A DNA stretch of 44,888 nucleotides, taken from positions 1-44,888 of the forward strand of contig JAFIHG010000048.1 of assembly GCA_017848795.1 (NCBI GenBank). Direction: 5' to 3'. Under the pieces are notes generated by a model, which worked only from the letters and a program-made list of their open reading frames with translations, was not told where the DNA came from and did not search any database. The translations under genes and the position numbers were made by a program. This DNA comes from Candidatus Nanopelagicales bacterium. Its GTDB lineage: Bacteria > Actinomycetota > Actinomycetes > S36-B12 > CAIYMF01. This document shows positions 1-44,888 of the stretch, piece after piece (the first letter of the stretch is position 1; each line of letters starts with the position of its first letter).

Positions 1-142
1 CACCGGAATCTGTAACCCGCGTACCCCCGCCACTCCCGGGCATGCTCGCGATGGCGGGCCTGCGCGGGCTATAGCCCGCGCAGGCCCGCCATCGCGAGCA
101 TGCCCGGGAGTGGCGGGGGTACGCGGGTTACAGATTCCGGTG
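1..142. repeat. Perfect 142-bp palindrome at the window edge
   Basis: Bases 1-71 are the exact reverse complement of bases 72-142, centred on GGGCTATAGCCC with no loop; I checked it base by base. The right arm is a normal part of the hairpin array that follows, while the left arm is its mirror image. A loopless palindrome beginning exactly at base 1 is what an assembly fold-back at a contig end looks like, although a real inverted junction of two array units is possible. Confidence 0.95.
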
Positions 143-814
143 GCCCGCCAAACGCATTGTGCCTCTTGGGATGGCGGCGTACGCGGGGTATTGGCCGCGC
201 TGACCCGCCATTTCGGCTCGCTTCCCGGGTGGCGGGCGGGCGTGGGCTATAACTCGCGCTGACCCGAGCCGCCAACCTGAGCAGGTATCAGGGGTGGCGG
301 GCGTACGCGGGCTATAGGTTCCGGTGGCCCACCAAACGCGTTGTTCCTCTTGGGATGGCGGGCGTGCGCGGCGTATAGGCGACGCTCGCCCGCCACTATG
401 AACGGGCTTCGTCGGTGGCGGGTGCATGTGCGGTATAGCTCGCGCGCACCCGCCATCGCGAGCTCGGTTCCCGGGTGGCGGGCGTACGTGGGGTATGGGC
501 CGCGCTGACCCGCCGTCGCGAGCTCGGTTCCCGGGTGGCGGGGGTACGCGGGCTATGGCGCCCGCTCACCCGCCAACCTGAGCAGCTATCAGGAGTGGCG
601 GGGGTACGTGGGGTATAGCGTGCGCTGACCCGCCATTTCGAGCTCGCTTTGCGGGTGGCGGGCGTACGTGGGGTATAGGCGGCGCTCACCCGCCATTACG
701 AGCTCGGTTCGCGGGTGGCGGGGGTACGTGGGGTATAGGCCGCGCTGGCCCGCCAACCTGAGCAGGTATCAGGGGTGGCGGGCGTGCGCGGGGTAGAGCG
801 CCCGCTCACCCGCC
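111..814. repeat. Hairpin repeat array 1, about 12 units of 40 bp at 60-bp period
   Basis: Each unit opens with TGGCGGG and closes about 40 bp later with CCCGCCA, which can pair as a 7-bp stem; the middle usually holds a GGGTATAG-like core. Units start at 111, 172, 230, 294, 355, 415, 475, 535, 595, 655, 715 and 775, and the last six are exactly 60 bp apart. The 20-bp linkers are not unique: ACCTGAGCAGGTATCAGG recurs three times and a TCGCGAGCTCGGTTC type also recurs, so this is not a CRISPR array. The unit at 230 is longer and degenerate. No gene is supported in 1-864. Open frames through the array reflect the period being divisible by three. Confidence 0.93.
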
Positions 815-834
815 AATCCAGGTTCGCTTACCGC

Positions 835-874
835 CAAGCCGGGGTCAGCGGGCGCAAGCCGGAGTCAGCGGGCG
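835..874. repeat. 20-bp tandem duplication over the aminotransferase stop codon
   Basis: Bases 835-854 and 855-874 are two copies of a 20-mer beginning CAAGCCGG and ending GTCAGCGGGCG, with one difference. The copy at 855-874 holds the stop codon of the minus-strand aminotransferase gene. The 3' end of that gene has been locally duplicated right beside array 1. Confidence 0.85.
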
Positions 875-2262
875 GCGAAACGCTCCCCGGCGTGGACGAG
901 GGCGTCGCCGAGGATGTCGACGATCTGGTCGATCAGGTCCAGGTCGGCGATCAGCGGTGGGGAGAGCTGGATGACGGGGTCGCCGCGGTCGTCGAGGCGG
1001 CACAGCAGCCCGCGCTCGGCCAACCGGCCCGACAGCACGTCGCCGAGCAGCCAGTCGGCTTCGTCCTCGCTGAAGGTCTCGCGGGTCGCCTTGTCCTTGA
1101 CCAGCTCCAGCGCCCAGAAGTGCCCGGCGCCGCGTACGTCCCCGGCGAGCGGCAGCTCGAGCAGCGTCTCCAGCCGCTGGCGGATCGCCGGTTCCTGCTC
1201 GCGTACCCGGGTGAAGACGTCCTCGCGCTCGAGGATCTCGAGCACCTTCAGCCCGATCGCGGTCGAGAGCGGGTTGCCGCCCCAGGTCAGCCCGTGCATG
1301 TACGTCGTACGCCCGGCCTGGAACGGTTCGGCGACCTTGCCGTGCACGACGACCCCGCCGAGGGGGGCGTGCGCGGCGGTGACGCCCTTCGCGAAGGTGA
1401 TCATGTCGGGTACGACGTCGTAGCGCTCCGCGGCGAACCAGTGCCCGACCCGGCCGAACCCGGTGATGACCTCGTCGGCGACGAGCAGGATGCCGTACTT
1501 GTCGCACAGCGCGCGCAGCCCGGGCCAGTACCCGGGGGGCGGGGTGAAGCAGCCGCCGGAGTTCTGCACCGGCTCGGCGATCAGCATGCCGATGGTCTGC
1601 GGCCCCTCGAACTCGATCACGTCCTCGATCTCGGCGAGCAGCGCGGCGCAGAACGCGGCCTCGTCGCCGCCCTGCGGGTGGCGGTACGCGTTGGTCGCCG
1701 ACACGTGATGGGTGGGAACCGCGAGCGGCTCGAACGGGATCCGCGCCTCGGTGTACGCCGTGAACGACAGCGCGCCCAGCGTGGTGCCGTGATAGGACGA
1801 CCGTCGCGCGATCGCCTTGCGCCGCAGGCCTTCTCCGTTCGCGAGGTGGTACTGCCGGGCAAGCTTCCAGGCCGACTCGACCGCCTCGCTGCCGCTGCTG
1901 GTGAAGAACACGTGGTCCATGCCGGCCGGTGCCCGGTCGGCGATCCGCTCGGCGAGCTCGATCGCGGCGGGGTGGGCCAGGTGCCAGGTCGGGGTGTAGA
2001 CGAGGTCGGCGAGCTGGCGCGCCCCGGCCTCCCCGACCTCGGCGCCGTACGAGTGGCCGAGGTTGGTGCAGAACAGCCCGGACAGCCCGTCGATGAAGCG
2101 GCGGCCGCGGGCGTCGATGACGTGGCAGCCCTCGCCGCGTACGAACACGGGTACGTCGTCGGACTTGAAGCCCGACATGTCGGTGAAGTTGAGCAGCAGG
2201 TGCTCGCGCAACCGGCGCTGCAGCTGATCGGCGTCGTACGAAGTCGTCTGGGTGGCCGTCAT
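865..2262 (-). CDS. Class III (omega) aminotransferase, PLP-dependent
   Basis: 465 aa. Fold-type I PLP enzyme of the class III family, which moves an amino group between an omega-amine, amino acid or polyamine and a keto acid in the cytoplasm. Visible family features are the phosphate-binding TSSGSEA segment (about 121-127), the cofactor-binding Asp in LLVADEVITGFGR (D263) and the Schiff-base lysine in ITFAKGV (K292). Length is normal for the family and the protein is complete. Its start region contains a 16-bp operator-like palindrome also found upstream of the neighbouring tetR and acyl-CoA dehydrogenase genes, which suggests a shared catabolic regulon. The substrate cannot be read from sequence; polyamine, beta-alanine and GABA-type enzymes all fit. 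The stop codon lies in a local 20-bp duplication. Confidence 0.93.
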   Translation of the reverse strand: MTATQTTSYDADQLQRRLREHLLLNFTDMSGFKSDDVPVFVRGEGCHVIDARGRRFIDGLSGLFCTNLGHSYGAEVGEAGARQLADLVYTPTWHLAHPAAIELAERIADRAPAGMDHVFFTSSGSEAVESAWKLARQYHLANGEGLRRKAIARRSSYHGTTLGALSFTAYTEARIPFEPLAVPTHHVSATNAYRHPQGGDEAAFCAALLAEIEDVIEFEGPQTIGMLIAEPVQNSGGCFTPPPGYWPGLRALCDKYGILLVADEVITGFGRVGHWFAAERYDVVPDMITFAKGVTAAHAPLGGVVVHGKVAEPFQAGRTTYMHGLTWGGNPLSTAIGLKVLEILEREDVFTRVREQEPAIRQRLETLLELPLAGDVRGAGHFWALELVKDKATRETFSEDEADWLLGDVLSGRLAERGLLCRLDDRGDPVIQLSPPLIADLDLIDQIVDILGDALVHAGERFAAR

Positions 2263-2310
2263 GGCCGGTCCTCGTTCCGGGTCGCGGCGGGGCCTTGCGC
2301 CCCGGCCGTA

Positions 2311-2326
2311 CTGAACGGACGTTCAG
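2311..2326. promoter_or_regulatory. TetR-type operator upstream of the aminotransferase
   Basis: CTGAACGGACGTTCAG has inverted half-sites CTGAAC and GTTCAG separated by 4 bp. On the minus strand a TAGCCT -10-like hexamer (2335-2340) lies just upstream, so a bound repressor would cover the likely transcription start of the aminotransferase gene. A 13/16 match lies at 4477-4492 beside tetR. Regulation is inferred. Confidence 0.5.
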
Positions 2327-2411
2327 GTACTTCGAGGCTAGCCGCCCCGCACGTCGGGTGCAAAGGACCGCCCCCGTCACCGGTCATACTCCTCGCAAGG
2401 GAGGGACGGGG

Positions 2412-3842
2412 ATGAGCGACGGGCACGCCGCACGCCGTGCCTCTCCCGCACGCGCCGCGGCCGCCGCGCTGCTCTCGGCGCTCGTGCCGGGCCTCGGCCA
2501 GCTGCTCGCCCGCCGTCCCGCGCGCGCCGTGGGATTCCTGCTGTTCTCGGCCGCGCTGCTCGCGGTGGCGGGCTGGCTGGCGCTCTCCGGGCGCACCCAC
2601 GTGCTGGCGCTGCTGGTGCAGCCCGCCTGGCTGACCGCGGCGCTCGCCGTGGTCGTGGTGAGCGCGCTGGTGCGGCTGGCCGCGGCGTACGACGCGTACC
2701 GGCTGGTGCGGCCCCTCACCGCGCCGCCGGCGGCAGCCGCCCTGGCCGGTGGGCTCGTGCTCGGGCTCGTCGCGGCGCTGGTCGTGGTGCCGCACGCGTA
2801 CGCCGCGCGGATCGCCTGGACGCAGCGCGACCTGGTCACCGACGTCTTCCCGGTGGCCGAGCCGGCACCGGTCGAGCCGGACCTGGTCCTGCCGGCGCCG
2901 ACAACGACGCCGTTGCCCACACGCGCCAGCACGCCCACCCCCACCCCGACGCCCACGCCGACGCCCACGAGCTGGGGCCGCGACGGGCGCTACACCGTGC
3001 TGCTGCTCGGCGCGGACGCCGGCCCGGGCCGGTGGTCGGCGCGCACCGACACCATGGTGCTGCTGAGCATCTCCCCGCAGGACGGCTCCGCGGTGATGAT
3101 CGGGGTGCCGCGCAACCTGGCGCGCATCCCGTTCGTACGCGGGCCGCTGCACGCCCGGTTCCCCAACGGGTTCACCGACATCGCCAACGCGGTCTACACC
3201 TACGGCGCCGGGCACCCCGAACTGTTCCCGGGCGTGCGCGACCCGGGTGCGACCGCCGTCGAGCACGCGCTCGCCGCCGCCACCGGCCTGGAGATCGACA
3301 ACTGGGTGATGGTGGATCTGGCGGGCGTCGTCGGGGTCGTACGCGCCCTGGGCGGGCTGACCCTCGACGTGCCGACCGCGCTGCACGACCGGATCTCGCC
3401 GTACCAGCCCGGCGGTCCCTGGGTCGAGGCGTGGATCCCGGCCGGGCGCCAGCACCTGAGCCCCGATCAGGTCTACGTCTACGTCCGCTCCCGGCACGCC
3501 GACAGCGACTACTTCCGGATGCGCCGCCAGCGCTGCGTGCTGGCGGCGATCGGCGAGACGCTGACCGGGCCCGCGCTGCTCAAGTCCTACCCGGACCTCG
3601 CCAAGGCCCTCACCCGCAGCGTGACGACCGACATCCCGCGGTCCCGGCTGCCGGACCTGGTCGAGCTCGGCGCGAAGGTGCGGCTGAACCGGGTGAGCAC
3701 GCTGCTGCTCGTACCGCCCCTGGTGAACACCAGCTACCCGGACTACGCGCGGATCCGCCAGGTCGTACGGGACGCGCTCGCCGGCTCGCTACCCGCGGGC
3801 CTGGGCGTCGCCGCGAACCGCATCACGGGTGCCTGCAGCTGA
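2412..3842 (+). CDS. LytR-CpsA-Psr (LCP) family protein with polytopic N-terminus
   Basis: 476 aa from ATG 2412, preceded by AGGGAGGGA at a good distance. LCP proteins transfer undecaprenyl-linked glycopolymers to peptidoglycan outside the cell membrane. Residues 15-130 hold about four hydrophobic segments and a PGLGQLL motif like small TM proteins of the DUF5683 type, unlike the usual single-TM LCP anchor. A Thr/Pro spacer (about 163-187, alternating PT) leads to the LCP domain from about 193: YTVLLLGAD, the Asp/Arg segment RTDTMVLLS and GVPRNL, where many LCPs have PRD. The tail overlaps the convergent tetR gene by 54 bp. A polymer substrate cannot be assigned. Confidence 0.88.
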   Translation: MSDGHAARRASPARAAAAALLSALVPGLGQLLARRPARAVGFLLFSAALLAVAGWLALSGRTHVLALLVQPAWLTAALAVVVVSALVRLAAAYDAYRLVRPLTAPPAAAALAGGLVLGLVAALVVVPHAYAARIAWTQRDLVTDVFPVAEPAPVEPDLVLPAPTTTPLPTRASTPTPTPTPTPTPTSWGRDGRYTVLLLGADAGPGRWSARTDTMVLLSISPQDGSAVMIGVPRNLARIPFVRGPLHARFPNGFTDIANAVYTYGAGHPELFPGVRDPGATAVEHALAAATGLEIDNWVMVDLAGVVGVVRALGGLTLDVPTALHDRISPYQPGGPWVEAWIPAGRQHLSPDQVYVYVRSRHADSDYFRMRRQRCVLAAIGETLTGPALLKSYPDLAKALTRSVTTDIPRSRLPDLVELGAKVRLNRVSTLLLVPPLVNTSYPDYARIRQVVRDALAGSLPAGLGVAANRITGACS

Positions 3843-4448
3843 GCGCAGCTCGGCCGGGTCGACGCCCACCTCGGCCGCCGCGGCGTCCAGCCACAGCTCG
3901 TTCATCCGCGCCGCCGACACGTCCGGGTCGCCCAGCTCCACCTGCACCGCGAGCCCGTCGAGCAGCGAGGCGAGGCGCAGCACCGCGGCCTGCGGGTCCG
4001 CGCAGCGGAAGCTGCCGTCGGCGACGCCGGCGTCGATCGTGGCGCGCAGCGTCTCGCGCCAGCGCACGTCGAGGCTGCGGCGCAGCTCGGCGGCCTGCGG
4101 GTCGCGCAGCGCGCGTACCCACACCTCCATCCAGAGCGTCCAGTCGCCGACCGACGGGCCGGAGCCGGTGCCCAGCCGGGCGAGCTCGCCCAGCCGCGCG
4201 GTCGGGGACGGGGCGCCGTCCGGGACCAGGTCGGAGTAGAACGCGTCCTCGACGCTCGCGAGCGCAGCGGCCAGCGCGCCGTCCAGGGACTTGAAGTGGT
4301 AGACGACGAGGGCCGGCGAGGTGCCCGCGGCGGCGGCGACGTCGGCGATCCGCGCCCCCGCGAACCCCTTGTCCACCAGCACCTGCACCGCGGCCGCGAT
4401 GATCCGGCGCCGACGTTCCTCGGGCGCCTTGGCAGACAGTGTGCTCAT
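3789..4448 (-). CDS. TetR family transcriptional regulator
   Basis: 219 aa. The N-terminal HTH (about 15-60) includes RIADVAAAAGTSPALVVYHF, a standard TetR recognition helix; the C-terminal ligand domain resembles BetI-type regulators. The gene is divergent from an acyl-CoA dehydrogenase gene, with an operator-like palindrome about 30 bp upstream of its own start, so autoregulation and control of the neighbour are likely. A second operator copy lies in front of the aminotransferase gene. Its 3' end overlaps the convergent LCP gene (3789-3842). The effector is unknown; an acyl-CoA is a reasonable guess from context. Confidence 0.92.
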   Translation of the reverse strand: MSTLSAKAPEERRRRIIAAAVQVLVDKGFAGARIADVAAAAGTSPALVVYHFKSLDGALAAALASVEDAFYSDLVPDGAPSPTARLGELARLGTGSGPSVGDWTLWMEVWVRALRDPQAAELRRSLDVRWRETLRATIDAGVADGSFRCADPQAAVLRLASLLDGLAVQVELGDPDVSAARMNELWLDAAAAEVGVDPAELRSAAGTRDAVRGDAQARG

Positions 4449-4476
4449 CACGCTCCTGGTCGGCCGGCTCCGCCAG

Positions 4477-4492
4477 CTGTATGGTCGTTCAG
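4477..4492. promoter_or_regulatory. TetR-type operator between tetR and acyl-CoA dehydrogenase
   Basis: CTGTATGGTCGTTCAG matches the element at 2311-2326 in 13 of 16 positions, with one perfect half-site GTTCAG. It lies 29 bp upstream of the tetR start and 61 bp upstream of the acyl-CoA dehydrogenase start, a normal position for a TetR repressor controlling both. Confidence 0.5.
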
Positions 4493-4553
4493 CGAATGCG
4501 TCCCCGGGGCAATCCTCCCGTACGGGTGGCGGCCAGGCGCGGCAGGAGGAGTC

Positions 4554-5735
4554 ATGGAACTCAGCGCGGCGGATCGCGCGGTCGCCGAGAACGCCCGGGC
4601 GTTCGTCGACACGTGGGTGATCCCGTACGAGCTGCAGGCCGAGCTCGCCGGCGGCCCGCTGCCGCCCGAGGTCGTCGCGCAGATCAAGAAGGCGGCGCTC
4701 GAGGCCGGCATCGTCGGCGGTCTGCACCGCAAGGAGCACGGCGGGCAGTCCTGGACGACGGTGCAGTGGTGCCTGGTCGAGGAGCAGTTCGGCCGCTCCA
4801 CCAACGCGGTGTCGTGGTACGTGCCCGGGGCGTACAACGTCTGGCGTGCCGCCTCGCCGGAGCTGCAGGAGCGCTGGCTGCGCCCGGCGCTGCGCGGTGA
4901 GCTGCACGACGCGTACGCCGTCACCGAGGAGCACGCGGGCAGCGACCCGTCCGGCATGACGACGGTCGCGCGGCGGGTGCCGGGCGGCTGGGAGATCAGC
5001 GGCGAGAAGTGGTTCGTGACGTACGGGGACATCGCGTCGGTGATCGTCGTGATGGCGTACGCGCTCGAACCGGGGGAGTCGCTGGAGGACGCGCCGCGCC
5101 GCGGCACGCTGTTCGCCGTACCGGCCGACAGCCGCGGGGTCAGCACCGTCGACAACCCCCCGTTCACCCACCACTACCCGGACGGTCACCCGACGCTGCG
5201 CTTCGACGCGGTACGCGTCTCGGACGCCGACGTGATCGGCGCGGTGGGGGACGGCGACGACCTGCAGCGCGCCTGGTTCACCGAGGAACGCCTCGGCATC
5301 GCGGTGCGCTGCGTCGGCGCGATGCAGCGGCTGCTCGAGGAGGGCACGGCGTGGGCGGCCGGCCGCATGCAGGGCGGCGCGCGCCTGCTCGACCACCAGG
5401 GCGTGTCCTTCCCGCTGGCCGACTCCGCCGCCGACGCGGCCGCCGGCAGGCTGCTCGCCTTCGAGGTCGCCCGCCTCGCCGACTCCGGAGCGGACCCCAA
5501 GCTCGTACACGGAAAAGCCAGCATGGCCAAGCTGTTCTGCTCCGAGGCGGCGAACCGCTGCGCGGACCGGGTGCAGCAGGTGTTCGGTGGTCGCGGCTAC
5601 ATGCGCACGTACGCCGCCGAGCGGTTCTGGCGCGAGCTGCGCGTCGACCGGATCTGGGAGGGCACCAGCGAGATCCAGCGGCTGATCGTGGCGCGCTCGC
5701 TCGAGCGCCGCGGGGTCGCCGCGATGCTGACCTGA
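4554..5735 (+). CDS. Acyl-CoA dehydrogenase, FAD-dependent
   Basis: 393 aa from ATG 4554 with a strong AGGAGGAG Shine-Dalgarno site. The enzyme forms an alpha-beta double bond in acyl-CoA and passes electrons to ETF. Features in order: alpha-helical N-terminal domain, the beta-domain motif YAVTEEHAGSDPSG with the following EKWFVTYGD, and the C-terminal helical domain with QVFGGRGYMR and DRIWEGTSEIQRLIVARSL, whose Glu is the usual catalytic base position. The length is typical. It is divergent from a TetR gene with a shared operator, so it is probably induced by a fatty or amino-acid-derived acyl compound. Chain-length specificity is not readable. Confidence 0.94.
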   Translation: MELSAADRAVAENARAFVDTWVIPYELQAELAGGPLPPEVVAQIKKAALEAGIVGGLHRKEHGGQSWTTVQWCLVEEQFGRSTNAVSWYVPGAYNVWRAASPELQERWLRPALRGELHDAYAVTEEHAGSDPSGMTTVARRVPGGWEISGEKWFVTYGDIASVIVVMAYALEPGESLEDAPRRGTLFAVPADSRGVSTVDNPPFTHHYPDGHPTLRFDAVRVSDADVIGAVGDGDDLQRAWFTEERLGIAVRCVGAMQRLLEEGTAWAAGRMQGGARLLDHQGVSFPLADSAADAAAGRLLAFEVARLADSGADPKLVHGKASMAKLFCSEAANRCADRVQQVFGGRGYMRTYAAERFWRELRVDRIWEGTSEIQRLIVARSLERRGVAAMLT

Positions 5736-5831
5736 CCCCCCACTTCTTCCCAAAGGGGCGATCTAGGCAGTTGAGCTGCACATTCCGACCCGAAGCAGCG
5801 ATCTTGCGTCGGGTTGGAGCAGAATCGTCCG

Positions 5832-6005
5832 GTGAGCGAGCCGGACGACACCGAGCGTCGACGCCGACTGCGCGCCGCGCTGGACCTGGAGCTGGTGCCG
5901 GAGCAGACCGACGACGAGACCGGCGCCTCCTGGGGCGAGCCGCCCTCCAGTGAAGCGGCCGAGCTGCGGCGCTACCAAGAAGAGCGCCCCCCGCACCACC
6001 TCTGA
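5832..6005 (+). CDS. Small charged hypothetical protein
   Basis: 57 aa from GTG 5832; an in-frame TTG at 5814 would add six residues, and the GGAG at 5816 sits rather far upstream of the GTG, so the start is uncertain. The protein is rich in Glu, Asp and Arg and has no membrane segment or Cys. It fills the gap between the acyl-CoA dehydrogenase and the fluoride module, with normal codon use. I do not recognise a family. It could be a conserved small actinobacterial protein or a chance frame. Confidence 0.45.
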   Translation: MSEPDDTERRRRLRAALDLELVPEQTDDETGASWGEPPSSEAAELRRYQEERPPHHL

Positions 6006-6007
6006 GA

Positions 6008-6388
6008 TCAGCCGAAGGCGCCGGTCGCGGCGAGCCCGGCGGCGGCGAGCGCGAGCCCGACCGCGAGGCTCGCGCCGATGTTGAGCGCGGCGGCGCCGAG
6101 CGCGCCGTCCTGGACCAGGCGCACCGTCTCGTACGTCCAGGTGGAGAACGTCGTGAGCCCGCCGCACAGCCCGGCGCCGAGCACCGCCGCGGCCGCGGCG
6201 TCGAGGGTGCCGCGCAGGAGTAGCCCGGTCACCACCCCGAGCAGCAGCGATCCGGCCGCGTTGACCGCGAACGTCCCCCAGGGCAGGAGGGTGCCGCCGG
6301 TGAGGCGGGCCAGCGCGCGGTCGGTGGCGTACCGGAGTACGGCGCCGAACCCGGCGGCCACCCCGACGGCGAGGACCAGCGGGCTCAC
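6008..6388 (-). CDS. crcB: CrcB/Fluc fluoride channel, short subunit
   Basis: 126 aa, four hydrophobic helices. Fluc channels export fluoride passively as dual-topology dimers; paired genes usually make heterodimers. The family marks are visible: [10 protein letters not shown], the Asn motif [12 protein letters not shown] and [12 protein letters not shown], which carries the Phe/Ser/Thr pore residues. GTG start overlaps the DUF190 stop by 4 bp (GTGA), so translation is coupled. Third gene of the operon at 6008-7198. Confidence 0.95.
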
Positions 6389-6732
6389 GGCGCGGCCCGT
6401 CCGACGTACTTCACGACGTGGACCGGGTCGATCACCACGAGCCCCTCGGTGATCAGCTCGTCGAGCTGAGGCAGGAACGCCTCGACGCGCTCGCGGGTGT
6501 CGACGATGACGACCAGCACCGGCAGGTCGTCGCTGAGCGAGAGCAGCCGCGTCGTGTGTACGAGGCTGGAGCGCCCGAACCCCTCCACGCCGTGGAAGAC
6601 GCTCGCGCCCGCGAGCCCCGCGGCGCGGGCCCGGTGCACGATCTCGGTGTAGAGCGGGTGGTGCCCGTGGGCCGCCCGGTCGGACTCGCCGAGGAAGATC
6701 GACAGGCGTACGGCCTCACCCTCGGTGTGCAT
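6385..6732 (-). CDS. DUF190 family protein
   Basis: 115 aa from ATG 6732. DUF190 proteins are small, PII-like ferredoxin-fold proteins. The sequence shows an ...[11 protein letters not shown]... first strand, a Gly-rich [17 protein letters not shown] segment and [10 protein letters not shown], all usual for the family. It sits between two crcB genes, overlapping the upstream one by 17 bp and the downstream one by 4 bp, so it is made together with the channels. Such crcB-DUF190 pairing is common in bacteria, and a regulatory or sensory role in fluoride export is an inference. Confidence 0.9.
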
Positions 6733-7198
6733 GCTCGGCTCCTCTGCGCGGTGGTACGAACCGGCGCGCCAGCGCGAACCCCGCGAACGCGAGGGCGAGC
6801 CCGCCGGCCAGGCTGGTGACGGCGTACGCGGCGGCGGTGCCCCAGGCACCGTGCGCGCCGAGCGAGACGACCGCCACGACGTACGTGGAGAAGGTCGTGT
6901 ACGCGCCGAGGAATCCCGTACCCCAGAGCGGGCGCAGCAGCCGCCCGCCGACACCGCGTTCGGCGGCGGTGACGACGAGCAGCGGCAGCAGCAGCGAACC
7001 GGACAGGTTGACCGCCAACAGCGTCCAGGGAAACGCGTTGCCGCTCACCGGGAATGCCTCGTCGAGCAGGTAGCGGACCAGGCCGCCCAGCATGCCGCCG
7101 GCCGCGACCGCGAGGTACGGCGCGAGTGCACGGCGGGCCGGCGCGCCGGGGGCGCGGAACGGATCGGCGGCGGTCCCGCCACGTCGTCTGGTACGCAC
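6716..7198 (-). CDS. crcB: CrcB/Fluc fluoride channel, long subunit
   Basis: 160 aa from GTG 7198. It has a basic, Pro-rich N-terminal tail of about 25 residues before the four helices. Motifs are [24 protein letters not shown] and [11 protein letters not shown]. It is first in the operon with DUF190 and the second crcB, directly behind a probable fluoride riboswitch, and should form a heterodimeric channel with the short subunit. A later start nearer LAPYLAV cannot be excluded, because the Shine-Dalgarno site at the GTG is weak. Confidence 0.92.
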
Positions 7199-7220
7199 GT
7201 CACGGCCCTTCGCTCGCTCG

Positions 7221-7278
7221 CCAGGGACCGTCGGCGGCGCCTGCCGGCGTCGCGGTTCGTTGGGTGAGCCCCACCACC
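7221..7278 (-). promoter_or_regulatory. Probable fluoride (crcB) riboswitch
   Basis: On the minus strand the leader of the crcB operon reads GGTG-GTG-GGGCT-CACC, then CAACGAACCGC, a GC hairpin (CGCC-GGCA-GGCG) and GCCGACGGTCCCTGG. This follows the crcB motif: a P1 stem GGNG/CNCC around AUG plus the pseudoknot strand, and a 3' GAUGGNCCCUG element. Here GGGGCU can pair with GGUCCC as the pseudoknot. The conserved AUG is GUG. The aptamer ends about 22 nt before the GTG start of the first crcB gene, so it may control translation start. Confidence 0.75.
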
Positions 7279-7309
7279 GTGACGTGTCGAGGCTACCGGG
7301 CGTACGGGG

Positions 7310-7693
7310 TCAGCGGGCCTGCAGCGCGTCGCGGATCTCGCGCAGCACCAGGATCTCCTCGGCGACCTCCTCCGGCGCGGGTTCCTCGGTGCGCCGGCGC
7401 CGCTCGGCGAGCGCGTTCATCGGCATCACGATGATGAAGTAGATCGCCGCCGCGATGAGCAGGAAGTTGATGACCGCGGTGAGGACCACGCCGATGCTGA
7501 AGTCGGCGTTGTTCAGCGTGAACGTCAGCACGTGGTCCAGGTTGGGCTGGCCGGCGATCGCGGCGATGAGCGGGCTGATGATGCCTTTGACGAACGCGTC
7601 GATGACCGCGCCGAACGCCGCGCCGATGACGACCGCGACGGCCAGGTCGACGACGTTCCCGCGCATGATGAACTCGCGAAAGCCCTTGATCAT
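7310..7693 (-). CDS. mscL: Large-conductance mechanosensitive channel MscL
   Basis: 127 aa from ATG 7693. Homopentameric osmotic safety valve in the inner membrane. The N-terminal amphipathic helix MIKGFREFIMRGNVVDLAVAV flows into TM1 (VVIGAAFGAVIDAFVKGIISPLI), a short periplasmic loop, TM2 (VVLTAVINFLLIAAAIYFIIV) and a charged C-terminal helix (EEVAEEILVLREIRDAL). The length and gating-pore Gly/Ala pattern are standard. It is transcribed alone towards the fluoride operon. Confidence 0.96.
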   Translation of the reverse strand: MIKGFREFIMRGNVVDLAVAVVIGAAFGAVIDAFVKGIISPLIAAIAGQPNLDHVLTFTLNNADFSIGVVLTAVINFLLIAAAIYFIIVMPMNALAERRRRTEEPAPEEVAEEILVLREIRDALQAR

Positions 7694-7820
7694 GTGGTGC
7701 CTCCCCTGCGCCTGCCCGGCTCTCGAGCAGTGCCGCGCCGACGCTAGCGCGATCATGGGCCGTCCGGCAGGTCGGCGCTCGCGGAGCGGTCGTGTGGTGG
7801 GTGGTTGGGTGCGGGCGTAC

Positions 7821-8477
7821 TCAGGCGCTGCGCAGCACGACTGACAGCCGTGAGGTGGCGGCGGCTCCGGCGATCGCGGCCGCCGCGTCGGTGCTGGTGG
7901 CGAGCACGACGAGCGAGCCGTCCTCGGTACCGGCCGGGGCGAGCGGACCGGCGTCGGCGGTGGGGGAGCCGGCGAGCAGGACCCGTACCGCGGTCGCGAC
8001 GGTACGGGCGCTGGTCGTCTCCCCGGCCTCCCCGGGCGAGGCGGCGAGCACATCGACGACGTCACCGGCGCGCAGCAGCGCGGCGGCCCCGCGGTCGGCG
8101 AGGCGTACCGGGGTGGCGACCAGCCCGGCGCCGTACGCCGCGAGGATCGACGGGGCCAAGAACCGTTCGGGCACCAGCGCTTCCCCGGCCGCGACCGGCG
8201 CGGCGAGCGGACGGTCGGGCAGGTTGGCGAGGTCGGTGAGCGCGTTGGGCGGTACCAGGTCGGCAGGCCACGGCACAGTGGCGACATCGCCCGGGGTGAG
8301 CAGCGTCCCGGCCCCCGCCGACCGGGTCGCCACCAGCACCGGCGTCGTCGCCGGCGGCGCGGGCCGCAGCGAGGTCAGGGCGAGCAGTACTGCGAGGCCG
8401 GCGAGCGCCGCCGCGACCGCCCGCCGGTGGCGGCGCAGCAACCGCTGCCAGGCGGGACGCTGACCAGGTACGCGCAC
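7821..8477 (-). CDS. SAF-domain membrane-anchored protein (CpaB/RcpC-like)
   Basis: 218 aa from GTG 8477. A basic N-terminus (about 1-20) precedes one TM segment (about 21-40, AVAAALAGLAVLLALTSL). Next comes an SAF domain with the typical VATRSAGAGTLLTPGDVATV start and a second half, LADRGAAALLRAGDVVDVLA, as in Flp pilus assembly proteins CpaB/RcpC. No other pilus gene is in the window. In many actinobacteria such proteins stand alone, so a pilus role is unproven. The gene starts 88 bp from hairpin array 2. Confidence 0.75.
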   Translation of the reverse strand: MRVPGQRPAWQRLLRRHRRAVAAALAGLAVLLALTSLRPAPPATTPVLVATRSAGAGTLLTPGDVATVPWPADLVPPNALTDLANLPDRPLAAPVAAGEALVPERFLAPSILAAYGAGLVATPVRLADRGAAALLRAGDVVDVLAASPGEAGETTSARTVATAVRVLLAGSPTADAGPLAPAGTEDGSLVVLATSTDAAAAIAGAAATSRLSVVLRSA

Positions 8478-8564
8478 GCTCCGACGCTAGAGCGATCCGC
8501 CGCTCGGATGGGTCGCCCGTCCACAGCCCCGCTTACGCCTCGGGTCGCCTCGGCCTGTACGAGA

Positions 8565-8988
8565 TGGCGGGCGTACGCGGGGTATAGCTCACGCGCACCC
8601 GCCAACAGGGTGCGTCCTCGGGAGTGGCGGGCGTACGCGGTGTATATCCCGCGGTGACCCGCCAACCCGAGCATGCGTCGGGAGTGGCGGGCGTACGCGG
8701 GGTATAGCCGGCGCTCACCCGCCAACCGGAGCAGCACCACGGGCCCTTCGGGCCGCCCTGGAGGGTGGAAAATCCGGCTGCGCTCGCGGCCACCCAGCGT
8801 ACGGCCCGCCTATTTTCGACTCAGGTCTCGGGAGTGGCGGGCGTACGCGGGGTATAGCTCACGCTGACCCGCCGATCTGGTCAGGCTCGCGGGGTGGCGG
8901 GCGTATGCCGGGTAGGGCTCACGCACACCCGCCAACCAGGTGCGCCCCAAGGAATGGCGGGCGTACGCGGTGTATAGCCCACGCGCAC
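8565..8988. repeat. Hairpin repeat array 2, six units, truncating a sigma gene
   Basis: Units of the same family and orientation as array 1 start at 8565, 8625, 8685, 8835, 8895 and 8955. The period is 60 bp except for an extra 90 bp between units 3 and 4, where a 99-bp element (8727-8825) is inserted. The last unit lacks its closing CCCGCCA arm and runs straight into coding sequence of an ECF sigma gene at about 8989. Bases 8478-8564, between the SAF gene start and the first unit, hold nothing I recognise. Confidence 0.92.
8727..8825 (-). repeat. 99-bp interspersed element, copy 1 (inside array 2)
   Basis: The sequence from CGGAGCAGCACC to TTTTCGACTCAGG is the reverse complement, with few differences, of 44440-44538. 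It contains a GGGCCCTTCGGGCC hairpin. It replaces a 20-bp linker of array 2, so it looks like an insertion into an existing array. Confidence 0.88.
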
Positions 8989-9152
8989 AGCGAGGCGCGG
9001 CCCTCGAACTCGGCGTACGAGCGCCACGCTCGCAGGTAGGTCTCCTGCACCAGGTCCTCGGCGTCCTGGACCGAACCCATCATGCGGTAGCAGTGCGCGA
9101 GCAGCTCGCGACGGTACGGGTCGGTCAGCTCGGTGAAGTCTTCGTTTGCCAT
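8919..9152 (-). pseudogene. ECF sigma-70 factor, truncated by repeat array
   Basis: The open frame from ATG 9152 begins with a clear ECF sigma region 2: LTDPYRRELLAHCYRMMGS, then VQDAEDLVQETYLRAWRSY and AEFEGRASL. After Leu, at about base 8989, the frame enters the hairpin array and the remaining 20 or so residues are translated repeat. Region 4 and most of the protein are missing; related factors are roughly 180-330 aa, here 77. Nothing resembling the missing part lies beyond the array. The start has a good AGGAG-like site, and palindrome A sits in the leader. A functional sigma factor is not expected. Confidence 0.88.
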
Positions 9153-9165
9153 GCCTCTCCTTCCG

Positions 9166-9228
9166 GGTTCCGGATGAATGTGGCAGGACTCCGCTCTAAG
9201 TGGAGTCCTGCCACATTCATCCGGAACC
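9166..9228. repeat. Palindrome family A, copy 1 (63 bp, 27-bp perfect arms)
   Basis: Left arm 9166-9192 and right arm 9202-9228 are perfect inverted repeats around a 9-nt loop. The arm contains TCCGGATGAATGTGGCAGGA, shared exactly with the copy at 30662-30718. The tip next to the loop differs (ACTCC here) yet is still fully paired. The element supplies the last residues and stop codon of the VOC gene and lies just upstream of the sigma fragment, where it could also act as a terminator. Confidence 0.93.
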
Positions 9229-9588
9229 GGCGTGCGTGGGGGCGAGCTGGACGAGCTGGACGTAGTTGCCGTCCGGGTCGATCGCGGTCGCGAACAGGGT
9301 GCCGTCGCGGTCCTCGAGCGGGGCGAGCCACGGGGTCGCCGCGGCGCGCATCCGGGCGACAACGCTACGCGCGTCCGCCACCTCGAAGTTCAGGATGACC
9401 CGTCCGGGCTCCGGATTGCGTACGCCGACGTCGGCGCGCGCATCGAGGAACAGATACGTCCCCTCGTACCCCAGGATCCGGTAGCCGTGCTCGCGGGTGT
9501 CGCTGTCCGGTGGCAGCATCCGCAGGTACCACTCGTGCAGCCGCGCCGGGTCCGTGCTCGAGAGCATCACCCCGCCGAACCGGTTCAT
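9217..9588 (-). CDS. VOC family (glyoxalase/bleomycin-resistance fold) protein
   Basis: 123 aa from ATG 9588. Two beta-alpha-beta-beta-beta halves are visible: FGGVMLSSTDPARLHEWYLRML at the start, and RVILNFEVADARSVVARMRA ... GTLFATAIDPDGNYVQLVQL at the end, with the usual DPDGN turn. VOC proteins include isomerases, dioxygenases and resistance proteins; the specific reaction is not evident. The final residues GSG and the TGA stop are read from palindrome A, so the original C-terminus may have been altered. It precedes the truncated sigma gene and is divergent from the WhiB gene. Confidence 0.85.
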   Translation of the reverse strand: MNRFGGVMLSSTDPARLHEWYLRMLPPDSDTREHGYRILGYEGTYLFLDARADVGVRNPEPGRVILNFEVADARSVVARMRAAATPWLAPLEDRDGTLFATAIDPDGNYVQLVQLAPTHAGSG

Positions 9589-9610
9589 GACCGTCCCCTT
9601 CCCGTCACAG

Positions 9611-9674
9611 GTACCGACCGGCGCACCGGCCCGTACTCATCGCGATGAGTACGGGCCACCGACGCGGTCGGTAC
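9611..9674. promoter_or_regulatory. Nested palindrome between VOC and WhiB genes
   Basis: Bases 9628-9657 are a perfect loopless 30-bp palindrome with centre CATCGCGATG. Outside 7-bp unpaired stretches, GTACCGACCG (9611-9620) pairs with CGGTCGGTAC (9665-9674). It occupies nearly the whole divergent promoter region, 22 bp from each coding start, so it could be an operator for both genes or another inserted palindrome. Confidence 0.7.
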
Positions 9675-9695
9675 TCGTGGCGGAAGGAGCACGAC

Positions 9696-10007
9696 GTGAC
9701 AGCGGTACGCGAGGTGGGCACCACGCCCTGCCAGGAGAACGACGCGGACCTGTGGTTCGACCCGGCGCCCGGCGCGATTGCGCAGGCCCGCCGGCTGTGC
9801 ACGCGGTGCCTGGCGCAGGGGGAGTGCCTGCGCGCGGCGATCGCGCGCGGTGAGCCGTGGGGAGTGTGGGGCGGGGAGCTGTTCGCCGACGGCCGGCCGG
9901 TGGGCGTACGCCGCTATCCGGGCCGGCCGCGCAAGGACCGCGACGCGATCGAGGCGGAGCAGGCGGCCGCGCTCGCCGCGCGGCTGGCTCGCCTCGGCGC
10001 CGCCTGA
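9696..10007 (+). CDS. WhiB family iron-sulfur transcription factor
   Basis: 103 aa from GTG 9696, chosen because GGAAGGAG lies 6 nt upstream. WhiB proteins bind a 4Fe-4S cluster and work with sigma-A. Four cysteines C12, C35, C38 and C44 (C-x22-C-x2-C-x5-C) and the GVWGG turn (56-60) are present. The basic tail has GRPRK (about 76-80), reminiscent of the AT-hook of WhiB7. It lacks an obvious partner gene. A large palindrome occupies its promoter. The exact subclass is uncertain; WhiB7-like antibiotic-response function is only suggested by the tail. Confidence 0.88.
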   Translation: MTAVREVGTTPCQENDADLWFDPAPGAIAQARRLCTRCLAQGECLRAAIARGEPWGVWGGELFADGRPVGVRRYPGRPRKDRDAIEAEQAAALAARLARLGAA

Positions 10008-10009
10008 GA

Positions 10010-10150
10010 GCCGGCGCCGCCGCAAGCGCGACGCCACCGGAAGCCGCCGCCGGAAGCGCGAGGCCGCCGGAAAGCCGGCGCCGCCTGAAAGCCGGCGCCG
10101 CTGAAAGCCGGCGCGGCCGGAAAGCCGGCGCCGCCGGGAGCCGCCGCGTA
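10010..10150. repeat. GC-rich short tandem repeat
   Basis: About eight imperfect copies of a 15-19 bp unit close to GGAAAGCCGGCGCCGCC follow the WhiB stop. Each contains GCCGGCGCC-type self-complementary sequence. It fills the gap between whiB and the convergent VanZ-like gene and may act as a bidirectional transcription barrier, or simply be replication slippage. Confidence 0.75.
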
Positions 10151-10170
10151 CTCTGGGAGCGCGGCGGCCG

Positions 10171-10584
10171 TCAGCGGGGCGGGCGGGTGAGCCGGGCGAG
10201 AACCGCGACGAGCAGCACGCCGACGGCGGTGCCGAGGGTGTTCATCGCGACGTCCTGCAGGCTCGGGTAGCGGGTGGGCAGGAACGAGTACTGAGTCAGC
10301 TCGATCATGCACGAGGCGAACGCGCCGAGCAGCACCGCGACCCACCAGCGGCGTACCCAGAGCCAGGCCAGGATCCCGAAGGGGATGAACATCAGTACGT
10401 TCCCGCCGGCCTCGGCGATCGCGAACGCGTGCGGCACCCCGTGCCGGGTCAGCCAGTCGATCGACCGGCCGATGAAGGTGTCCGGTCCCCAGCCCTGCGG
10501 GTTCGGCGTGAGCGTGACGTACGCGACGAGCGCGAGGTAGCCGGCGGTGAGCACGAGCAGCCACCCACGCCGCCCGCTGGTCAC
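10171..10584 (-). CDS. VanZ-like family membrane protein
   Basis: 137 aa from GTG 10584. Four hydrophobic segments: LLVLTAGYLALVAYVTL, NVLMFIPFGILAWLWV, WVAVLLGAFASCMIELTQY and NTLGTAVGVLLVAVLA. The family marks are TLTPNP after TM1, GNVLMFIPFG, the conserved SCMIELTQY and the DVAMNTLGTAVG segment. VanZ-like proteins are linked to cell-envelope and glycopeptide or lipopeptide tolerance, but most chromosomal members have unknown roles. It lies alone between the whiB repeat and ppc. Confidence 0.88.
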   Translation of the reverse strand: MTSGRRGWLLVLTAGYLALVAYVTLTPNPQGWGPDTFIGRSIDWLTRHGVPHAFAIAEAGGNVLMFIPFGILAWLWVRRWWVAVLLGAFASCMIELTQYSFLPTRYPSLQDVAMNTLGTAVGVLLVAVLARLTRPPR

Positions 10585-10675
10585 TGGCCCGAGGGTACCG
10601 GCGGCCCTGATCGGCGCTCGCCCCGCGCCACCCCGGCCGCGCGGCCAGCGGCACGGCGTACGTGCTCCCGGGCCG

Positions 10676-13437
10676 TCAGCCGGTGTTGCGCAGGCCGGTG
10701 GCGATGCCGTTCACCGTCAGCAGCAGCGCGCGGCGCAGCAGCGGGTCGACGGCGTCGACAGCGTCACCGGCGTCACCGGAGTCACCGGCCTCACCGCGCG
10801 TGCGCGCGGCGCGTACCCGGGACAGCAGCTGCACCTGCAACAGCTGCAACGGCAGCAGGTAGGTGTCGCGGACCGCGAGGGTGCGGGCGAGCGAGGGCTG
10901 GTCGCCGAGCAGGTCGGACGAGCCGGTGACCCAGCGGACCTCGGCGACGGTACGCGCGTGCTCGGCCACCACGAAGTCGAAGACCGGCGCGAGGTCGGGC
11001 GGCACGAGCGCCGTGACGTACTCGCGGGCGACGGTCAGGTCGGTCTTGGCGAGGGTCATCTCCACGTTGGAGATGAAGTTGGCGAAGAAGTGCCACTCCC
11101 GGTACATGGTGCGCAGCACCTCGCCGTGCCCGGCGGCGCGCGCGGCCGCCAGCCCCGACCCGACGCCGTACCAGCCGGGCACGATCTGGCGGGACTGCGT
11201 CCAGCCGAACACCCACGGGATGGCGCGCAGCGACTCGATCGCGGCCGGGCCGGCGCCGCCGGTGGAACGCCGCGCCGGGCGCGAGCCGAGGTGCAGGTCG
11301 GCCAGCTCCTCGACGGGGGTGGAGGCCGCGAAGTACGCCGGCAGGTCGGGATGGTCGATCAGCTCGCGGTACGCCCGGTGCGACTGCGCGGACACCAGCG
11401 CCATGACCGCGTCCCACGTCCCGAGCTGGGCCGGGTCGGCGCGCGGGCCCTGGTGCAGCACCGTCGCCTCGAGGGTCGCGGCGAGCAGCAGCGCGAGGTT
11501 CTCGCGCGCCAGCAGCGGCAGCAGGTACTTGTCGCTGATCACCTCGCCCTGCTCGGTCACCTTGATCTCGCCGTCGAGCACCCCCCAGGGCTGGGAGAGC
11601 ACCGCGTCGTACGTCGGCCCGCCGCCGCGCCCGACGGTGCCGCCGCGGCCGTGGAAGAGCCGCAGCCGTACGCCGTGCTGGCGCGCCACGTCCCGCAACC
11701 GGCGCTGCGCGAGGTGGATCTCCCACTGCGAGGTCGTGATGCCAGCGTCCTTGCAGGAGTCGGAGTAGCCGAGCATGACCTCCTGCACGTCGCCGCGCAG
11801 CGCTACGAGCTCGCGGTACGCCGGTACGTCGAGCAGCCCGGCCAGCAGGTCCCCGGCGGCGCGCAGCTCGTCGACGGTCTCGAGCAGCGGTACGAACCCG
11901 ATCCGCGCCACCCCGCCGACCAGGTCGAGCAGCCCCGCCTCGCGCGCCAGCACGACCGCGGCGAGCACGTCGTCGACGCCCTTGGTCATCGAGATCACGT
12001 AGCTCTCGCACGCCTGCGCGCCGTGCCGGTCCAGCAGCTCGCGGATCGCCACGAACGTGCGGTACGTGGTCAGCGCGGGGCCGTCCAGCGGCGGCGGCGT
12101 GGCCGCGAGCGGCCGGCGCGCGGTGAGCTCCTTGGCGAGCAGCCGGGTGCGGTGCTCGCGCGGCAGGTCGGCGTACCGCCAGCCCTGCTCACCCAGCCGG
12201 TCGACGAGCGCGCCGACCGCGACGTGGTGGGCCTCGGCGTGCTCGCGCACGTCGAGGGTCGCCATCGACAGCCCGAGCGCGGCGACGGTGCGGATCGTCC
12301 GGGTGACGATCCCGCGGGCCGCGAGCTCACCGCGGTTGGCGAGCAGCGAGTCGCGTACCAGCAGCAGCTCGCCGAGCAGCTCGGCGGTGTCGACGTAGTC
12401 GTGGCCGGGCCGGTGCGGGCCGCCGTGGGTGGCGCGGTCGCGGGTGGCGAGCAGCTTGTGGCGGATGCAGGTGAGCTTGAGCCGGTACGGCTCCTCGGCG
12501 TTGATGCGCCGGAAGCGCGGGTCCAGCCCCTGCAGGGTGGCGAGGTCGGCGTCCAGGGAGGCCTGCAGCTCGGGGGTGACCTGGGCGATCCGCTCGCTGA
12601 TCGACAGCTCGCCGGTGAGCCGGTCCAGCACCGGCAGCAGTGCGCGTACGCCCTGGATCCGCAGCAGGTCGCTGACCCGGCCGGTGACCTCGGGGGTGAC
12701 GTACGGGTTGCCGTCCCGGTCGCCGCCGATCCACGAGCCGAACGAGAGCGGCTGCGCGTCGGGGGCCAGCTCCACCCCGACCGTGCGCAGTGCGGCGGCG
12801 GCGCGGTCCAGGACGTCGGGCAGCGGGCCGTGCAGTACTGCGCCCCGCGCGCCTCGTCCATCACCTCCGGGCGCTCCAGGCGCAGCTCGTCGGTCTGCCA
12901 CAGCAGCTCGACGAGCTCGGCCGCGCGGGCCTCGGTGGCCGGGTCGTCCAGGGCGTGCGCCTCGGGCGAGGCGTCGATCGCGTCGGCCAGGCCCCGCAGC
13001 TTGAGCAGCACCGAGCGGCGGGCCGCCTCGGTGGGGTGGGCGGTGAACACCGGCCGGGCCCCGATCCGCCCGACCGCGGCGCTGACCTCGGCCAGGTCGG
13101 TACGCCCCTGCGCGAGCGCCTCGGCGATGCGCGCTGCGGAGCGGGCCAGCGGGTCGTGCGGGGCGGCGCGCAGGTCACGGCCGCGGTGCACCTGCTCGGC
13201 GACGTTGGCCAGGTGGAAGTACGCCGAGAACGCCCGGGCGAGCTGGATCGCGGTCGGCAGGTCGGCCTGCGAGAGCAGCGCCACGGTGCGCTGCAGGTCG
13301 GTGCGCGCGGTACGGCGTACCTGCTCCACCTGCGCCAGCAGCCCCTCGCCCTCCTGCCGTACCAGGGTCTGGCCGAGCAGCTCGCCGAGCCGGCGGATGT
13401 CGGCGCGCAGCGGCGCGTCGTCAGCGGGCGAGGACAC
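10676..13437 (-). pseudogene. ppc: Phosphoenolpyruvate carboxylase with an apparent frameshift
   Basis: The enzyme carboxylates PEP to oxaloacetate (anaplerosis). Two overlapping frames cover a full-length enzyme of about 920 codons. Frame 1 starts at 13437 and holds the N-terminus and the catalytic-His motif VFTAHPTEA. At about 12828-12845, just after [11 protein letters not shown], homology moves to the second frame, which carries [33 protein letters not shown] and the proper C-terminal [11 protein letters not shown]. The total, 2762 bp, is one base short of a whole number of codons plus one, which fits loss of a single base beside a GGGG run. Everything else is intact, so a sequencing error is as likely as a true pseudogene. 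Confidence 0.85.
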
Positions 13438-13502
13438 GGGAGTCGACCCTACCGACCGGCCCCGGCGTGCTCCGCGTTGATCATGACGTCGTACGCCCTA
13501 CT

Positions 13503-13569
13503 CCCCGTTGATCATGACGTCGTGGGTCGCTAACCGCGTTTCGGACCCACGACGTCATGATCAACGGGG
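13503..13569. repeat. Palindrome family B (67 bp, 26-bp perfect arms)
   Basis: Arms 13503-13528 and 13544-13569 are perfectly complementary around a 15-nt loop; the arm contains CGTTGATCATGACGTCGT. A half copy of the same 18-mer lies at 13474-13491 without a partner arm. The element fills the gap between ppc and the membrane protein gene, both on the minus strand, and could terminate the upstream transcript. Confidence 0.92.
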
Positions 13570-13590
13570 CGGCACGGGGGCGGCGGGCGG

Positions 13591-14385
13591 TCAGAGGTCG
13601 ACGACGGCCGGGGCGGCCACGGACCGGCGGGCCCGGACCAGCAGCCGGGCGACGACGTCGACGGCGACGAGCGCCACCAGACCCAGGGTGAAGGCGAGCA
13701 GCCCGCCGAGCGGGATCAGCGCGTACGACACGACGGTCACGAACGTCGCCGTACCGGGGATGGAGCGCAGCGTGCCGCGCAGCAGCACGGCCGCCGCCTG
13801 CGGGCCGTAGCCGTGGTGGGTCGCGGGCGCGACGACGGTGAGCACGACCGGCGCCCCGGCCAGTACGCCCGCCAGGCCGGCGCCGAGCAGCGGGGCGAGC
13901 GTGGTGAGGGTGAACACCAGCACGCCCGCGGTGAGCGCGCGCACCGGCAGGTCCCAGCGCGCCGGTCGCGGTACGCGTACCGCGGCGGCGGGGGCGGGCC
14001 AGGTCGCGAGCGCCACGACGACGGCGGCCACGACCACCACCAGGCGCAGCCACGTCGCCGCGACGAGTGAGAGCAGCAGCGGGCCCGCCACCGCGGCGAC
14101 GAGCGCCACCGGAAGGGTGCGCCAGGCCGCACCGAGCCGCGCGGCGAGCCGGCCGTACGTGACGCAGAACAGCACGACCGACAGCAGCCCGGCGACGGTG
14201 CCCTGCGCGGCCGTCGTCGCCACCTGCGAGCCTTCGGTCAGCAGCAGCACGACCAGGAAGGGCCCGGCCTTCAGCGGCAGCCCGACGACCCGCCCCCCGA
14301 TGCGGTGGCCGAACCGCTGCTGCACCAGCCCGGCGAGCAGCACGACCGCCGGGGTCAGCGCGATGCGCAGCAGGTAGACGGTCAC
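13591..14385 (-). CDS. Polytopic membrane protein of unknown function
   Basis: 264 aa from GTG 14385. About seven to eight hydrophobic segments are spread through the protein, starting with VYLLRIALTPAVVLLAGLV. A Gly-rich IGGRVVGLPLKAGPFLVVLLL stretch near residues 28-48 is the most distinctive part; a basic loop (VRVPRPARWDLPVRAL) lies mid-protein. I do not recognise a specific family, and a transporter role is only possible. It sits alone between ppc and lsr2, transcribed away from lsr2. Confidence 0.75.
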   Translation of the reverse strand: MTVYLLRIALTPAVVLLAGLVQQRFGHRIGGRVVGLPLKAGPFLVVLLLTEGSQVATTAAQGTVAGLLSVVLFCVTYGRLAARLGAAWRTLPVALVAAVAGPLLLSLVAATWLRLVVVVAAVVVALATWPAPAAAVRVPRPARWDLPVRALTAGVLVFTLTTLAPLLGAGLAGVLAGAPVVLTVVAPATHHGYGPQAAAVLLRGTLRSIPGTATFVTVVSYALIPLGGLLAFTLGLVALVAVDVVARLLVRARRSVAAPAVVDL

Positions 14386-14615
14386 GGCGTAGATCTTCCC
14401 ACCCGCCGGCGGCTGGCTTGTCGCCTCGCGAAACGCGTTATCCCGTTACGCCCATTACGTGCTTGGGGCGGTGCATTTTGCGAGGGCGAGAGAGGGAGAC
14501 GGCAATTGCGCGGTGGCGGTTTGCGTACATTGTGCGCGGCGTGCCATTGTTGGCGCGGCCGGTATTCCGCCCCCGGATGTTTCCGATTTTCTCGTCCACC
14601 GAACAGGAGCACGTG

Positions 14616-14945
14616 ATGGCGCAAAAGGTGCAGGTCGTACTCGTCGACGACATCGACGGGAGTCCGGGCGACCAGACCGTGACGTTCTCCTATGCCGGGG
14701 TGTCGTACGAGATCGACCTTTCCGACGCGAATGCCGACAAGTTCGCCGACGCGTTGGCGCCGTACCTCGCGAATGCCCGCAAGGTGGGCGGTTCACGACG
14801 CGGCCGGCGGCGTGGTGCGGCTGCGCGTACCGGCGGCCCCTCGGCGAGCGACGTACGGGAGTGGGCGCGCAAGGAGGGCCTCGAGGTCAGCGAGCGCGGC
14901 CGGATCCCTGCGGACGTGCTCGAGCGGTACGAGGCCGCCCACTGA
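14616..14945 (+). CDS. lsr2: Lsr2 nucleoid-associated protein
   Basis: 109 aa from ATG 14616, preferred over GTG 14613 because AGGAG lies 6 nt upstream. Lsr2 is the actinobacterial H-NS analogue that bridges and silences AT-rich DNA. The N-terminal dimerisation domain begins MAQKVQVVLVDDIDGS and contains TVTFSYAGVSYEIDLS; a basic linker with RRGRRRG follows; the C-terminal DNA-binding domain has ASDVREWARKEGLEVSERGR and ends VLERYEAAH. The expected RGR hook is SERGRIP. The 230-bp upstream region is clearly less GC-rich than its surroundings, consistent with self-binding. It lies 190 bp upstream of clpC. Confidence 0.96.
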   Translation: MAQKVQVVLVDDIDGSPGDQTVTFSYAGVSYEIDLSDANADKFADALAPYLANARKVGGSRRGRRRGAAARTGGPSASDVREWARKEGLEVSERGRIPADVLERYEAAH

Positions 14946-15135
14946 GCGACGCGCCGCGACCTCACCGCCCACCGGACGGTACGGTCCGGATCTGCCGCGG
15001 CGTGTTCACTCTGGGCGATGGCGCGGGCGGGCGGGAACACCGCCCGGCGTAGTCACGTTGCGCTCACCAAGAACCCGTGTGCGTGGCTGGCTAGCATGGA
15101 AGAGCAGCGTCGCCGCGGGGTGAGGAGAAGCGCAC

Positions 15136-17637
<2,502 letters not shown>

Positions 17638-17643
17638 CGGGCT

Positions 17644-17664
17644 CGCGGTCGGCGCCCGACCGCG
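17644..17664 (+). terminator. Rho-independent-type terminator of clpC
   Basis: CGCGGTCGG / CCGACCGCG form a perfect 9-bp stem with a 3-nt loop, 7 bp after the clpC stop and followed by GATTTC. It has the right position and strength, although the T-tract is short, as is usual in high-GC actinobacteria. Confidence 0.75.
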
Positions 17665-17669
17665 GATTT

Positions 17670-17778
17670 CATGATCGGGAGAACGAAACCGTAGTCGAAC
17701 CGGGGTGATCCACCGGCTGTGCCGCACGCACGGCGGGCGATCGGCCGGGAAGGTTACGCGTTCGTTCTCCCGATCATG
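17670..17778. mobile_element. Palindromic element C, copy 1 (109 bp)
   Basis: It begins CATGATCGGGAGAACGAA and ends with the exact reverse complement, giving 18-bp terminal inverted repeats; the interior continues GTAGTCGAACCGG. A related element of 111 bp with the same termini lies at 18792-18902. It has no coding capacity and resembles a MITE. The next gene starts 78 bp further on. Confidence 0.85.
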
Positions 17779-17855
17779 GTTCCGGGTCGTCCACAGCTCC
17801 GCCAGGTGTTCGCCGATCCACAGCGGAGCGTCCGGTCCGGCCGCCGGCCGGTCCG

Positions 17856-18798
17856 GTGGCGCACGCTGCGCTCGTGGAACGGGACGGGCCCGAACTGGCG
17901 CGCCGGGGTGAACTGCGCGCTCGTGGAGTGAGCGCATGGCGTGAGGCGCGGCTGGTCCGGACCGGGGAGTGGTCCCGGGTCTACGGCGACGTCGTAGCGG
18001 CCGGCCCGGCGGACGCCGAGGATGTGGTGCGCGCCGCGTTGCTCGCCGCTGCGCCGGACGTCGCGCTCACCGCCGAGAGCGGAGCCCAGCTCTGGCTGGA
18101 CCGGACGCTGTCCTTCCCAGTCCAGCTGGCCGTCCCGCACGGCCGCCGATTCCCCGAGACGGCGCAGGTCCGGTTCCACCAGCTGCGCGAGTGGATACCT
18201 CCGGTGCGCTACCGCGACCTGCCCGTGCACCCGCCCGCGAAGGTCGCCGCCGCCGTCGCCGCCGGTACCGCGCGGGAGGCCGACCGGCGGGCGCTGGTGA
18301 CCGCCCTGGTGCAGCGCGGCCTGACCACCGCGGGTGAGGTCGCCGCTGCCGCGGGCCGAACGCCACGACGGGTCCGCGGCCAGGTCCGCCGGCTGGTCGA
18401 GGAGGTGCTGGCCGGGGCCCATTCCGGCCCGGAGGCCGCGCTGTGGCGGCACATCGTGGAGGCACGGCTGCCGGTACCGGTGCTGAACCACCCGCTGCGC
18501 GGCGGCGCGCGCAGCCTCGACGGGTACCTCGCGCAGCTGGACGCGGGCTACGAGGTCCAGAGCACTACCCATCACGCCGGGACCTGGCGGGAGGACACCC
18601 GCCGGTTGTCCGAGATCGCTGGTCAGCGACGGGATCGTGCTGCTGCTGATCATGGTGGAGGACATCGAGCGACGCCCCGACTCGGTGCTGCGGGATCTGG
18701 AGGGGTTCTGGCGCAACCGGGCTGCCGAGCTCCATCGCCCGTACCCGCGCTTCGTGGCACCGCCGCAGTGGCGCCCGGCTGGTGGGCCGCAACCATGA
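17856..18798 (+). pseudogene. AbiEi-like HTH / DUF559 (Vsr-fold) protein, frameshifted
   Basis: From GTG 17856 (or GTG 17874, VERDGPELARR). The N-terminal part has the Arg/Trp-rich winged-helix segment REARLVRTGEWSRVYGDVV typical of AbiEi-type antitoxin domains; the middle has AGAHSGPEAALWRHIVE; the C-terminal part has SLDGYLAQLDAGYEVQSTTHH, matching the degenerate nuclease fold of DUF559/Vsr proteins. After RRLSEIAG (about 18615-18630) homology moves by one frame to LVSDGIVLLLIMVEDIERRP and on to a stop at 18796-18798 that overlaps element C copy 2. A single indel has broken the gene, or the sequence has an error. The nuclease-like residues also look eroded. It is bracketed by two copies of element C. 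Confidence 0.72.
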
Positions 18799-18902
18799 TC
18801 AGGAGAACGAGAACGTAGTCGGTCGACGAGATATCGGTCGAATCCGGGGTCCGCGGCGTGGGTGCCGCCGGTTCGACTACGCGTTCGTTCTCCCGATCAT
18901 GG
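18792..18902. mobile_element. Palindromic element C, copy 2 (111 bp)
   Basis: The left end ACCATGATCAGGAGAACGA and the right end (reverse complement ACCATGATCGGGAGAACGA) are near-perfect inverted repeats. The right arm continues with CGCGTAGTCGAACCGG, matching the interior of copy 1. Its left end provides the stop codon of the frameshifted gene. Confidence 0.85.
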
Positions 18903-18941
18903 TCAAGGCGCGTGGTCGACCCGCTGGCCACGCTCTGAGAC

Positions 18942-19016
18942 CCGACGTCACTGTCCTGGTGGCGGTGTACGGGCCGTTTCGGGCCGGATTCTCCACCACC
19001 AGGACAGTGACGTCGG
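18942..19016. repeat. Palindrome family D, copy 1 (75 bp, 21-bp perfect arms)
   Basis: Arms 18942-18962 and 18996-19016 are perfect inverted repeats (CCGACGTCACTGTCCTGG side) around a 33-nt loop with its own GGGCCG/CGGCCC-like pairing. It ends 4 bp from the mutY stop and may terminate mutY. CAGTGACGTCGGTAG recurs at 35231-35245 in a second, weaker palindrome. Confidence 0.9.
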
Positions 19017-19020
19017 TAGG

Positions 19021-19893
19021 TCAGCGGGGGAGGGCGTACGTGCCGTCGGGCAGCGGGTCGGCCAGGCCGTCGGCGACCAGGCCGTCGAGGGCGCGGGCGC
19101 GCTGCGCGGCGTCGGGCCACACCGCGTCGAGGCGCGCGGCCGGTACCGGGTGCTCGCTGGTGCGCAGCTCGGCCAGCAGCAGGCCGCGGACCTGACGGTC
19201 GGTCCCGGCGAACCGCTGCGGGCGCCGGCGCGGACCGTCGTACGCCGGCCGGCCCGCGAGCCGCCACTCGCATCGGGACGCGACCGGGCAGGACCCGCAC
19301 GCCGGGTTCCTGGCCGTGCACACCAGCGCACCGAGCTCCATCACCGCCGCCGCCCACTGCGCGGCCGCGGCGTCGTCCTGCGGCGCGAGCGCGTCCGCCG
19401 CGGCGCGCTCGCCGACCGTCACCGACGGGCCGGGTGCCGCTCGGCCGTGGAGCACCCGGGCGAGCACCCGGCGCACGTTGGTGTCGAGCACGACCGCGCG
19501 ACGGCCGTACGCGAACGCGAGCACCGCGGACGCCGTGTAGTCGCCGACCCCGGGCAGCGCGCGTAGCGCCTGATACGTGTCGGGGACCTGCCCGCCGTGC
19601 TCGGCGACGCAGGCCCGCGCCGCGGCGGCCAGCCACAGCGCCCGCCGCGGGTACCCGAGCCGGCCCCAGGCGCGGATGACCTCGTCCGCCGGCGCAGCGG
19701 CGAGGGCCGCCGGCCGCGGCCACCGCGTCACCCAGTCCCGCCACACCGGCAGCACCCGGGCGACCGGGGTCTGCGCGAGCATCACCTCGGAGACCAGCAC
19801 CCCCCAGGGCGTACGGTCCGCCGCCCGCCACGGCAGGTCGCGGGCGTGCCGGGCGTACCAGTCGAGCACCGCGGGTACGAGGGGAGCGAGCAC
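19021..19893 (-). CDS. mutY: A/G-specific adenine glycosylase MutY
   Basis: 290 aa from GTG 19893, the start nearest the conserved N-terminus (LVPAVLDWYARHARDLPWR). MutY removes A mispaired with 8-oxoG. It has the catalytic Glu in SEVMLAQTPV, the helix-hairpin-helix LPGVGDYTASAVLAFAYG followed by the catalytic Asp in VVLDTNVRRVLAR, and a 4Fe-4S cluster spaced C-x6-C-x2-C-x5-C (CTARNPACGSCPVASRC). The C-terminus is short, without a full MutT-like 8-oxoG recognition domain, as is common in actinobacteria. The gene is divergent from an exported protein gene 58 bp away. Confidence 0.94.
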   Translation of the reverse strand: MLAPLVPAVLDWYARHARDLPWRAADRTPWGVLVSEVMLAQTPVARVLPVWRDWVTRWPRPAALAAAPADEVIRAWGRLGYPRRALWLAAAARACVAEHGGQVPDTYQALRALPGVGDYTASAVLAFAYGRRAVVLDTNVRRVLARVLHGRAAPGPSVTVGERAAADALAPQDDAAAAQWAAAVMELGALVCTARNPACGSCPVASRCEWRLAGRPAYDGPRRRPQRFAGTDRQVRGLLLAELRTSEHPVPAARLDAVWPDAAQRARALDGLVADGLADPLPDGTYALPR

Positions 19894-19951
19894 CGCCGCA
19901 GTACAGCAGGAACGCGCCACGCCCGCGGCGGCGGCCGGTAGCGTTCGCCCG

Positions 19952-20638
19952 GTGAGCAGCGTCATCCGCCCGGTCGGCCCGCAGCCGCCCGCCGTGTACT
20001 GGGTACGGCGGGTGGTCACGCTCGTCGTGCTGGCGGCGGTGGTCGCCGGTGTCGTCTGGTTCCTCGGCGGCCGCGGCAGCGGCGACCCCGGCCCGGACGG
20101 CGCCGCCCCCGCCACCTCGATGACGCCCGGCCCGACCCGTACCAGCACCCCGACCACCAGCACGAGCCCCACGCCCACCAAGACCCGTACCAAGGCGCCC
20201 GACACGTCGCCGACGACGACCACCTCGCCGAGCCGCTCCGGCACCCACGTCGCAGCCTGCCGCGACAAGGACATCAAGGTGACCGCGTCCACGGACGCCG
20301 CGACCTACCGGGTCGGTGACACCCCGGCGCTGCGGATGCGGATCACCAACGTGTCGGACACGTCCTGCCGGCGCGACGTCGGCTCGGCGCCCAACGAGCT
20401 GATCGTGAACAAGGGCACCACGCGCTTCTGGTCCAGCGACGACTGCAACCCGCGCGGTACGTCCGACGTGGTCGTGCTCGCGCCCGGGCAGGCGTACTCG
20501 GTCAGTCTCACCTGGCTCGGCGAGGGCTCCTCACGCGGCTGCCCGGCCGACCCGCCGGAGGCGGACGCCGGCTCGTACAGCCTCGTCGGGCGCAACGGCG
20601 ACGTGCTCTCCGCCCCCGCCCGGTTCTCGCTGACCTGA
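19952..20638 (+). CDS. Membrane-anchored extracytoplasmic protein, unknown function
   Basis: 228 aa from GTG 19952. One TM segment (about 20-40, VVTLVVLAAVVAGVVWFLGG) is followed by a Ser/Thr/Pro linker of about 55 residues, which probably spans the cell wall. The outer domain (about 95-228) looks like a beta-sandwich: YRVGDTPALRMRITNVSDTSC, RFWSSDDCN and APGQAYSVSLTWLGE. Its four Cys suggest disulfides. It resembles small actinobacterial domains of the DUF4232 or BsuPI type, but I cannot assign one. It is divergent from mutY and precedes the cheBRW promoter. Confidence 0.72.
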   Translation: MSSVIRPVGPQPPAVYWVRRVVTLVVLAAVVAGVVWFLGGRGSGDPGPDGAAPATSMTPGPTRTSTPTTSTSPTPTKTRTKAPDTSPTTTTSPSRSGTHVAACRDKDIKVTASTDAATYRVGDTPALRMRITNVSDTSCRRDVGSAPNELIVNKGTTRFWSSDDCNPRGTSDVVVLAPGQAYSVSLTWLGEGSSRGCPADPPEADAGSYSLVGRNGDVLSAPARFSLT

Positions 20639-20650
20639 GCGCCCAAGTCG

Positions 20651-20679
20651 CTCAAGCGGCCCGGCGCACCTGTCGATCT
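20651..20679 (+). promoter_or_regulatory. Candidate sigma-28 (FliA/WhiG-type) promoter for cheBRW
   Basis: CTCAAG, a 15-bp spacer and GTCGATCT resemble the FliA/WhiG consensus as I recall it for motile actinobacteria (CTCA(AG), N15-16, GCCGATAA), with differences in the -10 part. It lies 74 bp upstream of the cheB start in a gap with no other gene. This is pattern matching only. Confidence 0.45.
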
Positions 20680-20753
20680 GACCCGTACACCTTCGCGTGA
20701 CCGGGCAGCTCCGCGCGGACCCGCTCCACGGGTGTTGCGATGAGGAGGTACGC

Positions 20754-21875
20754 GTGCTGCAGGCGTCGCCGCCCGCGGGCACCGGGACACGCGGCGCAGG
20801 CGTACCTGACCGCGCGCTAGAGGTCGTCGTCGTCGCGGCGACCCGGGTACGCCAGACCCGCCTGCAACGCCTGCTGGAACTGGCCGGGGTCGCCGTCCTC
20901 GGCCAGGCCCGCGACAGTGACGGCACCCTCGAACTGCTCGCCCGGGTGCAGCCGCACGTGCTCGTGCTCGACCTGCCACCGCACGCCGGCGGGCTCGAGC
21001 TCGTCGAACGGCTGATGGCCCGGCGCCCGCTGCCCATCGTGCTCACCGGGGCGGCCGCGGTAGACCCGGGCGCCAGCCTCGCGCTCGGCGCCGTCGACGT
21101 CCTCTCGCCGCAGGAGGAGGGCGGCCCGCCCGCCGACCAGGCGCTGCGGCTGCTGCGCCACCTGCAGGTGGCCAGCCGGGTACGGGTCATCACCCACCCG
21201 CGCGGCCGGCTGCCCAGCCGCCGTACCGCGGACACTCCCGAGCACCCGGGGCAGCCCGGCACCGGCGCGGTACGCGCGCCCGGCCCCGGCCCGATCGTCG
21301 CGATCGGCGCCTCGACCGGCGGACCACCGGCACTTGCCACCCTGCTCGCCGCGCTGCCCGCGGACCTGCCGGCGCCGGTCGTCGTCGTGCAGCACATGGC
21401 GGACGGCTTCGTCGCGAGCCTCGCCACCTGGCTCGGCGGCGTGTCCAACTGCCCGGTCAGCGTCGCCGAGGACGACCAGCGGCTGGTCCCGGGCCGGGTC
21501 GTCATCGCCCCGAGTCATGCCAACCTCGAGCTCGGCGCCGGCGGGCGCGTACAGCTGACCGCGCCCCGACCGGGCCAGCTGCACGTGCCGGAGGTCGACA
21601 CCACCTTCCTGTCGGTCGCCGAGCGGTACGGAGCGCGGGCCGTCGGCGTCCTGCTCACCGGCATGGGCCGCGACGGCGCGGTCGGGCTGCGCGCGATGCG
21701 CGACGCCGGGGCGTACACCATCGGCCAGGACGAGCAGTCGTGCGCCGTGTGGGGCATGCCGGCCGCGGCCCGGTCCCTGGGCGCGGTACGCGCGGAGCTG
21801 CCGCTCGCGCAGATCGCCGAGGCGATCGCCACCGCCGTGGCCAAGATCGCCGTACCGGCGCGGGAGCCGGCATGA
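20754..21875 (+). CDS. cheB: CheB, chemoreceptor glutamate methylesterase/deamidase
   Basis: 373 aa from GTG 20754, chosen for the AGGAGG site 5 nt upstream. CheB removes methyl groups from chemoreceptors to reset adaptation. The N-terminal receiver domain (about 30-150) is degenerate: D73 in LVLDLPP is kept, but the acidic pair near the first strand is missing (VVVVAATRV), so phosphorylation is doubtful. The linker has PGPGPIVAIG. The esterase domain has the triad S187 (GASTGGPP), H214 (VQHMADGF) and D307 (TGMGRDGA). It overlaps cheR by ATGA. No cheA or receptor gene is in the window. Confidence 0.95.
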   Translation: MLQASPPAGTGTRGAGVPDRALEVVVVAATRVRQTRLQRLLELAGVAVLGQARDSDGTLELLARVQPHVLVLDLPPHAGGLELVERLMARRPLPIVLTGAAAVDPGASLALGAVDVLSPQEEGGPPADQALRLLRHLQVASRVRVITHPRGRLPSRRTADTPEHPGQPGTGAVRAPGPGPIVAIGASTGGPPALATLLAALPADLPAPVVVVQHMADGFVASLATWLGGVSNCPVSVAEDDQRLVPGRVVIAPSHANLELGAGGRVQLTAPRPGQLHVPEVDTTFLSVAERYGARAVGVLLTGMGRDGAVGLRAMRDAGAYTIGQDEQSCAVWGMPAAARSLGAVRAELPLAQIAEAIATAVAKIAVPAREPA

Positions 21876-23308
21876 ACCTGATGGCCGCCTCGCGCCCCCG
21901 CGAGCTCTCCGACAGCGAGTACGTCGCGCTCTGCGGCTACCTGGCGAGGGAAGCGGGGCTGGTCTTCGACGGCAGCCGCCGCACCGCGCTGTCCGCGATC
22001 GTCACCGACCGGCTGATCGCGACGGGCGCGGCGGACGTCGGCGCGTACCTGGCCTACGTGGCGCGTTCGGCCGCCGCCGACGCCGCGACCGAGCGCCAGG
22101 CGCTGCTCGACGCGGTGACCATCCCGGAGACCCACTTCTTCCGCAATCCCCCGCAGATGACGGCCCTGCGGGAGCGGCTGCTCCCCGAGCTGATGCGCCG
22201 CGCCGTCGCCCGCGGCCGGCCGCTGGCCGTGTGGAGCGCCGGCTGCTCGACCGGCGAGGAGCCGTACTCCCTGGCGATCCTGGCTGCGGAGGTCGCCGCC
22301 GAGCTCGGCGCCGGCCCGCCGGTCCAGGTGCTGGCCACCGACGTCTCGAGCCGGGCGATCGCGGCGACCGAGCGGGCCCGCTACGCCGGGCGCTCGCTCT
22401 CCTACACGTCCCCGGCGATGCTCGAGCGGTGGTTCCGCCCGCTGCCGGACGGGTCGTACGAGGTGGCGCCCGAGCCGCGCGCGCTCGTCACCACCCGGCT
22501 GCACAACCTGGTGACCGAGCCGGCGCCGGCGCCCGAGGGCTCGCTCGACCTGATCGTCTGCCGCAACGTCACCATCTACTTCAGCCGCGACACCATGCGC
22601 GAGCTCGTCGGGCGGATGCACCGGGCGCTGGCACCGGGCGGGTACCTCGTCGTCGGGCACGCCGAGACGCTGTGGCAGGTCACCGACGCGTTCACGCTCG
22701 TCTCGCTCGGTGACGCGTTCGCGTACCGCAAGGACACCCCGGCCGACCTCTCCGAGCCGGTCGTGCAGACCCCGCCGCGCCGGACCCGCCCCGCAACCCC
22801 GCGGGTGCGTCGCCGTACCGCCGAACGCCCGGCACCCCGCCCGGTGCCGCCGCCGGACGACCTGCCCGACCCGGACGGCGCGGGGACGCTGCTCGCGCAG
22901 GCGCGCCTCGCCATGGACCAGGCGCGGTACGCCGAGGCGGCCCGGCTCGCCGAGCAGGCCGCCGCCGCCTCGCCGTTCGAGGTCCGCGCATACGTCGTCG
23001 AGGGCACCGCCCGCACCACGGTCGGCGACGACCGCGGCGCGCTCATCGCGCTGCGCAAGGCGGTCTACCTGTCCCCGCGCGCGGGGGACGCGCGGTTCCT
23101 GCTGGCCGGGGCGCTCGCCCGGTGCAGCGAGCCGGCGGCGGCGGCCCGCGAGTACCGCGCGGCGGCCGCGACCCTGCCGGGCACGCCACCGGCGGACCTG
23201 GCTCCGTTGCTCGACGGGTGCGACACGCAGGAGCTCGTCGCGCTGTGCCGCCGGCTCGCCGACGAGTGCGAGCGCCGGGCCGGCAGCGAGGAAGGAGGCC
23301 CGGGATGA
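21872..23308 (+). CDS. cheR: CheR methyltransferase with C-terminal TPR-like region
   Basis: 478 aa from ATG 21872, overlapping the cheB stop by 4 bp. SAM-dependent methylation of receptor glutamates. The N-terminal helical domain is followed by TIPETHFFRNP, the SAM motif VWSAGCSTGEEPYSLA, VLATDVSS, and LIVCRNVTIYFSRDTMRELV, all canonical. After about residue 285, a Pro/Arg-rich linker leads to an Ala-rich helical repeat region (about 335-475, ARLAMDQARYAEAARLAEQA) that looks like TPRs. Such CheR-TPR proteins often serve alternative or receptor-specific arrays rather than the basic flagellar one. Confidence 0.94.
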   Translation: MNLMAASRPRELSDSEYVALCGYLAREAGLVFDGSRRTALSAIVTDRLIATGAADVGAYLAYVARSAAADAATERQALLDAVTIPETHFFRNPPQMTALRERLLPELMRRAVARGRPLAVWSAGCSTGEEPYSLAILAAEVAAELGAGPPVQVLATDVSSRAIAATERARYAGRSLSYTSPAMLERWFRPLPDGSYEVAPEPRALVTTRLHNLVTEPAPAPEGSLDLIVCRNVTIYFSRDTMRELVGRMHRALAPGGYLVVGHAETLWQVTDAFTLVSLGDAFAYRKDTPADLSEPVVQTPPRRTRPATPRVRRRTAERPAPRPVPPPDDLPDPDGAGTLLAQARLAMDQARYAEAARLAEQAAAASPFEVRAYVVEGTARTTVGDDRGALIALRKAVYLSPRAGDARFLLAGALARCSEPAAAAREYRAAAATLPGTPPADLAPLLDGCDTQELVALCRRLADECERRAGSEEGGPG

Positions 23309-23766
23309 TCGACGGTTACGTGATGTTCGAGGTGGGCGCGACGACCTTCGCGGTCGCCGTCGTCTCGGTACGGGAGGTGCTGCGCGTCTCGGACGTGCAG
23401 CTGCTGCCCAGCAGCGAGCGCACCGTCGCCGGCCGCGAGCTGGCGCTCGTGGACGCCCGCGGACGCGCCGTACCGGTGCTCGACCTGCGCCGAGACGCGG
23501 ACCTGGCGGGGGACGTGCTGCTCGCACGGGAGGACGACCGCGCCGGACTGGTCGTCGACCGCGTGACGGCGGTCGTACGACCGGGCGAGCTCAGCGCCGA
23601 GACCGCGCCCGAGCTCGCGTTGCCGTCGTACGCGGTGGGGCTGTTGCGCCCTGCCGATGGCGGCCCGCCGGTGCTGCTCGTCACGCTGCCCGCCGTCGCG
23701 TCCGCCACCGACGAGCCGGACCGCTCCGAGCCGGCGCTGGGCGAACCGGTCCTGCACGCGGGCTGA
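23305..23766 (+). CDS. cheW: CheW-like coupling protein
   Basis: 153 aa from ATG 23305, overlapping cheR by ATGA with GGAAGGAGG upstream. CheW bridges chemoreceptors and the CheA kinase. The fold is visible as YVMFEVGATTFAVAVVSVREVLR at the start, LALVDARGRAVPVLDLR in the middle and DRAGLVVDRVTAVVRPGEL later. It is the last gene of the operon, followed by 37 bp and hairpin array 3. Its sequence is more divergent than typical CheW, with a short acidic C-terminal extension. Confidence 0.9.
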   Translation: MIDGYVMFEVGATTFAVAVVSVREVLRVSDVQLLPSSERTVAGRELALVDARGRAVPVLDLRRDADLAGDVLLAREDDRAGLVVDRVTAVVRPGELSAETAPELALPSYAVGLLRPADGGPPVLLVTLPAVASATDEPDRSEPALGEPVLHAG

Positions 23767-23803
23767 GCGACCGCGGGACCCGGCCAGCCGGCCCGACCGG
23801 TGT

Positions 23804-24383
23804 TGGCGGGTCAGTGCGGGGTTTACCTGCCGTACGCCCGCCACTCCTGGGGCGGACTGGTGTTGGCGGGTCAGCGTGGGGTTTACCTGCCGTACGCCCG
23901 CCATTCCTGGGGTCGTCGGGTGTTGGCGGGTCAGTGCGGGGTTTACCTGCCGTACGCCCGCCATTCCTGGGGTCGTCGGGTGTTGGCGGGCCAGCGGGGG
24001 GGTTTAGCTCCCGTACGCCCGCCATTCCTGGGGCCGACGGGTGTTGGCGGGTCAGCGCGGGGTATATCCCCCGTACGCCCGCCATTCTCGGGGCCGACCG
24101 GTGTTGGCGGGTCAGCGTGGGGTTTACCTGCCGTACGCCCGCCATCCCTGGGACGGCCGGTGTTGGCGGGTCAGCGCGGGGTTTAGCCCCCGTACGCCCG
24201 CCACTCATGGGCCGACGGGTGTTGGCGGGTCAGTGCGGGGTTTAGCCCCCGTACGCCCGCCACTCACGGGCCGACTGGTGTTGGCGGGTCAGCGTGGGGT
24301 TTACCTGCCGTACACCCGCCATTCCTGGGGTCGTCGGTGTTAGCGGGCCAGCGCGGGGTCTGCAGGCTGCGTACGCCCGCCGA
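23804..24383. repeat. Hairpin repeat array 3, about ten units, inverted
   Basis: Units open with TGGCGGGTCAG and close with GTACGCCCGCCA about 40 bp later, i.e. the reverse complement of arrays 1 and 2. They start at 23804, 23864, 23924, 23984, 24045, 24105, 24164, 24223, 24282 and 24341; spacing is 59-61 bp. The core is GGGGTTTACCTG or GGGGTTTAGCCC rather than GGGTATAG, so this array has its own homogenised variant. The last unit is degenerate. It fills the whole gap between the converging cheW and disA genes. Confidence 0.93.
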
Positions 24384-24399
24384 TCACGTCCCTGCCGGT

Positions 24400-25497
24400 T
24401 CAGACGTAGCGTTCGAGGATGCTCGACTCGGCCAGCCGGGACAGCCCCTCGCGGATGGAGCGCGCCCGGGTCTCGCCGACCCCCTCCACGTGCTGCAGGT
24501 CGTCGATGCTCGCGGCGAGCAGCTTCTGCAGGCTCCCGAAGTGATCGACGAGCCGGTCGAGGACCACGTCGGGCAGCCGTGGCACCCGGGCGAGCAACCG
24601 GAACCCGCGCGGGGAGATCGCCTGGTCCAGCGAGTCGTTCGACCCGCCGAGCCCGATGGCGCGCGAGACAAGCGAGACGTCGAGCAGCTCGGTGCCCGGT
24701 ACGGCATCGAGCGCCTCGAAGGCCTCGGCCAGGCTGCGGGCGCGCCGGCCGGTCGTCGGCAGGTAGTCGCGCAGCACCAGCTCGCGGTCCGCCTCGACCC
24801 CGGCGACCAGCTCGTCGACCTGCAGCGAGAGCAGCCGCCCGTCCGCGCCGAGCTCGACGACGTAGCCGTCGAGCTCGCGGGAGATCCGGCGCACCATCTC
24901 GAGGCGCTGGACCACGCTCGCGACGTCGCGGACGGTGACCAGGTCCTCGATCTCGAGGGCGGAGAGGGTCCCGCTCACCTCGTCCAGGCGCATCTTGTAG
25001 CGCTCCAGCGTGGCGAGCGCCTGGTTGGCCCGGGACAGGATCGCGGCGGAGTCCTCGAGGACGTAGCGGCGCCCGGCGACGTACAGGGCGATGATGTTCA
25101 TCGACTTGCTGACACTGATGACCACGAAGTCGGTCTGCTTGGCGACCCGGTCGGCGGTGCGGTGGCGGGTGCCCTGCTCGTCGGTGGGGATGTCCGGGTT
25201 GGGCAGCAGCTGTACGGCCGCGCGCAGCAGCTTGGTCGCCGCCGCGTCGCAGATCACCGCGCCGTCCATCTTCGAGAGCTCGCGCAGCCGTTGCGCGGTC
25301 AGGTCGACGTCGAGGCGGAAGCCGCCGCTGGCCATGTCCTCGACGACCTTGTCGATGCCCAGTACCACCAGCCCGCCGGTACGGCCGCGCAGGATCCGCT
25401 CCAGCCCGTCACGCAGCACGGTTCCCGGCGCGACCTGCGCGACGGCGGCGCGGAGCCGGGCGTCGGGGTCGGGGATCGGCTTGTCCGTGGGTGACAC
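24400..25497 (-). CDS. disA: DNA integrity scanning diadenylate cyclase DisA
   Basis: 365 aa from GTG 25497. Makes c-di-AMP from two ATP, inhibited by branched DNA. The DAC domain has DGA (78-80, [10 protein letters not shown]) and RHR (111-113, GTRHRTADR), both needed for catalysis. A coiled middle and C-terminal helix-hairpin-helix DNA-binding part ([21 protein letters not shown]) follow. The length is standard. It lies 142 bp downstream of radA on the same strand, the usual pairing in actinobacteria. Its 3' end abuts hairpin array 3. Confidence 0.97.
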
Positions 25498-25639
25498 GGG
25501 ACTCTCCTGTCATCGGCTACGGCGTGTCGGGCCCCGGTCAGGTGCGCGCCGCAGTCACGGCGATCCTATCGAGCCGCGTGCAGCGCCCGGCGCACGAAGG
25601 AGCGCGGCTCGCGCGGCCCCGCTCCTGCGCATCGCGAGG

Positions 25640-27007
25640 TCAGCGGTCCGTGCCGGTGGCCAGCAGCAGCTCGAACGCCTCGGCGACGTGGGTGACCTCG
25701 CGTACGGCAAGGCCCTCCGGGCCCGGGCCGGAGTCGGGCGGGACGAGCGCGAAGCCGAAACCGAGCCGGGCCGCCTCGGCGAGCCGGCGCGCGGTGCCGG
25801 TGACCCGGCGGATCTCACCGGACAGCCCGACCTCCCCGAACGCGACGAGCCGGGGGTGCACCATGCGGTTGCCGTGGCTCGAGCCGACGGCGAGCGCGAT
25901 CGCGAGGTCGGCGGCCGGCTCGCGCAGCCGTACGCCGCCGACCGTCGCGGTGTAGAGCTCGTTGCGCGCGCCGATGAACAGCCGCTGCTTGTCGAGCACC
26001 GCCGTCACCATCGCGACGCGCGCGGTGTCCAGCCCGGAGCTCTGCCGGCGCGGGCTGGGGACGTTCGTCCCGACGGTCAGCGCCTGCACCTCCGCGAGCA
26101 GCGGCCGGGTCCCTTCCAGCGCGACCGTCACGCAGCTGCCGGGCGCCGGCGCGGAGCGCTGGGTCAGGAACAGCCCGGTCGGGTCGGGCATCCCCCAGAT
26201 GCCGTCCTCGGCGAGCTCGAAGCAGCCGACCTCGTCGGCCGGGCCGTAGCGGTTCTTCAGCGCCCGCACCAGCCGGAGCCGCGCGTGGCGGTCGCCCTCG
26301 ACGTGCAGTACGACGTCGACGAGGTGCTCGAGGGTGCGCGGGCCGGCGACCGAGCCCTCCTTGGTGACGTGCCCGACGATGATCGTCGCCATGCCGCGCG
26401 CCTTGGCGGCGCGGATCAGCGCGGCGGTGACCTCGCGGACCTGGGTCACGCCGCCGGCGCTGCCCTCGACCTCCGCCGCGGCGACCGTCTGCACGGAGTC
26501 GACGACCAGCAGGCCCGGGGACACCGCCTCGACGTGGCCGAGCACCGCCGCCAGGTCGGTCTCGGCCGCCAGGAACAGGTGGGGGGAGAGGGAGCCGACG
26601 CGGTCGGCCCGCAGCCGTACCTGGGCGGCGGACTCCTCGCCCGTGACGTAGAGCGCCCGGTGCCCAGGATCCCCGCAGCGCGCGGCGACCTCGAGCAGCA
26701 GCGTCGACTTGCCCACGCCCGGCTCTCCGGCCAGCAGCACGACCGACCCGGGGACCAGGCCGCCGCCGAGCACGCGGTCGAGCTCGTCGAGACCCGTCGG
26801 TCGTGCCACCGCGGCCTCGGTCCCGACCTCGCCGATCGGTCGTGCAGGCTCGGTGACCGGCCCGGGCCGGATCTCGCGCAGCTTGGGAGCGCCCACCTCC
26901 TCCACGCTTCCCCAGGCCTGGCACTCCCCGCACCGGCCGACCCACTTGCCGGTGCTCCACCCGCACTCCGCGCACCGGTACGCCGGTGCGCTCCTGCTCT
27001 TCGTCAC
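25640..27007 (-). CDS. radA: DNA repair protein RadA (branch migration ATPase)
   Basis: 455 aa from GTG 27007 (VTKSRSAPAYRCAECG), chosen over an upstream ATG because homology begins here. A RecA-like protein that promotes D-loop branch migration. It has a C4 zinc finger (C12, C15, C26, C29), Walker A GEPGVGKST (94-102), a LLVVDSVQT Walker B, the RadA signature KNRYG (usually KNRFG) and a Lon-protease-like C-terminal domain (LAIALAVGSSHGNR, VAFGEVGLSGEIRRV). It is upstream of disA on the same strand. Confidence 0.97.
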   Translation of the reverse strand: MTKSRSAPAYRCAECGWSTGKWVGRCGECQAWGSVEEVGAPKLREIRPGPVTEPARPIGEVGTEAAVARPTGLDELDRVLGGGLVPGSVVLLAGEPGVGKSTLLLEVAARCGDPGHRALYVTGEESAAQVRLRADRVGSLSPHLFLAAETDLAAVLGHVEAVSPGLLVVDSVQTVAAAEVEGSAGGVTQVREVTAALIRAAKARGMATIIVGHVTKEGSVAGPRTLEHLVDVVLHVEGDRHARLRLVRALKNRYGPADEVGCFELAEDGIWGMPDPTGLFLTQRSAPAPGSCVTVALEGTRPLLAEVQALTVGTNVPSPRRQSSGLDTARVAMVTAVLDKQRLFIGARNELYTATVGGVRLREPAADLAIALAVGSSHGNRMVHPRLVAFGEVGLSGEIRRVTGTARRLAEAARLGFGFALVPPDSGPGPEGLAVREVTHVAEAFELLLATGTDR

Positions 27008-27108
27008 GCCCGGCACGTTAGAGGGCAGCACCGACAACGCCGAGAAGCGCGCCGAGAACACCCCGGTAACACCGGCAACACGACAACACCGGCCATACCG
27101 ACAGCGCA

Positions 27109-27141
27109 GCGCCCCGTACCGCGCGTTGCGGTACGGGGCGC
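27109..27141 (-). terminator. Strong hairpin downstream of hsp20
   Basis: GCGCCCCGTACCGC and its exact complement form a 14-bp stem with a 5-nt loop, starting 21 bp after the hsp20 stop. No clear T-run follows on the minus strand. The position fits termination of hsp20 ahead of radA. Confidence 0.7.
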
Positions 27142-27162
27142 CGGTGATGGATGCCGCTCGGG

Positions 27163-27678
27163 TCAGGCGCTCTGCGCCTCGACCTCGGTGTGCTTCTCGG
27201 TGGTCTCGGTGTTCTCGGTGTCGCCGGTGGTCTCGACGGCGGCGAGCTGGGGCGTGTCCCCGCCCTTGGTCACCGTGATCCGGCGGGCGTCGTTGCGCGC
27301 GTACGCGTCCGTGACCCGCACCGTGAGCACGCCGTTGTCGTACGAGGCGCGCAGCGCGTCGGCGCTCACGTGCGCCGGCAGCGTGAAGCTGCGCCGGAAC
27401 GCGCCGTACCGCACCTCGCGCAGCGTGCGGCCCTCGGCCTGCTCGGCACGCTCGTCACGGCGCTCGCCGCTCACCACCAGCCGGCCGCGGTCCAACTCCA
27501 CCGTCACGTCGCGGTCCGGGTCGAGGCCGGCGAGGTCCAGGCGGACCAGCGCGTCGTCGCTGTCGCGCTCCACGTCGGCGGACGGGGTGAACCCGGTGGC
27601 TGGCGTGAACGCCGACCTCACGATCGCGTCGAAGTCGGCGAACGGGTCGCGTCGGGTCCAGAGCGAGAGTGTGCTCAT
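27163..27678 (-). CDS. Hsp20/alpha-crystallin small heat-shock protein
   Basis: 171 aa from ATG 27678 with GAGGA upstream. An ATP-independent holdase. The N-terminal arm (MSTLSLWTRRDPFADFDAIV) is typical. The alpha-crystallin domain (about 32-130) includes DALVRLDLAGLDPDRDVTVEL, RLVVSGERR and ASYDNGVLTVRV. The C-terminal tail is unusually long, acidic and Thr/Glu-rich (about 140-171). A nested inverted repeat lies 19-54 bp upstream and may be its operator; the classic HspR (HAIR) sequence is not present. Confidence 0.93.
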   Translation of the reverse strand: MSTLSLWTRRDPFADFDAIVRSAFTPATGFTPSADVERDSDDALVRLDLAGLDPDRDVTVELDRGRLVVSGERRDERAEQAEGRTLREVRYGAFRRSFTLPAHVSADALRASYDNGVLTVRVTDAYARNDARRITVTKGGDTPQLAAVETTGDTENTETTEKHTEVEAQSA

Positions 27679-27696
27679 TGGTTGTCCTCCTCGGAA

Positions 27697-27732
27697 ATGT
27701 CAGCGGGGAGTCGATCGACTCCTACTTGACAT
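27697..27732. promoter_or_regulatory. Nested inverted repeat upstream of hsp20
   Basis: GGAGTCGATCGACTCC (27707-27722) is a perfect 16-bp palindrome, flanked by ATGTCA and TGACAT (27697-27702 and 27727-27732), also inverted. It lies between the hsp20 promoter region and the start codon and is a good candidate operator for a heat-shock repressor. The bound regulator is unknown. Confidence 0.5.
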
Positions 27733-27778
27733 AACGTCGAAGCGGCGGTGGGCATTCCCGCCGGGTCGTGGCCGACCG

Positions 27779-28588
27779 TCAGGGGTCGGCAGGGTGCGGC
27801 GCGTGGCCGGGCAGCGGCGCCGGCCGGCGCCCGCGCCCGCTGGCCGTCGGGCGGGAGCGGGCGGCCGCGATGGCCGCCTCGCGCGCCTCGCAGTGCCGTA
27901 CCAGCTCGTCGTACGCGGGTTGCCCCATCAGCGCGACGAGCGTCGCTCGTTCGGTCACGTAGACGGGGTCGGACGCGGTGTGCGCGATCGGGTCGCCGGT
28001 GCAGTACCAGTCGAGGTCGTGCCCGCCCGGTCCCCAGCCGCGCCGGTCGTACTCGCCGATCGAGACGACGAGCACCTCGGTGTCGTCCGGGCGCGTCACG
28101 CGTTCGTAGCTGCGCCGGATGGGCAGCTGCCAGCACACGTCCGGCTTCGTCTCGGTGATCTCGCGGCCGGTACGCAGTGCGAGCCCGTGCAGGGCGCAGC
28201 CTTCACCGCCCGGAAAACCCTTGCGGTTGAGGAAGATACAGGCGCCGTCCACCACCCGGGTCTTGCGTGCGCCGTCCTCGTCGGTCTCGACGATCCCACC
28301 GCCGGCGCCCTTGCGGCGGGCGGTACGCGCGTACTGCCAGTGCTCCTCGTCGAGCTGCTCGGCCCACCGGCGGGTGCGCTTCTCGTCGGCCTTGTCCGAG
28401 AAGTGCGCGCCGAGCGTGCAGCAGCCCGCGTCTGGCTGCGAGCGGTCGATGCCTTTGCAGCCGCGGCCGAAGATGCACGTCCACCGGGACGTGAGCCAGG
28501 TCAGGTCGCAGCGGAACACCTGGTCGGCGTCGGTCGGGTCGGGGAACTCCACCCAGGCGCGGGGGAAGTCGAGCGGCACCTCGGGCAC
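27779..28588 (-). CDS. Conserved Cys-rich protein, YkgJ/DUF3109-like
   Basis: 269 aa from ATG 28588. Cysteines are arranged as [10 protein letters not shown] (about 38-47), CCTLGAHF (about 56-63), CIFLNR and GEGCALH (about 118-135) and PDVCWQL (about 150), a pattern like Zn/Fe-chelating YkgJ or DUF3109 proteins, which may hold a cluster. The middle is rich in charged residues ([20 protein letters not shown]). The C-terminal tail is low-complexity and basic. It is widespread in actinobacteria and of unknown function. It is divergent from the Ppx/GppA gene. Confidence 0.7.
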
Positions 28589-28677
28589 CCGCCGACCCTA
28601 CGTCGTACGCCCCGGCATCCCGCAGCCGCAACAGCAGCCGCCCCATCACCAATGTCCGCGACCCGCTCGCGAGACGC

Positions 28678-28703
28678 CTGTCCCGCCGTTGGAGGCGGGA
28701 CAG
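28678..28703 (+). promoter_or_regulatory. Hairpin in the leader of the Ppx/GppA gene
   Basis: CTGTCCCGCC / GGCGGGACAG form a perfect 10-bp stem around a 6-nt loop, 35 bp before the ATG. It could be a terminator, a leader structure or an operator in the divergent region; sequence alone cannot decide. Confidence 0.5.
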
Positions 28704-28737
28704 AACGGAGGCCAAACAGCACGGTAGCGTCGTATCC

Positions 28738-29691
28738 ATGCGCCTCGGAGTGCTCGACGTGGGGTCGAACACCGTGCACTTTCTCGTCGTCGACGCGCAC
28801 CCCGGTGCCGCGCCCCTGCCGGCGCACGCCAGCAAGCTCGAGCTGCGGCTGGCCCAGCGGGTCGACGACGACGGCCGGGTCGGGGCCGCTGTCGTCGACG
28901 AGTTGTGCGCGTTCGTCGCCGAGTCGCTGCGGTCGGCCGACGACCTGGGGGTCACCGAGATCACCGCGTTCGCGACCTCGGCGGTACGCGATGCCCGCAA
29001 CGGCGCGAAGGTGATCCGGGCCGTACAGGAGCGGACCGGGGTCGAGTTGCGTGCGCTCGCCGGCGAGGAGGAGGCGCGCCTGACGTTCCTCGCGGTGCGC
29101 CGGTGGTACGGCTGGTCCAGCGGGCGGCTGCTCGTCGTGGACATCGGCGGCGGCAGCCTCGAGCTCGCCGCCGGTGAGGACGAGGCGCCTTCGGTCGCGC
29201 TGTCGCTGCCGCTCGGTGCCGGGCGGTTGACCCGCGGCCGGTTCCACAGCGATCCGCCCGGCGAGCAGGAGGTACGCGAGCTGCGTACCCGGGTGCGGGT
29301 GGACGTCGCCGAAGTCGTCTCGCCCCTGGCCCGCGTCGGGCGTCCACTGCACGCGGTGGGCACGAGCAAGACGTTCCGCCAGCTGGCGCGCATCGCGGGG
29401 GCCGCGCCGAGCAGCGAGGGTCCGTACGTCCGGCGCGAGCTGCGCCGGAGCGACCTGCACACCTGGTTGCCCAAGCTCGCGGCCATGACGGCCGCCGAGC
29501 GCGCGCTGATCCCGGGGGTGAGCGAGGGTCGTGCCGAGCAGCTGGTGGCGGGTGCTGTCGTCGCGGAGGCAGTGATGGACCTGCTGGACGTGCCGGCGGT
29601 GGAGATCGCGCCGTGGGCGCTGCGGGAAGGTGTCATCCTGCGGCGGCTGGACACCCTCGCGCCGGCCGGCCGCGACGGGCAGGAACCGTGA
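28738..29691 (+). CDS. Ppx/GppA family phosphatase (exopolyphosphatase-like)
   Basis: 317 aa from ATG 28738. An ASKHA-fold phosphatase acting on polyphosphate or (p)ppGpp. Motifs are [15 protein letters not shown] (phosphate 1), [35 protein letters not shown] (phosphate 2) and [15 protein letters not shown]. It is the short, HD-less form typical of mycobacterial Ppx1/2. It overlaps the ATPase gene by GTGA and heads a coupled run of four genes. Whether it cleaves poly-P or pentaphosphate is not clear. Confidence 0.93.
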
Positions 29692-32105
29692 CGGCCGACG
29701 CGGTGCAGGACGCGCCGGCCATCACCGGGCTCACCGCCGAGCAGGTCGCCGAGCGGGTGGCGGCCGGTCAGACCAACGTCGTACCGGACACGCACTCGCG
29801 CAGCTTCGCGAGCATCCTGCGCGCCAACACGCTCACCTACTTCAACCTGCTGATCGGCGTGCTGTGGGTGCTGATGCTGCTGTCGGCACCGCTGATCGAC
29901 TCGCTGTTCGGGTTGGTGATCGTCGTCAACACCGGCATCGGCGTGTTCCAGGAGTGGCGTGCGGCGCGCACGCTCGCCCGGCTCTCGGTGATCGGGCAGG
30001 TGCGGCCCACGGTGCGCCGCGACGGCCGCGAGGTCGAGGTGGCGCCGGCGGAGCTGGTCCTCGACGACGTCGTGGTGCTGCGGTTGGGCGACCAGCTGCT
30101 CGTCGACGGCGAGGTGCTGGCGAGCGACGGGCTGGAGATCGACGAGTCGCTGCTTACCGGCGAGGCCGACCCGGTGGGCAAGACCGCCGGTGACGAGGCG
30201 ATGTCCGGGTCGTTCGTCGTCGCCGGCGGCGGCGTGATGCGCGCGACGAAGGTGGGCCGCGACTCGTACGCCGCCGGGCTCGCCGAGCAGGCCCGCCAGT
30301 TCTCCACCACCCGCTCGGAGCTGGCCGGCTCGATCCAGCGCTTCATCCGGCTGGTGTCGTACGCGCTGGTGCCCATCGGCGTGCTGCTGTTCGTCTCGCA
30401 GTTCCGCACCAACGACGGGCGGATCCGCGACGCCATCGCCGGCACGGTGCCCGGGGTCGTGACGATGGTGCCCGAGGGGCTGGTGCTGCTCACCTCGATC
30501 GCGATGGCTGTCAGCGTGATCCGGCTGGCCCGTAAGCGCGCGCTCGTACAGGAGATGCCCGCGGTCGAGGTGCTCGCCCGGGTGGACGTGGTGTGCGTGG
30601 ACAAGACCGGCACGCTGACGGCGCCGGGCATGCACCTGCGCGAGGTCGTCCCGCTGTCCGATCCGGATGAATGTGGCAGGAGTCCGTCAAGAACGGACTC
30701 CTGCCACATTCATCCGGAACTGGAGGAGGTGCTGGGGGCGATCGCGGCGGCCGAGCCGGACCCGAACCCGACGTTGGCGGCGATCGCCGAGGCGTACCCC
30801 GACGGGGGATCCTGGCGGCTGGACGACGCGGTGCCGTTCTCGAGCGCGCGCAAGTGGTCCGCCGCGACGTTCGAGGAGCACGGCTCGTACGTCATCGGCG
30901 CCCCCGAGCTGCTGCTCGCCGCCGACGACCCGGTACGCGAGCGCGCCGACGGGTACGCGGGCGGCGGCGCACGGGTGCTGCTGCTCGCCTCCTCCGCCGA
31001 CCGGCCCTCGGTGGCGGACGGCCCGGGACGGCTCACCCCGCTCGCGCTGCTCGTCATCGACCAGCAGCTGCGCCACGACGCGGCCGACACCGTGCAGTAC
31101 TTCCAGGACCAGGGCGTCACCGTCAAGGTGATCTCCGGGGACAACCCGGTCACCGTGGGCGCGATCGCCAAGGCCGCCGGCATCCCGCAGTCCGGCCCGC
31201 CGGTCGACGCCCGCGAGCTGCCCGAGGACGACGCCGCGCTCGAGGCGGCCGTGGACGGGTCGCACGTCTTCGGCCGGGTGACCCCGGCGCAGAAGCGGGC
31301 GATGGTCGGCGCGTTGCAGCGCCGCGGCCACACCGTCGCGATGACCGGCGACGGCGTCAACGACGTGCTCGCCCTCAAGGACGCCGACCTCGGCATCGCG
31401 ATGGGCTCCGGCGCCGGCGCGACCCGCGCCGTGGCGCAGATCGTGTTGCTGGACGACCAGTTCTCGGTCATGCCCTCGGTCGTCGCCGAGGGCCGCCGGG
31501 TCCTGGGCAACATCGAGCGGGTGTCGGACCTCTACCTGACCAAGAGCTTCTACGCGATGGTCGTCTCGGTCACCACGGTGCTGCTGCAGGTCCCGTTCCC
31601 GTTCCTGAACCGGCACCTGACCCTCGTCACCGCGTTCACCATCGGCATCCCCTCGTTCTTCCTCGCGCTGATGCCGAACACCGAGCGGTTCCGCAAGGGT
31701 TTCTTCAAGCGGGTCGTCGTCTTCGCGCTGCCGGCCGGCGTGACGTGCGCGCTGTCGGCGTACGCCTCGTACGGGCTCGCGCTCGCCGCCGGCAGCGACA
31801 CCGCGATGGCGCGGGCCTGTGCGTCGTACACCCTGTTCGTCGTCGCCTGGTGGGTCCTCGTGCTGGTCGCCCGGCCGTGGAGCCCGCTGCGCATCCTGAT
31901 CTGCCTGGCCATGGTCGCCGGGTTCGCGGGCGTGGTGCTGATCCCGTTCCTCAACCGGCTGTTCTCGCTGAACGTCGGCGCGGACCGCACCGCGCTGCTC
32001 GCCCTCGGCGTCGGGGTCGTCGGTGCCGCCGTCGTCACGGTCGTACGGCTCGCGGTACGCCGCTGGCGCGACCCGGTCCCGGCCGGCTTCACCCGGATCA
32101 CCTGA
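29688..32105 (+). CDS. CtpE-like cation-transporting P-type ATPase with in-frame palindrome
   Basis: 805 aa from GTG 29688, overlapping the Ppx stop. A P-type pump, most like mycobacterial CtpE (calcium uptake reported). Features: [18 protein letters not shown] start, actuator [13 protein letters not shown]4 motif [11 protein letters not shown], phosphorylation site DKTGTLT (D305), [12 protein letters not shown] and [12 protein letters not shown] in the N/P domains, [24 protein letters not shown], and about ten TM segments. Residues about 325-344 ([19 protein letters not shown]) are encoded by palindrome A copy 2, inserted in frame 20 residues after DKTGTLT where homologues have a short variable loop, so the pump may still work. 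It is followed by a TIM-barrel gene with TGATG overlap. Confidence 0.93.
30662..30718. repeat. Palindrome family A, copy 2 (57 bp), inside the ATPase gene
   Basis: Perfect 26-bp arms (30662-30687 and 30693-30718) around CAAGA. The outer 20 bp TCCGGATGAATGTGGCAGGA is identical to copy 1 at 9168-9187; the tip is GTCCGT/ACGGAC instead of CTCC/GGAG and is still fully paired. The length, 19 codons, keeps the reading frame and no stop arises in the coding frame. It adds two Cys and two His to the ATPase cytoplasmic domain. Confidence 0.95.
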
Positions 32106-32893
32106 TGTCCGCGGCGCTGGTGACCCTGTCGACCGCGTCGACCTACCCCGACTCGACAGCGGCGGCGTTCGAGGTGGCGGCCCGGCTCGGTTTCGACGGG
32201 GTCGAGGTCATGGTCGGCACCGACGCCGACTCCCAGGACCCCGACGCGTTGCAGCGGCTCGCCGACCGCTACCAGGTACGGATCACCAGCGTCCACGCCC
32301 CGTGCCTGCTCATCAGCCAGCGGGTGTGGGGCAGCGAGCCGTGGCCCAAGCTCGAACGGGCCCGCCGCGCCGCCGAACAGCTCGGGGCCGACACTGTCGT
32401 GGTGCACCCCCCGTTCCGCTGGCAGCGCGACTACGCCCGGGAGTTCGTCACGGGGATCGAGCGGATGGCGCAGGAGACCGCCGTACGGTTCGCGGTAGAG
32501 AACATGTTCCCCTGGCGTGCCGCCTCCCGCGCGTTCGCCGCGTACTCCCCGGGCTGGGACGTGCGCGACGAGGACTACCGGCACACCACGCTGGACCTCT
32601 CGCACACCTCGGTCTCGGGCAGCGACGCGCTCGCGATGGCGCACGACCTGGGCGAGCGGCTGGTCCACGTGCACCTCGCCGACGGCACCGGGCTGGCCCG
32701 CGACGAGCACCTGGTTCCCGGGCGCGGGGAGCAGCCGTGCGCCGAGCTGCTGCAGGGCCTGGCCGCCGACGGTTTCGCCGGTCAGGTGGTCGTCGAGATC
32801 AGCACCCGGCGCGCCGCCAACCGCGACGAGCGGGAGGCCGACATCCGCGAGTCGCTGCACTTCGCGCGTACCTGGCTGGGGCAGGCCGCATGA
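32105..32893 (+). CDS. Sugar phosphate isomerase/epimerase-like TIM barrel
   Basis: 262 aa from ATG 32105 (TGATG overlap with the ATPase stop). Xylose-isomerase-like TIM barrel (AP endonuclease 2 superfamily), usually binding divalent metals. Motifs: [46 protein letters not shown] (metal-site Glu), [23 protein letters not shown] and [10 protein letters not shown]. The family is functionally diverse, so the substrate is unknown. It is coupled to the downstream tetR by ATGA. Confidence 0.88.
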
Positions 32894-33453
32894 GCACCGC
32901 CGACGAGGTCCGCCGCTCGGTGCTCGACGCCGCCCGCTCGGCGTACGCCGCTCGCGGCTTCCTCGGTACGAGCATCCGGGGCGTGGCCGCCGCGGCAGGC
33001 GTCGCACCGGAGGTCGTACGCCGCTACTACGACAACCGCGAGGAGCTGTTCGCCGCCGCGATGCGGTTGCCGTACGAGCCCGCCGCCGCACTGGCCGCGC
33101 TGCTCGGTCCCGGGCTCGACGGGCTCGGCGAGCGGCTGGTGCGCATCACCCTCACCACGTTCTCCGACCCCGAGGCCCTCGAGGAGCTCACCACCCTGAT
33201 GCGCGCGGGCGCCGACGCCGCGGGCGCGAGCGCCACGCTGCGGGAGTTCCTCGAGGTGGCGATCGTCGACCGGGTCGCCACCCGCCTCGGCGTACCGGAC
33301 GCGCGGATGCGCGTCGCGCTGGCCGCCTCCCACCTGGTCGGGGTGGCCGTCACCCGCTACGTGCTCAAGCTGGAGCCGCTCGCGTCGGCGAGCGACGAGG
33401 AGGTCGTACGGATGGTGGGGCCGGCCGTGCAGGCCGCCCTGCTCGGACGCTGA
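32890..33453 (+). CDS. TetR family regulator
   Basis: 187 aa from ATG 32890. The HTH is [40 protein letters not shown], with the helix-turn-helix at about 28-47. The C-terminal part resembles the TetR_C_33-like group (...LLREFLE...[15 protein letters not shown]). It is the last gene of the ppx-ATPase-isomerase run, so it may report on the metal or envelope state handled by these genes. The gene ends 30 bp before the convergent ccdA-like gene. Confidence 0.9.
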
Positions 33454-33483
33454 CTGCCCGGACCCGCTGGACCGGAGCGATGC

Positions 33484-34341
33484 TCATCGCGAGGGGTGGG
33501 CAGCGCGGACGCTGCGCCAGCGGTGCCAGGCCAGCGCGCCGGCCGCGAGCGCGACAAGCGCCGGCAGCACCCACAGCGGCACCGCCGAGCCGAGGTCGGC
33601 GACCGCCTGCTGCGCGTCGGCCTCCCAGCCGGTGGTGTCGGCGAGCCCGAAGGCACCGGGCAGCCCGGCGGTCCCGTCGTAGCGCAGGAACAGCACCCCG
33701 ATGCCGGCGAACAGCAGCCCGGCGACGGCGTTCGTGGTGTGCACGCGCAGCGGCCCGACCGTGAGCTCCCGGCCGCGCAGCCACCGCCGCCGGCCGAGGT
33801 CGAAGCGGTCCCAGCACCAGGCGAGCACGAACAGCGGGAGGGTCATGCCGAGCCCGTAGACCGCGAGCAGCAGCCCGCCCAGCACGGTGGAGCCGGAGGA
33901 CGCGGCGACCGTCAGGACCGCACCGAGCACCGGTCCCGCGCAGAACCCGGCCAGGCCGTACACGGCGCCGAGCACGACGGTCGAGAGCCGCCCGCCGCCG
34001 CCCGCCGACGCCGCGGCCCACTGCTGCAGCCGCCCGGTGAAGGGCAACGCGAAGCTGCGCCCGAGCAGCTGCAGGACGCCCAGCGCGATGAGCAGCCACC
34101 CGGTGACGAGGATCAGCCCGGCGCGGTGCCCGTACACGAGCGTCGAGACGGCGGACACCCCGACGCCGAGCGGTACGAGGGTCAGCAGCAGGCCGAGGTA
34201 GAACAGCGCGGTGCGACCCACGAGCGCGGTCCGGCTGGTGAAGGCGTACGCGAAGAACGAGGGCAGCAGCAGCGCGCTGCACGGCGACAGCAGCGCGAGG
34301 GCGCCCGCGGCCAGTGCGGCGAGCAGGCTCACCTCACCCAT
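33484..34341 (-). CDS. ccdA: CcdA/DsbD-like membrane thiol-disulfide transporter
   Basis: 285 aa from ATG 34341. Carries reducing power across the membrane for cytochrome c maturation or extracytoplasmic disulfides. Active-site cysteines are in LSPCSALLLPSFFAY (Pro-Cys of TM1) and YGLAGFCAGPVLGA (TM4), with about seven hydrophobic segments. The C-terminal 90 residues add a soluble loop and a last TM, longer than classic CcdA. It overlaps the upstream dsbA-like gene by 8 bp, so the two are co-translated. Confidence 0.92.
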   Translation of the reverse strand: MGEVSLLAALAAGALALLSPCSALLLPSFFAYAFTSRTALVGRTALFYLGLLLTLVPLGVGVSAVSTLVYGHRAGLILVTGWLLIALGVLQLLGRSFALPFTGRLQQWAAASAGGGGRLSTVVLGAVYGLAGFCAGPVLGAVLTVAASSGSTVLGGLLLAVYGLGMTLPLFVLAWCWDRFDLGRRRWLRGRELTVGPLRVHTTNAVAGLLFAGIGVLFLRYDGTAGLPGAFGLADTTGWEADAQQAVADLGSAVPLWVLPALVALAAGALAWHRWRSVRAAHPSR

Positions 34342-35146
34342 CGGCGCGCGCCGCGGCCCGCTCGATCGCCCGTACGAACACCGCGGTCGGCTGGGCGCCG
34401 AAGACCAGCTCGCCGTTGATCAGGAACGCCGGGGTGCCGCTCACCCCGAACGAGAGGCCCTCGTCGAAGTCGTCCTGGATCTCACGGGGGAGCGCGGGGT
34501 CCTTCATGTCGGCGCGCAGCCGCGCGGCGTCGAGCCCGGCGGACTCGGCGATCCGCGCCAGCCGCGCAGCGGTGAGCGCCCCGCTGTTGGGACGCGGCTG
34601 CGCCGCGTACAACGCGTCGTGGAACTCCCAGAACCCGCCCTGGCGTGCCGCCGCCCGCCCGGCGAGCGCGGCGACCCAGGACTCGCCGCCGAGATAGGGG
34701 AAGTCGCGCCACTCGATGCGCAGCGTGCCGTCCGCGACGTACTTCTCCAGTGCCGGTTCGGTGTCGCGGGCGAAGCGGGCGCAGAACGGGCACTGGAAGT
34801 CCGAGTAGTTGAGCAGGACGACGGGGGCGTCGACCGAGCCGCGGGCGAGCGGGTCGCCGGGCACCCGGCGGGCCAGCCCCGCCAGGTCGCCGGCAGGGTC
34901 GGCCGGGCGCCTCGCGTCGGAGGTGGCAGGACGGCTGGGCGTCGTTTCCTCCGGCGTACGTGCCGCGGACGCGCTCGGGGAGCCGGGGGCACCGGCGGAG
35001 CCGCCGGCGCCGTCCTCCGTGCCGGTCGTCGTCATGATCGTCGCGATCGTGAGCAGTAGGGCGAGCACGGCGACGAGGGCCGGGCCCAGGACGTACCAGC
35101 GCGAGCGCGGTGGCGGGCCCGGCGCCGGACCGTGGGCGGCGCTCAC
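34334..35146 (-). CDS. DsbA-like thiol oxidoreductase, membrane-anchored
   Basis: 270 aa from GTG 35146. One N-terminal TM (about 20-40, LGPALVAVLALLLTIATIM) and a Ser/Thr/Pro linker lead to the thioredoxin-fold domain (about 95-265): VVLLNYSDFQCPFCARFARDT with CPFC as active site, and the cis-Pro loop VSGTPAFLING. It is Thioredoxin_4/DSBA-like, as in mycobacterial DsbF-type or MDDO proteins. The coupled CcdA protein probably sets its redox state. It is divergent from the proline dehydrogenase gene. Confidence 0.92.
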   Translation of the reverse strand: MSAAHGPAPGPPPRSRWYVLGPALVAVLALLLTIATIMTTTGTEDGAGGSAGAPGSPSASAARTPEETTPSRPATSDARRPADPAGDLAGLARRVPGDPLARGSVDAPVVLLNYSDFQCPFCARFARDTEPALEKYVADGTLRIEWRDFPYLGGESWVAALAGRAAARQGGFWEFHDALYAAQPRPNSGALTAARLARIAESAGLDAARLRADMKDPALPREIQDDFDEGLSFGVSGTPAFLINGELVFGAQPTAVFVRAIERAAARADG

Positions 35147-35168
35147 GACCCGGCCCTGCCCGGGCGCC

Positions 35169-35241
35169 CGGCGTCACTGCGCGACCGGCGGGTCACCGGC
35201 CACCGGAGAGCCCGAAAGCCGCCGTCGGAGCAGTGACGTCG
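35169..35241. repeat. Palindrome family D, copy 2 (degenerate)
   Basis: GGCGTCACTGC (35170-35180) pairs with GCAGTGACGTC (35230-35240) with one mismatch. The right arm and the following GGTAG match copy 1 at 19003-19018. The loop of about 49 nt is unrelated and GC-rich. It lies in the divergent dsbA/proline dehydrogenase region, so an operator is also possible. Confidence 0.55.
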
Positions 35242-35254
35242 GTAGCCTGCGAAG

Positions 35255-36187
35255 GTGATCGAGAGGCTGTTGCTCGGCGCCGCCGACAGCGAGCGGCTCA
35301 AGTCCTTGGTGGCGGGGCTGCCGTACACCGGCGGGCTGGTGGGCCGGTTCGTCGCCGGGGAGGACGAGACCGCCGCGGTGTCGACGGCGGCGACGCTGCG
35401 CGACGCCGGCCTGCACGTCACGATCGACCGGCTCGGGGAGCACACCCGCGACCCGGACGATGCCGCTGTGGCCCGCGACGGGTACCTGTCGCTGCTGACC
35501 GCGCTCGGCGCCGCCGGGCTGGCCGCGGCCGCCGAGGTCTCGGTGAAGCTCTCCGCGATCGGGCAGGCGCTGCCGGGCGGTGGCGAGCAGGTCGCGCTGG
35601 AGAACGCCGGGCGGATCTGCGAGCGGGCGGCCGAGGTCGGTACGACGGTGACACTCGACATGGAGGACCACACCACGACGGACTCGACACTGGGGATCCT
35701 GCGCGCACTGCGGGCCGACTACCCGTCGACCGGCGCGGTGCTGCAGGCGTACCTGCACCGTACCGTGGCCGACTGCCAGGACCTGTCCCACGCCGGCAGC
35801 CGGGTCCGGCTGTGCAAGGGCGCGTACCGCGAACCGGCGTCGGTCGCCTACCAGGATCCCCACGAGGTCGACCGGGCGTACGTGCGCGCGATGAAGGTGC
35901 TGCTGCACGGGCAGGGCTACCCGATGCTCGCCACCCACGACCCGCGGCTGATCGACATCGCGGGTGCGCTCGCGGTACGGGCGGGGCGCGCGCCCGGCTC
36001 GTACGAGTACCAGATGCTGCTCGGGGTGCGGCCCGAGGAGCAGCTCCGGTTGGCAGGGCAGGGCGAGAAGGTGCGGGTCTACGTGCCGTACGGCAACCAG
36101 TGGTACGGCTACCTGGTGCGCCGGCTCGCCGAGCGCCCCGCCAACATCGCCCTGGTCCTGCGGACCCTGCTGCAGCCGGCGGGGTAG
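35255..36187 (+). CDS. Proline dehydrogenase (monofunctional PutA-type)
   Basis: 310 aa from GTG 35255 (GAAG site close by). Oxidises proline to P5C with FAD in a TIM barrel. The fold shows LAAAAEVSVKLSAIGQAL, TVTLDMEDHTTTDSTL, GAVLQAYLHRTVADC, RLCKGAYREP (substrate-binding region), PMLATHDPRL, YEYQMLLGVR and VRVYVPYGNQWYGYLVRRLAERP, all canonical. The length matches other actinobacterial ProDH. It is followed 90 bp later by proC, so proline breakdown and synthesis enzymes lie side by side. Confidence 0.96.
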   Translation: MIERLLLGAADSERLKSLVAGLPYTGGLVGRFVAGEDETAAVSTAATLRDAGLHVTIDRLGEHTRDPDDAAVARDGYLSLLTALGAAGLAAAAEVSVKLSAIGQALPGGGEQVALENAGRICERAAEVGTTVTLDMEDHTTTDSTLGILRALRADYPSTGAVLQAYLHRTVADCQDLSHAGSRVRLCKGAYREPASVAYQDPHEVDRAYVRAMKVLLHGQGYPMLATHDPRLIDIAGALAVRAGRAPGSYEYQMLLGVRPEEQLRLAGQGEKVRVYVPYGNQWYGYLVRRLAERPANIALVLRTLLQPAG

Positions 36188-36277
36188 TTCACCGGGTCCA
36201 GAGGCTGGACGCGTCACCGCGTTGCACGACTCGACTACGCTCGAGCGAGCGTCAGCCGCCGACCAGGGGAGCAGAGC

Positions 36278-37075
36278 GTGGGACACACGGCGATCTTCGG
36301 CGCCGGCGTGATGGGGGAGACGCTGCTCGCCGGGCTGCTGCGCGCGGGCCGCCCGGCGGCGGACCTGCTCGTCGCCGAGCGCCGGACCGACCACGCCGCG
36401 ATGCTGACCGAGCGGTACGGCGTGCTCGTCGACGGCAACGCGGCCGTGGCGGGCAAGGCCGACACCGCGGTGCTCGTCGTCAAGCCGCAGGACATGCAGA
36501 CGCTGCTGGAGGAGATCGGCCCGCACCTGCGGACCGGCGTACTGGTGGTCTCGCTCGCCGCGGGCATCACCACCGGCTACCTCGAGGCGCGGCTGCCCGC
36601 GGGCACCCCGGTCGTACGGGTCATGCCCAACACGCCGGCCCTCGTCGACGAGGGCATGGCCGCCGTCTCCGCCGGCTCGCACTGCGACGAGTCGCACCTG
36701 GCGGAGGCCGAGGCGCTGCTGCGCGCGGTGGGCAAGGTCGTACGGGTCCCCGAGCAGCAGCAGGACGCGGTCACCGCGCTCAGCGGCTCCGGTCCGGCGT
36801 ACCTGTTCTACGTCGTCGAGTCGATGATCGAGGCGGGCGTGCACCTCGGGCTGCCCCGCTCGACGGCCGCCGAGCTCGCGGTGCAGACCGTCTACGGCGC
36901 GGCGAAGATGCTGCGCGAGACCGGCGAGCACCCGACGGTGCTGCGCGAGAACGTGACCTCCCCGGCGGGCACCACGGCGGCCGCGGTACGCCGGCTCGAG
37001 GAGCACAAGGTCCGCGCCGCGTTCCTCGTGGCGCTCGAAGCGGCGCGCGACCGCTCCCGGGAGCTCGGCTCATGA
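36278..37075 (+). CDS. proC: Pyrroline-5-carboxylate reductase ProC
   Basis: 265 aa from GTG 36278 with AGGGGAG upstream. Reduces P5C to proline with NADPH. N-terminal Rossmann GAGVMGETLLAGLL, then VVKPQDM, VRVMPNTPA, and the C-terminal ALSGSGPAYLFYVVESMIEAGVHLGL and ENVTSPAGTTAAAV signatures. Complete. It overlaps the acuC-like gene by ATGA. The proC / HTH / bS22 / epimerase / acyltransferase order matches mycobacterial Rv0500-Rv0502, here with acuC inserted. Confidence 0.97.
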   Translation: MGHTAIFGAGVMGETLLAGLLRAGRPAADLLVAERRTDHAAMLTERYGVLVDGNAAVAGKADTAVLVVKPQDMQTLLEEIGPHLRTGVLVVSLAAGITTGYLEARLPAGTPVVRVMPNTPALVDEGMAAVSAGSHCDESHLAEAEALLRAVGKVVRVPEQQQDAVTALSGSGPAYLFYVVESMIEAGVHLGLPRSTAAELAVQTVYGAAKMLRETGEHPTVLRENVTSPAGTTAAAVRRLEEHKVRAAFLVALEAARDRSRELGS

Positions 37076-38277
37076 CGGCGGCCGCAGGCTGCGCCGGTCC
37101 GGCCGTCGTGGTGTGGGACGACTCGCTCATCGACTACGACTTCGGCCCCGGGCACCCGTTCGCCCCGGTACGGCTCGAGCTCGCCATGGAACTGGTGCGC
37201 GAGCTGGGCCTGCTCGACGCACCAGGGGTGCGCGAGGTCGGGCCGGTCCCGGTTGACGAGGCGCTGCTGCTCGCCGTGCACGAACCGGAGTACGTCGCGG
37301 CGGTACGCGCCGCGAGCAGCGACCCCGGCGCCGCCGACCTGGCGCGCGGGCTCGGCACGGGCGACGTCCCAGCCTTCCCGCGGATGCACGACGTTGCGAC
37401 GCGGGTGTGCGGGGCGACCCTCGCGGCGGCCCAGGCAGTGCATTCCGGGCAGGCGCTGCACGCGGTGAACCTCGCCGGGGGCCTGCACCACGCGATGCCG
37501 GGCGCGGCCAGCGGGTTCTGCGTCTACAACGATCTCGCCGTCGCGATCCGGTGGCTGCTGGACCAGGGCGTGGAGCGCATCGCGTACGTGGACATCGACG
37601 TGCACCACGGCGACGGCGTGCAGGAGGCCTTCTACGACGACCCGCGCGTGCTGACCGTCTCGGTGCACGAGACAGGACGCGCGCTGTTCCCCGGCACCGG
37701 CTTCCCGCACGAGACCGGCGGACCGCACGCGCCCGGCTCGGCCGTGAACGTGCCGCTGCCGCCGGGAACCGGCGACGACGGCTGGCTGCGGGCGTTCCAC
37801 GCCGTGGTGCCGCCGGTCCTCGAGGCGTTCCAGCCGCAGTTCATCGTCAGCCAGCACGGCTGCGACTCCCACCGCGACGACCCGCTCGCCCACCTCGCGC
37901 TCACCGTCGACGGGCAGCGCGCGGCGCACGCGGCCGTCCATCGCCTGGCGCACCGGCTGACCGGCGGGCGCTGGGTCGCCACCGGTGGCGGGGGCTACTC
38001 GTGGGTCTACGTCGTACCGCGTGCCTGGGCGCACCTGGTCGGCGAGGTCGTGGGGCGACCGGTCGACCCGCGTACCGAGATCCCCGAGCGCTGGCGCGAC
38101 CTCGCGCACGCCCGCACCGGCGAGCGCGCCCCGGTGCTGATGACCGACGGCGCCGACCCGTACCTGCGCTCGTTCGACACCGGCTTCGATCCCGCGGACC
38201 CGGTGGACGCGGCGATCCTCGCGGTGCGCGAGGCGGTATTCCCGCTGCACGGGCTGCTCGTCGAGCACCGCCTCTGA
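37072..38277 (+). CDS. acuC: AcuC-like class I histone deacetylase-family protein
   Basis: 401 aa from ATG 37072. Zn-dependent lysine deacetylase fold, like Bacillus AcuC, which activates acetyl-CoA synthetase. Key residues: NLAGGLHHAMPGAASGFCVYND (catalytic His pair), VDIDVHHGDGVQEAF (Zn Asp/His), TVSVHETGR, QHGCDSHRDDPLAHL and the C-terminal TGGGGYSWVYVVPRAW. It is coupled to proC by ATGA, an unusual neighbour, which may reflect acetylation control of central metabolism. A terminator-like hairpin follows. Confidence 0.94.
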   Translation: MTAAAGCAGPAVVVWDDSLIDYDFGPGHPFAPVRLELAMELVRELGLLDAPGVREVGPVPVDEALLLAVHEPEYVAAVRAASSDPGAADLARGLGTGDVPAFPRMHDVATRVCGATLAAAQAVHSGQALHAVNLAGGLHHAMPGAASGFCVYNDLAVAIRWLLDQGVERIAYVDIDVHHGDGVQEAFYDDPRVLTVSVHETGRALFPGTGFPHETGGPHAPGSAVNVPLPPGTGDDGWLRAFHAVVPPVLEAFQPQFIVSQHGCDSHRDDPLAHLALTVDGQRAAHAAVHRLAHRLTGGRWVATGGGGYSWVYVVPRAWAHLVGEVVGRPVDPRTEIPERWRDLAHARTGERAPVLMTDGADPYLRSFDTGFDPADPVDAAILAVREAVFPLHGLLVEHRL

Positions 38278-38300
38278 GCGGCGGAACCGGTACGGCCCTA

Positions 38301-38318
38301 GAGCGCCGCAGGGCGCTC
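38301..38318 (+). terminator. Short hairpin after acuC
   Basis: GAGCGCC / GGCGCTC, 7-bp stem with 4-nt loop, 24 bp after the acuC stop; no T-run. The following 140 bp should hold the promoter of the HTH gene; I see no sure -10. Confidence 0.5.
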
Positions 38319-38456
38319 GGACGTTCGGGCCATAGCCCCTGCTTCCCCTTACCTTCCGTCCCTGGCACCACTACAGTTCCGACCCTACGGCGACGCGTGT
38401 GGTCGCAGGAGCGATGGGGAAGTCGCCTCTGCCACGGGTCGCGCTGCGAGGTGGTC

Positions 38457-38666
38457 ATGCCCCCGTCCCGCGACGACACCGGGCTCGGCGAGGTCCGGTT
38501 CCTCACGGTGGCCGAGGTCGCGGCCGTGATGCGGGTGTCCCGCATGACCGTCTACCGCCTGGTCCACAACGCCGAGCTGCCCGCGGTGCAGATCGGCCGT
38601 TCCTTCCGGGTACCCCAGCAGGCGGTGCACGACTACCTCGCGAAGGCGTTCGTCGAGGCCGGCTGA
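38457..38666 (+). CDS. BldC/excisionase-type small HTH DNA-binding protein
   Basis: 69 aa from ATG 38457 (GAGG 6 nt upstream). A MerR-like single winged HTH: RFLTVAEVAAVMRVSRMTVYRLVHNAELPAVQIGRSFRVPQQAVHDYL. Similar to the Rv0500A/BldC group in length and motif. It is placed between proC/acuC and bS22, as in mycobacteria. A regulatory target is unknown; BldC-type proteins bind arrays of direct repeats. Confidence 0.92.
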   Translation: MPPSRDDTGLGEVRFLTVAEVAAVMRVSRMTVYRLVHNAELPAVQIGRSFRVPQQAVHDYLAKAFVEAG

Positions 38667-38827
38667 GCCGCGCGCGGTGACGGGCCGTCGCCCACCGCGC
38701 CCGCGCGGTCGGGGTGCCCGCCGGGTGACGGTAGGGTGGGCGCTGCTCGCGGGCGCTGCTGCGCTCCTCGCACCCAGCGGCGCCGGACCGGCCCGTGACC
38801 AACTGCCGTACGACCTGAGGTGAACCC

Positions 38828-38926
38828 ATGGGCTCGGTCATCAAGAAGCGCCGCAAGCGCATGGCCAAGAAGAAGCACCGCAAGCTGCTGAAGAAGACCC
38901 GGGTGCAGCGGCGCAACAAGAAGTAG
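38828..38926 (+). CDS. Ribosomal protein bS22 (AURKAIP1/COX24-domain, 32 aa)
   Basis: 32 aa, very basic: [17 protein letters not shown] then [15 protein letters not shown], from ATG 38828. It is below usual gene-calling length limits. It matches the actinobacterial bS22 (Rv0500B-type) small-subunit protein, which lies next to proC and galE2 in mycobacteria. The upstream TAGGGT hexamer at 38732-38737 may be its -10. Nothing else occupies 38667-39044. Confidence 0.9.
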
Positions 38927-39044
38927 CCGCGTACCGGTCGCCGGTGCTGCGCCGTCCGGTACGGGTCAACGCCGTGCAGAGCCCACCGTGCAGCTCCCGG
39001 GGTAGCGTGGTCCACGCGGGCCCGGCGGATCGGGAGGGCGGACC

Positions 39045-40080
39045 ATGAGCGGCTCGGTCGTCCTGGTGAGCGGGGTGTCCCGTCACCTCGGCAGCGCGAT
39101 GGCGCGCCGGTTGGCCGCGGACCCGTCGGTGGCCCGGGTGGTCGGGGTCGACGTCGTACCGCCGCGGGAGGACATCGGCGGCGCCGAGTTCGTCCGCGCC
39201 GACATCCGCAACCCGATCATCTCCAAGGTGCTGGCCCAGTCCGGCGCCGACACCGTGGTGCACATGGGGGTCATCGCGACGCCGCTGCAGGCCGGCGGCC
39301 GGGTCACGATGAAGGAGATCAACGTCATCGGGACCATGCAGCTGCTGGCGGCCTGCCAGCGCTCGACGACGGTGTCCCGGCTGATCGTGAAGTCGACGGC
39401 CTCGGTCTACGGGGCCGGCCCGAAGGATCCGGCCAAGTTCACCGAGGACACCGAGCCGCGCTCCCAGCCGCAGTCCGGCTGGGGCAAGGACTCGGTCGAG
39501 GTCGAGGGCTACGTACGCGGTTTCGCGCGCCGTCGCCCGGACGTGACGGTGACGACGCTGCGGTTCGCCAACGTCCTCGGGCCGGTCGTCGAGACCGCGA
39601 TGACGGCGTACTTCTCACTGCCCGCGATCCCGACGGTGCTCGGGTACGACGCGCGGCTGCAGTTCGTGCACGAGGACGACATGCTCGAGTGCCTGCGCCT
39701 CGCGGCGACCTCGGAGCGGCCCGGCACGTTCAACGTCGCCGGCGACGGGGTGCTGATGCTCAGCCAGGCGGTCCGCCTCGCCGGCCGGCTCGACGTGGCG
39801 GTGCCCAGCGCCCTGGTCGGTCTGGTCGGCGGCTGGTTCCGGCGGGCCGGGATCACCGACTTCTCGCCCGAGCAGGTCCGCTTCCTGACCTTCGGCCGGT
39901 GCCTGGACACCAGCCGGCTCACCGAGATCTTCGGGTTCACGCCGGCGTACACCACCCGGGAGACCTTCGAGGCGTTCGTCGACACGCGCCTGGGCGGCGG
40001 GGTGCTCGACCGTGACCGGATCACCGACGCCGAGCAGCGCCTGGTGCGGCTGCTCGGCCGCGAACCCCAGGAGGTGGCCG

Positions 40081-40088
<8 letters not shown>
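39045..40088 (+). CDS. NAD-dependent epimerase/dehydratase (extended SDR), Rv0501-type
   Basis: 347 aa from ATG 39045. The Rossmann start is VLVSGVSRHLGSAMARRL, a GxxxxxG variant of TGxxGxxG. VDVVPPRE (cofactor acidic), VRADIRNP and STASVYGAGP follow. The usual catalytic YxxxK is not evident; the equivalent region reads SGWGKDSVEVEGYV, so classic epimerase activity is doubtful. Annotated galE2 in mycobacteria. It overlaps the acyltransferase gene by 8 bp, suggesting a joint role, perhaps in envelope lipid metabolism. Confidence 0.88.
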
Positions 40089-41136
<1,048 letters not shown>

Positions 41137-41383
41137 CCGCGCGCTGCTAGCGCACGACGCGGAAAACCGGCACCGCCGAACGGGTTGCGGCCGGTCGCGC
41201 GGAGGAGACGGCGGAGCGCTGCCTACGGGGGGATCTCGGAGCGGCGCCGACGTCCGCCGCGCGGTGACGGGCTAGGCTGCCCGGACGACAGGGCGTCCCG
41301 CGCCTCCCGCGCGGGCCTCGTGAACCTGCGACCGGTCGTCGCAGCCCGGCCGACCGGACCTCCGCGAGCGATGGGGATCGAAG

Positions 41384-42592
41384 ATGGGATTCATCAAGGC
41401 GTTTGCCGGTGCACTGGGCGGGACGTTCGCCGACCAGTGGAAGGACTTCCTCGTCCCGCCGGCCGGCCTCGCCCCCACTGCGGCGATCTTCCCCGCGGTA
41501 GCGAAGGGCCAGAACGCCGGTCGTGGGTCCAACACCAAGGGCTCCGAGAACATCATCACCAACGGCAGCATGATCGTCGTACCCGAGGGGTACGGCCTGC
41601 TCACGTTCCAGGAGGGTCAGCTCACCGGCTTCATCGGCGAGCCGGGCGGTTTCATCTACACGACCGAGGACCAGAACTCGAAGTCGATGTTCGCCGGTGA
41701 CGGCATCGTGAGCTCGACCGTCACCACGTCCTGGGAGCGGTTCAAGTTCGGCGGACAGCCGGCGGCCCAGCAACTGGTGTTCTACGTGAACCTCAAGGAG
41801 ATCCCGAACAACCGCTTCGGCACCCAGTCCGAGATCTACTGGGACGACGCCTATCTCGGCGCGCAGGTCGGCGCGATCACGCGCGGCACGTACTCGATGC
41901 GGATCGTCGACCCGATCCTGTTCGCCAAGCAGTTCGTGCCGCTCACCTACCTGAGCGCCGACGCCAAGGTGTTCGACTTCTCCGACCTCGACAACGACGC
42001 CGCTAGCCAGCTGTTCAACGAGGTCGTCGGCTCGCTCGCCGCGGCGTTCTCGCACTACACGAACGACCCGAGCAAGGGCAACCGGATCGCGCGCATCCAG
42101 GGTGATGCGATCGGCTTCGCGCAGTCGCTGAGCCAGGCCGTCGAGGACGGCTACCAGTGGAGCTCGGAGCGCGGGCTGCTCATCGTCAAGGTCGCCCTGC
42201 AGGCGATCGAGTACGACGCCGACACCCGGGCGCTGCTCAGCGACGTGAAGAAGGCGGACGCGCTGGGCGGAGCGCGCGGCAACGCGTTCATGCAGCAGGC
42301 GGCTGCCCGCGGCTTCCAGGCCGCCGGCGAGAACCCGGGCGGCGCGGGCGGTGGCGCCGGAATGGCGTTCCTCGGCATGGGCATGGGTGCCACCGGCGCC
42401 GCTGCCGGTGCCCTGCAGCAGCCGACGGCGCCGGCACCCGCACCGGCGCCCGCCCAGCCGGAGGCCCCACCGGCCGCCCCGGCGGCCGACGACCCGGTCG
42501 CCAAGCTCACCCAGCTCAAGGCGATGCTCGACCAGGGCCTGATCACCGAAGCCGATTACGACGCGGCGAAGGCCAAAGTGCTGGGGCTCTGA
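41384..42592 (+). CDS. SPFH-domain protein with C-terminal SHOCT motif (YdjI-like)
   Basis: 402 aa from ATG 41384. It resembles YdjI-type SPFH proteins (virion-core-like family). The SPFH region (about 55-295) includes SMIVVPEGYGLLTFQEGQ, FVNLKEIPNNRFGT-like YVNLKEIPNNRFGT and YSMRIVDPILF. A Gly/Ala then Ala/Pro linker (about 305-370) leads to the SHOCT motif VAKLTQLKAMLDQGLI (about 372-402). In Bacillus, YdjI works with zinc-ribbon YdjG, YdjH and the PspA homologue YdjF at the membrane. Here it precedes a zinc-ribbon gene by 3 bp. The 247-bp upstream gap shows TAGGCT (41273-41278) as a possible -10. Confidence 0.92.
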   Translation: MGFIKAFAGALGGTFADQWKDFLVPPAGLAPTAAIFPAVAKGQNAGRGSNTKGSENIITNGSMIVVPEGYGLLTFQEGQLTGFIGEPGGFIYTTEDQNSKSMFAGDGIVSSTVTTSWERFKFGGQPAAQQLVFYVNLKEIPNNRFGTQSEIYWDDAYLGAQVGAITRGTYSMRIVDPILFAKQFVPLTYLSADAKVFDFSDLDNDAASQLFNEVVGSLAAAFSHYTNDPSKGNRIARIQGDAIGFAQSLSQAVEDGYQWSSERGLLIVKVALQAIEYDADTRALLSDVKKADALGGARGNAFMQQAAARGFQAAGENPGGAGGGAGMAFLGMGMGATGAAAGALQQPTAPAPAPAPAQPEAPPAAPAADDPVAKLTQLKAMLDQGLITEADYDAAKAKVLGL

Positions 42593-42595
42593 GCG

Positions 42596-43864
42596 ATGGT
42601 CGACAACAGCAGCGCGGACGAGGTCCGCATGCCCGAGCCGCCCGCACCGCCGCTCGAGGCGCCGTCCGCGCCGCTCGAGGCTCCTTCGGCCAGCGAGCCG
42701 CTCGTGGTGCGCACGGACGCCGACGCCAAGGACGGGCTGAGCAAGTGCCCCGCCTGCGGCGCGACCCAGATCTCGCTGAACATCGCGACGGGGATGCTGC
42801 GCTGCGGCTACTGCCGCCACGAGTGGCAGACGGCCAACGCGATGCAGTCCCTCGGCCTCGACGGCGACATCGGGCTGCTGCGTGGCGTCACCGTCGGGTC
42901 CGGCTCGGCAGACATCGTCCCGTCCACCGACGAGGTCGTCACCCTCAAGTGCACCGCGTGCGGCGCGGAAGTGGTCATCGACACCGCGAACAGCCTGCAG
43001 GCGCGGTGCCACTGGTGCCGCAACACCTTGTCGATGAACGAGCAACTGCCCAACGGCGCGGTGCCCGACATGGTGCTGCCCTTCAGCCTGACCAAGGACG
43101 AGGCGGTCAAGCGGATCGCGGAGTTCGTCGGCAAGCGGAAGTTCTTCGCCCACCCCAGGTTCCGCAGCGAGTTCAACCCGGAGAACGTCCTCGGGGTCTA
43201 CCTGCCGTACATGGTCGTCGACGTCAATGCCAGCGCGGTGTTCCGTGGCCAGGGCGAGCACCAGACGCGTTCGTACACGGTCAAGAGCGGCGACGACGAG
43301 GAGCGCCGTTACGACGCCGACCTCTACGACGTACGCCGGGAGTTCGACCTCCACGTCGACGACCTGACCGTCGAGTCCTCCGCCGAGCGCCGCGACCAGA
43401 GCATGTCGCGCAACACGAACAACATCATCAACTCGATCATGCCGTTCGACGTGGACAAGTCGGTGCGCTACGACGCGAACTACCTCGCCGGCTTCACCTC
43501 CGAGCGCCGCGACACCAACGTCGCCGACCTCGCCGAGACGGTGACCGCGCAGACGCGCGACATCGCGCGCTACAAGACGCTCGAGACGATCTCGTTCTAC
43601 GACCGCGGAGTGCGCTGGGACGAGGAGCGGCTCGACGTCCACGGCCAGCGGTGGGTCTCGGCGTACCTGCCGGTCTGGCTGTACAGCTACTACGAGCAGA
43701 AGGGCGGCGGCCGCGGGCTGCTGCACTACGTCGCTGTCAACGGGCGTACCGGTGAGACGATGGGCAGCGTCCCGCTGCACCACGGCAAGCTGCTCGCCGT
43801 GTCCGCGGCGGTGGAGGTCGTCGGCGTGATCCTGTTCCTCATCTTCATGCTGTTGGGGCGGTGA
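42596..43864 (+). CDS. Double zinc-ribbon membrane protein (YdjG-like)
   Basis: 422 aa from ATG 42596. An acidic Pro/Ala-rich start (1-45) is followed by two zinc ribbons: CPACGATQIS...LRCGYC and CTACGAEVVI...ARCHWC. A long domain follows with NPENVLGVYLPYMVVDVNA and RYDANYLAGFTSERRD. One C-terminal TM (about 398-420, LLAVSAAVEVVGVILFLIFML) probably anchors it. Zinc ribbon plus TM next to an SPFH-SHOCT protein matches the YdjG-YdjI pairing in Bacillus membrane stress. It overlaps the next gene by one base. Confidence 0.9.
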   Translation: MVDNSSADEVRMPEPPAPPLEAPSAPLEAPSASEPLVVRTDADAKDGLSKCPACGATQISLNIATGMLRCGYCRHEWQTANAMQSLGLDGDIGLLRGVTVGSGSADIVPSTDEVVTLKCTACGAEVVIDTANSLQARCHWCRNTLSMNEQLPNGAVPDMVLPFSLTKDEAVKRIAEFVGKRKFFAHPRFRSEFNPENVLGVYLPYMVVDVNASAVFRGQGEHQTRSYTVKSGDDEERRYDADLYDVRREFDLHVDDLTVESSAERRDQSMSRNTNNIINSIMPFDVDKSVRYDANYLAGFTSERRDTNVADLAETVTAQTRDIARYKTLETISFYDRGVRWDEERLDVHGQRWVSAYLPVWLYSYYEQKGGGRGLLHYVAVNGRTGETMGSVPLHHGKLLAVSAAVEVVGVILFLIFMLLGR

Positions 43865-44166
43865 TGGTCACTGTGCTCGCACAGGCACTGGTCGGTGCGC
43901 ACCTGGTCGCCGAGTCGGACTCCTCGAGCAGCTCGAACTTCGCGTTCCTGTTCCTGCTCGCAGGGTTCATCTTCTGGGGATACGTGTTCCTGCGCTACCG
44001 CAACGTCGACAAGCGCCACCACCACGAGTCGGAGACGGCCGCCGCGACGCAGTCCATGAAGGCCGACGACACGTTCGCGCGGTCCCTGAAGGGCCTGTCG
44101 AACTCGACGATGCAGGGTGCGAACCACAAGAAGGTGAGCGGAGCGCTCAACCGCTTCTTCTCCTGA
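43864..44166 (+). CDS. Small single-TM protein downstream of the zinc-ribbon gene
   Basis: 100 aa from ATG 43864 (GTG 43861 adds one residue). An N-terminal hydrophobic stretch and a Ser/Asp-rich loop precede one TM (FAFLFLLAGFIFWGYVFLRYR, about 31-51). The cytoplasmic tail has HHH and a Lys/Ser-rich helix ending NHKKVSGALNRFFS. Translational coupling (TGATG) makes it the third member of the SPFH module. I do not recognise a family; it might replace YdjH as the membrane partner. Confidence 0.7.
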   Translation: MVTVLAQALVGAHLVAESDSSSSSNFAFLFLLAGFIFWGYVFLRYRNVDKRHHHESETAAATQSMKADDTFARSLKGLSNSTMQGANHKKVSGALNRFFS

Positions 44167-44222
44167 TTCTCCTGATCTCACCTTGGCCGAACATCTTCGG
44201 GCAGGTCATCGGGCTGAACTTG

Positions 44223-44850
44223 ATCTGCTCCGAAAGAGCGGACGCAACCACTCGGTGGTCGAGCGTAGTCGAGACCATGATCGACGTGGTCTGGACTGCG
44301 CTCGACCACCGCGTGCTCGCCCGGTCTTTCACACGCCGCCGGGCGCGCCACCTGGCCCAAAGTGACTCGACTGCGCTCGACCACCGCGTGCTCGCCCGGT
44401 CTTTCACACGCCGCCGGGCGCGCCGCCAGTCCCAAAGTGCCTGAGTCGAAAATGGCCGGGCCGTACGCTGGGTGGCCGCGACCGCAGCCGGATTTTCCAC
44501 CGTCCAGGGCGGCCCGAAGGGCCCGGGGTGCTGCTCCGAAAGAGCAGACGCAACCAGCCGTTGGTCGAGCGTAGTCGAGACCATGATCACCGCGGTGGTC
44601 TCGACTGCGCGCGACCACCGGGTACTCGCCCGGTCTTTCACGCGCCGACCGGCGCGCCACCAGGCCCAACGTGACTCGACTGCGCTCGCCCACCGAGTAC
44701 TGGCCCGGCCTGTCCCGCGCCGACGGGCGCCGCCAGCCCCAAAGTGTCTCAGACGGAGCCAACCCTGCGGCACCCTGGAGTGCCCGCGACCGCAGCCAGA
44801 GTCTCCACCGTCCAGGGCGGACCGAAAGGCCCCGTGCTACTGCCCGCAAG
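44223..44850. repeat. Composite repeat block, two units of about 310 bp
   Basis: Both units begin CTGCTCCGAAAGAGC (44223 and 44531), then carry GTCGAGCGTAGTCGAGACCA facing its inverse (CGACTGCGCTCGACCAC) and the CTCGCCCGGTCTTTCACAC-type segment. That segment is repeated twice in unit 1 (from about 44296 and 44374). Each unit ends with the 99-bp element (intact in unit 1, eroded at about 44744-44850). The GTCGAG...CTCGAC palindrome is a common type in actinobacterial genomes. Nothing coding is supported in 44167-44888. The window stops within the block. Confidence 0.88.
44440..44538 (+). repeat. 99-bp interspersed element, copy 2
   Basis: It starts CCTGAGTCGAAAAT and ends GGGGTGCTGCTCCG; by eye it is over 90% identical to the reverse complement of 8727-8825. 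It carries CCCGAAGGGCCC as an internal hairpin. A third, eroded copy follows at about 44744-44850. No reading frame is conserved. Confidence 0.9.
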
Positions 44851-44888
44851 TCGCGCTGTGGACCATGGCGGACCCGGTCGCACAGAGC

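Follow-up and report, generated by a model that had tools for sequence, protein, structure and literature searches.

The locus considered here lies in a window of 44,888 nucleotides (the whole stretch of DNA that was analyzed) from a Candidatus Nanopelagicales bacterium, and it raises the question of why a single AbiEi/DUF559-type gene is enclosed by two related palindromes between clpC (15136..17637, forward strand) and a convergent gene that we take to be mutY, encoding an A/G-specific glycosylase (19021..20292, reverse strand, open reading frame as listed with the true start probably further in). The original prediction had described the block as a composite MITE cassette, with two related elements at 17670-17778 and 18792-18902 that share their termini, a frameshifted gene between them and a second element that overlaps the stop codon of this gene. 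The structural part of this description holds. Element 1 is a 109-bp imperfect palindrome located exactly at 17670..17778 (termini CATGATCGGGAGAACGA and TCGTTCTCCCGATCATG), and element 2 is a 108-bp imperfect palindrome of the same family whose limits were corrected to 18794..18901. Both elements begin with CATGATC(G/A)GGAGAACGA and finish with the reverse complement of that terminus, and DNA folding gave z-scores of -5.6 for element 1 and -6.8 for element 2 (none of 200 shuffles folded equally well). The gene consists of a main open frame (17856..18617, forward strand, 72% identity to an intact protein of a congener) and a remainder in another frame (18619..18798, forward strand) that ends at the TGA at 18796-18798, inside element 2. 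Since the intact congener protein (368 amino acids, genome G001) aligns with 17883-18617 and, after a change of frame, with 18619-18795, a single real frameshift is placed near position 18617. The start of the gene is uncertain: the first GTG in the main frame is at 17856, and an ATG at 17776-17778, inside element 1, belongs to a different frame. An Rfam search of 17000-19700 returned no match at E ≤ 1.

The organization of this site was compared with that in related genomes. Of the 17 other genomes that yielded clpC, 12 have it next to the convergent mutY, with gaps of 1-797 bp versus 1383 bp in the window; in the other five, mutY was either not found in the stretch examined or not in convergent orientation. 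No AbiEi-type gene was matched in the clpC-mutY interval of any of the 12 relatives, which agrees with a cassette, and no relative was found to carry the gene at this position without the elements. The congener copy is located elsewhere, downstream of a gene that we read as threonine-aldolase-like, and is itself bracketed, and the clpC-mutY gap of the congener contains what is presumably an acetyltransferase-like gene. At the orthologous site of the congener cassette in the genome of the window (G000, C17:9751) there is no cassette, and a solo hairpin of the TTCCGGATGAATG family overlaps the end of the presumed threonine-aldolase-like gene. The cassette sites in the two congeners are reciprocally empty. 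For hairpins that stand alone, a comparison of two close congeners (G004 and G007) covered four copies from another family. Only one of these is clearly missing from the aligned site; one is common to both genomes, one persists as a remnant and one lies at a rearranged site, and a fifth copy has no counterpart.

Solo copies of the window palindrome, which had also been predicted, were found in its own genome. The 17-mer of the terminus (≤3 mismatches) occurs at 29 places, versus two for a reversed control pattern. We could assign these places to eight complete hairpins (104-109 bp), to an inside-out pair on C29 and to a half element on C32; all others are scattered weak matches. When the eight hairpins are aligned, the outer 20 bases on each side are 84% identical on average and the interiors 40%, that is, unalignable. 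For the six complete hairpins outside the window, no AbiEi-type gene was matched in the surrounding stretches examined. The flanks of the eight elements show no target duplication beyond the CATG ends and no alignable empty junction, because the intergenic flanks are too diverged for either to be read. Across 59 further genomes drawn from the genus, family and order of this bacterium, the terminus gave only six isolated places with one mismatch, which were read as chance, and viral contigs gave no match to the window protein and 15 single matches to the terminus pattern. By eye, termini paired inside out with a spacer of about 41 bp are seen at 4136-4210 of locus L039 (C29) and around 3240-3306 of locus L040 (C32).

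A first contig scan with the window protein as query yielded no relative. The congener homologue (72% amino acid identity) and a paralogue on contig C16 of the window's own genome (56% amino acid identity) occupy two further loci, and both genes lie between hairpins (tips TGATCGGGAG and TGATCGGAAGCA), an observation that led to a systematic test of bracketing. A locus was counted as bracketed if an ungapped word scoring at least 18 (match +1, mismatch -3) was common to its upstream and downstream flanks. The first set was drawn from 48 DUF559 matches, spread over 23 of the 40 related genomes searched; 40 of these matches were fetched, and 36 loci had both flanks; L166, L167, L172 and L175 were left out because of short flanks, and among the three loci that look less typical of the set (L158, L166 and L168) L158 and L168 were kept in the count. 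Such a word was present in 21 of the 36 DUF559-hit loci and in none of 30 distal flank pairs. An earlier version of this test used a mismatched-pair control, the top of which is raised by related cassettes from sister genomes. The second set comprised 80 named actinobacterial loci from a profile search (at least five shared with the first set), two of which were dropped for short flanks; here 35 of 78 loci passed but none of the 69 distal and 400 mismatched pairs, and at a softer threshold of 15 the counts were 42/78, 0/69 and 8/400, respectively. The homologues that remain below the threshold (15/36 in the first set, 43/78 in the second) reflect either decay or a lack of bracketing. The score misses the window-family cassettes L115 and L116 (flank score 10) because only their short arms are conserved, and these were recognized by the hairpin search and by eye. 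At L167/L111 (G006:C97), a DUF559 gene lies amid several short repeats of the CGCACGTTCCCGGC type, an array in place of single hairpins.

The words common to the two flanks are mostly hairpins or hairpin halves, as judged by eye, and differ for each gene. Overall, the gene family is associated with bracketing by gene-specific palindromes, and since members of this family are enclosed by one different palindrome after another, the gene appears to be the partner of the palindromes and not their cargo. Among the 35 positive loci of the second set, palindrome similarity tracks protein similarity (Spearman rho 0.41, 0 of 2000 permutations), a correlation that would also follow from plain vertical descent. 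Within the window's own genome, all seven AbiEi/DUF559-type genes examined (the window and contigs C16, C21, C29, C46, C2 and C49) are bracketed, each by a sequence of its own, the bracketing on C49 being weak (a 22-nt common word only). A weak eighth candidate lies on C9, where three half-sites of the GTCACTGTCCTGGTGG family stand in tandem (L337, G000:C9:46386-46484) next to a weak match of AbiEi type.

Further hairpin families are represented in the window by solo copies. A hairpin of a second family (CCGACGTCACTGTCCTGGTGG) at 18942..19016 belongs to a population of 31 half-sites in the genome, and the DUF559 gene on C29 lies between two of these. A third family (TTCCGGATGAATGTGGCAGGA) is present at 9168..9226 and again at 30661..30719, and it served as a blind test, having been picked from the window before any gene was in view. 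It has 57 half-sites in the genome (control, 0), and two intervals between copies are shorter than 1.2 kb, one on C21 and one on C18. The C21 interval contains exactly one long plausible open reading frame, encoding a 331-amino-acid AbiEi/DUF559 protein with an AbiEi_4 match and a weak DUF559 match, both below the Pfam cut-offs. The close pair on C18 (TTCCGGATGAATG type; L280, G000:C18:209589-210515) brackets no AbiEi-type gene and encloses an open reading frame that we take to be methyltransferase-like, which represents either chance or cargo. Wider third-family pairs on C41, C54 and C57 have no AbiEi-type gene between them. A second blind test, with the abundant GGTCGAGCGTAGTCGAGACC hairpin (window 44225-44740, 277 half-sites genome-wide at ≤3 mismatches), found no AbiEi/DUF559 gene in the 30 loci examined; these hairpins are possibly the same kind of repeat. 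The window also contains arrays of units of about 60 bp (GTGGCGGGCGTACGCGGGGTATAG...) in both orientations with inverted-repeat-like ends (38-833, 8500-8990 and 23731-24385), and a 99-bp stretch between array units (8727-8825) has a 95% identical inverted copy 36 kb away at 44440-44538. The contig starts with a perfect 71-nt inverted repeat whose arms adjoin directly (1-142), which may be an assembly-end artefact.

The domain structure of the protein was modeled for one bracketed member (L192) from 37 aligned homologues that include bracketed and unbracketed ones (pLDDT 94.9). Residues 5-191 of the predicted fold superpose on the AbiEi antitoxin 6y8q (Z 11.5, 175 aligned residues, rmsd 5.2) and more poorly on Rv2827c (1zel, Z 7.6). 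Residues 193-299 superpose on 3hrl (Z 13.7), the homing endonuclease I-Bth0305I (3r3p, Z 13.3, 95 aligned, rmsd 2.2) and Vsr (1cw0, Z 11.4, 100 aligned, rmsd 2.3; 1vsr, Z 10.6). The prediction thus places an AbiEi-type fold at the N terminus and a Vsr/homing-type (DUF559) nuclease domain after it, the latter with a fold known from homing and mismatch-nicking enzymes. In agreement with the model, Pfam (E ≤ 0.01) matched DUF559 in 37, AbiEi_4 in 33 and Vsr in one of the 37 homologues. Scores for the NCBIfam vsr model lie far below its cut-off. A Y1 transposase match was absent from the 37 homologues (E ≤ 0.01), from six other proteins (E ≤ 1) and from two intact window-family proteins (E ≤ 10). 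The window-family protein itself has no Pfam or NCBIfam match; it shows weak AbiEi matches in PADLOC and aligns to the homologue profile over nearly its full length (hhalign probability 98%). An invariant D in the nuclease motif of the aligned homologues is replaced by Q in the proteins of the window family, and the nuclease activity of this family may be changed; together with the frameshift, this substitution means that the window copy may be inactive. A DUF559 protein of Caulobacter, VsrA, is described as Vsr-like and responsible for an SOS response (PMC12907096).

Taken together, the block at 17670-18901 is probably one copy, frameshifted by now, of a mobile repeat system with two parts, an AbiEi-Vsr (DUF559) protein and a cognate palindrome mobilized in trans, similar to REPIN/RAYT but with no RAYT (Y1) transposase. 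An alternative that we consider unlikely is that the palindromes are operators and not mobile DNA, with the AbiEi-type protein binding upstream for autoregulation, once downstream, and at a regulon elsewhere. The upstream copies do sit just before the gene, and AbiEi and Rv2827c bind inverted repeats at the promoters upstream of their own genes (PMC7319586). Operators alone would not account for downstream copies in the same families, for tens of copies per family or for hairpins whose presence varies between congeners. Furthermore, in one family 13 of 22 hairpins, solo and bracketing ones taken together, have a stop codon within 16 bp and are not at promoters (based on a crude rule for open reading frames, with four hairpins flagged as possibly inside one), and the stems are long, near-perfect and made of covarying pairs. 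Across 23 hairpins and 27 stem pairs of the third family, changes on both sides occur at nine pairs, compared with 2.2 in column shuffles (0 of 500 as high) and at most two when the partners are slid, and this covariation shows selection for pairing in the hairpin stems. The position at stop codons would suit a second, distinctly less probable alternative, strong terminator-like stem-loops at gene ends that spread by recombination or duplication and protect or insulate the gene, from which gene-specific arms on both sides of a gene and solo populations of the same arms would be unexpected.

About equally improbable is a selfish homing-type nuclease, which would cut solo palindromes so that repair from the cassette copies the gene in between two palindromes. 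The match of the C-terminal domain to I-Bth0305I and the frequent location of the gene between two sites agree with such a nuclease, but it leaves the spread of the palindromes themselves unexplained, and only one cassette per family was found among the families examined in the window's own genome. The composite MITE of the original prediction, in which two insertions of a palindrome belonging to an unrelated transposase trapped the gene by chance, is the least probable of all: paired palindromes around one gene, copies that stand alone and the C18 pair around an unrelated open reading frame are as it would have them, but a captured passenger does not fit the repeated occurrence of one gene family between palindromes of different sequence, nor a blindly chosen hairpin that led to an AbiEi/DUF559 gene, and the loci examined contained no transposase gene whose ends match.

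For the two-part mobile repeat system, the following mechanism is proposed. The N-terminal AbiEi-type fold probably reads the cognate inverted repeat, each protein being paired with a palindrome sequence of its own; the protein would bind the palindrome arms and nick or cut at the element or at a target, and repair or replication would copy the palindrome to a new site and, rarely, the whole palindrome-gene-palindrome cassette. Gene-less copies would in this way reach intergenic sites, in many cases immediately at stop codons, and would form the solo populations, which in the window's own genome amount to eight hairpins for the window family, 57 half-sites for the third family and 31 half-sites for the second. 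Binding, cleavage and movement of the hairpin by the protein are inferred. The recurring bracketing by gene-specific palindromes suggests an undescribed kind of mobile repeat system; in the open-access literature (exclusive of subscription papers and preprints), titles and the beginnings of abstracts reveal no link of DUF559, AbiEi or Vsr to such repeats. DUF559 and AbiEi-like genes are usually interpreted as repair, antitoxin or defence genes. The chances are about even that AbiEi-Vsr (DUF559) proteins generally form a second class of palindrome-mobilizing enzyme, unrelated to the RAYTs, in which each protein propagates and sustains a hairpin family of its own; many genes that carry the annotation "AbiEi antitoxin" or "DUF559" would then encode enzymes of mobile DNA, and many intergenic hairpin repeats of actinobacterial genomes might be explained. 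Should every such gene come with a palindrome family of its own, a function would be assigned to a large group of "unknown" nucleases and an origin to a class of intergenic hairpins, and REPIN-like biology would have arisen also around an enzyme of unrelated type. The predicted DNA substrate can be read from each cassette, so that the proposal is open to testing for every protein in turn.

Several known systems share parts of this organization. MITEs and composite transposons likewise consist of short inverted-repeat elements in solo and paired copies, but here the palindromes are gene-specific and lie on both sides of one gene family, and neither a DDE transposase nor a target duplication was identified. 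The homing endonuclease I-Bth0305I has the same catalytic-domain fold (3r3p, Z 13.3), whereas no intron host is seen here and two full palindromes flank the gene. Vsr and DUF559 endonucleases share the fold of the C-terminal domain (1cw0, 1vsr; DUF559 Pfam match in 37/37), but the nuclease described here is joined to an AbiEi-type domain within one protein and its gene lies between palindromes, and the neighbors of the window gene are clpC and mutY and not a cytosine methyltransferase. The antitoxins of the AbiE type IV toxin-antitoxin system share the fold of the N-terminal two-thirds (6y8q; AbiEi_4 in 33/37), and AbiEi reads inverted repeats (PMC7319586), but the protein described here has an additional nuclease domain, and between the palindromes of the window cassette there is one gene alone, an AbiEii toxin gene being absent. 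The closest working parallel is REPIN/RAYT (TnpA-REP), in which one distinctive gene per repeat family adjoins its repeats, solo repeats are present elsewhere and gene and repeat co-diverge (PMC3116915). Likewise, the loci studied here have one protein gene per palindrome family with palindromes adjoining the gene (21/36 and 35/78), larger extragenic solo populations of paired inverted repeats and a gene and repeat that diverge together. They differ in that a palindrome is located on both sides of the gene and in that the protein has predicted AbiEi and Vsr-like folds and no Y1 (HUH) match, and is therefore not a RAYT.
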